Shown: positions 1-64,000, counted from the stretch's first letter. The stretch: 64,000 nucleotides of DNA from Hydrogenobacter hydrogenophilus (GCF_900215655.1 NZ_OBEN01000001.1:186001-250000), one strand, 5' to 3'. A program made the numbers and translations. The notes: a model not told the origin generated them from the letters alone.

Positions 1-3275
<3,275 letters not shown>

Positions 3276-3281
3276 GGAATA

Positions 3282-3291
3282 ATTATATAAT
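3282..3291. promoter_or_regulatory. Overlapping divergent -10 boxes of nth and the 3300 gene
   Basis: The palindrome-like ATTATATAAT contains TATAAT on both strands: 3282-3287 read on minus (for nth, ATG at 3275) and 3286-3291 read on plus (for the gene at 3300). With +1 seven bases past the hexamer, leaders of 0 and 2 nucleotides are predicted. No clear -35 box was found. Confidence 0.55.
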
Positions 3292-3299
3292 GCTTTGTT

Positions 3300-3911
3300 A
3301 TGAGAAAAAGGCTTTTAGTACTTATGGGGGTGTTCTTAATTTTTGTACCCGTATTTGCTGAAGAAAGTAATCCTTTTGTGTCCCCAGAAAGGGTAAATCC
3401 TCGTATAAATGTAGCTGTGCAGATAGCGAGGCTACTAAAGCAGAAAGAGTATAACAGGATAGCAGTTGTGTACATGCAGACCTCTGATCTGTGTGCTGTA
3501 TTTGCCGCTTCATTGGTCGCATCTCTAAAGACTCTTGGACTTGAAGCTTATTATATAAAAGGAGGAGAAGGTCTTGAAGAAAGACTGAGAGAGCTAAAAC
3601 CTATGCACATATACATGGCATACTTTGGAGAGAAACCAGCACAAGAGGTACAAACTCAGTTCAACGAAGACCTTTACCGAGTGCTTACCTATGACCAAAA
3701 ATCAAGTATAATCCTTCAACCTTCCTTGTTGAGGTTGGGTTTCTTAAGCGGAATTTACACAGATGAGAAACTCACCCAGTTAGTAGATGGCAAAAGAATG
3801 CTTACCTTTTCTGTTGAGCAAGGCAAAGTTTATCCCATTTTTGTAGAGTTCAGGGATCTGGAAATAAAGGTTACTGAAGAATCTAACAAAAAGCGTAAGC
3901 AAAAAAAGTAA
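3300..3911 (+). CDS. Exported protein of unknown function
   Basis: 203 residues beginning with a typical Sec signal peptide (RKR, hydrophobic core, VFA before EESN), so it is probably periplasmic. The mature part alternates strands and helices ('RIAVVYMQTSDLCAVFAASLVASLK', residues near 53-77, shown here only in part as family-neutral text) and ends in a lysine/arginine-rich tail of about ten residues. I recognise no domain. A single-gene unit divergent from nth and convergent with hisF (gap of 4 bases). Its -10 box lies 8 bases before the ATG and there is no Shine-Dalgarno sequence. Confidence 0.8.
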   Translation: MRKRLLVLMGVFLIFVPVFAEESNPFVSPERVNPRINVAVQIARLLKQKEYNRIAVVYMQTSDLCAVFAASLVASLKTLGLEAYYIKGGEGLEERLRELKPMHIYMAYFGEKPAQEVQTQFNEDLYRVLTYDQKSSIILQPSLLRLGFLSGIYTDEKLTQLVDGKRMLTFSVEQGKVYPIFVEFRDLEIKVTEESNKKRKQKK

Positions 3912-3915
3912 GGCT

Positions 3916-4680
3916 TTAACCACTTAACCTTACAGGAACACCTCTACTAAAAAGATATTCTTTTAACTGGGGAATACTTACTTCTTTAAAGTGGAACAGA
4001 GAGGCGGCAAGGGCCGCATCTGCCTTTCCTTCTGTAAAAACCTGGTAAAAGTGTTCCACACTACCTGCACCTCCCGAAGCTATAACAGGTATGTGGACAC
4101 TTTCCGATACCATTTTGGTTAGCTCTATATCATAACCACTTTTCGTACCATCTTTATCCATGGAGGTGAGAAGTATTTCACCTGCTCCAAGCTCCGATAC
4201 CTTTTTAGCCCACTCTATCACATCAAGTCCCGTAGGAGTTCTACCGCCGTTTATGTAAACTTCCCATCCCTTTTCTTTTCTTTTAGCGTCTATGGCTACC
4301 ACTATACACTGAGAGCCAAACAGTTTGGCAGATTCTTTTATAAGATCAGGGTTTTTTACCGCAGATGTGTTTATGGAAACTTTGTCCGCCCCAGCCAGAA
4401 GCAATTTCCTTATATCTTCTAAATTCCTTATACCACCTCCCACAGTAAAGGGCATGAAGACGTTCTCCGCAACAGCTTTTACCACATCCAGCATAATGTT
4501 TCTGTCTTCGTAAGATGCGGTTATGTCAAGGAATACAAGTTCGTCCGCCCCTTGCTCCTCATAAGCTAAAGCAGTTTCAACAGGATCTCCTGCATCTACC
4601 AAGTTTTTGAACTTTATACCTTTTACTACTCTGCCCTTGTCTACATCGAGACACGGTATGATCCTTTTTGCAAGCATCAT
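3916..4680 (-). CDS. hisF: Imidazole glycerol phosphate synthase subunit HisF
   Basis: Cyclase subunit of histidine biosynthesis: with HisH-supplied ammonia it converts PRFAR into IGP and AICAR. 254 residues, full length. Seen: the opening '[16 protein letters not shown]' with the catalytic aspartate D12 in LDV, phosphate-binding loops 'TVGGGIRN' and 'ASGGAGS', and 'VVAIDAKR' with the second catalytic aspartate. The start overlaps the mutL stop (ATGA). It is the last gene of the transglycosylase-mutL-hisF run; no other his gene is nearby. Confidence 0.97.
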
Positions 4681-5957
4681 CTTCTCCTGTCAAGGTTTTT
4701 ATATATATCTCCTATATATAGCTTGTAATATATGGGTCTGCCGTGAGGGCATACCTCTTTGTTTTCAAAGCTCAACCATGCGCGTACAAGCTCCAAAGCG
4801 GAATCCTTTGAAAGGTCATCTCCTGCTTTCAGTGCACCTTTGCACGAAGCGCTAAGATCACCACTTGCTTCGTAGAGCAGTCGTTCAGAAAGAAGATGCT
4901 GATCAAAGAAGTAAAGGTAATCTCCTATCTTTACAAGGATGAGCGTTTTATCTATGATGCCTATGATCTCAACGCTAGGCGTGTAAGATGCCTTCTCTTG
5001 AGCCAACATGAAGTTGAAGTAAGGAGGTGTTTTTTTGAAAAGCTCCCTTATCAGTTCTTTTACGAGATTCTCCTTGTATATTTTTACCTCTCTTTTTTTG
5101 GGATGTACGTTTACATCCACCATGTAAGGGGGTAGGTCTATGTAGCACACACAGACCTTTTTATATCCCACTGTCTTTCTTATGTATTCTAAAAGATTTC
5201 TGTTCTGCACAGGTCTTGAGTTAACAAAGAGGTATACTTCCCCTCTTGTATTTTCCAACGAAGTGTAAAGACTTACGGATACACCATTCTTTGAGTTTTT
5301 TCTCTCCTCAAACTTTTGTCCAAAGAGTAGCTGTATTCTCTCCTTTACATCCTGACAGGGATAAAGGTCAAAGACTTTTCTTCCGTTAGAGGTCAGAGTA
5401 AAGTGTACATCCCACTTGGACAAAGCATACTCCTTCATAAGTTTGATTATTCTATTTCTTTCTGTGTCCTCCTTTTTCAAGAACCTTAGCCGAACGGGAA
5501 GGTTGTAAAAAAGGTCGTAAACTTCTACACAGGTACCTATTTGCATACCTATTTCCTGTTTTTCCAAAACTTTACCATCTTCTACCCGCATTTTTATACC
5601 TAGCTGGTCCTGAAAAAACCGAGATTTAATAACTAATCTGCTTACCATTGCTATAGCATACAGGGCTTCTCCTCTAAAGCCAAAGGAAGTTATACTCAGA
5701 AGATCGCTTACATCCTTTATCTTACTTGTAGACCACCTTTGTATAACCTTTTCCATGTCATCTCTGTGTATACCTGTGCCATTGTCCCTAACACTTATGT
5801 ACCTCTTTCCACCTTTAATGATTTCTACATCTACCCTTGAGCTTTTTGCATCGAGGGAGTTCTCCACCAGTTCCTTTACACAGTCTACTGGGCTTTCTAT
5901 AACCTCCCCTGCTGATATCTTCTGTATGACTTCTAAGGGCAGACTTTGTACGAACAT
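4677..5957 (-). CDS. mutL: DNA mismatch repair protein MutL (compact, endonuclease type)
   Basis: Mismatch-repair ATPase and nicking endonuclease. N-terminal GHKL ATPase: 'ISAGEV', 'ELVENSLDA', 'DNGTGI', 'GFRGEAL'. C-terminal endonuclease motifs are kept: [12 protein letters not shown] (the DQHA-x2-E-x4-E site), [10 protein letters not shown] (ACR motif as SCK) and CPHGRP. At 426 residues it is much shorter than typical 600-residue MutLs because the linker and dimerisation part are minimal. The 3-base gap after the transglycosylase gene and the 4-base overlap with hisF indicate one operon. Confidence 0.96.
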
Positions 5958-5960
5958 GTC

Positions 5961-6380
5961 CTATCTAACTAACTTCATTATCTTCTTATAGCTGTTATAT
6001 ACTTTAAGCACATAAGTACTGTTGCCGTCCGCCTTTGTACCTCTGTTGTAGCAATCTATAGCAAGTTGTAGATTGTTTTTATACATGTCCATACAATTTC
6101 TCAAAATCATAGCTCCAAAGTGTATGTTGTAACAGGGTTCTTGTATCCACTCTAAGGGTATCTTGTAGTGTAGTATCCAGTAGGAGTTTATCTGCATGAT
6201 GCCATAATCGAAACTTCCATTCTGATTTTTGTTTATGGCTTTTGGGTTAAAAGCACTTTCTACCTTTGCTATGGAAGCGAGGAGATAGGGATCTACTGAA
6301 TACCGTGTGCCTGCAAAAAAGAAACACTCGTAAAAGGCATGGGCTAAACTTACAAGCATAAGCAATACAAACAAAACCAT
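5961..6380 (-). CDS. Lytic transglycosylase, SLT/IagB-type
   Basis: Cleaves peptidoglycan glycan strands, probably in the periplasm, often to let a secretion or pilus machine through. From the ATG at 6380 the protein has 139 residues: a hydrophobic N-terminal signal (residues 1-15, ending AHA), then the SLT fold with catalytic E41 in 'ASIAKVES', and the motifs 'GIMQINSYW' and 'AIDCYNRG'. A longer reading frame to 6461 would add 27 residues in front of the signal and overlap the divergent gene, so I reject it. The -10 TATAAT at 6391-6396 predicts a leader of about 3 bases. No secretion genes are adjacent. Confidence 0.88.
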   Translation of the reverse strand: MVLFVLLMLVSLAHAFYECFFFAGTRYSVDPYLLASIAKVESAFNPKAINKNQNGSFDYGIMQINSYWILHYKIPLEWIQEPCYNIHFGAMILRNCMDMYKNNLQLAIDCYNRGTKADGNSTYVLKVYNSYKKIMKLVR

Positions 6381-6390
6381 TATAGTAATA

Positions 6391-6396
6391 ATTATA
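6391..6396 (-). promoter_or_regulatory. -10 box for the transglycosylase-mutL-hisF operon
   Basis: TATAAT on the minus strand; +1 predicted near 6384, 3 to 4 bases before the ATG at 6380. No Shine-Dalgarno sequence is present. Confidence 0.5.
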
Positions 6397-6424
6397 AATC
6401 TTACACACCAAGATACATTACCGT

Positions 6425-6430
6425 TATAAT
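6425..6430 (+). promoter_or_regulatory. -10 box for the 6439-nurA operon
   Basis: TATAAT with a weak TTACAC at 6401-6406 (18-base spacer). +1 near 6437 leaves only 2 bases before the ATG at 6439, so a leaderless mRNA is predicted. Confidence 0.55.
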
Positions 6431-6438
6431 TTAGAGTT

Positions 6439-7155
6439 ATGACGAGAGTAGCTTGGAGCATAACACATCAGGAGTTTACCATCACAGACTATTACTACTT
6501 TTCTAAGCTGAGTAGAGAAGCCCAAAGGGTGGGTATTCTCATAGAAGAGGTTGATCGTTGGGAAAAGCTCAAGGAATATGACACTATTGTGTTTAACTAT
6601 CCAGAGATACCCTTCACGGAAGGAGAAGCCCAAGATATAGAAAAACTTGTCTGGGAAGAAGGCAAGAAGGTTATCCTCTTAGGATACTACAAAAACGAAG
6701 ACCACATAGCAGATACATGTAATACCCTTGCGAGGCGCTTTGGCATGGAGCTAAACTCTGACGAGGTTATTGACGAGGTAAACAATCACCAAGGGGATAA
6801 GTACTTTGTGGTCACATCCAAGCTAAGAAGGTATACAAAGAACGAAAAAAACGAGGTAGTGGTTCAAAAGATAGTCCTTCCTTGCACCGCTTCCATCAAA
6901 CCTCTAATGCCTGACATAAAAGTGGTAGCCCGCGCAGAAGATACAGCAAAGTCCAGCCAAGAAAACTACACATTACTTATAGCAGAACAGATAGCACCTA
7001 CAAGTGGTGGATACTTCTGTCTTGCAGGCACTTGCGTTTTCTGGGACAACTACTCCATAGACCTATACGATAACTTAGCCTTCTCTCTTAATCTTTTAAG
7101 ACACAAAACACCACTAAAGACCCCGGGTGGTAAACCAGTGATCTTTGGTTTGTAG
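6439..7155 (+). CDS. Unrecognised protein encoded directly before NurA
   Basis: 238 residues, no signal peptide or membrane segment. The first half reads as an alternating alpha/beta fold of the ThuA/GATase-like kind: 'DTIVFNYPE', then an acidic helix, then 'GKKVILLGYY'. The second half is rich in short strands and contains two cysteines close together ('GGYFCLAGTC'). It ends one base before the likely nurA start, so the two are translationally linked and probably function together, for instance in DNA end processing; that role is inferred only from the neighbour. I recognise no family. Confidence 0.8.
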   Translation: MTRVAWSITHQEFTITDYYYFSKLSREAQRVGILIEEVDRWEKLKEYDTIVFNYPEIPFTEGEAQDIEKLVWEEGKKVILLGYYKNEDHIADTCNTLARRFGMELNSDEVIDEVNNHQGDKYFVVTSKLRRYTKNEKNEVVVQKIVLPCTASIKPLMPDIKVVARAEDTAKSSQENYTLLIAEQIAPTSGGYFCLAGTCVFWDNYSIDLYDNLAFSLNLLRHKTPLKTPGGKPVIFGL

Positions 7156-7156
7156 C

Positions 7157-8095
7157 ATGTTGGGGAAGTATAAGATAGCCCTAAAGCCTTGGGAAATTCC
7201 TGATGTAGACCTTTTAGAATACGAAGAGTCAGAACAGTTTGTGAGTATGGCAGAGGAACCTATACCCTACCAAGGTATTATGCCTAAGGAAGACATCACC
7301 ATAGCTTTCGTAGATGGTGTTAGAAGGACAGAATACGCTTTGTACCTTATGGACGAAAGCGGAGTAAGCTACGAGGGTGCTTTTGTTTCTCTTGGAGCTG
7401 GTGCTGTGATAGTAAAGTTGGGCAGGCTCAATCAGATAAAGGAATCTATGTATAACCCTGTGGTAAAGCGCTACATGGTAATTAGAGGTGTGCTAAAGGA
7501 CATACCTCCTTTGGGTTTGGGTTTTGAGGTGCGCTTTGTAGAAGATGACCTCTCTAAGGAAATAAACAGGATAATGAAAGAAGAACTTGAGGCGAGCGTG
7601 GCAAAAAAGGTGGCTAAGGGTAAAGGACATAGCCTTTTGATATGCGATGGGACTCTCAGCGGTAAACTCAGAGGTACGCACTGCGTAGGATACATCAAAA
7701 CTATAAAGAAGCTCTTTATGAGGAAGGAGGATGCATACTTACTTACCCATCTGAAGCGCGGGCAGAGAACACCTATAATAAAAGTGCACTATCAGCGTGG
7801 ACAGGAAGAGAAAGAAAGAGCAGAGAAGTACACTTGGTATGTGAAACTTACAGATGGTGAAGGTATAGGTTCTCTCGCAAGACTCGAAGTCTTTGAAAGG
7901 GTAGGACTGGAAACAGCCAAACACATAGCAGACATAACAGCAGGAATACTCCCAATACTTGTAAGCAGTGTTTTCCAAGACAGAAGAGCTCCCCAAAACC
8001 TCCTTCCTATAAAAAGCCTTGAGAACTTTCTAAGAAAACACTTAGGTTCTTACTCCTTGGTAAGAAGGCAGATAGAAAAGCTCATATATGCTTGA
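7157..8095 (+). CDS. nurA: NurA-domain nuclease
   Basis: RNase-H-like 5'-3' nuclease of the NurA family, which works with the HerA helicase in resecting DNA ends in archaea and some thermophilic bacteria. 312 residues from the ATG at 7157. Motif-like acidic sites: 'AFVDGVRR' near residue 53, 'LICDGTLSG' near 170, and a C-terminal block 'SVFQDRRAPQNLLPI' followed by 'LENFLRKHLG' that is typical of the family. An upstream in-frame codon at 7145 would only add four residues. No herA lies in the window. It overlaps the AEC transporter start by 8 bases. Confidence 0.82.
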   Translation: MLGKYKIALKPWEIPDVDLLEYEESEQFVSMAEEPIPYQGIMPKEDITIAFVDGVRRTEYALYLMDESGVSYEGAFVSLGAGAVIVKLGRLNQIKESMYNPVVKRYMVIRGVLKDIPPLGLGFEVRFVEDDLSKEINRIMKEELEASVAKKVAKGKGHSLLICDGTLSGKLRGTHCVGYIKTIKKLFMRKEDAYLLTHLKRGQRTPIIKVHYQRGQEEKERAEKYTWYVKLTDGEGIGSLARLEVFERVGLETAKHIADITAGILPILVSSVFQDRRAPQNLLPIKSLENFLRKHLGSYSLVRRQIEKLIYA

Positions 8096-8957
8096 AGTGA
8101 TACTTTTAGTTATCTTGGCTTACTTCCTGAAAAAAGCCCGCGTTTTTAAAGAAGAGGACGCAAAAGTGCTTATCAATTACATCATATACATAACGCTTCC
8201 TGCGGTCAGCTTTAGGTCTGCGCACAGTCTTGGAATAAACAGAAGCGTGTTGGTAGTAGTAGCTCTTGCTTGGAGCGGAATAATACTTTGCATGCTTGTA
8301 TCCTTCCTTGTAGGAAAGGCTATTGGACTAAAAGACAAAGACCTGAGAGTTTTTCTTTTGGTTTCCTCCTTTGGTAATACTGCCTTTTTAGGGTATCCTT
8401 ACACACTGTCCTTTTTTGGACAGGAGGGCTTAAAGTATGCAGTTATATACGACAGCTTAGGCTCTTTTCTGTTGGTTTCCACACTGGGCTTTTTTGTGTC
8501 CATAGGAAGGGTTAACATAAAAGAGCTTCTGAGTTTTCCGCCTTTTTTGGGTTTGGTTCTTGGCTTTCTGCTAAAAGATTACAACCTTCATCCGGAAGTG
8601 ATGAAAGTTTTAGATACCGTCGCTGACTCTTTATCACCCGTGGTTCTCTTTGCACTTGGTCTGTCCTTGAGCTATTCAGGTATAAAGAAGTATCTGCCCA
8701 TTAGCTTTTTGGCACTTTTGATAAAGATGTTCTTGTCAGTATTGATAACTTATCAGATGGGGCATCTCTTAAAAGCTCAAGGTATGGTTTTTAAAGTGTC
8801 CCTTTTGGAATCTGGAATGCCAAGCATGATGATGGCTGGCATTCTATCCTTGAAGTACGGGCTAAATTACGAGCTTGCTTTCGCAAGTATAGGACTTGGA
8901 GTGCTTCTTAGCTTTATTACCGTTCCCATCTTTATGCGCTTTTTAGTTTCTCCCTAA
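8088..8957 (+). CDS. AEC-family (auxin efflux carrier-like) membrane transporter
   Basis: 289 residues with about ten hydrophobic segments in two five-helix halves, the layout of bile-acid/AEC-type permeases. Family-like features are '[13 protein letters not shown]' at the N-terminus, '[12 protein letters not shown]' in the fourth segment (a conserved N-x2-F-x-GYP motif) and '[13 protein letters not shown]' in the second half. It probably exports a small organic acid or amino acid; the substrate cannot be read. The 3' end overlaps the convergent decarboxylase gene by 26 bases. Confidence 0.88.
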
Positions 8958-9876
8958 ACCAGTTTATAGTTTCTAAGAGCCCCTCTCTGAGAGGCTTTTT
9001 TGGCTCCCAAGAGAGGAGTCTTTTGGCTTTACCTATGTCTGGACACCGCCTTTTTGGATCATCTGGCAATGGTGGATAAAACACTATCTGGGAATTACTG
9101 TTTGTTAGCTCTATTATGAGCTTAGCTATGTCTATGATCCTGAACTCTTGGGGATTTCCAAGGTTTATAACCTCACCAGACAAACCGTCCTTCACAGATG
9201 CAATAAAGATACCCTCCACCAAATCGTCTATGTAGCAAAAACTTCTGGTTTGCTTACCATTCCCGTATACAGTGAGGGGCTCTCCTTTGAGCGCTTGCGT
9301 TATAAAGTTGGGTATGACTCTACCATCGTTTATTCTCATACGAGGACCGTAGGTATTGAATATTCTGAGTATTCTAACATCTATACCGTGTTCCCTGTGG
9401 TAAGCCATGCACATGGCTTCTGAAAACCTCTTGGCTTCATCATAAACGCTACGCGGTCCTATTGGGTTTACATTTCCCCAATAAGTTTCTGGTTGTGGGT
9501 GAACTGTGGGATCACCGTAAACCTCAGAAGTGGAAGCGAACACATACCTTGCCTTTTTTAACTTTGCAAAACCGAGAGTGTTTAGAGTTCCCAAAGAATC
9601 CACCTTCATGGTGTGGATAGGGTTGGACATGTAGTCTGCAGGTGAGGCAGGACAGGCAAAGTGGAGAACTATATCTACAGAACCTTCAAGGTATATGTAG
9701 TTTACCACATTGTAGTGTAAAAATTTAAACTTAGGGTGGCCAAAAAGATGCGCTATGTTGTCCGGTGAACCCGTAATAAAGTTGTCCATACCTATAACTT
9801 CAAAACCTTCTTGGATAAACCTATCGCACAGATGAGAGCCTATAAACCCAGCTGCTCCCGTTATAAGCACACGCAC
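8932..9876 (-). CDS. UDP-glucuronate decarboxylase (NAD-dependent SDR epimerase/dehydratase)
   Basis: Extended short-chain dehydrogenase making a nucleotide sugar for surface polysaccharide. 314 residues, GTG start. Seen: NAD-binding GAAGFIGS, 'LHFACPASP', the catalytic Y-x3-K in '[15 protein letters not shown]', and '[11 protein letters not shown]'. The GPRSxYDExKR block and 'ACPASPADY' point to the UDP-xylose synthase group rather than to dTDP-glucose 4,6-dehydratase, which is the main alternative. Last gene of the operon that also holds galE; the gap to yjbQ is 1 base. Confidence 0.88.
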
Positions 9877-9877
9877 T

Positions 9878-10279
9878 CTATAATTCTCCTATAACTTTCA
9901 CCACTACCTTTCTCTCTCTGGGACCGTCAAACTCCGCTAAGAATATAGACTCCCACCTTCCAAGAAGTAGCTGACCCTCTTCAATAGGTATAACCCTTGA
10001 GTTTCCTATCAGTGCGCTCCTTATGTGCGCTGCGGAATTACCCTCTGCGTGAGTGTAAGAGCTGTCTTCCCAAGGTATAAGCTTTTCTATAGTGTTAGCT
10101 ATGTCTCTGATCACATCAGGGTCTGCACCTTCGTTGATGAAAACCGCTGCAGTAGTGTGAGGCACATACACTAAACAGATACCTGACTTTACACCTGATT
10201 TTTTTACCTCTTCTTTCACGCTTGCAGTGATGTTCACAAAGCTTGTCCTTTTGGTAGTTCTTACGGTAAAGGTCCCCAT
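9878..10279 (-). CDS. YjbQ/UPF0047 family protein
   Basis: About 133 residues of the YjbQ family (also called secondary thiamine-phosphate synthase enzyme), a small trimeric metal-binding protein of uncertain physiological role. Conserved elements seen: '[21 protein letters not shown]', of which the H-T-T-A-A part is the signature, '[16 protein letters not shown]' with histidines in the expected spacing, and '[20 protein letters not shown]'. The ATG at 10279 forms TGATG with the preceding stop; a GTG one codon earlier is also possible. Sits between V4R and decarboxylase genes. Confidence 0.9.
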
Positions 10280-10764
10280 CACTTCTGAGTTATCTTAAAA
10301 ACGCACTTTTCGTGTCCTTGTGCCTTGCACTTTATCTCTTTTACTTCGAACTTCTTATCAAGAAGGGTACTTAAAAAGCCTTCAAAAAAACCAGCCATAG
10401 GTTCGCAGACAGGGTTCTTACTCTTTCCTACCGCCTCAACAAGTATAGACCCTTCTACCCTTATCTCCATGGCATCCATATCGTACTCAAACACATCCAG
10501 TAGTCTTGAAGATTCCGCTATTACGGTAAGTATCTCAAGAGCTTCGTCAAGTCTGTCTGTGTAAACACTATACCTTTCTTTTAATATCTTTGCGCCCTTC
10601 TTCCCTCCATAACTTGCAGCCCTCTTTATAACCTTTTCTATACCCAACTTGGAAAGCTTGTGCAGATCCCTGTAGCCGTCTATGAGCGCTGCGCGATGTA
10701 TAAGTACAGATTCTCTCTCTATGGCTTCTGCCAGCGCACGAAACTTATCCTTCAAATACTCCAT
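10279..10764 (-). CDS. V4R-domain protein
   Basis: 161 residues matching the V4R (4-vinyl reductase) fold, a small-molecule-binding domain found in hydrocarbon-binding regulators and in some chlorophyll and thiol-metabolism proteins. The recognisable part is the C-terminal half: 'NPVCEPMAGFFEGFL', then 'IKCKAQGHEKCVF', giving the family's cysteine pattern (C, C, C) around a G-H. The N-terminal half is helical. There is no DNA-binding domain. It overlaps the Fe-S assembly gene by 13 bases and yjbQ by a few bases, so it is part of the operon. Ligand unknown. Confidence 0.75.
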   Translation of the reverse strand: MEYLKDKFRALAEAIERESVLIHRAALIDGYRDLHKLSKLGIEKVIKRAASYGGKKGAKILKERYSVYTDRLDEALEILTVIAESSRLLDVFEYDMDAMEIRVEGSILVEAVGKSKNPVCEPMAGFFEGFLSTLLDKKFEVKEIKCKAQGHEKCVFKITQK

Positions 10765-11060
10765 CCCATACTCCTGAGCTTTTGTTTACCCTCTTCAGAT
10801 ATTTTATCCTTATTCCATGGAGGTTCAAAGACAAAGTTTACTACCACATCCTTTAGGTCAGGAAAGTTCTTAAGTATGTAATCCCTTATGTGCTGTGCAA
10901 AGTATGACCTTGCAGGACAGCCCTGTACTGTTAGGGTCATATCTATGTATGCAACACGGTCTTTTACCACAACTCCATAAACCAAGCCTAAGTTTACTAT
11001 GTCAAGGGGTATCTCTGGGTCCCTTATCTCCTTTAGTTTTTCGTAAATTTCCTGCTCCAT
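10752..11060 (-). CDS. Metal-sulfur cluster assembly factor, MIP18/DUF59 (SufT-like)
   Basis: 102 residues of the DUF59 family, which helps deliver iron-sulfur clusters to apoproteins. Signature seen: 'IRDPEIPLDIVNLGLVYGV' near residues 12-30 (D-P-E-x-P-x-D-I-x-x-L-G-L), then 'MTLTVQGCPARSYF' with the reactive cysteine C49 in the G-C-P turn, and 'FEPPWNKDKIS' near the C-terminus. Stand-alone, not fused to a Mrp ATPase. Three bases separate it from galE and it overlaps the V4R gene, which hints at a shared operon but not necessarily a shared pathway. Confidence 0.92.
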   Translation of the reverse strand: MEQEIYEKLKEIRDPEIPLDIVNLGLVYGVVVKDRVAYIDMTLTVQGCPARSYFAQHIRDYILKNFPDLKDVVVNFVFEPPWNKDKISEEGKQKLRSMGWSI

Positions 11061-11063
11061 TGT

Positions 11064-14482
<3,419 letters not shown>

Positions 14483-14535
14483 ATCTTACACCTCGCTTAA
14501 TTAATAAAGATATGTGAAGGAACGCCTTTGGCAAG

Positions 14536-14796
14536 CTATCCATAACCGAACATAAGATCAAGTATTCCAGCCTCTATCTGTATCTCCCAGTTTTTAAAGT
14601 TCTCATCTTTGTTGAGTATGGTAAGATATCCTTCCCTTTCAAGATACAAAATGAGTTTTGCCAAGTTGGAAAGTCCACATATTCTTGCACTTTTGAGGTC
14701 CTCTATCTTTACCTTAGGTTGGGGCACATCTGCCTCTTTGTATATCCTCAAAAGTTCATCTTTTAGATGATAGTGTAAGTTCTCAAAGTCGCACAC
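14536..14796 (-). CDS. Small protein of unknown function between murE and clpC
   Basis: 86 residues, no signal or membrane segment. The GTG start at 14796 is supported by AAGGAGG about 8 bases upstream, inside the end of murE (14-base overlap). The sequence has a helical middle ('LAKLILYLEREGYL') like a small winged-helix or helical-bundle segment and ends with a short hydrophobic 'LDLMFGYG'. I cannot assign a family; position alone ties it to the murE-clpC operon. Confidence 0.65.
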   Translation of the reverse strand: MCDFENLHYHLKDELLRIYKEADVPQPKVKIEDLKSARICGLSNLAKLILYLEREGYLTILNKDENFKNWEIQIEAGILDLMFGYG

Positions 14797-16183
14797 TTAA
14801 AGCCTCCTTTACTATCTGTGAGTCCTTAAAAGGATGCTTTACTCCTTTTACTTCCTGATAATCTTCGTGTCCTTTACCTGCAATAAGGACTACATCTCCT
14901 TGCTCTGCCTTGCTTATAGCAAGCTCTATGGCTCTTTTTCTGTCCTCTTCTATTAGAACCTTTGAGGTGTCATCTATACCTTCCAGTATATCCCTTATGA
15001 TCTTGATTGGGTCCTCGTCTCTGGGATTATCTGATGTGATCACCACAAGGTCTGACCACTTTTGGGCAACCTTTCCCATTATTGGTCTCTTGGTTCTGTC
15101 TCTGTTGCCACCTGCACCAAAAAGGGTTATTACCTTCCCTTTGCAAAGTTTTCTTACACTTTTAAGCACATTTTCAAGGGCATCCGGTGTGTGTGCATAG
15201 TCCACTATAACTAAAAATCCATCCCCTTTGTAGGTTTCAAACCTTCCAGGCACATAAACTTTTTCTATACCTTCCTGAATGGCTTGCGGATCAACACCAA
15301 GAAGCATACCACAGAGTATTCCCGCAGATAGGTTGTAAGCCTGAAATTCTCCTACGAGGTTTGAATAAAAGTTATAAACCTTGCCTTGGTATTGGACTTT
15401 TAACCTTGATCCATCAAAATTGGTGCTAAAGTCAAGGATTTTAAAGTCTCCTTCCCTTCCGTAAGTTATGGCTTTTCCTTTTAGCTCCTCATGTATCCTT
15501 TTTCCGTAAGGATCGTCTGTGTTTACAATGGCGTGTTTGTACTCGTACTCTTTGAACAGTCTTAGCTTTGCCTTAAAGTACTCCCCCATGTTTTTATGGT
15601 AGTCAAGGTGATCATGAGATAGGTTCGTAAAGCCTACAATTTCAAAGCATGTAGGCCATACGCGTTTTTGGTCAAGAGCGTGAGAAGATACTTCCGCAGA
15701 TACCGCCTGCGCTCCATCTTCCCACATTCTTCTGAGAGTGCCATGCCACAAAATGGGGTTGGGTGTTGTCCTACTTTCATACTGATAAACTTTGTCCATA
15801 AACCTGTAATATATGGTGCCTATAAGCCCCGTTTTTATACCGCCTTTGTTTAGCACGGATTCTATTATGTGAGTTGTGGTAGTCTTTCCGTTGGTTCCAG
15901 TTATGCCTATCACTTTTAGCTTTTTAGAGGGCTCTCCGTAGAAGGCATGGGTAAGCTCTCCTAAGGCATGCCTTGTGTCTTTTACCCTTACTATTCTGCT
16001 GTCTGATATATTCACATCTTTCTCCACAAGTACCCACTTGGCACCTCTTTTCAATGCCTCTTCCACAAAGTTGTGTCCGTCCGTCTGAGATCCTTTTATG
16101 GCTACAAAGATGTAGCCTTCCTGCACTTCTTTTGAGTTATCCGTAATACCTTTGACATCTTTTAGCAAGTTTAGTATGTCCAT
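14783..16183 (-). CDS. murE: UDP-MurNAc-tripeptide synthetase MurE
   Basis: Cytoplasmic ligase adding the third amino acid to the peptidoglycan precursor. 466 residues. Seen: the ATP loop 'GITGTNGKTTTTH', the lysine-carbamate region 'EVSSHALDQKRV', 'HDHLDYHKNMGEY', and 'TSDNPRDEDP' containing the DNPR motif that selects meso-diaminopimelate. Downstream of DHQ synthase II by 2 bases and overlapping the small gene after it. No other mur or division gene is adjacent, unlike the usual dcw cluster. Confidence 0.96.
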   Translation of the reverse strand: MDILNLLKDVKGITDNSKEVQEGYIFVAIKGSQTDGHNFVEEALKRGAKWVLVEKDVNISDSRIVRVKDTRHALGELTHAFYGEPSKKLKVIGITGTNGKTTTTHIIESVLNKGGIKTGLIGTIYYRFMDKVYQYESRTTPNPILWHGTLRRMWEDGAQAVSAEVSSHALDQKRVWPTCFEIVGFTNLSHDHLDYHKNMGEYFKAKLRLFKEYEYKHAIVNTDDPYGKRIHEELKGKAITYGREGDFKILDFSTNFDGSRLKVQYQGKVYNFYSNLVGEFQAYNLSAGILCGMLLGVDPQAIQEGIEKVYVPGRFETYKGDGFLVIVDYAHTPDALENVLKSVRKLCKGKVITLFGAGGNRDRTKRPIMGKVAQKWSDLVVITSDNPRDEDPIKIIRDILEGIDDTSKVLIEEDRKRAIELAISKAEQGDVVLIAGKGHEDYQEVKGVKHPFKDSQIVKEALSVRL

Positions 16184-16185
16184 TT

Positions 16186-17181
16186 TTACTTTTCTGTGAT
16201 GGTTTCCTCCACTTTCATACCAAAGTGTCTTCCTGCTTCTTCTGTATATCCAAGCACTTCGTCCCCTTCTTTTAGCTCTACTACAGATATAGGTGTGCCG
16301 TCAGGCTTTGTCAGTCTTATGGTTTCTGCGTTTTGAAGTATAGCGCTCACTTTTTTGTTTTCCGCCTTCCCTTCTACAAGGATCATGGGGCGCCTTTCCA
16401 CCTTTGCTCTTCCCACATAAACGAGTCTTCCCCTTCCCTTGTAGTCATAAACCATTACGGGATCTCCTGTGGATAGCTCACAAAGGTATTTGGTCTTATT
16501 GCCTGGAACCCTTATGTACATGTGAACCGCACCTGCATTAACCCTAAAGGGTCTGGAAGCTACATAAGGATTTTCTTCCGTTTCCGCATGCACCAAAAAC
16601 ATACCTGCAGAAGAGTTTCCCACAAGCATTCCCTCACCTCTTGAGAGCAAAGAGGTGGTATCCACACACACCCTATCTCCCAGTCCCAAAGGTAATATGC
16701 GTGTTATACGCACCACGCAGAGGTTTAGCTTTTCCTCCTCTTCTTCTAAAGCTCTACCTACTCGTTTTATGGTGTTCATGTCCGAGCTTTTTAGAACAAC
16801 TCCTTTAACACCTTTTTCTAAGATCTTAAGAGCAGTCCTTGCCTCCTCTTCATTTTTGACAACTGCGTAAACTTCTTCCCTCTGAGCTATAATGTTCTCA
16901 AGGGGTATGATGGTCCAGTCAGTGGTTTCCACTATTACCTTCACATGGGGAGGATACTTGACCGCTTTTTCCTCATCTTCTTTCCCCTTTATAAGCAAAT
17001 AGACCACATCCTCTCCCAGCTTTAGGTCTCCTTCCTCAGATACAATGCTCACCCTTCCGAGCTTTTTCACCTCTTCCTTTTTAGAGGGATCGCTGAGGAC
17101 TATTGCAGTAGCTCCAGATTCTATTGCTGTGGTTATGAGTTTTTTGTCGTAGTTCTCCGCCCAATACCAAAACTCTTTCAT
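16186..17181 (-). CDS. 3-dehydroquinate synthase II (archaeal type)
   Basis: NAD-dependent enzyme of the alternative route to dehydroquinate that starts from 2-amino-3,7-dideoxy-heptulosonate rather than DAHP; feeds aromatic amino-acid synthesis. 331 residues. Family features: the opening 'MKEFWYWAENYDK', 'GDRVCVDTTSLLSRGEGMLVGNSS' of which the D-T-x4-x-G-E-G-M-L-V-G block is diagnostic, and 'PFRVNAGAVHMYI'. Unrelated to classical AroB. It is directly downstream of tRNA-Val, with its own TATAAT at 17190-17195 and about 2 bases of leader. First gene of the nine-gene operon. Confidence 0.93.
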   Translation of the reverse strand: MKEFWYWAENYDKKLITTAIESGATAIVLSDPSKKEEVKKLGRVSIVSEEGDLKLGEDVVYLLIKGKEDEEKAVKYPPHVKVIVETTDWTIIPLENIIAQREEVYAVVKNEEEARTALKILEKGVKGVVLKSSDMNTIKRVGRALEEEEEKLNLCVVRITRILPLGLGDRVCVDTTSLLSRGEGMLVGNSSAGMFLVHAETEENPYVASRPFRVNAGAVHMYIRVPGNKTKYLCELSTGDPVMVYDYKGRGRLVYVGRAKVERRPMILVEGKAENKKVSAILQNAETIRLTKPDGTPISVVELKEGDEVLGYTEEAGRHFGMKVEETITEK

Positions 17182-17189
17182 GTAAAAAC

Positions 17190-17195
17190 ATTATA
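17190..17195 (-). promoter_or_regulatory. -10 box for the DHQ synthase II-murE-clpC operon
   Basis: TATAAT on minus immediately after the tRNA-Val CCA end. +1 would fall near 17183, 2 bases before the ATG at 17181. Read-through from the tRNA promoter is an alternative source of the message. Confidence 0.5.
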
Positions 17196-17198
17196 ACA

Positions 17199-17273
17199 TG
17201 GTAGGTGCGGGGGGACTCGAACCCCCGACCTCTGGCGTGTCGGGCCAGCGCTCTCCCTCTGAGCTACGCACCT
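17199..17273 (-). tRNA. tRNA-Val, anticodon GAC, with C33
   Basis: A complete cloverleaf: 7-bp acceptor stem AGGTGCG/CGCACCT, D arm GCTC/GAGC, anticodon stem CTGGC/GCCAG, T arm GGGGG/CCCCC with loop TTCGAGT, discriminator A and an encoded CCA. The seven-base anticodon loop is CCGACAC, which places anticodon GAC at 34-36 and gives C, not the almost invariant U, at position 33. The decoded codon is GUC (and GUU). Confidence 0.95.
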
Positions 17274-17283
17274 TAGAATTTTA

Positions 17284-17289
17284 ATTATA
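17284..17289 (-). promoter_or_regulatory. -10 box of the tRNA-Val gene
   Basis: TATAAT on minus ending 10 bases upstream of the mature tRNA 5' end; +1 predicted near 17277. It lies in the gap after the sppA stop codon. Confidence 0.6.
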
Positions 17290-18126
17290 CTACTTCATCA
17301 GATAGTAAGCCATTGTGCCGTACTGGCTTAAGTCCAGACTGGGAAGACTCGCTCCTAAGAACCTTCTGAGAAATCCTTTTCTATCTTCCATATAAAAGAC
17401 TCTGGCTTTCTCTGCGTGTGAGAGCTTCTTAGCCATATCTATGGCATCTTCAATATTGCCTATACCATCTACGAGCCCAACTTTTTGAGCCATAAGACCT
17501 GTCATTATTCTGCCGTCTGCGATACTTTTTAACTTCTCCTCACTTATCTTTCCTGACCTGTATTTTAATATGGCTGAAATAAACTGTTGATAAGCGTCCT
17601 CTATGGTGCTTTCCAGATACTCTTTTTCTTCTTCTGTGAGTTTTCTAAAGGGTGAGAGAGTGTCTTTGAACTTACCCGTTTTTATGGCAGTGGCACTGAC
17701 ACCTATGCGGTTTAGAAGCTCCTTATAGTCTATATGCTGTATAATCACACCTATGCTACCTGTTATTGTGCCTGGGTTGGCATATATATAATCAGCGGGC
17801 ACGGATATGTAATAACCACCAGATGCTGCAACATTTCCCATAGATACCACAATGGGCTTTTTACTTTCTTTGAAGCGCTCTAAGGCTCTGTATATCTCTT
17901 GAGAAGCTCCTACAGATCCACCCGGACTGTCTACTCTAAGCACCAGAGCCTTTACGCTTTTATCTTCCTTTGCTTTCTCTATTTTCTTTATTAATGGCTC
18001 TGGGTCCACTATAACACCATCTACTTTTATCACCGCTATCCTGTCCCCTACAGGTAGTCTGGATATAAGGTTTGTTAATGCCATCACACCTACCAAAAGT
18101 ATCAATACTAATATAAACTTTTTCAT
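17290..18126 (-). CDS. sppA: Signal peptide peptidase SppA (short type)
   Basis: Membrane-anchored Ser/Lys protease that degrades cleaved signal peptides. 278 residues, the short single-domain form as in Bacillus. N-terminal membrane anchor at about residues 4-24. Seen: 'VLRVDSPGGSVGASQEIY', the catalytic-serine region 'NVAASGGYYI', 'GTITGSIGVI', and the lysine general-base region 'KTGKFKDTLSP'. The TATAAT at 18134-18139 is only 7 bases from the ATG, so a leaderless mRNA is predicted. tRNA-Val follows on the same strand. Confidence 0.94.
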   Translation of the reverse strand: MKKFILVLILLVGVMALTNLISRLPVGDRIAVIKVDGVIVDPEPLIKKIEKAKEDKSVKALVLRVDSPGGSVGASQEIYRALERFKESKKPIVVSMGNVAASGGYYISVPADYIYANPGTITGSIGVIIQHIDYKELLNRIGVSATAIKTGKFKDTLSPFRKLTEEEKEYLESTIEDAYQQFISAILKYRSGKISEEKLKSIADGRIMTGLMAQKVGLVDGIGNIEDAIDMAKKLSHAEKARVFYMEDRKGFLRRFLGASLPSLDLSQYGTMAYYLMK

Positions 18127-18133
18127 GTATTAG

Positions 18134-18139
18134 ATTATA
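18134..18139 (-). promoter_or_regulatory. -10 box of sppA
   Basis: TATAAT on minus; +1 near 18127 would leave one base before the ATG at 18126. Confidence 0.55.
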
Positions 18140-18246
18140 TTGCTTAATCTACTCATTGACCCCAACATTAAGTCCTACCACCTCTTTAGGAAGACAAGGA
18201 TAAAAGAGGCAGAGGATAAAGTTCCTTAGTAAACTCACTCGGAGTG

Positions 18247-18252
18247 TATAAT
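18247..18252 (+). promoter_or_regulatory. -10 box of the DUF503 gene
   Basis: TATAAT on plus. It lies inside the longest possible reading frame (GTG at 18244), so it argues for the ATG at 18268 as the real start, with a leader of about 9 bases. Confidence 0.5.
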
Positions 18253-18267
18253 TTTATTAAGATACTC

Positions 18268-18555
18268 ATGTTTCTGGGCGTGCTAAAGTTAGACCTTTTC
18301 TTTCCAGAGAACCACTCCCTGAAGGAGAAGAGATACTACCTTAGGTCTATTAAGGATCGTGTAAAGTCTAGTTTCAATGTTTCCGTTGCAGAAGTAGACT
18401 ACCACGACCTTTGGCAGAGGTCCCAGTTAGCTATAGTTTGTGTAGGTGCGGAAAAGTCCTTGGTAGAGGAAACCCTCTCTAAGGTACGGAACTTTCTTGA
18501 CAAAAACTACCCCGAGTTCATATTGGGTATAGATTTAGAATACATAAAGGTTTGA
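18268..18555 (+). CDS. DUF503 (YlxP-like) small protein
   Basis: 95 residues from the ATG at 18268. The family is a small ferredoxin-like fold of unknown role, usually near rbfA/infB in other bacteria. Diagnostic features: 'LDLFFPENHSLKEKR' with the conserved 'SLKxKR' turn, 'FNVSVAEVDYHDLWQRS' and a predicted beta hairpin at the C-terminus. The alternative GTG at 18244 would span the promoter, so I reject it. Single-gene unit whose stop is one base from the convergent JAMM gene; no ribosome-maturation genes are next to it here. Confidence 0.88.
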   Translation: MFLGVLKLDLFFPENHSLKEKRYYLRSIKDRVKSSFNVSVAEVDYHDLWQRSQLAIVCVGAEKSLVEETLSKVRNFLDKNYPEFILGIDLEYIKV

Positions 18556-18556
18556 A

Positions 18557-18973
18557 TTAGCCAAACACGAGTATCTGTTCCTCCTTAAATTTTCCCCCTA
18601 TAAGTTCCCAGCTTCTGTAAGACACCACTTTGCCTTTACTTACGGAAAGTATAATGTAAGACCAACCTTCAAAAGCTCTTTCTTCATCAAACTGTGATGG
18701 TCTGTCTGGATGATCCGGATGAGAGTGATAAACTCCAACTATCTCAAGACCAAAATTTTTAGCTTTTTCCTCCGCTTTTAAGTAATCTTTTGGGTGTATC
18801 TCATATCTGTCGTTCTTTCTCTCGGCGTTAGCATTAGGAGTTTCAAAGGCTCCAAAGACGGTTCTTATCTCACCTTCTGCCTTTCCCAAAAGAAGCCCGC
18901 ATGTCTCGTAAGGGTAATCCCTCTCTGCCTGAGCTATGATCTTTTGTAAGGCTGATCCCTTTATTCTAAGCAT
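18557..18973 (-). CDS. JAMM/MPN+ metalloprotease (M67 family)
   Basis: Zinc isopeptidase/peptidase of 138 residues. The complete JAMM site is visible: the glutamate in 'YPYETCGLLLG' and 'HSHPDHPDRPSQFDEERA', which supplies H-x-H and the downstream aspartate. In bacteria such stand-alone proteins may process ubiquitin-like sulfur carriers such as MoaD/ThiS fused or extended forms, or cysteine-synthesis carriers; which one applies here is unknown. It follows asd by 3 bases and would be co-transcribed with it. Confidence 0.92.
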   Translation of the reverse strand: MLRIKGSALQKIIAQAERDYPYETCGLLLGKAEGEIRTVFGAFETPNANAERKNDRYEIHPKDYLKAEEKAKNFGLEIVGVYHSHPDHPDRPSQFDEERAFEGWSYIILSVSKGKVVSYRSWELIGGKFKEEQILVFG

Positions 18974-18976
18974 GTT

Positions 18977-19978
18977 TCACACCATGGCAAATTGGGTGAG
19001 AAGTTCTGCTATCTGTACCGCATTGGTAGCAGCACCCTTCCGTATGTTATCCGCAGTTATCCACATGGAGAGGCCCGGCTCAAAAACTAAGTCCTTTCTT
19101 ACCCTACCTACAAAAACTTCATCCCTTCCTGCAACATCCAAGGGTGTAGGATAGTCTTCGTATAGGATAACTCCCTTTGCCTTTGAAAGTATGGACTTTG
19201 CCTCTTGAACATTTAGCTCTCTTTTTAGCTTTATACTTACCGCTTCCGAATGTCCGTAAAACACGGGAACTCTCACCGTTGTAGCAGAAACCTTTATATC
19301 TGGATCGTGCATGATCTTCCGCGTTTCGTTTAACATCTTCATTTCCTCTTTTGTATAACCATTCTCTGTAAAAACATCTATCTGAGGTATTACGTTGAAA
19401 GCTATCTTTTTGGGCAAAGCTTTTGGATGGGGTGCATCTTTATCCTCACACCAAGCTTTTACTTGTTCTTGTAGCTCCCTTATTGCTTTTGCACCAGCAC
19501 CTGATACAGACTGATATGTAGAAACCACTATAGCTTCTATGCCTGCAACATCGTATATGGGCTTTAAGGCTACAACCATCTGTATAGTAGAGCAGTTAGG
19601 ATTGGCTATTATGCCTTTGTGGTCCTTAACATCTTCGGGGTTTACTTCTGGTACGACAAGAGGTACATTAGGTTCAAGCCTCCATGCAGAAGAATTATCT
19701 ATAACCACCGCTCCATCTGATGCAAATTTTGGTGCATACTCCTTGCTTACGGAACTTCCCGCAGAGAAAAGTGCTATATCAATACCTTTAAAATCTGTCC
19801 TTTTGTTAAGAGCTTGAACTTTTATTTTCTCACCTTTGAAAGTTAAAAGAGTACCCTCAGATTTCTCTGAGGCAAAAAGCTCAAGATGGTCTACGGGAAA
19901 ATCCCTTTCTTCTAAAACTCTCAAGAAGGCTCTTCCTACTTCGCCTGTAGCTCCAACTACAGCAACCCTATATCCCAT
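18977..19978 (-). CDS. asd: Aspartate-semialdehyde dehydrogenase
   Basis: Reduces aspartyl phosphate to the semialdehyde for lysine/DAP, threonine and methionine synthesis. 333 residues. Seen: NADP motif 'VVGATGEVGRAFL', catalytic cysteine in 'IANPNCSTIQMV', 'TYQSVSGAGAKAI', and the substrate-arginine/histidine region 'TTVRVPVFYGHSEAVSI'. A TATAAT at 19988-19993 lies 9 bases upstream of the ATG and no Shine-Dalgarno is present. Its DAP product links functionally to murE in the same window. Confidence 0.96.
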   Translation of the reverse strand: MGYRVAVVGATGEVGRAFLRVLEERDFPVDHLELFASEKSEGTLLTFKGEKIKVQALNKRTDFKGIDIALFSAGSSVSKEYAPKFASDGAVVIDNSSAWRLEPNVPLVVPEVNPEDVKDHKGIIANPNCSTIQMVVALKPIYDVAGIEAIVVSTYQSVSGAGAKAIRELQEQVKAWCEDKDAPHPKALPKKIAFNVIPQIDVFTENGYTKEEMKMLNETRKIMHDPDIKVSATTVRVPVFYGHSEAVSIKLKRELNVQEAKSILSKAKGVILYEDYPTPLDVAGRDEVFVGRVRKDLVFEPGLSMWITADNIRKGAATNAVQIAELLTQFAMV

Positions 19979-19987
19979 AGCTTTATA

Positions 19988-19993
19988 ATTATA
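19988..19993 (-). promoter_or_regulatory. -10 box of asd
   Basis: TATAAT on minus, +1 predicted about 3 bases before the ATG at 19978. Confidence 0.45.
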
Positions 19994-20035
19994 TATTTGT
20001 TTATACGGTCAGGGTGAAAAACTTCATAAGGTTAA

Positions 20036-20053
20036 ATATGATATAAATCATAT
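20036..20053. promoter_or_regulatory. 18-bp perfect palindrome, candidate operator
   Basis: ATATGAT-ATAA-ATCATAT: two 7-base arms around a 4-base spacer, in the 108-base gap between divergent asd and the 20087 gene. It covers a TATAAA that could be the -10 box for the plus-strand operon, which is where a repressor would bind. No protein assigned. Confidence 0.4.
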
Positions 20054-20086
20054 AGAAAGGGCCTGACAAGATGTTAGTATGGTGGT

Positions 20087-20335
20087 ATGACAAAGCTACA
20101 GAAAGTTGGCGTATGCTTGATAGCTTTCTTGGGCGTTTCCTACGCACAAGAAAAAGACTGCAATACCAACCCTTTAAAAGAGCACAAATGGTGTGAATAC
20201 GCTTGGGTAATATGCAAGAACTTAGTTACCTACAGGTTAGAGAAGATAAGGGAGTGTATAGAGAAGAGTCAAAATTACGAAGAGGGAAGTGCTTGCTTTG
20301 AAAAGTCATGGATAGAAAACTTTTTGCAACGGTAA
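20087..20335 (+). CDS. Small secreted cysteine-rich protein, unknown
   Basis: 82 residues. The first 21 form a signal peptide (KLQK, hydrophobic core, SYAQ), so the product is probably periplasmic. The mature part has five cysteines (in 'KDCN', 'KWCEY', 'WVICKN', 'RECIEK' and 'SACFEK') and is otherwise charged and helical, which suggests disulfide bonds or a metal site; none of the cysteines forms a CxxCH haem motif. First gene of the run that continues with the uracil-DNA glycosylase, overlapping it by 28 bases. No family recognised. Confidence 0.65.
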   Translation: MTKLQKVGVCLIAFLGVSYAQEKDCNTNPLKEHKWCEYAWVICKNLVTYRLEKIRECIEKSQNYEEGSACFEKSWIENFLQR

Positions 20336-20964
20336 AATCCTTAGAAGAAATAGGTATAACGGAGCTTTACCTTATTGAAAGTAGAAGCGAAAAAATAGGT
20401 AAAAAGCTGTTGCTGGAAGAACTGTTTAAAAAACTGAGTACTGAGGGTAAGTGTGTGCTCTATGAAGGTAGCAGTGGCTATGTCTTTGGTGATGGAAATC
20501 CTGATTCACCGGTGGTTTTTGTGGGAGAGGCACCAGGCGAGGAAGAAGACAGACAAAAAAAACCCTTTGTAGGAAGAGCGGGTAGGTACTTAAACGAAAA
20601 GCTCCAAGAAGTTGGACTAAGTCGTGAAGAGGTTTATATCACCAATGTAGTAAAATCAAGACCTCCGGGAAACAGAAAACCTACTAAAGATGAAATGATA
20701 GGCTGTATACCTTATCTGAGAAAAGAGATAGAGATAATAAAGCCAAAACTGATAGTATGCTTGGGCTCTACCGCTCTTGAAGGGCTTTTGGGCAAGAACC
20801 TACCCATAACGCGCTACAGGGGACAGGTTTTTGACTACCCTTATGACAGGAACATAAAGGTTTTTCTAACCTACCATCCTGCTTATGTGCTGAGAAACCC
20901 CCAAGCGGACAAAGAGTTCACCCAAGATATAAAAAAGGTAGTGGAGCTTTTAAAAGAGTTATAA
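20308..20964 (+). CDS. Family 4 uracil-DNA glycosylase with missing cluster cysteines
   Basis: Removes uracil from DNA, important at high temperature where cytosine deaminates quickly. 218 residues. Catalytic motifs are intact: GEAPGEEED (73-81), PFVGRAG (86-92) and HPAYVLR (190-196). The family normally has four cysteines holding a [4Fe-4S] cluster. By spacing, C49 and C133 correspond to the second and fourth, while E46 replaces the first and S117 (in NVVKSRPP) the third. The N-terminal 40 residues are an unusual helical extension. Nine bases before ahcY. Function as UDG is likely; a bound cluster is doubtful. Confidence 0.9.
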   Translation: MDRKLFATVKSLEEIGITELYLIESRSEKIGKKLLLEELFKKLSTEGKCVLYEGSSGYVFGDGNPDSPVVFVGEAPGEEEDRQKKPFVGRAGRYLNEKLQEVGLSREEVYITNVVKSRPPGNRKPTKDEMIGCIPYLRKEIEIIKPKLIVCLGSTALEGLLGKNLPITRYRGQVFDYPYDRNIKVFLTYHPAYVLRNPQADKEFTQDIKKVVELLKEL

Positions 20965-20973
20965 TAGAGCTTT

Positions 20974-22230
20974 ATGGAATACCATATAAAAGACCTATCG
21001 CTTGCACAGGAAGGCAGAGACAGGATAGAGTGGGCAGAGAGGGACATGCCAGTTCTCAGAATCATAAGAGAGGAGTTTGCTAAAGAAAGACCTCTAAAGA
21101 ACGTAAGAATATCCGCTTGTCTGCACATTACTACGGAGACTGCAAACCTTGCCATAACCCTCAAAGAAGGGGGTGCAGAAGTTTATTTGACCGCTTCTAA
21201 CCCCCTATCCACTCAGGACGATGTGGCAGCAGCTCTTGTGAAGTATTATCAGATACCAGTATTTGCTATAAAAGGTGAAGATACGCAAACTTACTACCAA
21301 CACCTTCATGAGGTGATAAGGAAAGAGCCTAACATAGTTATAGATGATGGTGCGGACCTTATATCTACCCTTCACAAAGATTACAAAGAGCTTTCTAAGA
21401 AAGTAATGGGAGGTATGGAAGAGACCACTACGGGCGTTATAAGATTAAAAGCCATGGCTAAGCAAGGGATTTTGAACTTTCCTATAATAGCGGTTAATGA
21501 CGCATACACTAAACATATGTTTGACAACAGATACGGGACTGGGCAATCCACCATAGATGCCATAATGAGGGCTACCAACAGGCTCATAGCGGGTTCTAAC
21601 TTTGTAGTTGCTGGCTACGGTTGGTGTGGTAAAGGTGTGGCTCAAAGAGCGAGAGGTATGGGTGCAACGGTAATCATCACCGAGGTAGATCCTATAAAGG
21701 CTTTAGAGGCAAGGATGGACGGATTTTTGGTAATGCCTATGATAGAAGCGGCAAAAATAGGGGACTTTTTCGTTACGGTAACAGGAAACACATCTGTTAT
21801 AAGGGAAGAGCACATGAAAGTTATGAAAGATGGAGCGATAATTTCCAATGCAGGACACTTCAATGTGGAGATAGATGTGCAGGCTCTTGAAAGCATGAGT
21901 GTGAGCAAAAGAGAGATAAGAAAGTTCGTAGAGGAGTATAAACTTGCAGATGGCAGAAGAATTTACCTAATAGCTCAGGGGAGGCTTGTGAACCTTGCCA
22001 GTGCGGAGGGACACCCTGCATCAGTAATGGACATGTCCTTTGCCAATCAGGCACTTTCTGCCAAGTACATCCTTGAACATCATCAGGAACTAAAAAGGGA
22101 CGTTTACAGAGTGCCAGAAGAAATAGACAGGAGAATAGCACAGCTAAAGCTTGAGAGCATGGGAGTGAAGATAGACACTCTAACGCTAGAGCAAGTAAAG
22201 TACCTATCCTCTTGGGAGTTGGGTACATGA
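20974..22230 (+). CDS. ahcY: S-adenosylhomocysteinase
   Basis: NAD-dependent enzyme splitting S-adenosylhomocysteine into adenosine and homocysteine, clearing the product of methylation reactions. 418 residues. Seen: '[18 protein letters not shown]', '[15 protein letters not shown]', '[18 protein letters not shown]', the NAD loop '[20 protein letters not shown]' (shown to twenty residues) and '[10 protein letters not shown]'. It sits between UDG and the isochorismatase-like gene, with a 4-base ATGA overlap to the latter. The nearby prmA and other methyltransferases are users of SAM. Confidence 0.97.
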
Positions 22231-22784
22231 GCTTAGAAAAGTTCTTCCTTTCAGCACAGAATAGTGTTCTTGTGATAGTAGATATTCAGGAAAAGCTTGC
22301 CAGAGTTATGGAAAAAAGGCAGAGTGTTATAAAAAATGTGCAAAATCTAATAGAAATGTGTAAGCTCTTTGAAATTCCCATAATAATCACAGAGCAGTAC
22401 CCTAAGGGCTTGGGACAGACCGTTGAGGAGATAAGAAATGTCTTACCAGAATACAAACCCATAGAAAAACTCAGTTTTAACTGCTGTGAAGAAAGGCTCT
22501 TTCTTGAAACTGTAAAAGGTTATAACAGGAAAAGCGTTATCTTGACTGGTATGGAAACACACATATGCGTACTGCAGACCGCTCTGGGACTTTTAAGAGA
22601 AGGATACCATGTGCATGTGGTTTCTGATGGGGTATGCTCGCGCTCTTGGGAAAACCACCAGACGGGTATTGAATTCATGAGGTCCGCAGGAGCTGTAATA
22701 ACATGTACAGAAACAGTACTCTTCCAACACCTCAAAGTGGCAGGCACTCAAGAGTTCAAAGTCCTATCTAAACTTATAAAGTGA
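22227..22784 (+). CDS. Isochorismatase-family (cysteine) hydrolase
   Basis: About 185 residues. The catalytic triad of the family is readable: aspartate in '[11 protein letters not shown]', lysine in '[10 protein letters not shown]', and cysteine in '[13 protein letters not shown]'. Such proteins hydrolyse amides or ethers (nicotinamide, isochorismate and others); nothing here identifies the substrate. The ATG at 22227 overlaps the ahcY stop; a TTG at 22212 is a less likely start. Overlaps prmA by 4 bases (GTGA). Confidence 0.9.
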
Positions 22785-23506
22785 AGTACACAAGGTATGT
22801 GTATTCCTTACAGGAAGAGAGCTTTTATCAACTACTTACAGAGTACACAAAAGGTGTTGAGATTTTAGACAGAAAAGATGACAAGGTAATCTTTGCGGTA
22901 TATGAAAAGTTGGAACATTTAGAACCTCTGCAGGTTCAAGAGATCCGTATGAAACACCCAAAAAGCTATCTAAAAACTATAAGGGTAAAGGACTTTCTCA
23001 TTGTGCCGTGCGGAGTTAAGACCATTTTCATAAACCCGGGCATGGCTTTTGGCACGGGTCTGCACGCATCTACACAGATATGTCTTTTGTTGATAGATGA
23101 GTTTTTTAAAAAAGGCTGGACTGCTATAGATGTAGGTTGCGGTAGCGGAATTTTGTCTATAGCTCTAGAAAAGCTCGGTGCAAAGGAAGTTTTAGCTATT
23201 GACATAGACCAGATTGCAGTGAGGGAATGCAAGAAGAACGCAAAAGCAAACAACACACACATAAAATGCATAAAAGCAAGACCACAGGACATAAGAGAAA
23301 GATTCGACTTCCTTTGTGCTAACTTGGAAATGGACATCTTCAGAAAAGAAATGGAACACATAAAGAGGCTCTTTAAAAAGCGAGCGGTATTCTCTGGTAT
23401 ATACGGAAAGGACGAGCTTGATGAATTTTTACAGATGCTAAAAGGCTTCCGTATAGTTAAAATAAAGAAAGTTAAGGGCTGGTTTGGTCTGGTAGTGGAA
23501 ATATGA
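22781..23506 (+). CDS. prmA: Ribosomal protein L11 methyltransferase PrmA (short form)
   Basis: SAM-dependent methyltransferase that trimethylates ribosomal protein L11. 241 residues, shorter than the roughly 290 of E. coli because the N-terminal substrate-recognition domain is reduced. Seen: 'NPGMAFGTGLHASTQ', SAM motif 'IDVGCGSGILSIA', 'AIDIDQIAVRECKKNA', and the post-motif 'ANLEMDIF' in place of the usual NIL. GTG start in a 4-base overlap with the previous gene. L11 itself is not in the window, so the target is inferred from the family. Confidence 0.85.
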   Translation: MKYTRYVYSLQEESFYQLLTEYTKGVEILDRKDDKVIFAVYEKLEHLEPLQVQEIRMKHPKSYLKTIRVKDFLIVPCGVKTIFINPGMAFGTGLHASTQICLLLIDEFFKKGWTAIDVGCGSGILSIALEKLGAKEVLAIDIDQIAVRECKKNAKANNTHIKCIKARPQDIRERFDFLCANLEMDIFRKEMEHIKRLFKKRAVFSGIYGKDELDEFLQMLKGFRIVKIKKVKGWFGLVVEI

Positions 23507-24804
23507 AGTACAAAAAGTACAAGTTAGAAAGAAGAGAAAAAAGGAAAGTAAAAGGAAAGTTGTTGAAATTTCTGTTTTTTTCAGGCATTGCGGGAATTAC
23601 TGTATACATGTTCTTTTCCCTTATTACGGGAAAACCCCAAGTGGAAAACCTAAGGGACATCACCTTCATACCCGCTCAAAAGGATGCGATCCTAAGGCTA
23701 AAAGGTGATGTAAAGCGAGCAACTATAAAAATACTTCAGGGAGAAAGGGAATTTATCCTGTATGACGCACCACCTCAAGGAAAGGCTATTCCTCTACATT
23801 TAGCTCCAAGGCAGATGGGACTAACGGACGGAAAAGCCAAACTGCTCATAACGCTCAGATACGGACTTTTGGGCAGGAAAACTTACCAAATGGACACTTG
23901 GATTGATACTCTGCCCCCTAAGCTTGAAGTTGTGGGTTATACTCGGTATGTACCACAGGGTGGCACAGGTGCGGTAAAGGCAAGGGTAAAAGATGGTTAT
24001 AGCGCTTACTTGCAAGTAGGAGAGGAAAGGTATCCCATGTATCCCGTAGGTAAGGAAGAATACTTTACTCTGTATCCTGTAAAGGTTGACCAAGACCCCT
24101 CCACCACTATAAAAGTTGTTGCTTATGACCTTGCTGGTAACAGCACAACGGCTCTCTTGAAAATCCAAATAAAGAAGGTACAGTTTAAAACAGACAGGAT
24201 AAAGCTAAGCGAAGAGTTTATAAAGAAGGTTATCATACCGCTTCTTGGTAGGGACATGCCACCTATCGATGCTTTCAAAGAAGTTAACGAAAACTGGAGA
24301 AAGAAGGATGTGGAGAATCTCAAAAGGATAGGATCAAACAGCACTGCTAAAAAGCTTTGGGAGGGCAATTTCTTACAGCTTCCGGGTAGCAAAGTGATTT
24401 CCACCTTTGGAGACATAAGGTATTACTATTACCAAGACAGAGAGATAAGCATGAGCAGACACATGGGTTATGACTTTGCTTCCGTTGAAAACGCACCAGT
24501 GCCAGCCAGCAACAGTGGTATAGTGGTCTTTACTGGTAATATGGGTATATACGGGAATATGGTTGTTATAGATCACGGCTTTGGTCTTATGAGTCTGTAC
24601 GGTCATCTCTCAGAGATAAAGGTAAAAAAAAGGCAGTTTGTGAAAAAGGGAGATATCATAGCAAACACAGATAGCACAGGCTTGGCTCTTGGGGACCACT
24701 TACACTTTGGCATAATGGTTCATGGGATAGAAGTAAACCCAAAAGAATGGCTTGATGCCAAGTGGCTAAAAACTAACATAGATAGCGTGCTCGAAGCGAA
24801 TTAA
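23503..24804 (+). CDS. M23 (LytM) peptidoglycan endopeptidase with membrane anchor
   Basis: 433 residues. A basic N-terminus is followed by one membrane segment (residues 25-45), a large periplasmic region with beta-rich, immunoglobulin-like character, and a C-terminal M23 domain. Zinc ligands are visible as H-x3-D in 'SRHMGYDFA', and H-x-H in 'GDHLHFGI', with 'GHLSEI' between. Probably cleaves peptide cross-links during wall growth. Start overlaps prmA by 4 bases. Last gene of the 20087 operon. Confidence 0.92.
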   Translation: MKYKKYKLERREKRKVKGKLLKFLFFSGIAGITVYMFFSLITGKPQVENLRDITFIPAQKDAILRLKGDVKRATIKILQGEREFILYDAPPQGKAIPLHLAPRQMGLTDGKAKLLITLRYGLLGRKTYQMDTWIDTLPPKLEVVGYTRYVPQGGTGAVKARVKDGYSAYLQVGEERYPMYPVGKEEYFTLYPVKVDQDPSTTIKVVAYDLAGNSTTALLKIQIKKVQFKTDRIKLSEEFIKKVIIPLLGRDMPPIDAFKEVNENWRKKDVENLKRIGSNSTAKKLWEGNFLQLPGSKVISTFGDIRYYYYQDREISMSRHMGYDFASVENAPVPASNSGIVVFTGNMGIYGNMVVIDHGFGLMSLYGHLSEIKVKKRQFVKKGDIIANTDSTGLALGDHLHFGIMVHGIEVNPKEWLDAKWLKTNIDSVLEAN

Positions 24805-24853
24805 CCAAAACTTAACATTTCACCATTAAAGTTAATACCAAGGAGGTTTGGTC

Positions 24854-25306
24854 ATGGACATGATTTCTTACACCTTTTTAGATGAAGAACTGGAAAGACT
24901 TTCCCTAATGTTAGAAAACTTTGTCAAGAATGTAGGTGTTGAACTGTGCGTTTTGTGTGATGAAGGAGGAAGGCTCATAACTTTTGCACCTAAGTTTGAG
25001 AGCTTAAAGCCCATATCCCATAGAAGCGCAGTCATCTCTGCAGCAATAAACGGAGCGATAGAGTACTTAGAAAATCTTGTTGACAGTGGAAGAGTTCTGT
25101 ATGTGTCAGGAAAGACCAAGAGTGTATACATGCTTAAATCAGAGCACGCCTTTATTCTGTTTGTTTCTTTCTCTAATAAAACGCCCCTTGGTAGTGTGAA
25201 GGTCTTCAGTGAGAGACTCATGAAAGAGATCTATCCCATGTTAGAAGAAGCTCGCAGTAGAAAAGCAGATACGCGCACTGTAAAGTTTGAGGACATAGCC
25301 ATATGA
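24854..25306 (+). CDS. Roadblock/LC7-domain protein, MglB-like
   Basis: About 150 residues. Start chosen at ATG 24854 because AAGGAGG (24840-24846) sits 7 bases before it; a TTG at 24848 overlaps that site. The sequence has the roadblock pattern of helix, three strands, helix: 'VGVELCVLCDEGGRLI', 'ISAAINGAIEYLE', 'HAFILFVSFSNKTPLGSVKVF' (quoted to its first part only in function) and a final helix. MglB proteins are GTPase-activating partners of MglA; the next gene is an MglA-like GTPase overlapping by 4 bases, which supports this reading. Confidence 0.78.
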   Translation: MDMISYTFLDEELERLSLMLENFVKNVGVELCVLCDEGGRLITFAPKFESLKPISHRSAVISAAINGAIEYLENLVDSGRVLYVSGKTKSVYMLKSEHAFILFVSFSNKTPLGSVKVFSERLMKEIYPMLEEARSRKADTRTVKFEDIAI

Positions 25307-25842
25307 GGGAACTGCGCATACTTTACCATGGTCTTGGTATGGCTGGTAAAACCACAAACTTGGAAAAGCTTAAAGAAATTTACAAAGATAGAGTTTACGA
25401 TAGAATCCATCAGCAAACTGCGGAAGGAAGGACTGTTTATCTTGACTTGCTTATGCTAAAGTTTCATACCTGTGTTCAAGGCGTAGATGTTATTGTTTCT
25501 TTATTCACCACACCCGGACAAAAGAGGTTTAAGGTACTCAGACCTTGGCTTTTTGGACATACATCTTCCGTTGTGTTTGTCTTTGACTCCTCAAGGGACA
25601 TTCAGGAAAACATGGAAAGTTTTTATGAGATAAAGGATATTATAAGCATAAACAGGATAGTAGTGCAAGCAAACAAGAGAGATGTACCAAACGCAGTTCC
25701 GTTAGAAATCATAAAAGAAACTTTTAACAGTATGCCTGTAATTCCCGCAGTTGCAAAAGATGGCATTGGCGTTTTGGAGACCCTAAAAGAAGCTATAAAG
25801 ACTGCTCTAAAAAATGAGGAAGGAGCTGTTAGGTCTTCTTAA
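25303..25842 (+). CDS. MglA-like small Ras-family GTPase
   Basis: 179 residues. P-loop G10-x4-GKT in 'GLGMAGKTTN', switch II 'TTPGQKRF' (69-76) and the base-recognition motif NKRD (124-127) are intact, so GTP binding is expected. This is the MglA/SofG class that sets cell polarity or gliding in Myxococcus and Thermus. Here the P-loop has M-A where Myxococcus has L-S. It is sandwiched between the roadblock gene (4-base overlap) and a PATAN-like/HEAT protein (29-base overlap). What process it controls is unknown. Confidence 0.92.
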   Translation: MRELRILYHGLGMAGKTTNLEKLKEIYKDRVYDRIHQQTAEGRTVYLDLLMLKFHTCVQGVDVIVSLFTTPGQKRFKVLRPWLFGHTSSVVFVFDSSRDIQENMESFYEIKDIISINRIVVQANKRDVPNAVPLEIIKETFNSMPVIPAVAKDGIGVLETLKEAIKTALKNEEGAVRSS

Positions 25843-27076
25843 AAAGGCTAAACCAGCGTTAGGTCCCATACACAGAGATGCGGTGAACTTAAGCTGGATA
25901 CTTGAGATACACAGCTCTTCTCTTCAAACAGGCTTTTATGTGTTTCAATCTTTGGAACAAACGCACTTTTTACCAATGGTCAATGGCGCTCTGTGGGGAG
26001 ACCTTCCTGAGTACTTTGAGATGCTCAGTTTCTATAAATCCACAAGAAACTTTCTTATACATCACTTTCAACTGCCTGTGTCTCCAGACATACCCTTATG
26101 CAAAGGAGAACCCATATGGATAAACTTAGAAAGTCTGAGTTTTAACATAAAAGAGTTTTTCAGAAAATTAGAAGAGTTTTCTACAACAGGGTTTGTAGAG
26201 GTAGAAGATAGAGTGAAAAGAGAAAAGGGATATATATTTTTACAGAACGGACTGATTGTAGATGCAAGAACTGAGCAACAAAAAGGCAGAGAGGCGCTTA
26301 AACAAATAATCAAAAATCTTTCTGAAAACGTTTGTCTGATAAACCTCTATCAATTGGAAGACATAGTACTTAGCTTTCTACTTTCCGATCCTAAAATGGT
26401 CTCTGTATCGTCGAAATTAGAAGATGCGCAAGAGTTCTGCCAAGAACTATCCAAGAGGTATATGGGACATCCACTACTTTTAATAAGTGTATCTATGCAA
26501 GATTACGGTTATCGTGTATTTATGGATGGATATGTAATATATCAAGGTGCTTTTGATGAAGAAGCAGATGTTTTTGAGGTTTATTTGGTCAATCAAATAA
26601 AGCAGTTTGATATACTAAATCCCTATGATTACATAGAAGAAGGCAGTAAGATAAAAACCTTTCGGTCTGACGATGAATCCCACATAATCTACTTCTGTCC
26701 AGCTTGTTGGAGTGTCATATCAGAAAAGGATAAGCTATGCCCTAACTGCGGATATGACATTACGGAATTTCATAAAATGCCATACGAGTACAAGCTTCTC
26801 ATGGGTCTTGAACATCCAGTATTGGAGATGAGGATCAATGTTATACATACGGTTGGCATGAAAAACCTTGTATCCGCTTTACCTCAACTTGAATATATGG
26901 CAAATAAAGAGTCAAACCCCATACTTTTGATGGCTATAGTTGATGCTCTTGGTAAAATGTCTCATGTAGAAGCTTTGGAACTTCTAAGAAAGCTCTCCCA
27001 TCACACTTATCCCATAGTACGTTCAAGGGCAAAATATATATTAGACAGAAAAATCATAAAAGAAAATAGATTCTGA
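25814..27076 (+). CDS. Large protein with PATAN-like, zinc-ribbon and HEAT segments; possible GTPase effector
   Basis: 420 residues, no signal peptide. Order: an unassigned N-terminal region (1-105); a PATAN/DUF4388-like segment (about 108-165: 'IKEFFRKLEEFSTTGFVEV', then 'GYIFLQNGLIVDARTE', the fold's strand-glycine-strand feature); a second strand-rich segment (200-285); a zinc ribbon C295-x2-C298 / C309-x2-C312; and C-terminal HEAT-like helical repeats (325-415). It overlaps the MglA gene by 29 bases. PATAN and HEAT domains often act as interaction surfaces, so an effector role for the GTPase is a reasonable inference. Confidence 0.7.
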   Translation: MRKELLGLLKKAKPALGPIHRDAVNLSWILEIHSSSLQTGFYVFQSLEQTHFLPMVNGALWGDLPEYFEMLSFYKSTRNFLIHHFQLPVSPDIPLCKGEPIWINLESLSFNIKEFFRKLEEFSTTGFVEVEDRVKREKGYIFLQNGLIVDARTEQQKGREALKQIIKNLSENVCLINLYQLEDIVLSFLLSDPKMVSVSSKLEDAQEFCQELSKRYMGHPLLLISVSMQDYGYRVFMDGYVIYQGAFDEEADVFEVYLVNQIKQFDILNPYDYIEEGSKIKTFRSDDESHIIYFCPACWSVISEKDKLCPNCGYDITEFHKMPYEYKLLMGLEHPVLEMRINVIHTVGMKNLVSALPQLEYMANKESNPILLMAIVDALGKMSHVEALELLRKLSHHTYPIVRSRAKYILDRKIIKENRF

Positions 27077-27081
27077 TGTGT

Positions 27082-27087
27082 TATAAT
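27082..27087 (+). promoter_or_regulatory. -10 box of tRNA-Gly
   Basis: TATAAT 14 bases before the tRNA 5' end; +1 near 27094. Confidence 0.55.
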
Positions 27088-27101
27088 TTAATGTATATAT
27101 A

Positions 27102-27176
27102 GCGGGCGTAGCTCAGTGGTGGAGCGGCTGCTTGCCATGCAGCAGGTCGCGGGTTCGAGTCCCGTCGCCCGCTCCA
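27102..27176 (+). tRNA. tRNA-Gly, anticodon GCC
   Basis: Cloverleaf with acceptor GCGGGCG/CGCCCGC, D arm GCTC/GAGC, anticodon stem GCTGC/GCAGC with loop TTGCCAT (anticodon GCC, normal T33), T arm GCGGG/CCCGT closing on a G-T pair, discriminator T and encoded CCA. Reads GGC and GGU. Confidence 0.97.
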
Positions 27177-27204
27177 TAATCAAAGGTGTGGTAAAATTAA
27201 AGGA

Positions 27205-27891
27205 ATGCAGAAAGGTAAAAGCTGGCTTACAGAACTCATAGCCGTAATAGTAATAGTGCTCTTACTTAGAGCCTTTGTAGTTCAGGCTTATAACATTCCT
27301 TCTGGCTCTATGAAGCCTACCCTTCTGGTTGGTGATTTCATACTTGTAAATAAGCTAGTTTATAGTATTTCAGAACCCAAAAGAGGAGATATTATAGTTT
27401 TTAGGTGGCCTGTGAATCCGAACATAGACTTTATAAAGAGGATAATAGGTATGCCTGGGGATGTGATAGAAGTTAAAGATTATCAAGTTTTTATAAACGG
27501 AAAACCACTTCCTTTAAAACTCATAGGTGAGCAGTATGAAGATGGTAATAGAAAGCTCATCTACGAAGAGCTTCTTCCCAACGGCGTAAAACATAAAATA
27601 GCTCTGTATGCAGATCCTGTAATACCTCGCAGAGATGTACCTCCTACTAAAATACCTCCAGGAAATTACTTTGTGATGGGAGATAACCGTGATAACAGTG
27701 AGGATAGTAGGTACTGGGGCTTTGTACCAAAGGAAAACATAGTAGGTAAAGCTTTTGTCATATACTTTTCAGGAGACATACCACCTCTTGAAAGCACAGA
27801 TGTAAATATCTTTACAGGATTTAAACAACTATTTTTGGCTCTCTTACACCCACGCCTAGACCGTATAGGCAAACCTCTTATAGATCAATAG
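27205..27891 (+). CDS. lepB: Signal peptidase I
   Basis: Membrane-bound Ser/Lys protease that removes signal peptides from exported proteins. 228 residues with one N-terminal membrane segment (about 8-25). Box B 'YNIPSGSMKPTLLVGD' has the catalytic serine; Box D 'RGDIIVF' and 'FIKRIIGMPGD' has the catalytic lysine; Box E is 'MGDNRDNSEDSRYWGFV'. It lies 28 bases after tRNA-Gly; a TAAAAT at 27190 might be its own -10 box. Its 3' end overlaps the convergent pseudo-receiver gene by 14 bases. Confidence 0.96.
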   Translation: MQKGKSWLTELIAVIVIVLLLRAFVVQAYNIPSGSMKPTLLVGDFILVNKLVYSISEPKRGDIIVFRWPVNPNIDFIKRIIGMPGDVIEVKDYQVFINGKPLPLKLIGEQYEDGNRKLIYEELLPNGVKHKIALYADPVIPRRDVPPTKIPPGNYFVMGDNRDNSEDSRYWGFVPKENIVGKAFVIYFSGDIPPLESTDVNIFTGFKQLFLALLHPRLDRIGKPLIDQ

Positions 27892-29563
27892 TGATACCCT
27901 TATAAAACAGCTCCCTAATAACATGTTTGATAAGAGCAGGATCAATACCCACAGAACGCATACTTGCTATAAAGAGATTTGGTAGTGCATTGGCATGTAT
28001 TAGCGTGTCCTTTATAGTACCATTCTCAAAGTACACATACTTTTCAAGCTCTTCCTTCACTTTTATAAACTCACTTTCATTAAGCTGTGCAATGATACGG
28101 TTTATAACCTCAAAGCATGAGCTTTCATCTATAGAAGCTGGCAGGTCTGTACCTAACTCTGCAGTTTTGAGAGACTTAAGAGCCATACGGAAGGTGTTTT
28201 CACCAAGAGGGTTTCCCCATGCTGGAAAGACTTTACTTATGCGTAAACCTTCTACCCCTTCAAGGGCTTTATGCACCACTCTTGAACAGGGCATACTAAG
28301 AGAAGCATACAGGACCACATCCTCTACATCAGGATCTTCAAAAAGGGAAAATTCTTCGGGCGTGCGTAAGGAACTAAAAAGATGAGAGGTGAATAAAAAG
28401 CCTGTTTCTTCCTCGTAGAGGGCAAAGGTCCCTTTATAAGGTGAAAAAGGCGTAGGTACGATACGAAGCACATCACCCGTTGACAGCTTTAGTTTCATAT
28501 CTGGAAGGCTCTCTACGAGCCTTATGCGGGACATGGGAACACCAGACTTATTTAGCCATTTGGCTACGCTTATGGATGTTATAACTTGAAGCTTAGGACT
28601 ACTTTGAAGCATACTGAGAATAGTAGCGCACGCTTTAGGTTCAGAATCAAGCAGTACAACAGCTTTTATTATGTCCATAGTGCTTAAAATCTCTTCTATC
28701 TTAGCTTTTACCTGCGCGTAATCTTCAAGTGTGCCCGTGTTTATTAGCAGAGGTATTTTTATATCCTCCCTTTCGTATATACGAAGGTACACATTCGAGT
28801 GAAGCAAGAAGCTACTGTCTTGCACACCTACCCAGAAAAGCCCCCTTTCAAGCTCAACAGGTTGTGTAAGGTCTGCCTTTTTAGGTAAAGAGAAAGTTTT
28901 ATCCTGCACTTTGTCCTGAGTAAAAATAAAAGCTGGTAAAAATAAGCTTGTGAAAAACGCCTCGTTGCCTAAGGAACCTTCCTCAGGGTAGCTTTCCCCA
29001 GTGTAAGGAAAGAGCTCTATCTTTACATCCTCAAAGGTGAGTATCTCTCTCAAAGCCTGAAGATCACAGGTTGTTCCAACGATTTGTCCTTCTTTTATGT
29101 AAATACTACAGTTTTTTTCAGAAGCTTTAAGACTCATAATAGAAGAGGCACTGCGCCTAAGAAGGTGTAAAAGAAGATTTACAGGACCAATCAAGGATAG
29201 CTGTCTTGGTTCAACTTCTCCCCTGTTTAACCATACTGCTTTTGTAAGAAGGTCAAGAGGGTTAAAGGGAAGGATCACAAAGTTAAGGTCAGTAAAACCC
29301 AAAGCTCTTAGCTTTTCTGCATCTTCATACTTATCTATGAAAAACATAGGGATGGGATACTTCCCCGCTCTAATGGTGTCTAACCAAAAGTTCAGATGCT
29401 TAAGCTCCATAAGGATTATATCAAAGGAAGTGGCATCCAGAAGGTCCTTTGCCTTTTGTTCATCTAATGCTACGAGAAGTTTATGACCAGTCACATCAAA
29501 AATGTCGCTTATAAGAGAAAAAAACTTTCTGTCTTCATCAAGTAAAAGAAACCTTATACCCAT
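27878..29563 (-). CDS. Pseudo-receiver / PATAN-like / degenerate flavodiiron-type fusion protein
   Basis: 561 residues. 1-115 looks like a response-regulator receiver (acidic D9-E-D11, second-site 'DIILMEL'), but the phospho-acceptor position is E53 and the late lysine is lost in 'VILPFNPLDLL', so it cannot be phosphorylated normally. 120-200 is PATAN/DUF4388-like ('SIYIKEGQIVGTTC'). 235-430 resembles the metallo-beta-lactamase core of flavodiiron/ODP proteins, with 'LDSEPKACATI' where H-x-E-x-D-H is expected (only E308 kept) and 'FLFTSHLF' where S-N-D is usual. A helical tail follows. TGATG coupling and a GGAGG site link it to the gene upstream. Function unknown, probably signalling. Confidence 0.72.
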   Translation of the reverse strand: MGIRFLLLDEDRKFFSLISDIFDVTGHKLLVALDEQKAKDLLDATSFDIILMELKHLNFWLDTIRAGKYPIPMFFIDKYEDAEKLRALGFTDLNFVILPFNPLDLLTKAVWLNRGEVEPRQLSLIGPVNLLLHLLRRSASSIMSLKASEKNCSIYIKEGQIVGTTCDLQALREILTFEDVKIELFPYTGESYPEEGSLGNEAFFTSLFLPAFIFTQDKVQDKTFSLPKKADLTQPVELERGLFWVGVQDSSFLLHSNVYLRIYEREDIKIPLLINTGTLEDYAQVKAKIEEILSTMDIIKAVVLLDSEPKACATILSMLQSSPKLQVITSISVAKWLNKSGVPMSRIRLVESLPDMKLKLSTGDVLRIVPTPFSPYKGTFALYEEETGFLFTSHLFSSLRTPEEFSLFEDPDVEDVVLYASLSMPCSRVVHKALEGVEGLRISKVFPAWGNPLGENTFRMALKSLKTAELGTDLPASIDESSCFEVINRIIAQLNESEFIKVKEELEKYVYFENGTIKDTLIHANALPNLFIASMRSVGIDPALIKHVIRELFYKGITIDL

Positions 29564-29811
29564 CAGTAAACCTCCCCTTTCTTAGATGCCACCTCAAGGA
29601 GTTTTATCTGATCCTTGAGTATGTTTAGGGATTGGACAACCATAAAAAAAGCATGCTCCACATTTATAAGAGCGGACTGAAAAGAAAGATCGTCTGTGAG
29701 AAGTCTTAGCTCTCTAAACTTTCTGTAGTATTCGTCAAGCTCCGTTCCAAAATCCAATATGTTTTTTAGGACCTCTTCTGATAGTTTTAAAGCCTCTCCC
29801 TTTGTGTCCAT
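29563..29811 (-). CDS. Small helical protein in the signalling tail of the ribosomal operon
   Basis: 82 residues, entirely helical by eye, with heptad-like leucine spacing ('LKLSEEVLKNILDFG' and 'SLNILKDQIKLLEVA'), as in a coiled-coil hairpin. It overlaps the upstream phosphomannomutase-like gene by 25 bases and touches the pseudo-receiver gene (TGATG), so it is made with both. No catalytic or metal-binding residues stand out. A structural or adaptor role is only a guess. Confidence 0.65.
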   Translation of the reverse strand: MDTKGEALKLSEEVLKNILDFGTELDEYYRKFRELRLLTDDLSFQSALINVEHAFFMVVQSLNILKDQIKLLEVASKKGEVY

Positions 29812-30191
29812 ATGTTTCCTATCTCCTCGCCTTCCTTTCTTGGCATATTATACCTGCTGAAAAGAATAGATTCAAGTTTTTTAAAGTCTAAAGGCTCAAG
29901 TCCCTCAAAAACAAGTATGTCAAGCTCTTCTTTTCTCTCGTACCTTACACAAACATCTGCTTGCCCTTCAAAGACAAACACATCCCCTCCACCAGCCATA
30001 AAGCCTGTGCTAAGTGCCATAATTAAAAAATTAAGCTCGCTAACGCACATGGTGGGTTTATGTATTTCTTTGTCTATGCTAAGAAGGGTACAAAGGGCAA
30101 GTCCTACGCGAAAAAGGTTTTCCCCAGTAAGAGGGTAAACACCTCTCTTTCCTGAGATCTTGTTCTCTTTAAATAGGCTCTCTGACAGCAT
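29787..30191 (-). CDS. Fragment-like protein resembling phosphomannomutase domain I
   Basis: 134 residues. The N-terminal half recalls the first domain of alpha-phosphohexomutases: 'SGKRGVYPLTGENLFRVGLA' (compare the G-x-RG ... T-x-E-x-x-x-R-x-G-x-A pattern) and 'LIMALSTGFMAGGGDVFVF' (the strand-glycine pattern that follows). The phosphoserine loop TASHNP and the other three domains are absent, so it cannot be a mutase. It overlaps tlyA by 23 bases. It may be a fossil, or a repurposed sugar-phosphate-like binding domain in the signalling cluster. Confidence 0.6.
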   Translation of the reverse strand: MLSESLFKENKISGKRGVYPLTGENLFRVGLALCTLLSIDKEIHKPTMCVSELNFLIMALSTGFMAGGGDVFVFEGQADVCVRYERKEELDILVFEGLEPLDFKKLESILFSRYNMPRKEGEEIGNIWTQRERL

Positions 30192-30954
30192 CTTCTATTG
30201 CCTTTTCTATTTCCTTTATCTGAATCAAGTGCCTACCTGCAAGAACAAAAAACTCTTCGTTTCCCTTTGAGCCTTTGGGCTTGGACTTTATCACGCCTCC
30301 TACATTAAAGCCAAGTTCGTTCAAGTGCTTACATACTTTCAAAACCGCATATGCCTTGTCTTTAGGATCTCTTACTACGCCCTTTCTTACTTTTTCAGGT
30401 GTAAGTTCAAATTGCGGTTTTACAAGAATGAGTGCTATCCCATCATCCTTAAGAAATTTAAGTACATGTGAGAGTATCTTGGTCAAGGATATGAAAGACA
30501 CATCCACCGTTATGATATCCACCTTTTGAGGTATGTGCTCTTCTGTAAGGCTTCTTGCATCTGTTTCTTCGTATAGAATTACTCTTGGATCTTTGCGAAG
30601 CTTCATATCCATCTGAGCTCTTCCCACATCCACTGCATAAACCTTTAAAGCACCTTTTTGCAAAAGACAGTCAGTAAAGCCACCTGTTGATGAACCTACA
30701 TCAAGAGCGACAAGACCTTTTACATCTACCTTGAAGCGCTCCAGTACGTGTTCCAGCTTGTATCCTCCCCGAGAGACATACCTCATAGTTTCCTTGACTT
30801 CTATTCTTTGACCTTCCTTTACCAAAAAGCCCGGTTTATCCACAATATGGCCATCAACAACTACCAAACCTGACATTATAAGAGCTTGTGCCTTTTCACG
30901 CGAGCTTGCAAAACCAAGTTCAAGAAGCTTTTTATCCAGCCTCTCGCGGGGCAT
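30169..30954 (-). CDS. tlyA: TlyA-type rRNA (cytidine-2'-O)-methyltransferase
   Basis: 261 residues: an S4-like RNA-binding domain ('RLDKKLLELGFASSREKAQ' then 'LVVVDGHIVDKPG') followed by an FtsJ/RrmJ-like methyltransferase with 'LDVGSSTGGFTDCLL', and the K-D-K-E type residues in 'ITVDVSFISLTKIL' and 'ILVKPQFEL'. The family methylates 16S/23S rRNA and was once called haemolysin. It follows yggT with a one-base overlap in the ribosomal operon, which suits an rRNA enzyme. Confidence 0.93.
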   Translation of the reverse strand: MPRERLDKKLLELGFASSREKAQALIMSGLVVVDGHIVDKPGFLVKEGQRIEVKETMRYVSRGGYKLEHVLERFKVDVKGLVALDVGSSTGGFTDCLLQKGALKVYAVDVGRAQMDMKLRKDPRVILYEETDARSLTEEHIPQKVDIITVDVSFISLTKILSHVLKFLKDDGIALILVKPQFELTPEKVRKGVVRDPKDKAYAVLKVCKHLNELGFNVGGVIKSKPKGSKGNEEFFVLAGRHLIQIKEIEKAIEDAVREPI

Positions 30955-31193
30955 TAGAGTTTCAGAAGGTACTTGATAAGGTATATTAAAAAGATAAGTA
31001 TCATAGGAGAAAAATCAAGGCCGTTGATAGGCTTGATCACAGACCTTATAGGTTCAAGCATGGGAGAAACTATACGGTCTGCAAATGCATAAAGTTTGCT
31101 GTTTCTAAGGGAAGGAAACCAAGAAGCCAAAGCGTGGAAAACTATTACCAGTATGAGAAGGTTCAAAAGCAGAGATAAGATACCCTTTATCAC
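30954..31193 (-). CDS. YggT-family membrane protein
   Basis: 79 residues with two membrane segments (about 5-25 and 58-77) and the family's loop 'ASWFPSLRN' and '[24 protein letters not shown]' of which the P-x-L-x-P-I-R motif is the signature. YggT proteins are linked to cell-shape, osmotic or division functions, and in plants (CCB3) to cytochrome b6 assembly; the function here is unknown. GTG start in a 4-base overlap with rplQ. Confidence 0.9.
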
Positions 31194-31546
31194 TCTACAA
31201 ACTCAAGTATAGCGAGCTCACAACTGTCTCCTGTACGCCTAAAGGGAAGCTTTATGATCCTTGTGTATCCGCCGTTCCTTCCTTCGTACCTGACCGCTAT
31301 GTCTTCAAAGAGCTTCTTTATAGCGGTTCTGTTGGGTAGTATGGCTAAGGCTCTCCTTCTTGATGAGAGGTCACCTTTTTTTGCTAAGGTTATGAGCTTT
31401 TCTGCTAAGGGCCTTACCGCCTTTGCCTTTTGCAGAGATGTTTCTATCCTCTCTTCCTTTATAAGAGCAAGCAGAAGTGATCTGTATAGAGCCACCCTTT
31501 GTTCTTTAGTCCTGTCAAAGCGTTTTTTCTTAACCTTGTGCCTCAT
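31190..31546 (-). CDS. rplQ: 50S ribosomal protein L17
   Basis: 118 residues of the large subunit protein near the peptide exit. Diagnostic '[23 protein letters not shown]' start (only the first twenty residues count as motif: RHKV to R-A-L-x-R-S-L), '[20 protein letters not shown]' and the C-terminal '[15 protein letters not shown]'. GGAGG precedes the ATG. Follows rpoA by 3 bases, the standard order. Confidence 0.98.
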
Positions 31547-31549
31547 AAC

Positions 31550-32500
31550 TTACCTCCTGCTCTCTATGTCCATGCCTAAGTATAATCCCATTTGCTTTAG
31601 GGCTTCCTTTATTTCGTTTATAGCTTTTCTTCCTATGTTCTTTGTGCCTTTGAGGTCCTCTTCGGAGAGCTTGACCAAATCACCTATGGTGTTTATGCCC
31701 ATCCTCTTTATGGAGTTGAGCGCTCTTTGGGACACATCAAGCTCTTCTACCGGGAGGCTGAGCTTTTCCAAAAACTCATCTATTACTACGGGTTCTTCCG
31801 CTACGGGTAATTCGTAGGATATGTGTTCTAAACTTGAAAAGTACCTTACAAGTATGGATATGGCTTCTTTTACCACCTCTTCTGGTGTTTTTGTTCCGTC
31901 TGTATAAACTTCCATTATAAGCTTGTCGTAATCACTTCTCTTTTCCACTCTTGTCTTTTCAACTTTAAAGCTAACCTGACGAACGGGGGAAAAGTCTGCA
32001 TCCACAAGTATCCAGCCTATCTCCCCTATAACTTCCATCTCTTCGGTGGGCATGTATCCAAAGCCTCTTTCTATCTTTATCTCCATGTGAAGTTCTTTGT
32101 TGGGGTCAGTTATGGTTGCTATCTTCTGATCAGGGTTTACTACTTCCACGTGAGGTGGGAGTGCTATATCCCTTGCGGTTATTACTCCCTCACCGCTCTT
32201 TTTCAGGTATAGGGTTTCCACATCACCTTCCCTTAGGTTAAACCTAACTTTCTTAAGGTTAGCTATAACCTCAAGCACATCTTCTTGAACGCCTTCTATT
32301 GCAGAAAACTCGTGATATATGCCGTATATCTTTACCGCTGTTATAGCAGTGCCCTGAATGGAAGAGAGAAGGGTTCTTCTGAGAGAATTACCTAAGGTAA
32401 TGCCAAAACCACGCTCCAAAGGTTCTACTACAAATCTTCCATAAGTCCTATCCCTCTCTTCCCAATAAACCTTAGAAGGAAAGAGAAATTCTCTTTGCAT
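31550..32500 (-). CDS. rpoA: RNA polymerase alpha subunit
   Basis: 316 residues. N-terminal assembly domain: 'FVVEPLERGFGITLGNSLRR', 'TAVKIYGIYHEFSAIEGVQEDV' (start of the alpha motif) and 'GFGYMP'. C-terminal domain with helix-hairpin-helix 'LDVSQRALNSIKRMGINT' and 'LKGTKNIGRKAINEIK', used for UP-element and activator contacts. Full length. GGAGG Shine-Dalgarno. Confidence 0.98.
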   Translation of the reverse strand: MQREFLFPSKVYWEERDRTYGRFVVEPLERGFGITLGNSLRRTLLSSIQGTAITAVKIYGIYHEFSAIEGVQEDVLEVIANLKKVRFNLREGDVETLYLKKSGEGVITARDIALPPHVEVVNPDQKIATITDPNKELHMEIKIERGFGYMPTEEMEVIGEIGWILVDADFSPVRQVSFKVEKTRVEKRSDYDKLIMEVYTDGTKTPEEVVKEAISILVRYFSSLEHISYELPVAEEPVVIDEFLEKLSLPVEELDVSQRALNSIKRMGINTIGDLVKLSEEDLKGTKNIGRKAINEIKEALKQMGLYLGMDIESRR

Positions 32501-32512
32501 AATAAGACCTCC

Positions 32513-33142
32513 TTAAACTCTTGAATAGAACTCAATAATGTACTGCAAGTTAACAGGAACCTCAAGCTGGACATCCTTAGGAAGGTCAATTACCTTTCCT
32601 CTGAAATTCTCTTTATCCAGTTCTAACCAAGGTGGCACACTTCTTGGGTCTATATTTTCTATGTTTTCCCTAAACTGAGGTACGTCTCTTGAGGTAGGTT
32701 TTAACTCTATAATGTCTCCTACATTTACACGGTAAGATGGTATGTCTACCTTTTTTCCGTTTACCAGTATGTGGCCGTGTGATACCATCTGCCTTGCTTG
32801 TCTTCTTGTTGAAGCCATACCCAGCCTGTACACCACATTATCAAGCCTTCTTTCAAGAAGCTGAATCAGTACTTGTCCTGTATTGCCCTTTGCCTTTGAA
32901 GCTTCTTCAAAGTATCTCTTAAACTGCTTTTCTCTTATACCGCCGTAAAGGAACTTGAGCTTTTGTTTTTCCATAAGGCGAAGCCCAAACTCTGTGAGCT
33001 TTCTTTTTCTTCCTTTAACCCTACCGTGCTGTCCAGGTGGGAAGTTTCTCCTTGAGAGGATCCTACCTGCGCTTTTTTTGCCCGAAACTACAACACCAAA
33101 CCTTCTGTCTATCTTAGACCATGGTCCTATGTACCTGCTCAT
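32513..33142 (-). CDS. rpsD: 30S ribosomal protein S4
   Basis: 209 residues from the ATG at 33142 ('MSRYIGPWSKIDRRFG'), which has GAGGAGG just upstream; a longer frame to 33199 overlaps rpsK heavily and adds 19 non-S4 residues, so it is rejected. Features: 'NFPPGQHGRVKGRKRK', 'EKQKLKFLYGGI', and the S4 RNA-binding domain 'RLDNVVYRLGMASTRRQARQ'. S4 often represses its own operon; no leader here can be tied to that. Confidence 0.98.
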   Translation of the reverse strand: MSRYIGPWSKIDRRFGVVVSGKKSAGRILSRRNFPPGQHGRVKGRKRKLTEFGLRLMEKQKLKFLYGGIREKQFKRYFEEASKAKGNTGQVLIQLLERRLDNVVYRLGMASTRRQARQMVSHGHILVNGKKVDIPSYRVNVGDIIELKPTSRDVPQFRENIENIDPRSVPPWLELDKENFRGKVIDLPKDVQLEVPVNLQYIIEFYSRV

Positions 33143-33143
33143 C

Positions 33144-33533
33144 TCACACCCTCCTCTTAGAAGGTGGCCTACACCCGTTGTGAGGTATTGGGGTAACATC
33201 CCTTATGAGCTTTATCTTGAGTCCAGAAGCGTATATGGCTCTTAGAGCGGATTCTCTTCCTGCTCCTGCACCTTTTATTCTCACTTCTACTTCCTGAAGA
33301 CCATACTCCTGCATAGCTCTTTTGGCAGCTTTTTGCGCTGCAAGCTGTGCAGCGTAAGGAGTACTCTTTCTTGTTCCTTTAAAACCTACAGTACCACCGC
33401 TTTCCCAAACTAAGGTGTTTCCCTGTGGATCTGTTATGTTTACTATGGTGTTGTTGAAAGTGCTAAGTATGTTTACTATACCCTGCGTCACGGTCCTTTT
33501 CTGTTTTTTAGCCTGTCCTTTCTTTTTAGCCAT
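33144..33533 (-). CDS. rpsK: 30S ribosomal protein S11
   Basis: 129 residues. Family signatures: '[18 protein letters not shown]', '[20 protein letters not shown]', '[17 protein letters not shown]' and the C-terminal '[18 protein letters not shown]'. It sits in the canonical S13-S11-S4-rpoA-L17 order, 10 bases after rpsM and 1 base before the rpsD start. GGAGG precedes its ATG. Confidence 0.99.
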
Positions 33534-33543
33534 CAGAAACCTC

Positions 33544-33924
33544 CTATTTGGCTATTTTCTTTTTAGTACCGCCCACGGTTTTTCTTTTACCTTTTCTCGT
33601 TCTTGCATTGGTCCTGGTCTGTTGTCCTCTTACGGGTAAACCTTTAGCGTGTCTTAGTCCTCTGTAGCAACCCATGTCCATAAGCCTCTTTATGTTCATC
33701 TGCACTTCTCTTCTGAGATCGCCTTCTACTTTGTAGTTTTGCTCTATGAACCTCCTTATGATGTTTAACTCTTCAGGGGACAACTCACCAAGCCTTTTAG
33801 TGCACGGAATGCCCGTCTTTTCACATATTTCTTTAGCTCTTGACCAACCTATGCCGTAAAGGTAAGTCAATGCCACTTCTAACTTTTTATGATCAGGGAG
33901 GTCAACACCAGCTATTCTTGCCAT
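33544..33924 (-). CDS. rpsM: 30S ribosomal protein S13
   Basis: 126 residues. '[20 protein letters not shown]' opening, helix-hairpin-helix '[17 protein letters not shown]', and the C-terminal '[20 protein letters not shown]' tail that reaches the P-site tRNA. The final residues are a lysine/arginine extension ([16 protein letters not shown]), normal for the family. AGGAGG precedes the ATG. Confidence 0.99.
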
Positions 33925-33935
33925 AACTTACCTCC

Positions 33936-34052
33936 TTAAGAACCTTGCCTTTGCTTGTGCTTTGGATTCTCACATATAACCATAACTCTTCCTTTCCTTC
34001 TTATGACCTTACATTTGGCACACATGGGTTTCACAGATGGTTTTACCTTCAT
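33936..34052 (-). CDS. rpmJ: 50S ribosomal protein L36 (zinc-binding type)
   Basis: A 38-residue protein read on the minus strand between infA and rpsM: begins [20 protein letters not shown] and ends in HKQRQGS. The zinc ligands C11, C14, C27 and H32 of the C-type paralogue are all present. AGGAGG lies upstream of the ATG. Order infA-rpmJ-rpsM is the usual one. Confidence 0.98.
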
Positions 34053-34064
34053 CACACACCTCCT

Positions 34065-34304
34065 TTATGCCCTATAAACTATCCTGCCTCTGGTAAGGTC
34101 GTAAGGTGAGAGCTCCACTTTGACTCTATCCCCAGGCAGGATCCTTATAAAGTGAACACGCATCTTCCCAGAGACATGAGCCAAAACTTCGTGCCCTGTA
34201 TCCAACTTTACTCGGAACATAGCGTTAGGCAGAGCTTCTGTCACCGTACCCTCAAGTACTATTCCCTTCTCCTTGTACTGATGATCCTCTTTTTTCTTAC
34301 CCAT
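34065..34304 (-). CDS. infA: Translation initiation factor IF-1
   Basis: 79 residues; binds the ribosomal A site during initiation. OB-fold signatures '[20 protein letters not shown]', '[20 protein letters not shown]' and '[11 protein letters not shown]'. About seven extra N-terminal residues (GKKKEDH) compared with the common 72-residue form. Overlaps the end of map by 8 bases. Confidence 0.98.
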
Positions 34305-35082
34305 TGCTAAACTCCGTAAGTACCACAGGTCCGTCTTTAGTTATAGCCACGGTGTACTCAAAGTGAGCAGATGGGCTCCTGTCTGCTGTATGAACAGTCC
34401 ACCCATCCCCGTCAAGAACCGTATCCTCTGTCCCGAGAGCAAACATGGGTTCAATGGCTACCACCATTCCCTGCTTTAACTTAGTATCTCTTTTATCCAT
34501 ATCCTTTAAGTTATTGGGTATGAAGGGTTCTTCGTGCACCCTTCTGCCAATGCCATGCCCACCAAGACCTCTGACAGGATACACACCGTACCTTTGAGCT
34601 GTGCCATGTATTGCGCGCGTTATATCGCTTACCCATCTTCCCGGCACACACATCTTTACAGCCTCTTCCAAAGCTTCCTTTGTAGCCTTCAAAAGCATCT
34701 CCTCCTTCTGTCCTACCTTACCAACAGCTACAGTTATAGCAGAATCTCCTGCGTATCCATCTATTATAGCACCAAAATCCAAACTTACCAAGTCCCCTTC
34801 CTTTATGATCTGATCCTTTTTGGGAAGCCCGTGAACCACCGCGGAGTTTATAGATACGCATATGGCTGCAGGATAAGGAGTCCTACTAAAGGGAGGTTTG
34901 TAGTTCAGAAACGCTGGACGAGCACCTCTCTTTTTGCTTTCCTCTCTTGCTATCATATCTATGTCATAAGTAGAAATGCCCGGCTTTATCTGTTCTGCAA
35001 CTCTTTCTAACACCTCTGCTACCACAAGACAAGCCTTCCTAATCTTCTCTATCTCCTTAAAAGAGTAAAGTTCAACATTCAT
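34297..35082 (-). CDS. map: Methionine aminopeptidase, type I
   Basis: 261 residues; removes the initiator methionine from nascent proteins. Metal ligands in order: D in '[17 protein letters not shown]', H in '[16 protein letters not shown]', E in 'AIEPMFALG', and E in '[10 protein letters not shown]'. Lies between adk (11-base overlap) and infA (8-base overlap) as in many bacteria. Confidence 0.98.
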
Positions 35083-35713
35083 CCTTTAGTGCCTTTTTGA
35101 TCTCTTCATGTAGCTCTTCTATACTCTTCCGAGCGTCCAGCCTAATTAATTTATTCTCTTTTTCATAAAAGTCAATAAGTTCTGCGGTCTGTTTTCTGTA
35201 AACCTCAAGCCTCTTTCTTACTACTTCTTCTTTATCATCTTCCCTTTGAATGAGCTTTGTACCGCATATATCACAAATTTCGTCTTCTTTAGGTGGGTTA
35301 AACTTCATGTGGTATACCGCACCACACTTGGGGCATGTCCTTCTTCCGGACAGCCTCTCCACTATATAGTCATCTCCTATCTCAAAGAGGAATACTTTAT
35401 CTACACTTCTGTGGTATCTGCTGAGCATGTTTTCCAAAGCCTTAGCTTGCTGGAGAGTTCTTGGAAATCCGTCAAGTATTACGTTTTCTTCTTGCGATAC
35501 TTCTTCTTCTACCATAGCTATTACCAGCTCATCAGGGACTAACTCCCCCCTGTCCATATACTCCTTAGCTTTCAGTCCCAAAGGTGTTTGTTTTTCTACT
35601 GCGGATCTTAGCATGTCTCCTGTGGATACGTGTTTAAGCTTTAGTTCCTGAGATATAAGCTTAGCTTGTGTTCCTTTTCCCGCACCGGGAGGACCCAAAA
35701 ATACCACTATCAT
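35072..35713 (-). CDS. adk: Adenylate kinase (zinc-type lid)
   Basis: Interconverts ATP + AMP and 2 ADP. 213 residues. P-loop 'GPPGAGKGTQA', AMP motif 'STGDMLRSAV', 'DGFPRTLQQA', and a lid with a four-cysteine zinc site: C-x2-C in 'RTCPKCGAVYH' and C-x2-C in 'EICDICGTK'. The zinc-type lid is common in thermophiles and Gram-positives. Overlaps secY by 4 bases. Confidence 0.98.
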   Translation of the reverse strand: MIVVFLGPPGAGKGTQAKLISQELKLKHVSTGDMLRSAVEKQTPLGLKAKEYMDRGELVPDELVIAMVEEEVSQEENVILDGFPRTLQQAKALENMLSRYHRSVDKVFLFEIGDDYIVERLSGRRTCPKCGAVYHMKFNPPKEDEICDICGTKLIQREDDKEEVVRKRLEVYRKQTAELIDFYEKENKLIRLDARKSIEELHEEIKKALKDEC

Positions 35714-37008
35714 GGTCTTCTCCTTCTCATGTATCCTGCGTATTTTTTCTGTATCATCTGCGTTTCTATCTTATTGAGGGTGTCAAGAGCTACACCTACA
35801 ACTATTAGAGCTGTTGTACCTCCGAAGTAAAAGGGCACTTTTAACCAAAGGCTGATAAATATGGGTATTATAGCTACCACACTTAGGAATATGGCACCTA
35901 CAAAGGCAAGCCTGTTTATGATGTTTTCCAAGAGTTTTTGGGTATCTTGGCCTGGTCTAACTCCTGGCACAAAGGCACCTGCCTTTTTGAGGTTATCCGC
36001 AACATCTACTGGATTTATGAGCACAGCGGTGTAAAAGTAAGTGAAGAAGATTATGAAAAGCACATAAAGAAAGTTATAAAGGGGTGTTGTTGGATTAAAG
36101 GCATCGTGCAAAAGACGTGCTATGGGATGGTTCACAAACCCTAATACAGTAGAAGGTATTATGAGCAAGGATTGGGCAAAAATAATGGGTATTACGCCAG
36201 CAGGGTTTATCTTTATGGGAAGGTAAGTGGAACCTCCCGCTAATTCCTGCCTCCCTACCTGTCTTCTGGGATACTGTATGGGAATTCTTCTTTCTGCCTC
36301 TTGCATAAACACTATACCCACTATGACCGCTATGACGAAGATTATTGCACCAACGAACGCAAAGGGTGAGAGATCACCGTTTTTGAGCATTTCAAAAACT
36401 CGTATAGAAGCGTTGGGAAAGTTAGCAACTATACCGGCAAATATGAGCAGAGACATGCCGTTTCCTATACCCTTTTCTGTTATTCTGTCTCCTACCCAAA
36501 CTAAAAACATGGTGGAGGACACAAGCGCTATTATTGTGGTAAGAGTGAAAAGTATCCCACCTTCTGGGACCACAGGAAATCCGCGGGGTGATACCTGATT
36601 CTGTAGCCACACAGATATACCCAAAGACTGTACAAAGGCAACGAATACTGTTAAGTATCTCGTGTACTGGTTTATCTTGTACCTTCCGTAATCACCTTCT
36701 TCTTTGGCGAGTCTTTGAAGTTCTGGTATGGCGACCGTAAGAAGTTGCATCATGATAGACGCAGAAATGTAAGGCATGACTCCAAGAGCAAAAAGGGTCA
36801 TACGCCCAAGGTTTCCACCGGAAAATATGTCATAAAGGTAAAAAATTGTACCTTGAAAACTCTTGAAGAAGTCCTCCAGAGCGGTAGTATCTATGCCCGG
36901 CAGAGGTATGTGGCTACCTAGTCTGTATATGGCAAACATAAAAAGCGTGTAAATAAGTCTGTTTCTAAAGTCTTCAAGGGAGAAGAGTTGCTTTAAGTAC
37001 TCTACCAC
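35710..37008 (-). CDS. secY: Protein translocase subunit SecY
   Basis: Core channel of the Sec translocon in the inner membrane, about ten membrane segments in 432 residues. Features: '[16 protein letters not shown]' after TM1, '[21 protein letters not shown]' (plug and TM2; motif G-G-x2-x-R-x-x-x-F-A-L-G), '[14 protein letters not shown]' and '[19 protein letters not shown]'. GTG start overlapping the rplO end by 7 bases. Confidence 0.98.
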
Positions 37009-37451
37009 TCTATAACCTCACAAGTACCACCTGCTTTTTCTATCTTCTCTTTTGCACTTGAAGAAAAGGCATGAGCCTTTACTGTAAACTTTTTAGTAAT
37101 TTCTCCATCACCCAATATTTTGACGGGCATCCCTTTTCTGACAAATCCCCTATCGTAGAGTTTTTCGGGTGTGATCTCTTCACCTTCTGAGAAGTACCTT
37201 TCAAGGGTTTTTACATTGACAACGGAATAAACCACTCTGTTAGGACTATTAAATCCTCTTTTGGGTATTCTTTTGTGAAGAGGCGTCTGTCCTCCTTCAA
37301 ACCAAGAGGGTAGGTTTCTGTCCCCTGACCTGCTTTTTTGCCCCTTGTGTCCTCTACCACAAGTCTTGCCATGCCCAGAGCCTATACCCCTACCCACTCT
37401 CTTTTTCTCCTTTACCGCTCCTTCGTTAGGTGCAAGCTCGTGAAGTTTCAT
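37002..37451 (-). CDS. rplO: 50S ribosomal protein L15
   Basis: 149 residues. Begins '[20 protein letters not shown]' and continues with the glycine/arginine-rich '[20 protein letters not shown]', then '[17 protein letters not shown]', and ends in the L15 C-terminal beta domain. In most bacteria L30 and S5 precede L15; here ssb precedes it by 12 bases, so the spc cluster is split at this point. Confidence 0.98.
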
Positions 37452-37463
37452 GTTTTTCCTCCT

Positions 37464-37880
37464 TTAAAAAGGTATTTCGTCATCCTCTGAGTTCCAGAGC
37501 TTTTCGTCCACATTTCGTTCTTCTGGTATGACCTCTTCTTCGGGTGTTTCGTCAAGCTTGGGTTTGTTTATTATCCTTACAGCCTCAGCTACTATTCTCA
37601 CTTTACTTTGCACCTTTCCTTCCTTGTCAGTCCATCTGTCTTGGGTGAGCCTTCCTTCTATGACTACTGTGTAGCCCTTGGATATCTTTGTGCCTAAATT
37701 TTCAGCGAGCTTACCGTAAGCTTTGACATCAAAAAAGTGGCTTTCCTCTTTCCAATCTTCGCCTACTTTATAGCGCCTGTTGTAAGCTATAGAAAACTCA
37801 GCTGTCTGGCTCCCGGAAGGCAAATATCTAACTACAGGATCTTTGGTGAGCCTTCCTATGATGAGCACCTTATTGAGCAT
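37464..37880 (-). CDS. ssb: Single-stranded DNA-binding protein
   Basis: 138 residues. OB-fold with 'NKVLIIGRLTKDPVVRYLPSG' (typical start), 'FSIAYNRRYK', 'FFDVKAYGKLAENLGTKI' and 'VVIEGRLTQDRWTDKEGK'; a short acidic linker leads to the DDEIPF tip that recruits repair and replication partners. It overlaps rpsF by 11 bases (rpsF-ssb is a common pair) but rpsR, the usual third gene, is missing here. Confidence 0.98.
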   Translation of the reverse strand: MLNKVLIIGRLTKDPVVRYLPSGSQTAEFSIAYNRRYKVGEDWKEESHFFDVKAYGKLAENLGTKISKGYTVVIEGRLTQDRWTDKEGKVQSKVRIVAEAVRIINKPKLDETPEEEVIPEERNVDEKLWNSEDDEIPF

Positions 37881-38199
37881 CTTTTTTCTCCTTAATGTGG
37901 AAGTTTAGCCACCTTATAATATCATCACTTATCTTGTAGTAGAAGTCAAGCTCATTAGGTAGTTGTGGGTTTGAGGACTTTATGCGCAAAACAAAGTACC
38001 TGCCATGATGAAAGTTTTTTATAGGGTATGCGAGCTTTTTTATCCCCCAATCTTCCTCATGAAGAATCTCTCCTCCTTTCTTTTGGATGGTATCTTTGAT
38101 CTCCTGAAGCTTCCTTTGGACCTCCTCTTCAGTTAGTGTAGGTTTAAGGACAAACACACTCTCATAATGTCTTGTAGTCTCATAATACCTTTTTGCCAT
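37870..38199 (-). CDS. rpsF: 30S ribosomal protein S6
   Basis: 109 residues. 'RHYESVFVLKPTLTEEEVQ', 'LHEEDWGIKKLAYPIKNFHHG' and 'RWLNFHIKE' match S6, which pairs with S18 on the platform of the small subunit. AGGAGG lies 6 bases before the ATG. It is the first gene of the long ribosomal/secretion/signalling operon, preceded by a promoter and a hairpin leader. Confidence 0.98.
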   Translation of the reverse strand: MAKRYYETTRHYESVFVLKPTLTEEEVQRKLQEIKDTIQKKGGEILHEEDWGIKKLAYPIKNFHHGRYFVLRIKSSNPQLPNELDFYYKISDDIIRWLNFHIKEKKDAQ

Positions 38200-38221
38200 C
38201 TTTCACCTCCTGGGCTTTTAG

Positions 38222-38244
38222 GTCCCTACCTTTATGGTAGGAAC
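38222..38244 (-). promoter_or_regulatory. Hairpin in the rpsF leader, possible S6/S6:S18 autoregulatory element
   Basis: In the RNA sense strand, GUUCCUACC and GGUAGGGAC pair into a 9-base stem (one U-G wobble) with loop AUAAA. It lies in the roughly 52-base leader between the predicted +1 (near 38251) and the rpsF Shine-Dalgarno, where S6:S18 leaders are found in many bacteria. I do not see a clear CCG bulge typical of the known motif, so identity is uncertain. Confidence 0.4.
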
Positions 38245-38257
38245 GAGGTATGTAATT

Positions 38258-38263
38258 ATTATA
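38258..38263 (-). promoter_or_regulatory. -10 box of the rpsF operon
   Basis: TATAAT on minus, 58 bases before the rpsF ATG, in the 70-base gap after the metG beta gene. No consensus -35. Confidence 0.5.
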
Positions 38264-38269
38264 TCACAC

Positions 38270-38596
38270 TTAACTTGCCTTTGCACCTTCTTTGACTTCT
38301 CTATCTGGCACTATGAGAGACAGTTTTTCACCGTCAGAGAGCGCAAGCACCATACCTTGAGATTCTATACCCATGATCTTTCTGGGCTTTAGGTTAGCTA
38401 AGATGAGTATGCTTTTGCCTATTAGTTCCTCAGGTGTGTAGTGCTTAGCAATACCTGCTACCAGTGTGCGCTCCTCCTCTCCAAGAGAGACTCTGAGCTT
38501 TAGGAGTTTCTCGGAGCCTTCTACCCTTTCTGCGGATAACACTTTAGCCAACCTTATGTCCAATTTAAGAAAATCCTCTATGCCTATGAGTTCCAT
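38270..38596 (-). CDS. Free-standing tRNA-binding domain, methionyl-tRNA synthetase beta subunit (Trbp111-like)
   Basis: About 108 residues of the EMAP-II/Trbp111 OB-fold: 'FLKLDIRLAKVLSAERVEGS', 'LLKLRVSLGEEERTLVAGIA', 'LANLKPRKIMGIESQGMVLA'. This is the domain that many MetRS enzymes carry at the C-terminus; in Aquifex it is a separate beta subunit. The ATG at 38596 begins 5 bases after the lipoprotein stop; a GTG at 38614 is an alternative. It lies 37 kb from the catalytic gene at 1-1057. Just upstream of the rpsF promoter on the same strand. Confidence 0.9.
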   Translation of the reverse strand: MELIGIEDFLKLDIRLAKVLSAERVEGSEKLLKLRVSLGEEERTLVAGIAKHYTPEELIGKSILILANLKPRKIMGIESQGMVLALSDGEKLSLIVPDREVKEGAKAS

Positions 38597-38601
38597 GTTT
38601 T

Positions 38602-39453
38602 TTATTTGATACACTCGTTAGGATCTTCAGTTTCTATTTTAACAGCGGTCAGGCTTGTAGCTGTTGCAGGATCTTCCTGAACTTTTACTTCTACACACAT
38701 ATTAGGTTGTATGTAATTTAAGCACTGGCTTGCAGGGTAAGACACATCGTTTATCTCGCATGCGGTAGTTTGAGTTAAGTTAACTGTATAGGTTTTGCCC
38801 ATCCATGTACCTGTAAAGTTGTTATTTTGTGTACTTGTACTTTGCACCATCAGGTGTATTTCAATTGTCTTGCCTGCTGTTTCTTGAGGGGTTAGTGGCT
38901 TCATTTTTACTTCGTACACCTGCCAAGGATTTGTGTTTGTGTTCACTTCAAACTCTTTTAATACAAAGTCAATAACGAGTTTGCCCATAGAAAAGGGTTG
39001 TACAATGCCATTGAACCTAATGTAGCACCTCTGAGTATCGCACTGCACCGTGTTAGGCTTGTTGGGTTTTTCGTTCATTGGTGTAAATACGGCCTGGTGT
39101 GCTACGTTGTTGGAATCTGTTATGGTAAGATTCTTGTCCATAACCACCTCAAGCCTGTTGTAAGTGCCTTGCGGGATGTTAGCAGTTGTAATGTACTGAA
39201 GAACACCGTTTAGTTTTGCAAGGTTTGTTTGTAGTCCTTGCTGGCTTGTAAAGAGATTCACCTTTTGCTGACAACTGTTGTCAGAGCACAGGTTTACCTC
39301 GTAAACTTTGACCAATATAGAAGGATATACGCTCATATCGTCAGTAAAGTATACAGGTATAGAAGAAGTAGAAGAAACTCCACCACCACCTCCACCACCG
39401 CAGGATACCAGAAGAGAACCAAGCACTAAAGCACCTGCCCAAACACTCTTCAT
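38602..39453 (-). CDS. DUF4382-like lipoprotein with poly-glycine after the lipobox
   Basis: 283 residues. Lipobox LLVSC with C18 as the lipidated residue, followed by seven glycines (19-25). The mature part resembles DUF4382 proteins: 'IPVYFTDDMSVYPSILVKVY' (the 'D-x-P...' strand pattern), 'VNLFTSQQGLQTNLAKLNGV', 'IPQGTYNRLEVVM', with several cysteines in pairs ('CSDNSC', 'CDTQRC'). Likely anchored in the outer membrane; ligand unknown. -10 box TATAAT at 39476-39481 and AGGAGGT upstream of the ATG. Confidence 0.75.
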   Translation of the reverse strand: MKSVWAGALVLGSLLVSCGGGGGGGVSSTSSIPVYFTDDMSVYPSILVKVYEVNLCSDNSCQQKVNLFTSQQGLQTNLAKLNGVLQYITTANIPQGTYNRLEVVMDKNLTITDSNNVAHQAVFTPMNEKPNKPNTVQCDTQRCYIRFNGIVQPFSMGKLVIDFVLKEFEVNTNTNPWQVYEVKMKPLTPQETAGKTIEIHLMVQSTSTQNNNFTGTWMGKTYTVNLTQTTACEINDVSYPASQCLNYIQPNMCVEVKVQEDPATATSLTAVKIETEDPNECIK

Positions 39454-39475
39454 CTTACTTACCTCCTAAGAGCTA

Positions 39476-39481
39476 ATTATA
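39476..39481 (-). promoter_or_regulatory. -10 box of the DUF4382 lipoprotein / metG beta unit
   Basis: TATAAT on minus; +1 near 39469 leaves a 16-base leader that contains AGGAGGT, i.e. a normal leadered message. Confidence 0.45.
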
Positions 39482-39528
39482 TCTATTGTTTAGTTTAAAA
39501 TAAAAATTGGGTAAGTAAAAAAAAATGG

Positions 39529-39534
39529 GATAAT
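39529..39534 (+). promoter_or_regulatory. -10 box of the 39541 gene
   Basis: GATAAT ending 6 bases before the ATG; +1 seven bases past the hexamer is the A of the start codon itself, so the message should be fully leaderless. Confidence 0.5.
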
Positions 39535-39540
39535 GTTAGT

Positions 39541-39783
39541 ATGGAGAGAAAAGGTAGGGCTCTTCTTCCTAATGAGCTGGAGGCTTTTAAAAAAGCTCTG
39601 GGCATTGGCCCTCATAACTTTTGGAGGTGGTCTTCTCGCACACGGAACTTTAAGCTCCTAACGGACGGAGAGTTTATATGGGTTGAAGGATGCGAAGAGG
39701 ACATAGGAAAGGCTATGCCTGTTAGTTCTGCCACTTGGTGGAGCTGGGACTTTGTGAAAGAAAAGCTCAAGGAGATGGGTTAA
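39541..39783 (+). CDS. Small tryptophan-rich protein, unknown
   Basis: 80 residues, cytoplasmic by composition, with six tryptophans, mostly in two clusters ('NFWRWSS' and 'TWWSWDF'), one in 'FIWVE', and a single cysteine. The middle contains a short beta hairpin-like stretch ('FKLLTDGEFIWVEGCEEDIG'). A single-gene unit convergent with the ArnT-like gene, 23 bases away. I recognise no family; real because of the promoter placement and normal codon use, but unproved. Confidence 0.6.
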   Translation: MERKGRALLPNELEAFKKALGIGPHNFWRWSSRTRNFKLLTDGEFIWVEGCEEDIGKAMPVSSATWWSWDFVKEKLKEMG

Positions 39784-39806
39784 AGTAGTGCTTCTATGAG
39801 TTATAA

Positions 39807-41291
39807 CTAATTATAGACGCACACACCAAAATCCTCAAACCTCTTTCCTCTTTTGGTGTCAAGCAAAAATACCAAGAGTCTTGATTCGGAAGATGTGTAT
39901 AACTTCCATACTCGCAAAGGCTTGCAATCGTCAAAGGATCCCATCCTGAATATGACTATTGAAGATCCGTCGGGTTTTTTATCTTTCAGCACCTTTCTGT
40001 CTGTGTAAAAGGGTAGATTGTGGTGGAAGTAGCCAAGCTCGTAAACTTTTAGACTGCCTTTTGGATCAAGAGCTTTTATGTAATTCCCCACTTCTCTGTA
40101 ATGCCTAAACTTTTCAAGATATTCCACTAAGCCTGCATTTACAAACACAAGGAAAGCTATACCTCCCACCAAAGGAGAAAGTATATAACTCTTAGGAAGC
40201 ATAAGAAGGGGTAAAAAAGCCAAAAGTAAGAAAAACTTATTCAGGCTAAAGTAGAAAACCGCTATGACTATAGTTAAGGATAAAAGGATGGTTAAAAAGA
40301 GAGAAGAACCTAAGGTGAGCTTCTTCCAGCTGGTGTTTAACAAAAAGCTTGCGGTAAGTACTGACATGGCAGGATAAGCGGGAAGCACATAAACAGGTAT
40401 TTTGGACTTTACTATACTAAAAACTGTAAAAACAAATAAAAACCAAACTATGAAAAAGGAAAGCTCCCTTCTTAACTTAAGAATAGACCAAAAGAAGGCA
40501 AAAAACACTAAAAAGGAGTAAGGCAGGAAGCTAATTAGGGTATCAAGAAGGTAAAAGTAAAAGGGATCTGTACCTTGATGTATTCTTTTGATGTTTTCTT
40601 GGTAAAATACCTTTAAAAATTCCTCTTTGTGAGCAAAAAGTTCGTAAAAGTGCCACCAAAGGCCAAGGGGTAAAAAGGGGAGTGTCAATAAGTAGTAGCG
40701 TTTTTTAAGTAGTTCCTTTGGGTTTTCAAAAAGGAGATAGATAAAAACAATGCCTGCAGGGATCACAAAGCCTGCAGGGCCTTTTGTCATAATGGCTAAG
40801 GAGGATGAAAGAAAGGCAGGGACCATAAAAAATACACTGTCTTTTTTGTAAGCTTTTAGCCACAGGTAAAGGGAGAGGGTTATAAAAAAGGTGAAGGGTA
40901 TTTCGGGAGATGCATACCTTGAGTTGGCAAAAAATTGAAAGGAAGACAGGAGTATAAGCGCTGATAACAGGGAAACTTTTAAGTCTTTTAAAACTTCCCA
41001 AGCTAAAAGGAAGGTGATAAGACCTGTGAGCAAGCCAAGGACTGCATGAAAAAACCTAAGCCCAAACTCGTTAATTCCAAAAAGATAGTATCCTAAGGAG
41101 ATTATCCAGTAGGTCACGGGAGGTTTTTCAAGTCTTAGCTCACCGTTATAGTAAGGTGTTATAAAGTTTCCCGTGTGTATCATGTTTTTTGACGCGTCTG
41201 CATAAAAAGACTCGTTGGGCATCCAAACCTGAGGTGATCCTAAGCGAAAAAAGTAGCTTACTAAAGTAATTAGCAAAAGCAAATACAGCAT
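39807..41291 (-). CDS. ArnT/PMT-family membrane glycosyltransferase
   Basis: 494 residues, about twelve membrane segments. GT83/GT39-like opening: 'WMPNESFYADASKNMIHTGN' (the acidic residue after the first TM is here N-E rather than D-E), 'GELRLEKPPVTYWIISLGYY', and 'YASPEIPFTFFITLSLYLW', where the catalytic loop residues are conserved. Uses a polyprenyl-phosphate sugar and transfers it to a lipid or protein on the periplasmic side. Directly follows moeA with no gap. Acceptor unknown. Confidence 0.9.
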   Translation of the reverse strand: MLYLLLLITLVSYFFRLGSPQVWMPNESFYADASKNMIHTGNFITPYYNGELRLEKPPVTYWIISLGYYLFGINEFGLRFFHAVLGLLTGLITFLLAWEVLKDLKVSLLSALILLSSFQFFANSRYASPEIPFTFFITLSLYLWLKAYKKDSVFFMVPAFLSSSLAIMTKGPAGFVIPAGIVFIYLLFENPKELLKKRYYLLTLPFLPLGLWWHFYELFAHKEEFLKVFYQENIKRIHQGTDPFYFYLLDTLISFLPYSFLVFFAFFWSILKLRRELSFFIVWFLFVFTVFSIVKSKIPVYVLPAYPAMSVLTASFLLNTSWKKLTLGSSLFLTILLSLTIVIAVFYFSLNKFFLLLAFLPLLMLPKSYILSPLVGGIAFLVFVNAGLVEYLEKFRHYREVGNYIKALDPKGSLKVYELGYFHHNLPFYTDRKVLKDKKPDGSSIVIFRMGSFDDCKPLRVWKLYTSSESRLLVFLLDTKRGKRFEDFGVCVYN

Positions 41292-42506
41292 TTAAGGAAA
41301 TAGTATCACATCTACAAGGCTATCCTTTTTTATCTCTTTTATACCTTCGTAAACTACCATGTATGCGTTCATATCTATGTAGGAAGTTAGCATATGAGAT
41401 TGGGTCTTGGGAGAGTAAGAGCAGTAAGCCTTATCTTCTTCAAACCACACGTAGGACCTTACGAATTCTCTTCTTTCCGCGTCCTTTCTTGAAAAGTCCT
41501 CTTTGAGAATAGCTTTGAAGGTCTTGTGTGCATAATCGCTCCTTCCTGACATTTTGAGCAAAGCAGGATGTACTATAAGGTCAAAAGCCATACTGCAAGA
41601 TACTGGATTGCCCGGAAGTCCAAAGAACAAACCTCTCTCTCCGTAAGTGCCAAAAAGAACTGGCTTTGCCGGCTTTATGCGCACTTTGTGAAACTTTACA
41701 TCCACTCCGCACTCTCTGACCAGATACTGAACATAGTCCTTGCCTCCCATAGACACACCACCGGTGGTTATAAATACGTCATAGTCTTTCAAATGGGCTA
41801 ATGCACGAGTTATCTCTTCTTGATCATCCTTGACTATACCCAAATAATGGGGTTCCCCACCGCTTCTTATGACTTGTGATATAAGCACATAACTGTTGGA
41901 GCTTCTTATTTGGGTAGGTTTCTCTATAATCTCTCCCACATCCTTTATCTCATCACCCGTTACTAATATAGCTACCTTTGGCTTTCTATAAACAGAAACA
42001 AGAACCTTGTTTACCGATGCCATTATGCCCACTTCGTAGGGTCTTATGTGTGTGCCTTTTTTTATAAGGAGTTCACCCTGTTTTACTTCCTCTCCCTTCT
42101 TTCTTATGTTGCTCCAAGCCTTTAGGGGGTGTTTTATGAGTATGTGATCACCTTCTTTCTGAACCATCTCAAAGGGGATTACCGTGTCAGCACCTTGTGG
42201 AATAGGTGCTCCCGTGAATATAACTACTGCGGTGCCTTTTTCAACGACTATACTTTTATCCTCTCCTGCGGACAGTTCACCTACCACCTTAAGTTTTACA
42301 GGATTCTCTTCAGAAGCTAACTTTATGTCTTCGTGTCTGACTGCATACCCATCCATGGCTGAGTTGTCAAAGGGCGGTTTGTCTGTATCAGAAAGTACAT
42401 CTTCTGCAAGCACCCTTCCCAAAGCTTGGTTTATAAACACCCTTTCGGTATCTATTACTCTTGTATGTTCAAGGACTGTAGAAATAGCTTCTTCGTACGA
42501 TATCAT
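41292..42506 (-). CDS. moeA: Molybdopterin molybdotransferase MoeA
   Basis: Inserts molybdate into adenylylated molybdopterin. 404 residues. Seen: 'DKPPFDNSAMDGYAV', 'GAPIPQGADTVIPFE', 'GEEVKQGELLIKKG', 'ILVTGDEI', 'TTGGVSMGGKDYVQYL' and 'GLPGNPVSCSMAF'. AGGAGG precedes the ATG. No other molybdenum-cofactor genes are near. It implies molybdoenzymes (for instance formate or nitrate enzymes) elsewhere in the genome. Confidence 0.96.
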   Translation of the reverse strand: MISYEEAISTVLEHTRVIDTERVFINQALGRVLAEDVLSDTDKPPFDNSAMDGYAVRHEDIKLASEENPVKLKVVGELSAGEDKSIVVEKGTAVVIFTGAPIPQGADTVIPFEMVQKEGDHILIKHPLKAWSNIRKKGEEVKQGELLIKKGTHIRPYEVGIMASVNKVLVSVYRKPKVAILVTGDEIKDVGEIIEKPTQIRSSNSYVLISQVIRSGGEPHYLGIVKDDQEEITRALAHLKDYDVFITTGGVSMGGKDYVQYLVRECGVDVKFHKVRIKPAKPVLFGTYGERGLFFGLPGNPVSCSMAFDLIVHPALLKMSGRSDYAHKTFKAILKEDFSRKDAERREFVRSYVWFEEDKAYCSYSPKTQSHMLTSYIDMNAYMVVYEGIKEIKKDSLVDVILFP

Positions 42507-42529
42507 ATTTATCTACCTCCTGTGTGTGT

Positions 42530-42537
42530 ATTATAAT
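42530..42537. promoter_or_regulatory. Overlapping divergent -10 boxes of moeA and the MATE gene
   Basis: ATTATAAT reads as TATAAT on both strands: minus 42530-42535 (moeA, about 17-base leader with AGGAGG) and plus 42532-42537 (MATE, leader of about 6 bases with no Shine-Dalgarno). Confidence 0.5.
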
Positions 42538-42549
42538 AATTTTAATTAA

Positions 42550-43974
42550 ATGTCTCGAATCTCTTTAAAGAAAAAGAACGGACTTATTGTTGATCCAAAG
42601 GAAGGATGGGACTCTGTAGCGCGTAAGGTTATCAAATTAGCACTACCTATAATACTTTCTAACTTGCTCTATACTGTGGAAAGCGCCTTTTCTATAATAC
42701 TCGTCTCTGGTCTTTCCTCAACGGCAGTGGCGGCGGTAGGTTATTCCGCAAGCATGCTCTGGTTTATATACTCCTTGATGGCTCTGTCTTATACAGGTAC
42801 ATCTGTACTTGTAGCTCAGATGACAGGCGCAAGAAAAGACCCTTCTCCTGCACTGCTTTGGGGTTTACTTATATCTTTTTTGATAGCTCTACCTCTTACT
42901 TTTGTAGGTACAGACCTGGTGACCTTTTTAATGGAAAAGTTTGGTGCATCTAAGCAGGTAGTAAGTTTAGCAAGAGACTACCTTGATCCTGTATTTGATT
43001 TCATAACTGTTGGCTTTATTACCAACACAGTGTATGCCGCTTACAACGGTTATGGGGATACAAAAACGCCCTTTCAAGTAGCCCTTCTTATGAATGTAGT
43101 CAATATATCCAGCGCCTACCTTCTAATATACGGCAACTTGGGATTTCCAAGGATGGAGGTGCGCGGTGCGGGATGGGGTATTGCACTTTCAGAATTGGTA
43201 GGCCTTTTGGCATATGTGATTCTTTATATAACAAAGAAAAAGCCCTTTCCGCTGTGCTGGGATTTTAGTAAAAGTGTGCTTTTGAGTATTCTTAGGATTG
43301 GCACTCCCACCGCTCTTGAAAGAGCTTTCTCAAGCTTATCTTTTAACATATTTGTGGGTTTTTTGGCTAGCTTTGGAGATAAGGTGCTTGCCGCTCATCA
43401 GATAGGGCTAAGGGTTGAAAGCGCTTCCTTTATGATAGGCTTCGGGTTTATGGTAGCGTCCACTACCCTTTCGGGGCAAAACTGGGGTGCGAGAAACTAC
43501 GCAGGTTTAGATTACGGCATTAGGATCACCGCTCACCTAACTGCTTTCTTGATGGGCTTTATGGGTGTATTGCTTGCTTTGTTTCCTAAGTACTTTTCTC
43601 TCATATTTACCAGAGATGTTCAGGTCATAGAGTATGCGGTTTATTATCTGGTGATAGTTGCCTTTTCCCAACCGCAGATGGCTTACGCCAGTATATATTC
43701 GGGAGCCCTCAAAGGTATGGGTAAAACTCACATACCTCTTCTCGTAAATTCAACGTCTTTTTGGGTTTTTAGGATAATACCCTCATACTTTTTACTGAAG
43801 TACTTCCATACACCTCTCGTGCCGTGGGTTTTCATGAGCGTAGAGATGACTACAAGAGCTATTATCTTCTACATAGCATACAAAAGGGAGGTGTCTAAGC
43901 TTTTGAACTGCGAAACAGAAGAAGAGAAGTGTAAAAAAGCAGACATTGAAGGAGTAAAAAGGCAAACACTTTAA
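42550..43974 (+). CDS. MATE-family multidrug/cation exporter
   Basis: 474 residues, twelve membrane segments in two halves. Family features: 'IKLALPIILSNLLYTVESAF', 'SSTAVAAVGYSASMLW', 'AYNGYGDTKTPFQ', second-half repeat 'RIGTPTALERAFSSLSFNIF' and 'AAHQIGLRVESASFMIGFGF'. Exchanges sodium or protons for organic cations. Its C-terminal end (residues ~448-474, charged) overlaps the 3' end of the membrane-protein gene on the other strand by 80 bases. Confidence 0.95.
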   Translation: MSRISLKKKNGLIVDPKEGWDSVARKVIKLALPIILSNLLYTVESAFSIILVSGLSSTAVAAVGYSASMLWFIYSLMALSYTGTSVLVAQMTGARKDPSPALLWGLLISFLIALPLTFVGTDLVTFLMEKFGASKQVVSLARDYLDPVFDFITVGFITNTVYAAYNGYGDTKTPFQVALLMNVVNISSAYLLIYGNLGFPRMEVRGAGWGIALSELVGLLAYVILYITKKKPFPLCWDFSKSVLLSILRIGTPTALERAFSSLSFNIFVGFLASFGDKVLAAHQIGLRVESASFMIGFGFMVASTTLSGQNWGARNYAGLDYGIRITAHLTAFLMGFMGVLLALFPKYFSLIFTRDVQVIEYAVYYLVIVAFSQPQMAYASIYSGALKGMGKTHIPLLVNSTSFWVFRIIPSYFLLKYFHTPLVPWVFMSVEMTTRAIIFYIAYKREVSKLLNCETEEEKCKKADIEGVKRQTL

Positions 43975-44815
43975 CAATAGCCATCTGAGGATGTACGAAC
44001 CTAATTAGAAAACCTGATAGGTTATCAAGAAAGGAAAAGAAAAAAAGGGAAAGACCTATCAGCAGTTTCTTTTTGGAGTTAGTAAAGAGAAGAAGGTGAG
44101 AAACAGTTATAGAATAAATAGCCATAGACAGAAGGTGAGGATGGAAGACTTTAAGCATACCCTCAAAGGTTTTGGGTTTGCTAAAAGTGGATGGGTTTCC
44201 CAGATAGTAGTCCTTTACATTGTCAAAGGTAAAGCCCATTTTTGAGAAAAAAACCATAAAGTTGATGCATGCAAAAACAAGTAAAAAGAAGGAAAACATC
44301 AAAAGAAGTAGCTTAATACTTGATATACCAGAAGCCTTATCCTCACCCATAAAAATGAAAAAGAGAAGCGTTAAAAGTAAAACTACACCACTTAGAATTT
44401 GGAACATAAAGAAAGAAAAGAGCTTTACGTATATGAAAAGGGGAGAAGCATAGACTATAAGGAGATCAGAAAGCACAGCAAATATGCCTGAAAAAGTAGT
44501 TCCAATAATCAAGGTAGTTTTTAGCTTTTCAGAAAAAGAAGATAGTAAAAAAAGAGAAAATAGCACCAAAATGTAAAAAGCCTTCAAAAATACATCCACA
44601 TGCATGTCTTCAGAGAGTTGCGAGAGGGATATCCTTTCAGGAAAGTTTGGGTCTCCAAAGAAGTACTTAAAACTTGATGAGTAGGTAAAACCGTATTTGT
44701 GATAAAAGTAGATCCACGAGCTTATCCAATAAAACAGTAGGAAAAGCAAAAAGGTAAGGATCAGGTAATAGAGGGGTCTGTTGCTTTTTATGTTAGCGGA
44801 TATAAAGAACCTCAT
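43895..44815 (-). CDS. Eight-segment membrane protein with an internal duplication
   Basis: 306 residues, about eight hydrophobic segments. Two copies of one pattern: half 1 'YGFTYS' (41-46), 'YFFGDP' (51-56), 'DMHVDVF' (70-76), and a last TM pair; half 2 'MGFTFD' (193-198), 'YYLGNP' (203-208), 'VFHPHLL' (223-229), then 'RFVHPQMAIVKVFAFLLLQ' (272-290). H72 aligns with H225 and D74 with H227; H275 has no partner. Histidines could bind haem b, but this is not shown. Overlaps the FMN-binding gene by 4 bases. No family recognised. Confidence 0.7.
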   Translation of the reverse strand: MRFFISANIKSNRPLYYLILTFLLFLLFYWISSWIYFYHKYGFTYSSSFKYFFGDPNFPERISLSQLSEDMHVDVFLKAFYILVLFSLFLLSSFSEKLKTTLIIGTTFSGIFAVLSDLLIVYASPLFIYVKLFSFFMFQILSGVVLLLTLLFFIFMGEDKASGISSIKLLLLMFSFFLLVFACINFMVFFSKMGFTFDNVKDYYLGNPSTFSKPKTFEGMLKVFHPHLLSMAIYSITVSHLLLFTNSKKKLLIGLSLFFFSFLDNLSGFLIRFVHPQMAIVKVFAFLLLQCLLFYTSLLLFRSSKA

Positions 44816-45366
44816 CTTTCACCTCCAAAGATCACCTGCCACATGGCAAGAACCTTTCTTGTGTTATCGGTGATGGCTTTTGATGTAAGTGTAGCACCTG
44901 TCATGTTGGGTATGTCCTTTCTGAGTCTTATACTGTCTGGTGTTAGCATCTTCCCTTTAAAGATCTTTAGCCAGTTTTCATCAGGCATGTACTCAAGAGG
45001 CTCGTTGAAAGAAAGCACCTCTATTAGGTCTATCTTACCTTCTGGTGTTATGGTGTATAGCACTACCTCAGGATGGGTTCTGACCGTGTGTGTGTCTATG
45101 TATGCGTATCCTACTATAGAATTTCCTCTTTTGGCTATATACCAAGATACGAGCCTTGTGTTTAGTTTTACGCCAGAGAGCTTTTCTATATTTTCCACCT
45201 GTAGTTTTGAAAGTACTATGTTTTTAACCTCTATACTTGCACCCGGAAAGGCGTCTTTGAGAGCCTGCTGTGGGGTTTTGAAATCTCTTGCAGAACTATC
45301 TATCGCAAAAGAGATAAAACAAAAGAATACGATAAATAAAGCACACCACCTACACATGCTTAACAT
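44812..45366 (-). CDS. Exported FMN-binding protein (RnfG/NqrC-like domain)
   Basis: 184 residues. Hydrophobic N-terminal signal (about 5-22), then an FMN-binding domain with the flavinylation motif TGATLT at 156-161 (T159 being the likely attachment site by ApbE-type enzymes), inside 'MTGATLTSKAITDNTRK'. Works on the outer side of the membrane, passing electrons. Sits in the operon porin-dihaem lipoprotein-FMN protein-membrane protein, 10 bases from the preceding gene and overlapping the next by 4. No apbE is in the window. Confidence 0.85.
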   Translation of the reverse strand: MLSMCRWCALFIVFFCFISFAIDSSARDFKTPQQALKDAFPGASIEVKNIVLSKLQVENIEKLSGVKLNTRLVSWYIAKRGNSIVGYAYIDTHTVRTHPEVVLYTITPEGKIDLIEVLSFNEPLEYMPDENWLKIFKGKMLTPDSIRLRKDIPNMTGATLTSKAITDNTRKVLAMWQVIFGGER

Positions 45367-45376
45367 ATTTTAATCC

Positions 45377-47005
45377 CTACTTTAAGAACAGAATAGTCTT
45401 TATGATTGCCCATATGCCAGCTTCCTTTATTCCAGTGCTTTCTACCGCATCAAGTCTTTCTAAAGAGTTTCCACCAGATGAAATGCCAAAGGGTCTATCA
45501 AAAACATCCCTTCCAAAGATGAACCCTTGAGCACTTACCACTCTCATGTACTGTTTGTCTATACCGTATGCACGTTCAGGTGAAGGAAGAAAAAGCTCAG
45601 GCTTTATATAGCCTTCATCATCCAGATAGTTTATAAGGTTTGGGTTTGTGATAATGTTGTCCTGGGGTGAAAGTATGAGGGATATTTTGTTAATATCTTT
45701 GCTTATCCTTGGGAGTATCTCTTGGTTGCTTCTGAAGTGATCTCCTCCGTTGGTCATTGAAAAGTAGAGCTGATACTCTCCCTTTACAAAAGGTAAAATC
45801 CTTTTAATTTCAGGTCCTATGTTTCCTTCTAAGCTTGCGTAAGTCCAGTCTTTTATGTTTTTTACTACAAGGTTGTAATCCTGCTCCATCCATCCTTTTG
45901 CTCCTGGCACCTTACGCCAGTAAGTAAAAGTGGCATCCACACTTCCACCTATAGACCCATGACACGCTATGCAAAACTTCATTTCCTGAGCATTTTGAGG
46001 TCGTAGCTTTCCGTCTTTGTCCTCTATAAATCCCACCATAAGCCAGTTTTTGCTCGCATTAAAAACAGCCCCTTTATCCCAGAAAAAGCCTTCTTCTTCC
46101 TCTTCCTGCTCTTTCCTTTTTTCTGCGTAAGCTAATTTCCTCATATACCTCATTTCCCTTATCCTAAGAGATTTGAAGGATATGGTGTTTTGAGGGTCAA
46201 GATAGTAGATGGGATGAGCAAATTCTGTTCCGGGTGGGTATTGGTAAGTTATGACGGGCACACTACTTGCGTCTCCCTCGTACCGATCCGGCATGATGAA
46301 GTCTCCTACCTCTGTATCACTACACAGATTACCCGGACTAACTCCTTTTATGGCACACTCAACTATGGCTAAGTTTTTCTTGTAAGTGGCTTTGTCAAAG
46401 TTCCCTCCTTTTTCTCTGAAAGGTCTGTCAAGCCTTATAAAGGTGGAATCTATTCTGCCGTTGGTGGGGAAAAAGCCCGGAAAAGGTTTCCACTTGAAGA
46501 CTCGCCATCCCGTGCTACCTACAAAACCTTCACTGTCTATATTAACAAGCTGATAAGCTCCACCGCTGTATGTATATATGGGTGGAAGGTCAGGAAAGTA
46601 CTTGAGATCTCCTTCTCCCCTCTTCTGATAAGCCGCCATCCAGTTGTCCTGTCTTATGTAGCTTTGCACTTGTGCATCAGAAGGCATAGGAATACCAGCA
46701 AGGGTAAGGTCAGGTCTTGTGGCGTTTAGCCAAGGATTACCTAACTTCAGTATTTCTCTTGGAAAAGAGTACTTGAGCGTCAGATCAAAGTCTGTCTTTT
46801 CGTTGGCATAGGGTGTGTTTGCCTGAGTGTGGCACACATAACACGGGTTTGCTATAGCCCTACTGTATCTGACTATACCTGTATCCGTATAGCACTCAAG
46901 GGGTATGTTAGGCTCAGGGTTGGTAAAATTCGTAATCTCTTCTTTACCCCCTCCTCCCCCACACGCATAAAGGAAAAGTGCAGAAAGTAGAAAAACCCTC
47001 TTCAT
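45377..47005 (-). CDS. Dihaem cytochrome c lipoprotein
   Basis: 542 residues. Lipobox ends at C15 ('LYAC'), followed by five glycines. Two CxxCH haem motifs: C55-C58-H59 (CYVCH) and C345-C348-H349 (CIACH). Between them are an acidic run (EEEEEE near 300-305), many aromatic and proline residues ('FPDLPPIYTYSGG') and few methionines. Likely outer-membrane-anchored, electron-transferring. AGGAGG upstream; 12 bases after the porin. A large low-haem-density cytochrome of unknown partner. Confidence 0.85.
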   Translation of the reverse strand: MKRVFLLSALFLYACGGGGGKEEITNFTNPEPNIPLECYTDTGIVRYSRAIANPCYVCHTQANTPYANEKTDFDLTLKYSFPREILKLGNPWLNATRPDLTLAGIPMPSDAQVQSYIRQDNWMAAYQKRGEGDLKYFPDLPPIYTYSGGAYQLVNIDSEGFVGSTGWRVFKWKPFPGFFPTNGRIDSTFIRLDRPFREKGGNFDKATYKKNLAIVECAIKGVSPGNLCSDTEVGDFIMPDRYEGDASSVPVITYQYPPGTEFAHPIYYLDPQNTISFKSLRIREMRYMRKLAYAEKRKEQEEEEEGFFWDKGAVFNASKNWLMVGFIEDKDGKLRPQNAQEMKFCIACHGSIGGSVDATFTYWRKVPGAKGWMEQDYNLVVKNIKDWTYASLEGNIGPEIKRILPFVKGEYQLYFSMTNGGDHFRSNQEILPRISKDINKISLILSPQDNIITNPNLINYLDDEGYIKPELFLPSPERAYGIDKQYMRVVSAQGFIFGRDVFDRPFGISSGGNSLERLDAVESTGIKEAGIWAIIKTILFLK

Positions 47006-47017
47006 GAAACCTCCTCC

Positions 47018-48373
47018 CTAAAACATCCATCCAAGAGCTAATCTGTAGATGTTTTGCTTTTTGGCATCTTTTGGTGAAAAGCGCACATAGTCTGCCTTTA
47101 GTGCTACAAGTGGGTGAGGCTTGTAAGAAATACCCACATTAAAAACCTGCACCTTACGTCCTGAAGGTTTTTCAAAGCCATCTGGCACGCTTGCGTGCGT
47201 GTTGTAGTTTTCGTAAATACCAAACACATAAAGCTGTTGGTCCGAGATCTTCAGAAATCTAAATACATCGTAAGCTAACTGAGTATAAAAGCCGTAAAAC
47301 TTTTTGGGAAATGTGGTACACTTAGCTGTATCACCAAGTTGGCATGCTGGGTTTGTACTTATCTCTTGAGATATCTTATCCGCTCCAGAAGTAGTTCCGT
47401 ATGCTCCCACAAACCTCACATCCCATCCACCATACTGCCACCAAAGGTGAGGTGAAAGAAGATTTAGATTTCCAAGCTTTTTACCTTTTTCGTCCTGCAC
47501 ACCACCAAAAAATCCACTCACTCCTACTTTTAAGTTATACGGAAGGTTATAATCAAACCTTCCAGAAAAGGCTATCTGATCAGAGACCGCTTTGAAGCCT
47601 TTCTGTTTAAAGCCTTGCAAAAGCTGTCCATTCTCAACTTTTTCTCCGGCTTCCTCATTGGGTTTTAGGCCGTTGGTGATGTAAGCTCTGTACTCAAGTT
47701 TCTCTAACTTTCCGTAAGCTCCAAAACCAAGCTCGCGCCAAGTTGTAGGTATTATGTTCCTTTCAAGAAAAGGCCTGTCCACACTGGGAAAGGTAGGAGG
47801 CTCGTGATACTCGTTGATGATCCCTACAGGAATAAGAATAAGACCGCCTCTCAATCCTAACTTTTCGTTAAAGCTGTAATCTATAAAGGCAAATTCCACT
47901 GCAGTCTCACCACTTTCTTCTTCCCCCTCGACAAAAGCGTGCTCCCACTCAATTTCTGAATTAAACTTTAGCTTTTCGTTGAAGGCATAACCAAAGTAAA
48001 GTATTAACCTTTTGGCATCCACTGTATTCTTGGGCTTTTTATCAGGATTGTGAAGAAAGTGGATCTCTCCATACCCGCCTATGGAAACACCCTTAGGATT
48101 AAATAGTGCCTTGGACGCGGCAGGTCCCAATCCAGAATAAGACTTGATTTCAAGTTGAGGCATCGCTATTTCAAGCCTAAGCTTTCTTATCTCTTCTTTG
48201 AGCACATCTGTTTCCTGCCTAACTTCCTCAGTTTTCTTTTGTTCTTCTTTTAGCTTCTGAATTTCCTGCTGAAGAGTCCTTATCTGCTCTTCTAATTGTC
48301 TTATTTTTTCCTCGGTAGGCTGTGCTACAGCTATTGTAGAAAAGAGGGCTGAAATCAGAAGTGCCTTCTTCAT
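47018..48373 (-). CDS. Outer-membrane porin with N-terminal coiled coil
   Basis: 451 residues. Signal peptide (1-17, ends VAQ), a coiled-coil of about 60 residues ('EEKIRQLEEQIRTLQQEIQK' and following) like the S-layer-homology/trimerisation stalk of Thermotoga-type porins, and a beta-barrel with alternating aromatic strands, ending in the terminal phenylalanine (LGWMF) recognised by the Bam machinery. One internal C..C pair ('CQLGDTAKC'). First gene of the operon, driven by the promoter/operator at 48399-48438. Confidence 0.85.
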   Translation of the reverse strand: MKKALLISALFSTIAVAQPTEEKIRQLEEQIRTLQQEIQKLKEEQKKTEEVRQETDVLKEEIRKLRLEIAMPQLEIKSYSGLGPAASKALFNPKGVSIGGYGEIHFLHNPDKKPKNTVDAKRLILYFGYAFNEKLKFNSEIEWEHAFVEGEEESGETAVEFAFIDYSFNEKLGLRGGLILIPVGIINEYHEPPTFPSVDRPFLERNIIPTTWRELGFGAYGKLEKLEYRAYITNGLKPNEEAGEKVENGQLLQGFKQKGFKAVSDQIAFSGRFDYNLPYNLKVGVSGFFGGVQDEKGKKLGNLNLLSPHLWWQYGGWDVRFVGAYGTTSGADKISQEISTNPACQLGDTAKCTTFPKKFYGFYTQLAYDVFRFLKISDQQLYVFGIYENYNTHASVPDGFEKPSGRKVQVFNVGISYKPHPLVALKADYVRFSPKDAKKQNIYRLALGWMF

Positions 48374-48398
48374 TCTCTATACCTCCTGTATTGAGATT

Positions 48399-48415
48399 TA
48401 ATATCAACGATATTA
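48399..48415. promoter_or_regulatory. 17-bp palindrome overlapping the -10 box, candidate operator
   Basis: TAATATC-AAC-GATATTA: perfect 7-base arms around 3 bases. On the minus strand its first six bases are the -10 box TAATAT (48410-48415), so it covers about -12 to +5 of the porin operon promoter. A protein bound there would block RNA polymerase. Confidence 0.6.
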
Positions 48416-48438
48416 CAAAAATTGAAACCTGATGTCAA
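48410..48438 (-). promoter_or_regulatory. Sigma-70-type promoter of the porin-cytochrome-FMN operon
   Basis: TTGACA (48433-48438), 17-base spacer (48416-48432), TAATAT (48410-48415). +1 near 48403; a 30-base leader contains AGGAGG, 8 bases before the ATG at 48373. The best consensus promoter in the window. Confidence 0.75.
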
Positions 48439-48453
48439 TATGACAAAGATCAC

Positions 48454-49602
48454 TTAAAGGAGTTCCTTAGGGACTGGGGGTAATTTTTTGAGTTTTCTTT
48501 GTATTATGTCCGTAGAATACTTTTCCAAGTAGTACGCTATGGTTTCCACTCTTATTTTTATACTTCCAGCGGGTTTTGTTTCATCAAGTTCTCCGAATTT
48601 GAAGAAAAGTGTACCTCTGCTTTCAACGATCTTTTGCACGGGTGTGTAGGTGGGTTGATCCATACCACACTCATAACTGGAAAGCCTTATAACTCCCGTT
48701 ATCCACGGAAACCTACTGGCAAACTTGGCAGCCCATATGATCTCGTTAGTGTTTGAGCTGTACGAAGATGTCCACACATCTGATATGTCCAAATAGCTTT
48801 TTATAATGCCAGCTTTGACATCCTGACCAAAAAGCCAGTCCAATAGCCAATTTTCTAAAGGTAAGTAATTATACCAAAGCACTGGATATCCATAAGTTTG
48901 AAACTCCGCATCTATCTCGTGTCCTATACCTGGGTCCATGTGATAAGGTCTTGCAAGAACCAAGATGGCTGGTCTATTCTCTTTGACGCACCACCTTATT
49001 ATCTCAAGGCTCTTGCTTCTTGCATAAGCATCAAACTCCTCAAGAGACTTAAGTCCATACAAAACAGCATCGACTACCTCTTGATAAGATACATCAATAA
49101 CTGATTTTAAAGACTCGTAGAGCTGTTTGGGAAGAAGCTCAGGTTCACCAAAAGTGATAAAGGGTGATACGTACTTTATACCCTTAGAGAGAAACTCGTC
49201 TCTCTCTTTTGTGAATCCTGCCTTTATGTTCTCTGGAGCCATCATAACCCTTGTACAGCTAAGAGTATCAAGCACATGCCCTTTTAGAAAGGAAGGAAGG
49301 GAGTATATCATAGGTACAAAGATGATGTCCACTTCTTTTGTAAGAAGCTCGCCTATGTGTCCTGCCAATGCCTTTACGGGAAAGCAACTGTCCATAGTTA
49401 TCCTTCCTTTACCATACTGTCTGTATTGCTCTTCGGAAGTGTCCGAGCTAAAGATCACCTTAACACCGAGCTTTTCAAAAAAACCAACCCAGAACTGGTG
49501 TGTGCTCCATATGTTCAAAAACTTGGGAATGCCTACCTTTATGTTAGACCTATCTCTATTAGCTGTTTTTGTATTCCTTCTGAGTATTCTTAGCATGATC
49601 AT
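48454..49602 (-). CDS. Acyl-CoA dehydratase activase-related protein (DUF2229-type), stand-alone
   Basis: 382 residues from the ATG at 49602 (a TTG at 49623 is a longer alternative). Conserved blocks: 'KVGIPKFLNIWSTHQFWVGF', 'SSDTSEEQYRQYGKG', 'DSCFPVKALAGHIG', 'PILVLARPYHMDPGIGHEID' and 'SSYECGMDQPTYTP', i.e. the segment that in clostridia follows the BadF/BcrA-type ATPase in 1,400-residue proteins. Here it stands alone; the ATPase part is not in the window. Cysteines in S-C-F-P, L-S-C and Y-E-C-G may hold an Fe-S cluster. Ten bases after pgsA. Confidence 0.8.
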   Translation of the reverse strand: MIMLRILRRNTKTANRDRSNIKVGIPKFLNIWSTHQFWVGFFEKLGVKVIFSSDTSEEQYRQYGKGRITMDSCFPVKALAGHIGELLTKEVDIIFVPMIYSLPSFLKGHVLDTLSCTRVMMAPENIKAGFTKERDEFLSKGIKYVSPFITFGEPELLPKQLYESLKSVIDVSYQEVVDAVLYGLKSLEEFDAYARSKSLEIIRWCVKENRPAILVLARPYHMDPGIGHEIDAEFQTYGYPVLWYNYLPLENWLLDWLFGQDVKAGIIKSYLDISDVWTSSYSSNTNEIIWAAKFASRFPWITGVIRLSSYECGMDQPTYTPVQKIVESRGTLFFKFGELDETKPAGSIKIRVETIAYYLEKYSTDIIQRKLKKLPPVPKELL

Positions 49603-49612
49603 AAATTTATAG

Positions 49613-50107
49613 TTATTTTTCAAAGGTTATGTATTTGAGTATGTAATCCCACATGGAGATGTAGGCAAAGATCACCGCGATCCAAAGTGCCAAGTTTCCT
49701 GCAGAACTTCCCAAAGACAGGAGGAACAGGCTTAAAAACTCAAAGAAAGCCTTAGTTTTACCAAGGTATGATGCCTGCATCATATAGCCCTTTTCTACAG
49801 AAACGCTCCTTAGGAAGGAAAGGATAAGCTCTCTAACGAGCAAAAGGACAAAGCTCAAAGGATGAACTTTTTGTACATACAGAAAAGCGGAAAGCACAGA
49901 CAAGAAAAAGACCTTATCCACCATAGGGTCAAGCAAAGCACCCCACCTGCTTTTTTCTCTACCCCTTCTGGCTAAATTGCCATCAAGGAGATCAGACAAA
50001 GCTCCTAAAAGTATTAGAGCAGAAGAGAACCTTTCGTAGCCTTCAAGGACTGCATAAAAAGTGGGAAATGTTAGAAAAAATCTAAAAAGAGTTATTAGGT
50101 TAGCCAT
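49613..50107 (-). CDS. pgsA: CDP-diacylglycerol-glycerol-3-phosphate phosphatidyltransferase
   Basis: Inner-membrane enzyme of phosphatidylglycerol synthesis. 164 residues, several membrane segments. Signature D-G-x2-A-R-x8-G-x3-D-x3-D in 'LLDGNLARRGREKSRWGALL' and 'DPMVDK'. Start at the ATG of a TGATG with the preceding gene; a GTG just before is possible. Could also be a related alcohol phosphatidyltransferase (PgsA versus PssA); length and the sequence before the motif favour PgsA. Confidence 0.85.
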   Translation of the reverse strand: MANLITLFRFFLTFPTFYAVLEGYERFSSALILLGALSDLLDGNLARRGREKSRWGALLDPMVDKVFFLSVLSAFLYVQKVHPLSFVLLLVRELILSFLRSVSVEKGYMMQASYLGKTKAFFEFLSLFLLSLGSSAGNLALWIAVIFAYISMWDYILKYITFEK

Positions 50108-50859
50108 CACAAAGATTTTAACATTAGCTCCCCTTCAAGGTATCTTATAAACTGATATGCAGACCTTCCTGAAAAGCCGTATCTTTCCTTTGCCCACTCA
50201 AGAGCCATACTAAAAAGCAGTTCTTCTTGAATGTTTAGGTTTCTTCTTACCGCGTAGCTTTTTACTATGTCCAGATACTCCTGCTTTCCTATGGAGAAAA
50301 AGCCCAGCCTTAAGCCAAACCTCTCCACAAGGGAGAGAGTTTGGATACGATCCTCTTCGGGAAACTTATGAGCCTTTTCTATTTCGTGAAGCAAGTTCCT
50401 TCTGTTGGAGGTGACATACACCACTGCGTTGGCAGGTCTCTCTTCCACATCTCCGTCCAGTAGGGATTTTAAGATATTTACCTGAGGGTCCCCCTCTTCA
50501 AAGGAAAGGTCGTCAAAGAAGATGATAAACTTATTTTGCGTGCTTCTTATCATATGGTATAGTTCAGAGAGGTGAATAATGTCCATCTGATACACCTGAA
50601 CTATTCTTAGCCCTTCAGAACCGTAAAGCCCAAGCATAGACTTAACGAGGGAAGACTTCCCTGTGCCTCTGTCTCCCCACAGAAGCACATCGTGAGCAGG
50701 AAGACCCTTTACCAGCTTGAGGGTGTTTTTTCTTAGAGCCTCTTTCTGTCTGTCTATGTGAAGCAGTTCTTCAAAGTTTGGAATATGCACCTTTTCTATA
50801 GGTTGAATTTTACCGTCCTTAAAGCGAAAGGCAAAAAAGCTGTCAAAGTTTAGCCCCAT
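50107..50859 (-). CDS. DUF815-type AAA+ ATPase
   Basis: 250 residues. Walker A 'LLWGDRGTGKSSLVKS', Walker B 'IIFFDDLSFEEGDPQ', sensor 1 'VVYVTSNRRNLL', and the family's 'FEELLHIDRQKEALRKNT' lead-in, which is a good match to DUF815. Of unknown function, found as a short P-loop ATPase in many bacteria. The C-terminal part contains helical lid residues 'RFGLRLGFFS'. Overlaps nadK by 10 bases and pgsA by the TGATG. Confidence 0.9.
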   Translation of the reverse strand: MGLNFDSFFAFRFKDGKIQPIEKVHIPNFEELLHIDRQKEALRKNTLKLVKGLPAHDVLLWGDRGTGKSSLVKSMLGLYGSEGLRIVQVYQMDIIHLSELYHMIRSTQNKFIIFFDDLSFEEGDPQVNILKSLLDGDVEERPANAVVYVTSNRRNLLHEIEKAHKFPEEDRIQTLSLVERFGLRLGFFSIGKQEYLDIVKSYAVRRNLNIQEELLFSMALEWAKERYGFSGRSAYQFIRYLEGELMLKSL

Positions 50860-51674
50860 TTTAGCTTCTCCTTTAGTATTTCAAAAAAACTCCTTTTTGG
50901 GTTTGGATACATAAGGCAGTAATGCTTTGACTTTTTAACTATTATCTGATCGTATTTTTTTAGTGCCATGCCTTCCTGTCCGTCCATGGTCAGGTACGCC
51001 ATGCCATCGGGTGAGAGATTTACTAGCCTTATCTCAAAATTGCTTGGAAGTATGACGGGTCTGTTGGAAAGGGTGTGAGGACAGATGGGTACAAAGAGAA
51101 GGTTTTCTGAAAGGGGATAAAGGATAGGTCCTCCAGCGGATAGAGCGTAAGCAGTTGAACCTGTAGGTGTTGATACTATAACTCCATCTCCATAAACTCT
51201 CATCATAAATTCTCCCATGGTATAAACATCAAGCTCAAGCATGCGTGCTATGTTGCTTTTTGAAACCACTACATCATTAAGATAATCTCCCAAAAAGCGC
51301 AGGGTTTTGTATCTTTTCAGGTATGCAGAGATCATAACTCTTTTCTGATACTTTATCTGACCTTTTAGCACCATATCAAGCACTTCAAAGGCATACTCCT
51401 TTTCTACCTCCGTTAGAAATCCAAATCTTCCTTCATTTATACCCAAGATGGGTATTTGGTACTTGGCTACAGTTCTTGCTCCTGCCAAAAAAGTACCATC
51501 CCCACCCACCACAAGAAGTAGGTCTCTGCCTTTGATATCTATCTTGGGCTTTACACCTCTACGGTTTATGTAAATATCTGTGGATACCTTCCTATCAATG
51601 AGGTGTTTCTGTATCTTCTTTGCAGTCTCTATGGCGCTCTGACTGTCCTTTACAAAAAGAAGTACTTTTTTCAT
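50850..51674 (-). CDS. nadK: NAD kinase
   Basis: Phosphorylates NAD to NADP. 274 residues. GGDGT motif in 'LVVGGDGTFLAGAR', 'GINEGRFGFLTEVE', the NE/D motif 'LNDVVVSK', 'GDGVIVSTPTGSTAYALSAG' and 'PICPHTLSNRPVILP'. The cysteine in PICPHT is common in the family. Its ATG overlaps the gmhA stop by 4 bases. Housekeeping gene with no sign of horizontal transfer. Confidence 0.97.
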   Translation of the reverse strand: MKKVLLFVKDSQSAIETAKKIQKHLIDRKVSTDIYINRRGVKPKIDIKGRDLLLVVGGDGTFLAGARTVAKYQIPILGINEGRFGFLTEVEKEYAFEVLDMVLKGQIKYQKRVMISAYLKRYKTLRFLGDYLNDVVVSKSNIARMLELDVYTMGEFMMRVYGDGVIVSTPTGSTAYALSAGGPILYPLSENLLFVPICPHTLSNRPVILPSNFEIRLVNLSPDGMAYLTMDGQEGMALKKYDQIIVKKSKHYCLMYPNPKRSFFEILKEKLKWG

Positions 51675-52234
51675 AAGAGTGCGTCTATAATCTCACAAAG
51701 CACGTGACCTAAGGTTATATGACACTCCTGTATTCTTGGTGTTTCGTAAGAAGGTACTACAAAACTATAGTGAGCTATCTGGACTACCTTCCCACCACCT
51801 TTGCCTGTGAAAGCGATAGTTGTAGCTCCAAGGTCGTGTGCCTTTGCTATACCTCTTACCACATTGGGAGAGTCTCCTGATGTGGTTATACCTATGACCA
51901 CATCTCCGGGCATGCAAAGAGCTTCTATCTGCCTTTCAAACACCGACTCAAAACCATAATCGTTTCCAACAGCGGTAAGTATAGAGGTATCTGTAGTGAG
52001 AGCTATGGCAGGTAGAGCCTTTCTCTCCTTTTTAAACCTGCCTACTATTTCACCTGCTATGTGTTGTGCATCTGCTGCGCTTCCTCCATTCCCAAAAAGT
52101 AGAAGCTTATTACCATCCTTTAAAGCCTGTGCTATGATCTGACCCACCTCCACTATCTGTTGTGCATAGGTTTCCACAAAAGCCAGCTTAACATCAGCGC
52201 TTTCTCTGAAGGAGTTTATCACCAGCTCAATCAT
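51671..52234 (-). CDS. gmhA: Phosphoheptose isomerase (sedoheptulose-7-phosphate isomerase)
   Basis: 187 residues from the ATG at 52234 (a TTG at 52252 is possible). SIS-domain enzyme of the LPS inner-core heptose pathway. 'FGNGGSAADAQHIAGEIVGR' (the metal/sugar loop), 'LTTDTSILTAVGNDYGFE', 'TTSGDSPNVVRGIAKAH' and 'RIQECHITLGHVLCEIID' with its E and H zinc ligands. Its presence indicates a heptose-containing LPS, matching the glycosyltransferases at the right end. Confidence 0.95.
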   Translation of the reverse strand: MIELVINSFRESADVKLAFVETYAQQIVEVGQIIAQALKDGNKLLLFGNGGSAADAQHIAGEIVGRFKKERKALPAIALTTDTSILTAVGNDYGFESVFERQIEALCMPGDVVIGITTSGDSPNVVRGIAKAHDLGATTIAFTGKGGGKVVQIAHYSFVVPSYETPRIQECHITLGHVLCEIIDALL

Positions 52235-53105
52235 CCTTTTTGAGGTTTCCAACTGTAAGCCTCCTCATAGTTTTGAAAAACTCTGAAAGCATGTGCTTGT
52301 GATACTCCTCTTGATTCTCTATGAATCTAAGGAGTCTTTGTACTTCTGGGTCTTTTACCTTTTGCATCTCCTCGTTGTAGTCCTTACCAGTAGACTTTTC
52401 GTATTCTATTTCTTGTTTTACCTGCTCTTCTAACTTTTTCAGTGGTTTTGGTGATAAGTCTGTATTTATATCTGGCATACCACCAAGCTCACCTATCTTT
52501 TCACCTATCTTTCCCATGTGAGTCATACTTTCTATAGCCAGATCAAGCATTATGTCCTTGTAAGTGCAGTCTTTTGTGTGAAAAAACTGATACAGATAGT
52601 TTATTATGGTTTGGTACTCCTCTTTAAGAAACTTGTTTAGGACTTGTAGGGTTTGAGGGTCTGCCTTTTTTTCACCTTCTAACATAACGGACTCTTTTGC
52701 AAGCTCCATAAGTTCTGTAAACTCTATCTTGTGGTCCTCTTCGTCCTTTATGACTCTTTCCAAAAGCCTCTTTATCTCATCATCTTTAACTATTTCAAGC
52801 TGTTTGGTGTAGGTATCTATAGCCATCTGTTCCGCATCTATATCTTTTGCCATCATATCCGCCCAATCGGGACCACCTATCACTATCATATCTTCGAGTC
52901 TGTCAAGCACTACCTGACCGCCCAGCTTTACTACCTTTTGTGCAAACCACTTGAGATGCCTCATCTCCTGTCTTGCTATAGATTCCACCTCTTCCGTTAT
53001 GTTCTTATCCGTTATCAGGAATATGTGGTAAAGATACTGAACTATGGCAGAGTGCTCAAGAGCCACATCATAAAGAAGAAGGTTAATAAGCTCTTTCTTA
53101 TTCAT
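52227..53105 (-). CDS. Tandem ferritin-like di-iron protein
   Basis: 292 residues from the ATG at 53105, which follows GAGGTG; a GTG at 53114 is possible. Two ferritin-like four-helix units. Unit 1: E17 (LEHSAIVQYL), E47-x2-H50 (QEMRH), E92, E122-x2-H125 (DEEDH). Unit 2: E162/E163 (KEEYQTIINYL), then S193-x2-H196 where the E-x2-H should be, and E266-x2-H269 (QEEYH). So the first unit has a full di-iron set and the second lacks one ligand. First gene of the gmhA-nadK-pgsA operon. Iron storage or peroxide defence are possible. Confidence 0.8.
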   Translation of the reverse strand: MNKKELINLLLYDVALEHSAIVQYLYHIFLITDKNITEEVESIARQEMRHLKWFAQKVVKLGGQVVLDRLEDMIVIGGPDWADMMAKDIDAEQMAIDTYTKQLEIVKDDEIKRLLERVIKDEEDHKIEFTELMELAKESVMLEGEKKADPQTLQVLNKFLKEEYQTIINYLYQFFHTKDCTYKDIMLDLAIESMTHMGKIGEKIGELGGMPDINTDLSPKPLKKLEEQVKQEIEYEKSTGKDYNEEMQKVKDPEVQRLLRFIENQEEYHKHMLSEFFKTMRRLTVGNLKKDD

Positions 53106-53128
53106 ACTCTTCACCTCACTTGAAAGAC

Positions 53129-53134
53129 ATTATA
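53129..53134 (-). promoter_or_regulatory. -10 box of the ferritin-like operon
   Basis: TATAAT on minus; +1 near 53122, 17 bases before the ATG at 53105, with GAGGTG in the leader. Confidence 0.45.
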
Positions 53135-53140
53135 GCATGG

Positions 53141-53146
53141 TATAAT
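53141..53146 (+). promoter_or_regulatory. -10 box of the S41 protease gene
   Basis: TATAAT on plus with TTGAAA at 53120-53125 (15-base spacer); +1 near 53153, 5 bases before the ATG at 53158. Confidence 0.5.
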
Positions 53147-53157
53147 TTTACCAGTTT

Positions 53158-54273
53158 ATGAGTATCCCTATTCTTGTCTTGGTACTTATCTTGCACATAT
53201 CTTACGCTCAGGATTCATGTTCAAAAGAAGCTCTTAGTAAGCTAAAAGAGATCATAAGCGAGCATTACCTGTGGAAGGAGAAGGTAGATGGCGTAGAATG
53301 GGGTAGTCTTGACGAAGCTATAACTTACCTGAGAAGTAAAGGTGATAGATGGACTGCTATAACCAATATAGAAGAGGATAGGCTTTGGTACTCCAAGGCT
53401 AAAATGTTTGGTATAGGTATAAGGTGGGATGACGAAGGCACTATAAAAAGGGTGTTCAAAGACTCTCCAGCAGAAAGAAGCGGACTTAAAGAAGGTGATG
53501 TGATCCTTTCTATAAATGGGGTAAAGGACAAAAATCTTTGGAGCCAGACCATAAGGAGCGTGCCTGTAGGGGGCATCGTAAATATAACAGTAAAAAGACA
53601 GGAAAGTCTTAAGGAGTTCCACATTGTCAAAGGTGAGTTTTCTGTACCTCCCGTGGAAGAAGTTAGGATCATACTCTTGGACCACAAAAAGATTGGATAC
53701 ATAGCTCTGACAAACTTTACAACTCCTGCAGTAGAGGAGTTCAGAAAAGCTTTGGAATTTTTAAACTCTCAAGATGTTGATGCGCTTTTGCTTGACCTCA
53801 GAGACAACGGTGGTGGTCTTATCTCAGTTGCCAAAAGCATAGCGGACATGTTCATAAGAGGAAAAGGTGTGATGTTTTACTTAGAAGGTAGAAACAGAGT
53901 GCCTGATGTGTATCCATTTAAAGATGGAGAGCCCCTCTTTAAAAAACCTGTGCTTGTCTTTGTCAACAGATGGACCGCATCTGCTGCTGAGCTTTTGACC
54001 GTTTTACTCAGAGTCTACGATAAAGCTGTTATTGCAGGCGAGCTTACGGTAGGCAAGTATGTAGGTAGCAATATGTATAAATTAGATGACTGCGGTAGAG
54101 TGCTCAGGCTTGTCACTTTTGCGATGAAACTCCCCAGCGGAGATAACATAACGAGCGATGTGGGTATACTACCCGATTGTGTGATAAAAGCAAAGAACGA
54201 TGAAGGACTCAGTATGGCTTTGGACTGTCTTCTAAACCGTATCTTTGAAGAACCTTCCTTAGCTCAGCCTTGA
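53158..54273 (+). CDS. S41-family carboxy-terminal processing protease
   Basis: 371 residues. Signal peptide (1-17, SYAQ), a PDZ domain (about 80-155: 'GIGIRWDDEGTIKRVFKDSP', 'GLKEGDVILSING') and the tail-specific protease core with 'DALLLDLRDNGGG', serine in 'FVNRWTASAAELLT' (S-A-A-E) and lysine in 'GELTVGKYVGS'. Periplasmic quality control or processing. Its 3' end overlaps the convergent kinase gene by 65 bases. Confidence 0.93.
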   Translation: MSIPILVLVLILHISYAQDSCSKEALSKLKEIISEHYLWKEKVDGVEWGSLDEAITYLRSKGDRWTAITNIEEDRLWYSKAKMFGIGIRWDDEGTIKRVFKDSPAERSGLKEGDVILSINGVKDKNLWSQTIRSVPVGGIVNITVKRQESLKEFHIVKGEFSVPPVEEVRIILLDHKKIGYIALTNFTTPAVEEFRKALEFLNSQDVDALLLDLRDNGGGLISVAKSIADMFIRGKGVMFYLEGRNRVPDVYPFKDGEPLFKKPVLVFVNRWTASAAELLTVLLRVYDKAVIAGELTVGKYVGSNMYKLDDCGRVLRLVTFAMKLPSGDNITSDVGILPDCVIKAKNDEGLSMALDCLLNRIFEEPSLAQP

Positions 54274-54742
54274 TCTCTTCTCTGTCTTTTTGGGTGTTTA
54301 TTGTGGTAATGTCCTCTGGTGGTTCAAAAACTTCCTTTTGTCTTAGGTATATGTTCCAGTCTGCGTCTGATATGTCCTCCCTTTGAGAAAGCCTTTTCTT
54401 TATTTCTTCCTCATCTGCAACAGTCATCAAAAACAGCACATCACCCAGTTGTTCCTTTACCATATCCCTTTGCCACTTTTTCAAGAAGGTAGCATCTATT
54501 ACCACATGCCTTCCCGCATCTTTTAACACCTTTGCCCTGTTTATCATTTCCTCATATACCCTTTTAGTCCAATCTTCGGAATATATACCTTCTCCAAAAC
54601 CCACTTTTATGCGCTCATAGACACCTGCAAGTTCTTTCCTTATAGCATCGCTTCTTATCCATTCAAAGCCAAACTCTTCGTGGAGTATGCGTGCAACAAA
54701 GGACTTTCCACTTCCAGAGAGACCCATGATTACCACTATCAC
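54209..54742 (-). CDS. P-loop AAA kinase of unknown substrate
   Basis: 177 residues. Walker A 'MGLSGSGKSFVARIL' near residue 7, 'SDAIRKELAG' and 'DATFLKKWQRDMVKEQ' like the AAA_33 (polynucleotide or small-molecule kinase) group, often found fused to aminoglycoside-phosphotransferase domains. The lid residues ('RLSQREDISDADWNIY') match that group. GTG start one base from the cytochrome c gene on the same strand. Substrate cannot be told. Confidence 0.85.
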   Translation of the reverse strand: MIVVIMGLSGSGKSFVARILHEEFGFEWIRSDAIRKELAGVYERIKVGFGEGIYSEDWTKRVYEEMINRAKVLKDAGRHVVIDATFLKKWQRDMVKEQLGDVLFLMTVADEEEIKKRLSQREDISDADWNIYLRQKEVFEPPEDITTINTQKDREEIKAELRKVLQRYGLEDSPKPY

Positions 54743-54743
54743 T

Positions 54744-55709
54744 TTAATAACCCCTTATCTGGGTTTCTCCTCTATGACAGGCTATGCAAGACTTTTGACC
54801 ATCTGCCACCTTCACCAGTCCAAAGCTCTCCGCTATCCTTTGGTGCTTGGAGTGTATCTCCTCAAGGGGTTTAAACTTCCTCATCTGTGGTATACCTATA
54901 CCCTGATGACACTGGTAGCAGGTAAGCATGGCTTTCTGCCAAAGTTGGATAGCTTTTTCTTTATCTTTTTCTTGCAAAGCCTTGGGTATTTCAGAGTAAA
55001 GTATGGCGTTTCTCGTTTTTACCACATTCTTTACATCTTCGCTCCAGTTTGCCACCATGGGAGCTGCCAGGGACATGTTCTTTCCGCAGGCAGAAAGTCC
55101 GGTAGGACTCTTTACCAACCTGTAAGCGGCGTCAAACTCTCCCTTTTCTATGTAGCCCCTTAGAGCCACAAAGGAGAAGAAAGTTCTATAAGCACCTGCC
55201 TTGAAATTGAGCCTCACATCTGATAGATACTCACTTGCCTTTATTACGTCCTCTACATTCTTTCCACCCACTACCATTATGTTTCTACCGTCCTTTTGAA
55301 CAACCTGTATGGTAGGCTTATCAAAAGAGAGTCCCAGGTCTTTTACCACTTGGTTGTTTGTTCCTACTACTATGATGTTCTTGTAGTTCATGTTTTTGAG
55401 CTGGCTATCACTTACTAAAAGAGGGGGTATCTTGGATGCCTTTACCTCTTCTACTCCAAAGCCTATATCATCCGTCCACTGTCCCAAGTAGTAGGCTATC
55501 TTTCCTGCTTGTGCCACCACACGGGGGTCTTCCTTTTCTCCATACACTATGAGGACATGGGGTACTGCCACATCTGTAAGAGATGCAGGAGTGCCAGACC
55601 ATACGCTTGAGTAGGTTATGTAGGGAAACAATCTGTCCGCAAAATCAGGCTTTATGAGAGGTTGAGCCATGGCAACGCTTACAAGTCCAAACATAGCCAA
55701 AAGCTTCAT
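54744..55709 (-). CDS. Dihaem cytochrome c with an unassigned N-terminal domain
   Basis: 321 residues. Signal peptide (1-15), residues 20-175 forming an alpha/beta region ('HVLIVYGEKEDPR', 'NIIVVGTNNQ', 'RNIMVVGGKN') unlike a cytochrome, then helices and two C-terminal haem motifs: C264-C267-H268 (CYQCH) and C308-C311-H312 (CIACH), 40 residues apart. Periplasmic electron carrier by inference. Followed by the kinase gene one base later and preceded by dnaA. Confidence 0.85.
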   Translation of the reverse strand: MKLLAMFGLVSVAMAQPLIKPDFADRLFPYITYSSVWSGTPASLTDVAVPHVLIVYGEKEDPRVVAQAGKIAYYLGQWTDDIGFGVEEVKASKIPPLLVSDSQLKNMNYKNIIVVGTNNQVVKDLGLSFDKPTIQVVQKDGRNIMVVGGKNVEDVIKASEYLSDVRLNFKAGAYRTFFSFVALRGYIEKGEFDAAYRLVKSPTGLSACGKNMSLAAPMVANWSEDVKNVVKTRNAILYSEIPKALQEKDKEKAIQLWQKAMLTCYQCHQGIGIPQMRKFKPLEEIHSKHQRIAESFGLVKVADGQKSCIACHRGETQIRGY

Positions 55710-55730
55710 GTTTTTGCCTCCTATTTTCTA

Positions 55731-56930
55731 TTATAGCAGTTCCTTTTTGAGTTGTTTTTCAAGAAAGGTGAGCATATACTTAAATTTTCTGTCTTCTTTT
55801 ATCTTTTCTTCTACTTTTTTCACCGCATAAATAGCTGAAGTGTGGTCTTTTTTACCAAAGTACCTGCTTATTTCTACGTAGGAAGCGTTTAAAACCACTT
55901 TACAAAGATACATAGCTATCTGTCTTGCGTTTATGATCCTCCTTTCTTTGCTTTCTCTTTTGAGGTCTTCGGGTTTTAGTTTGAAATGCCTTGCGGTAAA
56001 CTCCACCACAAACTTTATGTCTTTGGTATTTTTTTCCTTTGAAGTGTTTTTCATGCCAACTACTTTTAAGGTTTTTATAGCACCTTCTATTTCTCTTACG
56101 TTGTAGCCAGTGTTCTCAAAGACATAGTTTATTAACTTTTGGTCAAGGGGCATGCCGTAGAGGATCATCTTTTGTTTTATGATGGAGAGCTTGGTCTCAT
56201 CGTCCAGACCTATCTCTATCACAAGGCCACTTTCAAACCTACTTATGAGCCTGTCAGATATGTCTTTTAGGTCTTTAGGATGTCTATCGCTTACCAAAAC
56301 TATCTGCTTATCCCTTGTGTACATAGCCTCAAAGATCTTAAAAAGTTCTATCTGGGTTCTTTCTTTTCCGCTGAGGAACTGCACATCGTCAAGGAGAAGC
56401 ACATCAACGTTTGAGTACTTATTCCTAAAGGTGTCTATCTGTCCCTTCTTTAGGTAAGCTATCATCTCCTCAGAAAAATCGCTGACGGGAGAGTATAAAG
56501 CCCTATAACCATACTCCATTGCTTTGTTGCCTATGGCATGCAGAAGGTGTGTCTTTCCAAGTCCTACGCTACCATATATGAACAGAGGATTGTAAGATAC
56601 ACCCGGATACTGCCCCACCTGAAGACACACCTTATAGACAAGCTCGTTAGCTTTCCCTACTACGAAGTTTTCAAAACGATACTTTTCTATCAAACCGCTT
56701 TGATACTCATAAGTACTTTCTTCTTTATCTTCTACGCTCCTTACTTCAATCCTTTTTGTGTAATTACTAAGCCTGCTTCTAATATACTCTATTGCCCACC
56801 TTTTGTAAGCTATAGTAGGTGCTATAAGTATAACGCTATCTTTTTCCTCCTTTATCTTGAACTGGCGAAATATACCCACCGCAAACTTGTCCGTTTGCTC
56901 AATAAAGAATAGGAAGTCCTGCCTCTCCAT
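55731..56930 (-). CDS. dnaA: Chromosomal replication initiator DnaA
   Basis: 399 residues, short as in Aquifex. Domain I is present ('FVVGKANELVYKVCLQVGQ' follows it), AAA+ core with Walker A 'YGSVGLGKTHLLHAIGN', Walker B 'VDVLLLDDVQFLSGKERTQ', sensor 'VSDRHPKDLK', and domain IV with the DNA-binding 'YFGKKDHTSAIYAVKKV'. dnaN, gyrB and other usual neighbours are absent. I see no DnaA boxes (TTATCCACA-like) in the 95-base gap upstream, so this may not be the origin. Confidence 0.96.
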   Translation of the reverse strand: MERQDFLFFIEQTDKFAVGIFRQFKIKEEKDSVILIAPTIAYKRWAIEYIRSRLSNYTKRIEVRSVEDKEESTYEYQSGLIEKYRFENFVVGKANELVYKVCLQVGQYPGVSYNPLFIYGSVGLGKTHLLHAIGNKAMEYGYRALYSPVSDFSEEMIAYLKKGQIDTFRNKYSNVDVLLLDDVQFLSGKERTQIELFKIFEAMYTRDKQIVLVSDRHPKDLKDISDRLISRFESGLVIEIGLDDETKLSIIKQKMILYGMPLDQKLINYVFENTGYNVREIEGAIKTLKVVGMKNTSKEKNTKDIKFVVEFTARHFKLKPEDLKRESKERRIINARQIAMYLCKVVLNASYVEISRYFGKKDHTSAIYAVKKVEEKIKEDRKFKYMLTFLEKQLKKELL

Positions 56931-57025
56931 GTTTTACTACTTATCTTAAGGCAGATATTCAAAACATAAAGCACAAAAAAGTGCGTATCTACAGAGTCTT
57001 GGGTGTGGTTTTAAAAGTTATCTTT

Positions 57026-58045
57026 CTACTGAGAAAATCTTACAAACAGGCTTGCAAAGTCCTCCGGAGATAGCCTCTTTATACTCAGTATCTGAGCGTT
57101 TTCTTTGAGGTGTTCTGGTTTGCTCATGCCTACAAGTGCGGTACCTACGCCCGGGGTGCTCAGGACAAATTGAAGACTTGCAAGTACATCTGAATTTACC
57201 CCAAGCTTTTCTTTAAGAGCCTGTGGAACCCTACCTATAACTCTACCTTGGTATATACTTGCACTTGTATATACGTATATGCCAAGCTCGTTGCAAGCTT
57301 CTAAGGTAGATAGCTTTTTGCCCTTTAGCTCTTGGTTTTTAAGAGTATAAGCTTCTGGCATTCCAAGACTGTAGGGTAGTTGTATGAACCTAAGGTGGTG
57401 GTCTTCTCCCGCTACCTGACGGGCTAAATCTACTATTTGTGAAAGGTTAAGATACTGCCTACTTGTGGGAGACACCCTAAAACCGCTCCATGTAGCAAGT
57501 CCGTAATATCTGACCTTGCCTTCCTTCACTTTACTTTCCAGAAACTCAAAGCACTCTATAAGCTTTCTTTCAAAAATCTCTCTGCTAAAGAAATTTAGCT
57601 GTTCTTCCGGATTGTGAAGAAAATACACATCCACATAATTGGTTTGCATATTATCTAAACTTTTATTTAAACACCACTCTATAAACTTGGCAGATAGGTA
57701 GTGTCCTTGGGGTGTCATCTCATCAAGTTTTATCAAACCATTGTTAATAAAGTTTTCGTAAAAGTAGTCTTTTGGGTCTATACCTGAGTCTGCATCGTAG
57801 GGTACATAACCTCCTTTTGTAGAAACTATGAATCTACCCCTTCCTACTTCTTTCAGAACTGCGCCCACATCCCTCTCACTCTTCATGTATCTGTAAACGA
57901 TAGCGGTGTCCACCACGTTTATTCCGTAATCAATATACGCAGACTTTATAACCCGCCTGTAACCTTCGGAAGTATTCTGGTCTAGCTCACCAAGATAAGT
58001 ACCAATTCCCAGCTCTGAAAGTTTAAGGTCTAAAAAACTCTTCAT
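57026..58045 (-). CDS. Aldo/keto reductase
   Basis: About 340 residues from the ATG at 58045 (or 58054); a longer frame to 58180 begins inside the divergent gene and is rejected. TIM-barrel features: 'LGIGTYLGELDQNT', catalytic D-Y-K-H set represented by 'GINVVDTAIVYRYMKSERDVG' (shortened), 'IVSTKGGYVPYD', 'DVYFLHNPEEQL' and 'YYGLATWSGF'. NADPH-dependent carbonyl reduction; the substrate is unknown. Divergent from the glycosyltransferase gene; the promoter between them is mainly on plus. Confidence 0.9.
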   Translation of the reverse strand: MKSFLDLKLSELGIGTYLGELDQNTSEGYRRVIKSAYIDYGINVVDTAIVYRYMKSERDVGAVLKEVGRGRFIVSTKGGYVPYDADSGIDPKDYFYENFINNGLIKLDEMTPQGHYLSAKFIEWCLNKSLDNMQTNYVDVYFLHNPEEQLNFFSREIFERKLIECFEFLESKVKEGKVRYYGLATWSGFRVSPTSRQYLNLSQIVDLARQVAGEDHHLRFIQLPYSLGMPEAYTLKNQELKGKKLSTLEACNELGIYVYTSASIYQGRVIGRVPQALKEKLGVNSDVLASLQFVLSTPGVGTALVGMSKPEHLKENAQILSIKRLSPEDFASLFVRFSQ

Positions 58046-58071
58046 ACGGATCATTTTAAGACTATTGGTGA

Positions 58072-58077
58072 TATAAT
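58072..58077 (+). promoter_or_regulatory. -10 box of the glycosyltransferase operon
   Basis: TATAAT on plus, 14 bases before the ATG at 58092; +1 near 58084, leader about 8 bases with no Shine-Dalgarno. Confidence 0.45.
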
Positions 58078-58091
58078 GAGATTTAAAAAGT

Positions 58092-60767
58092 ATGAAAGGT
58101 AGGTTAATTTTTGTACACAAGTTTTTCCCTGTTGATCCAAAGGGTGTCCTTGGTGGTGCAGAAACAGTAAGCGTGGACACAGCTGTTGGGCTTGCAAAAG
58201 CTGGCTGGGAAGTTTACTTTTTTGGATATCTTCCAAGAGGTAATCAGATAGTAGATGGGGTTAGGTTTATAGACTACGGTGAGGACTATAATCTTTATGA
58301 GGTTTTCAAGGAATATAAAGATAAGGAGTTTGATGCGTGTATATGCGTGCATGCCTATCCAGCAAAGACCCTCTTAAGCTTTGAAAACATAAAGAGGTTC
58401 TTTTTACTACCTCAGGATACGCGCTTTATAGAACACAGGGCTGGACCACACTTTATAAACAAGTACTTTGACGGGGTTATATGTCTCTCAGATTACCAAA
58501 AGGATGCTTACCTGCGCTGGGGTATAAAGGAAGAAAAGCTTAAAAAGATACCATACGGGATAGATACACATACCTATAGACCTCTATCAGAAAGAAACAT
58601 GAATAAGATAATGTTTGCAGGAGCAACTACTAAGGAAAAAGGAATAGACTTGCTTTTTGAAGCATTCAAAAAGTTGAACAACCTTATACCACATTTGGAA
58701 CTCCATATATACGGAGACGCAAGTTTATGGGGTATGGCTCAAGACGTAAAAAAACATGCAGACGCGTTAAGGGTATTTTTTCACGGCAAAGTGGGTAAGG
58801 AAGAACTTATAAAGGCTTACAGTGAGTCTGCTCTGTGCATTATACCCACAGTACCTGAGCTTTATCAAGAATCCTTACCAAGGTCTTCTTTAGAGGCACA
58901 GGCTTGTGGTTGTCCTGTTATAGGAACTAAGAGCGGAGGACTACCAGAGACTTTTTTGGATGGACAGACGGGCTTTTTGGTAGAACCCCTGAGCGTGGAT
59001 AACCTTGTAAAGACCATAAAAGAAGCCCTTGAAGATAAAGAAAGGTTAAAAGCCATGTCCCAAAGAGCAGTAGAGTTTATAAAGGAAAATTTCTCTTTTG
59101 AAAAGCAGATTAAAAAGCTTGAAGATTATATACTTTCTGTTCCTCCGCAAAAAGAAAGGGTAAGCAGTATTACTTACAAAGACCTCAAGATACTCTACTA
59201 CACAGAAGTACCCCTGATGCCATCAAAAACCTCCTCTTGCAATAGGGAGTACGAAATACTAAAAATACTTCTTGAGAAAGGAGCGAAGATAACTTATACT
59301 CACGGGTTTTTTATAAACGGTGTAGAACCAGAAGTGGAAGATTTGCATAAATCTTACGAAAATTTTCACATATTAATACCCATATACACTCACCTTACCT
59401 CTATAAGAGATCACGATCTTCTGTGGATAACAGAAACTTGGGAACTGGAAAGACTTAGAAAAGCTCTAAATTTAGCAAGAAGAGCTAAGCTTGTTTATAA
59501 CATACCAGTAATCTTTGACATCATGGACAGTATATACAAGCACATGCTAAGATGGAAAGATGCAGGAATAGAGATCACAGAAGATGAGATAAAAGCGGTG
59601 TATAGTGTAGAGAAAGAGCTTTATTCATTATCTGATGTGGTCATTTTTGTATCTGAGGAAGAAAGGGATTTTGTGGTAAAAGAGTTTTCCGTAGATGTTG
59701 ATAAAACTTTTATAATATCAAACATACACTATCCAACAGATAATCCTGCGAACGGGCAGAAGAAAAGCGTGTGCTTCATAGGAAGCACCCTTAACCCTAA
59801 CAACCTGCTTGCTATAAAGTACTTTTTGAACAAAATATACCCCTTGGTACTTCAAAGAGACCCAGAGATAGAATTCTACGCCATAGGAGATAAGACAAAT
59901 GAGTTGATGTTAGATCGCATAGTAGAAGACAAGAGTTTATTAAAAATCTACGAAAAGAAAGTTCATTTGGTAGGTTGGGTGAAGAACATAGGAGAGGAGA
60001 TAAGAAAACACAAGTTATCTGTAGCACCGTTGATCTCCGGTTCAGGTATTAAGGGTAAAATATTAAACAGTCTTGAATACGGTGTGCCTGTAGTGACAAC
60101 TTCCTTAGGTGCAGAAGGGTTTGTAGATTTAGGAAACTCTGGAATAGTTGTAGCAGACAGCCCCGAAGATTTTGCACAGGCTATCGTAGAACTCATAAAG
60201 GATGAAGAAAAAAGAAAAGAACTTGCCAATAAAGGGCTATCTTATGTCAGGAAACACTTCTCAAGAAGCAAAGCAGAAGATACACTTGTGCGCATGCTAC
60301 CTATTATAAGAAAAGCCATAGGGCTAAATTTCTCTAAAACAAAGCCTTGTAAGTATAAAGTATTGTCCGATTATCAAGTGATCCTTCCAGAAGGCTATAA
60401 GCGCACAGACGATTTTGATGAGGTTTTTTATGCGGTCCTAAGTGAGTACGAAGATAAATATCACTTAATATCCTTTAATTATCTTGATGTTTATAGCGTG
60501 GATCCTCTCATGAGACCCTTCTTAGAGGACTCTTCACAGGCTTATAAGTGGTTGCCTACCATAATCAAGAAGGATTTACAAAAGGAATTTTTAAAAGAAG
60601 GAGCCTTAAGATGGATCCATACAGACACCATCCTGTGCTACAGGGAGTATAAACTTGAGGGGTTGAGGGGTAAGCTTATAGAAATAGGATTGAAAAACAA
60701 GATGTTCTTTAAAAAACATCCTTTGATGGAAAGGTTAGCAAAAAAGATATACAGGTTGATAACATGA
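58092..60767 (+). CDS. Double-domain GT4 glycosyltransferase
   Basis: 891 residues, roughly two GT-B enzymes in tandem. Domain 1 (about 1-360): 'FPVDPKGVLGGAETVSVDTA' near the start, and E-x7-E in 'ESLPRSSLEAQACGCPVIG'. Domain 2 (about 370-740): 'PLISGSGIKGKILNSLEYG', the G-S-G-I-K variant of the acceptor loop. A C-terminal 150 residues of unclear fold follow. Likely adds two sugars in one surface polysaccharide. Overlaps the next GT gene by 4 bases. Confidence 0.9.
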   Translation: MKGRLIFVHKFFPVDPKGVLGGAETVSVDTAVGLAKAGWEVYFFGYLPRGNQIVDGVRFIDYGEDYNLYEVFKEYKDKEFDACICVHAYPAKTLLSFENIKRFFLLPQDTRFIEHRAGPHFINKYFDGVICLSDYQKDAYLRWGIKEEKLKKIPYGIDTHTYRPLSERNMNKIMFAGATTKEKGIDLLFEAFKKLNNLIPHLELHIYGDASLWGMAQDVKKHADALRVFFHGKVGKEELIKAYSESALCIIPTVPELYQESLPRSSLEAQACGCPVIGTKSGGLPETFLDGQTGFLVEPLSVDNLVKTIKEALEDKERLKAMSQRAVEFIKENFSFEKQIKKLEDYILSVPPQKERVSSITYKDLKILYYTEVPLMPSKTSSCNREYEILKILLEKGAKITYTHGFFINGVEPEVEDLHKSYENFHILIPIYTHLTSIRDHDLLWITETWELERLRKALNLARRAKLVYNIPVIFDIMDSIYKHMLRWKDAGIEITEDEIKAVYSVEKELYSLSDVVIFVSEEERDFVVKEFSVDVDKTFIISNIHYPTDNPANGQKKSVCFIGSTLNPNNLLAIKYFLNKIYPLVLQRDPEIEFYAIGDKTNELMLDRIVEDKSLLKIYEKKVHLVGWVKNIGEEIRKHKLSVAPLISGSGIKGKILNSLEYGVPVVTTSLGAEGFVDLGNSGIVVADSPEDFAQAIVELIKDEEKRKELANKGLSYVRKHFSRSKAEDTLVRMLPIIRKAIGLNFSKTKPCKYKVLSDYQVILPEGYKRTDDFDEVFYAVLSEYEDKYHLISFNYLDVYSVDPLMRPFLEDSSQAYKWLPTIIKKDLQKEFLKEGALRWIHTDTILCYREYKLEGLRGKLIEIGLKNKMFFKKHPLMERLAKKIYRLIT

Positions 60768-61810
60768 ATGTGCTTATTGTAGAGAATCATGTGCCTTTTA
60801 TGGAAGGTGGTGCAGAAAGGCATGCTGAGAATTTAAAAAAAGCTCTTACACAAATGGGACACACTGTGGAAATTCTAAGAATACCCTTCAAATCCTATCC
60901 TATAGAGAATCTTATAAAGCAGGCTTTTATAGCGAGGATCATGGACCTTGAGGAGGTAACAGGTAGGAAGGTGGACCTGCTAATAACCATGAGATTTCCC
61001 AACTACTACATAGACCATCCTAACAAAGTGGTGTGGCTAATACATCCTTACAAGGGCGCTCACGAGCTGTGGGACAGGCCTTACTTAGACCTTCCACGAA
61101 ACCCAAGCGGATACGCAGTCAGGGAGTTCATACTACAGATGGACAGAAAACATCTAAAGAATGCAAAGAAGCTCTTCGTAGTCTCAAAAACTATGAACGA
61201 AAGGATTAAAAAGTACTTGGGACTTGAAGGAGAGGTGCTGTACCATCCACCACCAAACACAGAAAATCTTCACTGTAAGGAGTACCAGAACTTTATCTTC
61301 TTTCCAAGTAGGATAAGCCCACTCAAAAGGCACTACTTGGCTATTGAGGCTATGAAGTATGTAAGAAGTAATATAAAACTTGTGGTGTGTGGAAGGCCAG
61401 ATAGCCCATGGATACTTGAGGAGTTTTTACAGAGGTTGAGAGGCTTGGAGGATAGGGTGGTTTATCTTGGAGAGGTGAGCGATGAGGAAAAGATAGACCT
61501 GTATTCACGATGTTTAGCTGTTCTTTTCCCTACAGCTGAAGAGGACTACGGTTATGTTGCTCTTGAGGCCATGTTCTCCAAAAAGGCTGTTATAACCTGT
61601 ATAGACTCAGGTGGGCCTACAGAGTTTATAGAAGATGGTATTACTGGATTTGTAGTGCAACCTACACCCACAGACATAGCGCAAGCCATAGACAGGCTGG
61701 CTCAGAACCCACAGATGGCCATGCAGATGGGAGAGAGAGCTTACCAAAAGGTCCTTTCTATGAACCTTTCTTGGAAGCAAGTGGTGGAAAAAATTCTGGA
61801 GGAGCTGTGA
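60764..61810 (+). CDS. GT4 glycosyltransferase
   Basis: 348 residues, single GT-B enzyme. N-terminal acceptor domain begins 'MNVLIVENHVPFMEGGAERH'; C-terminal donor domain with 'FPSRISPLKRHYLAIEAMKY', 'VYLGEVSDEEKIDLYS' and the E-x7-E motif 'EEDYGYVALEAMFSKKA'. Uses a nucleotide sugar to extend a polysaccharide. ATGA overlap with the double enzyme before it and a GTGA overlap with the gene after it. Confidence 0.93.
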   Translation: MNVLIVENHVPFMEGGAERHAENLKKALTQMGHTVEILRIPFKSYPIENLIKQAFIARIMDLEEVTGRKVDLLITMRFPNYYIDHPNKVVWLIHPYKGAHELWDRPYLDLPRNPSGYAVREFILQMDRKHLKNAKKLFVVSKTMNERIKKYLGLEGEVLYHPPPNTENLHCKEYQNFIFFPSRISPLKRHYLAIEAMKYVRSNIKLVVCGRPDSPWILEEFLQRLRGLEDRVVYLGEVSDEEKIDLYSRCLAVLFPTAEEDYGYVALEAMFSKKAVITCIDSGGPTEFIEDGITGFVVQPTPTDIAQAIDRLAQNPQMAMQMGERAYQKVLSMNLSWKQVVEKILEEL

Positions 61811-62448
61811 GGATAGCCTTTGTGTGTGCGGAGGAGAGTAAAAAGCTGATACCAGTTTTTAAGCTTCTGGAAGATTGGTCTGAGCTCACTGTGTGGATAC
61901 CTCACGAAGTTAGCACAGAGCTTTATCAAATTTGCAGACTGCACACTATAGGCTTCTCACCAAAAGAACCTTATTTAACTTGGCTGTCTCATTTTGATGC
62001 TATCATATACTACATAACTCCAAACTCTTACCACAAGATGGTAGAGCACGCACGCCTGCCAGGGATAGCCCTGTTGGATGGTGATGTGCCCTTCCCTACC
62101 TACACCTCTTACGAAGATGCTATTCTGAGCTTTCTGCACTGGGATCATCCTTTCAACGATATTCTCGCAGTTCTATCTTCGCACCCTCTCAAACAAAAAA
62201 CCTTAGCTCCGCAGAAGCACATAAGTGCAAGCCCAACTCCTGAAGACCTACTAAGGGACATCTTTATAGGTATAAGGCTCGCAGATGCCTTTCTGCCCTT
62301 CTTAAAGTTTATGACCCAGCTCAGGCAGAAGTTTTTTATAGATGTTGGTAGGGAAGTGCTTGAAAAGAGCTTTCTCAAGAGGCTTACGAAAGAACTAACC
62401 ACCTTTTATGAAACTTATAAGCCTTTTGTAGAGACCTTCTCTGAGTGA
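61807..62448 (+). CDS. Half-size protein like a GT-B N-terminal domain
   Basis: 213 residues from the GTG at 61807, with GGAGG just before and a GTGA overlap with the previous gene (a frame to 61771 would overlap it by 40 bases and lacks support). 'RIAFVCAEESKKLIPVFKLL' and 'HFDAIIYYITPNSYHKM', 'ARLPGIALLDGD' resemble the acceptor half of GT-B glycosyltransferases, while no donor domain or E-x7-E follows. A helical tail ends it. May be a partner or regulator of the two glycosyltransferases. Ends by overlapping the PIG-L gene by 54 bases. Confidence 0.65.
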   Translation: MRIAFVCAEESKKLIPVFKLLEDWSELTVWIPHEVSTELYQICRLHTIGFSPKEPYLTWLSHFDAIIYYITPNSYHKMVEHARLPGIALLDGDVPFPTYTSYEDAILSFLHWDHPFNDILAVLSSHPLKQKTLAPQKHISASPTPEDLLRDIFIGIRLADAFLPFLKFMTQLRQKFFIDVGREVLEKSFLKRLTKELTTFYETYKPFVETFSE

Positions 62449-63351
62449 GCCTTCCGGGATCAGCTTGGGCTTTAGTTTTGTGTGGTATAGGTCGTAGACT
62501 TTGAAAAAAACAGAAGCTTTTAGTTTGTCAAGCTCCTCCTGACAGCCTCTGAGTCTTTCCAACTCTTCTTTTTGATCCAATAAAGTTTGTTCAGCAGAGA
62601 GCCTCGCGCTTCTTTCCTGAGTAAGCAGATGCATCAAATGTTCCGTGGACTTTATTTTCTTTAGAAGCTGTGTGTGGGGGTCCTGGCACAAAAGGTCGTA
62701 AGTAAGATACCCGAGGATCTCGCTGAGGGTCATGGGCTTTTCTGGCATAAAGAAAAACTCGTAAAGCTTGTCTTCGCAAGTGTTTATGGTAGGAAAACGC
62801 ATAAAAGCCTCTGCTCTTTTTGTCATGAGTTCGGGACCAATCACGCTCAGGCTGTAGGCATACTCCCTTAAAGCCTTCATCTTTATTTCGCACACATCCG
62901 TCACATCAACAAGCTGGTTGTACCTAAAAGTGTTGTAAACACCGTAAAGATGCAGTTCAAAGGAGGGTTTTTCCTCAAATATGGAGATCACAGCAAGGGA
63001 TGTGGCTATGTGGTCTGGGTGATGGTCAAGGGGATGTGGAGCGTAAACCTTCTGGAAGTCCTTTATCCGCTCTTCTAAAGCAGACTTTAGGCTTGGTATG
63101 TGGTTTTTTAGCTCTCCGTCTGGAAAGTCCAAAAATTCCACATGACTTATTCCCAAGATTTTGGAAACTTTTACACACTCCTCTTTCCTCTTGTTCCCAT
63201 CAAGAAACTTAGAACCGTCTGTAAGGACATACAGCAAGACTTCATCCCCCGCCTGTGCGTGCTTATAAAGCGTTCCACCACAACCCAGTACCTCGTCATC
63301 TGGGTGTGGAGCTATCACGACAACAGTGCTTCTCTCATTCTTTCTTTCCAT
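62395..63351 (-). CDS. PIG-L/LmbE-type deacetylase with coiled-coil tail
   Basis: 318 residues. Zinc site: 'IAPHPDDEVLGCGGTL' (H-P-D-D) and 'HPLDHHPDHIATSL' (H-x2-H). These enzymes remove acetyl groups from N-acetylglucosamine-containing substrates. Residues about 230-280 form a coiled coil ('TEHLMHLLTQERSARLSAEQ'), then a tail 'FFKVYDLYHTKLKPKLIPEG' that recurs near glycosyltransferases. Starts 37 bases inside the end of the GT gene to its right. Confidence 0.9.
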   Translation of the reverse strand: MERKNERSTVVVIAPHPDDEVLGCGGTLYKHAQAGDEVLLYVLTDGSKFLDGNKRKEECVKVSKILGISHVEFLDFPDGELKNHIPSLKSALEERIKDFQKVYAPHPLDHHPDHIATSLAVISIFEEKPSFELHLYGVYNTFRYNQLVDVTDVCEIKMKALREYAYSLSVIGPELMTKRAEAFMRFPTINTCEDKLYEFFFMPEKPMTLSEILGYLTYDLLCQDPHTQLLKKIKSTEHLMHLLTQERSARLSAEQTLLDQKEELERLRGCQEELDKLKASVFFKVYDLYHTKLKPKLIPEGSLREGLYKRLISFIKGG

Positions 63352-64000
63352 AGCTCTATAGAAAACCTCCTGCGCACTTCTTTGGAGATGTACTCTCTAT
63401 AGTGATCTCTTATGACTTTGTACTTTTTTATGACCTCTATTCGCCTAAGAAACTCTTCTACGCTTAACTCTGCTACCAAAAAGCCATTTAGAAGGTCAAT
63501 GATCTCTTCTGACACGACCGACTTTGAAGTTATCACCGGTATACCACACGCAAGAGCCTCCAATATGCTAAGCGCAAACCCTTCATACCTTGAAGGAAAC
63601 ACTAAAAAGTCTGCAAGGTTATAAATGATAGGCATTTCCTCAAATGACACTTCTCTGAAAGCAATTATGTCTCTCACAGGCTCATAAGAATCAGAGCTAC
63701 CACTTGATATAGCTTGTACCCAAAGGATATCTTTGTAAGTGTGTCTTACTAGCTCTCTAAATACGTCGTAGCCCTTTGTGTAGTCGTTCCTACCCACAAA
63801 GAGTCCCACAAGTGCATCCTTTGGTATGTTATACATCTCCCTTATCTTTTTCTTGTCCATAGGCTGGAAGATGGGATCCACTGGGTTAGGAATGGCTACT
63901 ACGTGCTTTTCAACCTGTCGCTGTATAGCTTCCTTTAGGCGCTGACACACCGCTATTATAAGGTCCGCAGAGTTCAGCACAAAAGCTTCTGCCAGATAAC
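63315..64000 (-). CDS. GT4 glycosyltransferase, C-terminal donor domain, N-terminus off the edge
   Basis: The reading frame is open to base 64000 on minus, so this is the 3' part of a longer gene; at least 228 residues are visible. 'IIAVCQRLKEAIQRQ', 'VVAIPNPVDPIFQP', 'GLFVGRNDYTKGYDVFRELV' and the E-x7-E motif 'PSRYEGFALSILEAL' define a GT4 donor domain. A GTG at 63980 exists but upstream codons continue the same domain, so the true start lies beyond the window. Confidence 0.9.
   Translation of the reverse strand, partial: YLAEAFVLNSADLIIAVCQRLKEAIQRQVEKHVVAIPNPVDPIFQPMDKKKIREMYNIPKDALVGLFVGRNDYTKGYDVFRELVRHTYKDILWVQAISSGSSDSYEPVRDIIAFREVSFEEMPIIYNLADFLVFPSRYEGFALSILEALACGIPVITSKSVVSEEIIDLLNGFLVAELSVEEFLRRIEVIKKYKVIRDHYREYISKEVRRRFSIELWKERMREALLS

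Follow-up and report, generated by a model that had tools for sequence, protein, structure and literature searches.

A conserved porin, FMN-binding and membrane protein operon of Hydrogenobacter hydrogenophilus with a proposed role in iron uptake

Closest described systems

Flavinylated systems for extracytosolic electron transfer contain five transmembrane classes (NapH-, MsrQ-, PepSY-, DsbD-, and NQR/RNF-like), some of which are linked to iron uptake or Fur (Meheust et al. 2021, PMC8238504). In other systems, iron assimilation and regulation by Fur have been connected with flavinylated proteins, and the flavin attachment motif is [S/T]GA[S/T] (PMC8238504). The Pcc system of Geobacter has an 8-haem periplasmic cytochrome and a 12-haem outer cytochrome (PMC4245776). 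FupA of Francisella is an outer-membrane ferrous iron transport protein, which has been described as a porin (PMC7432831).

The gene set analysed here encodes a porin, a dihaem lipoprotein, an exported FMN-binding protein, and a membrane protein, and flavinylation-based extracytosolic electron transfer is the closest described kind. Like the flavinylated systems, it groups an exported FMN_bind protein carrying the attachment motif with a membrane protein and, in the neighbourhoods of relatives, with ApbE. However, the membrane protein falls outside the Pfam families that define the NapH, MsrQ, PepSY, DsbD, and NqrB/RnfD classes; moreover, an OprO/P-like porin is a regular member of the unit, and a P460-like dihaem lipoprotein is an optional one. 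The unit resembles the Pcc and Mtr systems in that an outer-membrane barrel is set beside an outer-membrane-type haem lipoprotein. Unlike in those systems, only two haems are predicted, the second in a P460-like domain, and in many relatives no cytochrome accompanies the porin. The likeness to FupA, as an outer-membrane porin for iron transport, may be drawn by analogy only. No description of this gene set was found in the open-licence papers searched.

Gene layout and features of the four proteins

The analysed window is a stretch of 64,000 nucleotides from Hydrogenobacter hydrogenophilus (NZ_OBEN01000001.1:186001-250000). The host genome is 1.6 Mb in size and belongs to the Hydrogenobacter group. 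ORF analysis of the window showed four minus-strand ORFs at positions 43895-48373, which are almost gapless: the intergenic gaps, in the order porin, lipoprotein, FMN-binding protein, and membrane protein, are 12, 10, and -4 bases. The original prediction had described four packed genes, for an outer-membrane barrel with a coiled-coil stalk, a 542-residue dihaem lipoprotein, an exported FMN-binding protein, and a duplicated membrane protein. The ORFs lie exactly where it placed them, and each of the four descriptions agrees with the features reported below. Two neighbours, a DUF2229 gene on the upstream side and a MATE gene in convergent orientation, were excluded as operon members, because they were seen to adjoin the unit only within the genus.

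The porin (451 aa; 47018..48373, minus strand) carries a signal peptide and a coiled coil, and its C-terminal residue is aromatic. No barrel Pfam match was obtained for the window protein itself, for which the domain searches gave mainly coiled-coil matches; the putative assignment to an OprO/OprP-type outer-membrane barrel comes from the Campylobacterota orthologues, which pass Porin_O_P (PF07396) with 34.0 and 25.2 bits at a cut-off of 20.9.

The dihaem lipoprotein (542 aa; 45377..47005, minus strand) has a lipobox, LYAC15, and is probably anchored in the outer membrane. Its haem-binding motifs are CYVCH at residues 55-59 (46829..46843, minus strand) and CIACH at residues 345-349 (45959..45973, minus strand). 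The cysteines and histidines of both (C55, C58, H59, C345, C348, and H349) are invariant in 58 aligned homologues. The second haem domain weakly resembles cytochrome P460, as judged from profiles and a model: the P460 profile matches 46 of the 58 family members at E<=0.01, with the window lipoprotein below the Pfam cut-off (19.8 bits vs 27). An AlphaFold2 model of the lipoprotein is confident (pLDDT 89, pTM 0.89), and in Foldseek it is matched best by cytochrome P460 and cytochrome c' beta, both weakly and in part (E=0.1, TMt 0.43). The window protein differs from these cytochromes in being a 542-aa lipoprotein and in having a further domain with a CxxCH motif. No credible relative of the lipoprotein or of the membrane protein was found when the PDB sequences were searched with their profiles.

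The exported FMN-binding protein (184 aa; 44812..45366, minus strand) passes the Pfam FMN_bind family (PF04205) with 27.5 bits at a cut-off of 22, and is RnfG-like. The attachment motif is found as TGAT at residues 156-159 (44890..44901, minus strand), of which G157 and T159 are present in 29 of 30 orthologues. ApbE is encoded once in the host genome, away from the operon (G000:C4:7940-8656, 155.7 bits), and adjoins the unit in many relatives. The protein is predicted to be an ApbE substrate with covalent FMN.

The membrane protein (306 aa; 43895..44815, minus strand) is an internal duplication of two four-helix halves, which are 27% identical (E=2e-7). In some relatives each half is a gene of its own beside the other; several Hydrogenothermaceae have two adjacent half-size genes. 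An orthologue alignment showed that H72, H227, and H240 are invariant. Searches at E<=1 gave no Pfam or NCBIfam match. The structure model was unusable (pLDDT 54), so a contact with haem b and quinone is a conjecture. We conjecture from the eight predicted helices and the charged cytoplasmic loops that H72 and H227 may lie near the periplasmic side, a placement that would suit a haem b facing the FMN-binding protein.

Conservation of the gene set and of the promoter dyads

Protein searches of 61 related genomes identified the lipoprotein in 17 and the membrane protein in 40 (69 of 136 phylum-wide). The original prediction had called for a search for the four-gene order elsewhere, and the full order was found in five genomes of the genus, including the host, and in G012, G007, and G048. 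The flanking genes differ outside the genus; the order recurs in other genera with different flanks, and is therefore not a chance neighbourhood. Many Aquificota genomes without the lipoprotein retain the porin-FMN-membrane order, several of them with ApbE, which indicates a core of three genes into which the lipoprotein gene is optionally inserted. From these comparisons, the conserved unit is the porin, the FMN-binding protein, and the membrane protein, often together with ApbE. The genes feoA/feoB adjoin the operon in G048 and G007. A lipoprotein-porin fusion at locus L036 (907 aa, with an OprB domain) was set aside as evidence, because at the same locus the porin is split and the FMN and membrane ORFs are shortened; the locus may be misassembled or decayed.

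The unit was also found in a second phylum. A profile of the second half of the membrane protein identified, in Sulfurimonas and Sulfurovum, the porin, the FMN-binding protein, two half membrane genes, and ApbE, with the relative order unchanged. The membrane protein occurs in 13 of 200 sampled Campylobacterota; ApbE lies near the membrane genes in all 12 Campylobacterota neighbourhoods fetched, and a five-haem cytochrome lies beside them in four loci.

On the porin tree, the presence of an adjacent lipoprotein requires about 4 changes, compared with 9.3 when the labels are shuffled. In G048, which belongs to another family, the porin (about 80%) and the lipoprotein (91%) are Hydrogenobacter-like (identity to the nearest Hydrogenobacter, range 79-91%), whereas the FMN-binding protein (65%) and the membrane protein (48%) are nearest to G048's own genus. 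These sequence relationships suggest that the porin and lipoprotein genes were transferred together, and they seem to have moved as a pair. In G011, the porin-lipoprotein genes and the FMN-membrane genes are found at two separate places.

The lipoprotein family is large: searches of the named genome collection gave 140 confirmed candidate stretches, of which 80 were kept. A PhoX-type protein is encoded at 60 of the 68 kept non-Aquificota loci, nearly always immediately upstream. These PhoX-linked dihaem lipoproteins of Campylobacterota, Gammaproteobacteria, and Leptospiraceae, for which no name was found, are full-length homologues with 30-37% identity and both haem motifs invariant, but they sit behind PhoX without adjacent FMN and membrane genes. 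No PhoX match was found in the host genome, and no consistent Fur boxes were found ahead of the PhoX-lipoprotein pairs outside Aquificota. Routine unlinking of the homologues had been named as evidence against the original prediction. It was found in part for the lipoprotein, which is unlinked in several genomes and whose family elsewhere is linked to PhoX instead of these genes.

The top-scoring promoter of the upstream region is of sigma-70 type (TTGACA-17-TAATAT, 10/12; 48410..48438, minus strand), and two 17-bp dyads overlap or flank it. Dyad 1 (48422..48438), which reads TTGACATCAGGTTTCAA on the minus strand, partly coincides with the -35 element. Dyad 2 (48391..48407), which reads TTGATATTAAATCTCAA on the minus strand, lies just 3' of the -10 element and matches the form TTGAnATnnnATnTCAA perfectly. 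The dyad has the TTGA-N9-TCAA spacing of Fur boxes. Pattern searches of the host genome found 8 sites at <=1 mismatch, vs 6 for a reversed-pattern control. Two of the genome's dyads are perfect, one before the operon and one before a DUF2325 gene; the site at the host's own feoA has two mismatches. The host counts barely exceed the control, so the case rests on conserved position across related genomes. Of 23 Aquificota loci, 22 have the dyad no more than 100 bp from the start of the porin or FMN gene (<=2 mismatches; 0.85 expected from shuffling), and it precedes feoA/feoB in 15 of 16 Aquificota genomes (0.45 expected from shuffling). The feo promoter set covers nine genera of related genomes, the counts of which are not fully independent. 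Both of the separated loci in G011 carry the dyad.

The porin genes of Campylobacterota are mostly preceded by close matches to the classical Fur box, such as ACTGATAATAATTATCATT with one mismatch. In one set of loci, all 11 that bear a porin have a site with 1-3 mismatches to TTGATAATNATTATCAA or AATGATAATNATTATCATT; the weakest are those of the near-identical L240 and L241 (three mismatches, p about 0.03). A separate check of three Campylobacterota loci found good Fur sites in two, and no Fur site was found upstream of the porin at the Sulfurimonas locus L224. The dyads are thus candidate Fur-family operators, located at the promoter and common to iron-uptake genes. Two Fur-family regulators are encoded in the host genome, and the regulator could be PerR or another member of the family. 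The porin-FMN-membrane operon is real and conserved and probably iron-regulated, and iron regulation is well supported by the operator comparisons.

Proposed function and alternative readings

The sharing of the operator with feoAB, together with Fur-box-like sites in a second phylum, argues that the unit acquires iron, and less for a general respiratory route out of the cell. We consider it fairly probable that the operon is induced by iron starvation and serves reductive, flavin-based uptake of iron, for which we infer the chemistry and the path of the electrons as follows. When iron is scarce, a Fur-family repressor would leave the two promoter dyads, and the genes would be expressed. Electrons would pass from the quinone pool to the membrane protein, perhaps via haem b on the invariant histidines, and then to the periplasmic FMN-binding protein, on which ApbE would place covalent FMN. 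The reduced flavin protein would then reduce Fe(III) entering via the OprO/P-like porin. The resulting Fe(II) might be imported by FeoB, which is suggested by the common operator and by the adjacency of feo in two genomes. The dihaem lipoprotein would be a later and optional partner of the porin, through which haem redox chemistry or gas binding would be added at the outer membrane; this role is the least certain part of the scheme.

The original prediction, that the four proteins could together move electrons from the inner membrane to the outer membrane or the cell exterior, is only partly supported. Electron transfer across the envelope is plausible, given an ApbE-type FMN-binding protein beside a multi-helix membrane protein with three invariant histidines. 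The lipoprotein as an essential wire did not stand, because many genomes have a complete porin-FMN-membrane unit that lacks it, and the operators point to iron uptake. The low haem count, which had been presented as a puzzle, is for the same reason not one. The four genes as one obligate conduit were rejected, as the lipoprotein is missing from many otherwise identical operons. No membrane-spanning multihaem cytochrome of the Pcc/Mtr kind was found in the unit, and with two haems in an optional haem protein it lacks the defining feature of a porin-cytochrome conduit. In the rival reading built on the original prediction, electrons would run from the membrane protein through the FMN-binding protein to a dihaem lipoprotein in or at the porin, and on to minerals or partner cells in respiration. 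Every part of such a path is present and adjacent, and the joint movement of porin and lipoprotein, as well as the five-haem cytochrome beside the membrane genes in the four Campylobacterota versions, would fit it. We nevertheless regard it as improbable, since many genomes have the whole unit but no haem protein in it, PhoX is the usual partner of the lipoprotein family elsewhere, and iron-type operators suggest assimilation, not respiration.

The regulator and the second haem domain could also be read in terms of oxidative or nitrosative stress. Under PerR-type control, the FMN-binding and membrane proteins would provide electrons for detoxification or envelope repair, with NO or hydroxylamine bound by the P460-like lipoprotein. 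The resemblance to P460 and cytochrome c' beta is consistent with this, as are the two Fur-family regulators of the host and its perfect dyad 5' of the DUF2325 gene, a relative of which is PerR-regulated in Campylobacter (PMC9426514). A stress role is unlikely, however, in view of the dyad at feoA/feoB in nearly all genomes tested, the near-canonical Fur boxes in Campylobacterota, and the lack of a recurring peroxidase or NO enzyme in the neighbourhoods inspected. The porin might instead take up another substrate or metal, on which the redox proteins would act: Porin_O_P homology is not iron-specific, and one dyad-like site (one mismatch) lies 5' of a metal-efflux-type operon in the host genome. 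This reading has a low probability, because the operator is common with feoAB and no phosphate or other transporter was seen recurring beside the unit.

For the reductive iron-uptake module, a wider and more tentative proposal, to which we give slightly less than an even chance, concerns the duplicated membrane protein. It might represent a class of its own among transmembrane electron carriers, based on haem b or quinone, and supply covalently flavinylated proteins of the periplasm with electrons to reduce iron. It would do so together with a porin dedicated to this task, both in deep-branching thermophiles and in sulfur-oxidising Campylobacterota. The haem proteins, either the P460-like lipoprotein or the five-haem cytochrome, would be interchangeable by lineage.

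In summary, flavinylation-based extracytosolic electron transfer is already known, and the membrane-protein family and the regular porin, as recognised by sequence comparison, set this unit apart. Iron acquisition across two membranes by hot-spring and vent autotrophs is little studied. If the proposal is true, a recurrent, iron-regulated gene set would be named in two phyla, Aquificota and Campylobacterota, with the invariant-histidine membrane-protein family, the flavinylated periplasmic protein, and the dedicated porin as its candidate parts. The connection already known between flavinylation and the uptake of iron would be extended, and haem proteins would be joined to a flavin system as exchangeable modules.

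Variant arrangements of the porin operon

In the window, the membrane-protein gene shares its last 80 bases (43895-43974) with the convergent MATE transporter gene. Among the loci from related genomes, one (L036:9439-12162) has an OprB porin domain joined in frame to the lipoprotein, and this locus contains further broken genes; the fusion may be an assembly error or the result of decay. The operon at L024, from a genome of another family (G048), is chimeric: the porin and lipoprotein are of Hydrogenobacter type, and the FMN-binding and membrane-protein genes are those of the host genus. In four Campylobacterota operons (L232, L234, L235, and L236), a five-haem cytochrome of 366-367 aa is encoded directly 3' of the membrane genes.

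The dihaem lipoprotein outside Aquificota

In the loci from outside Aquificota (L049-L117), a PhoX-type protein comes before the dihaem lipoprotein in nearly every case, as at L055:2191-5753 and L090:4383-9548; a name for this pair was sought, and none was found. The lipoprotein is followed by a trihaem protein of the CCP/MauG type in some Campylobacterota; Leptospiraceae have a barrel-like protein between the two partners.

Genes near feo and other dyads

Several Aquificota encode small exported proteins, probably barrel-type, beside or between feoA and feoB (L199:2826-3539, L205:3217-3936, and L210:1461-2213); neither of the two tested matched Pfam.

The 17-bp operator-like dyad also occurs elsewhere in the H. 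hydrogenophilus genome. A perfect copy lies just upstream of a DUF2325 protein on contig C7 (L134:3427-3788), and a one-mismatch copy precedes an OEP/CusB-type efflux operon located after ftsZ (L135:3661-6232). In G012, a genome outside the genus with the full four-gene order, a relative of the DUF2325 protein is encoded directly upstream of the porin operon (L027:6078-6380).
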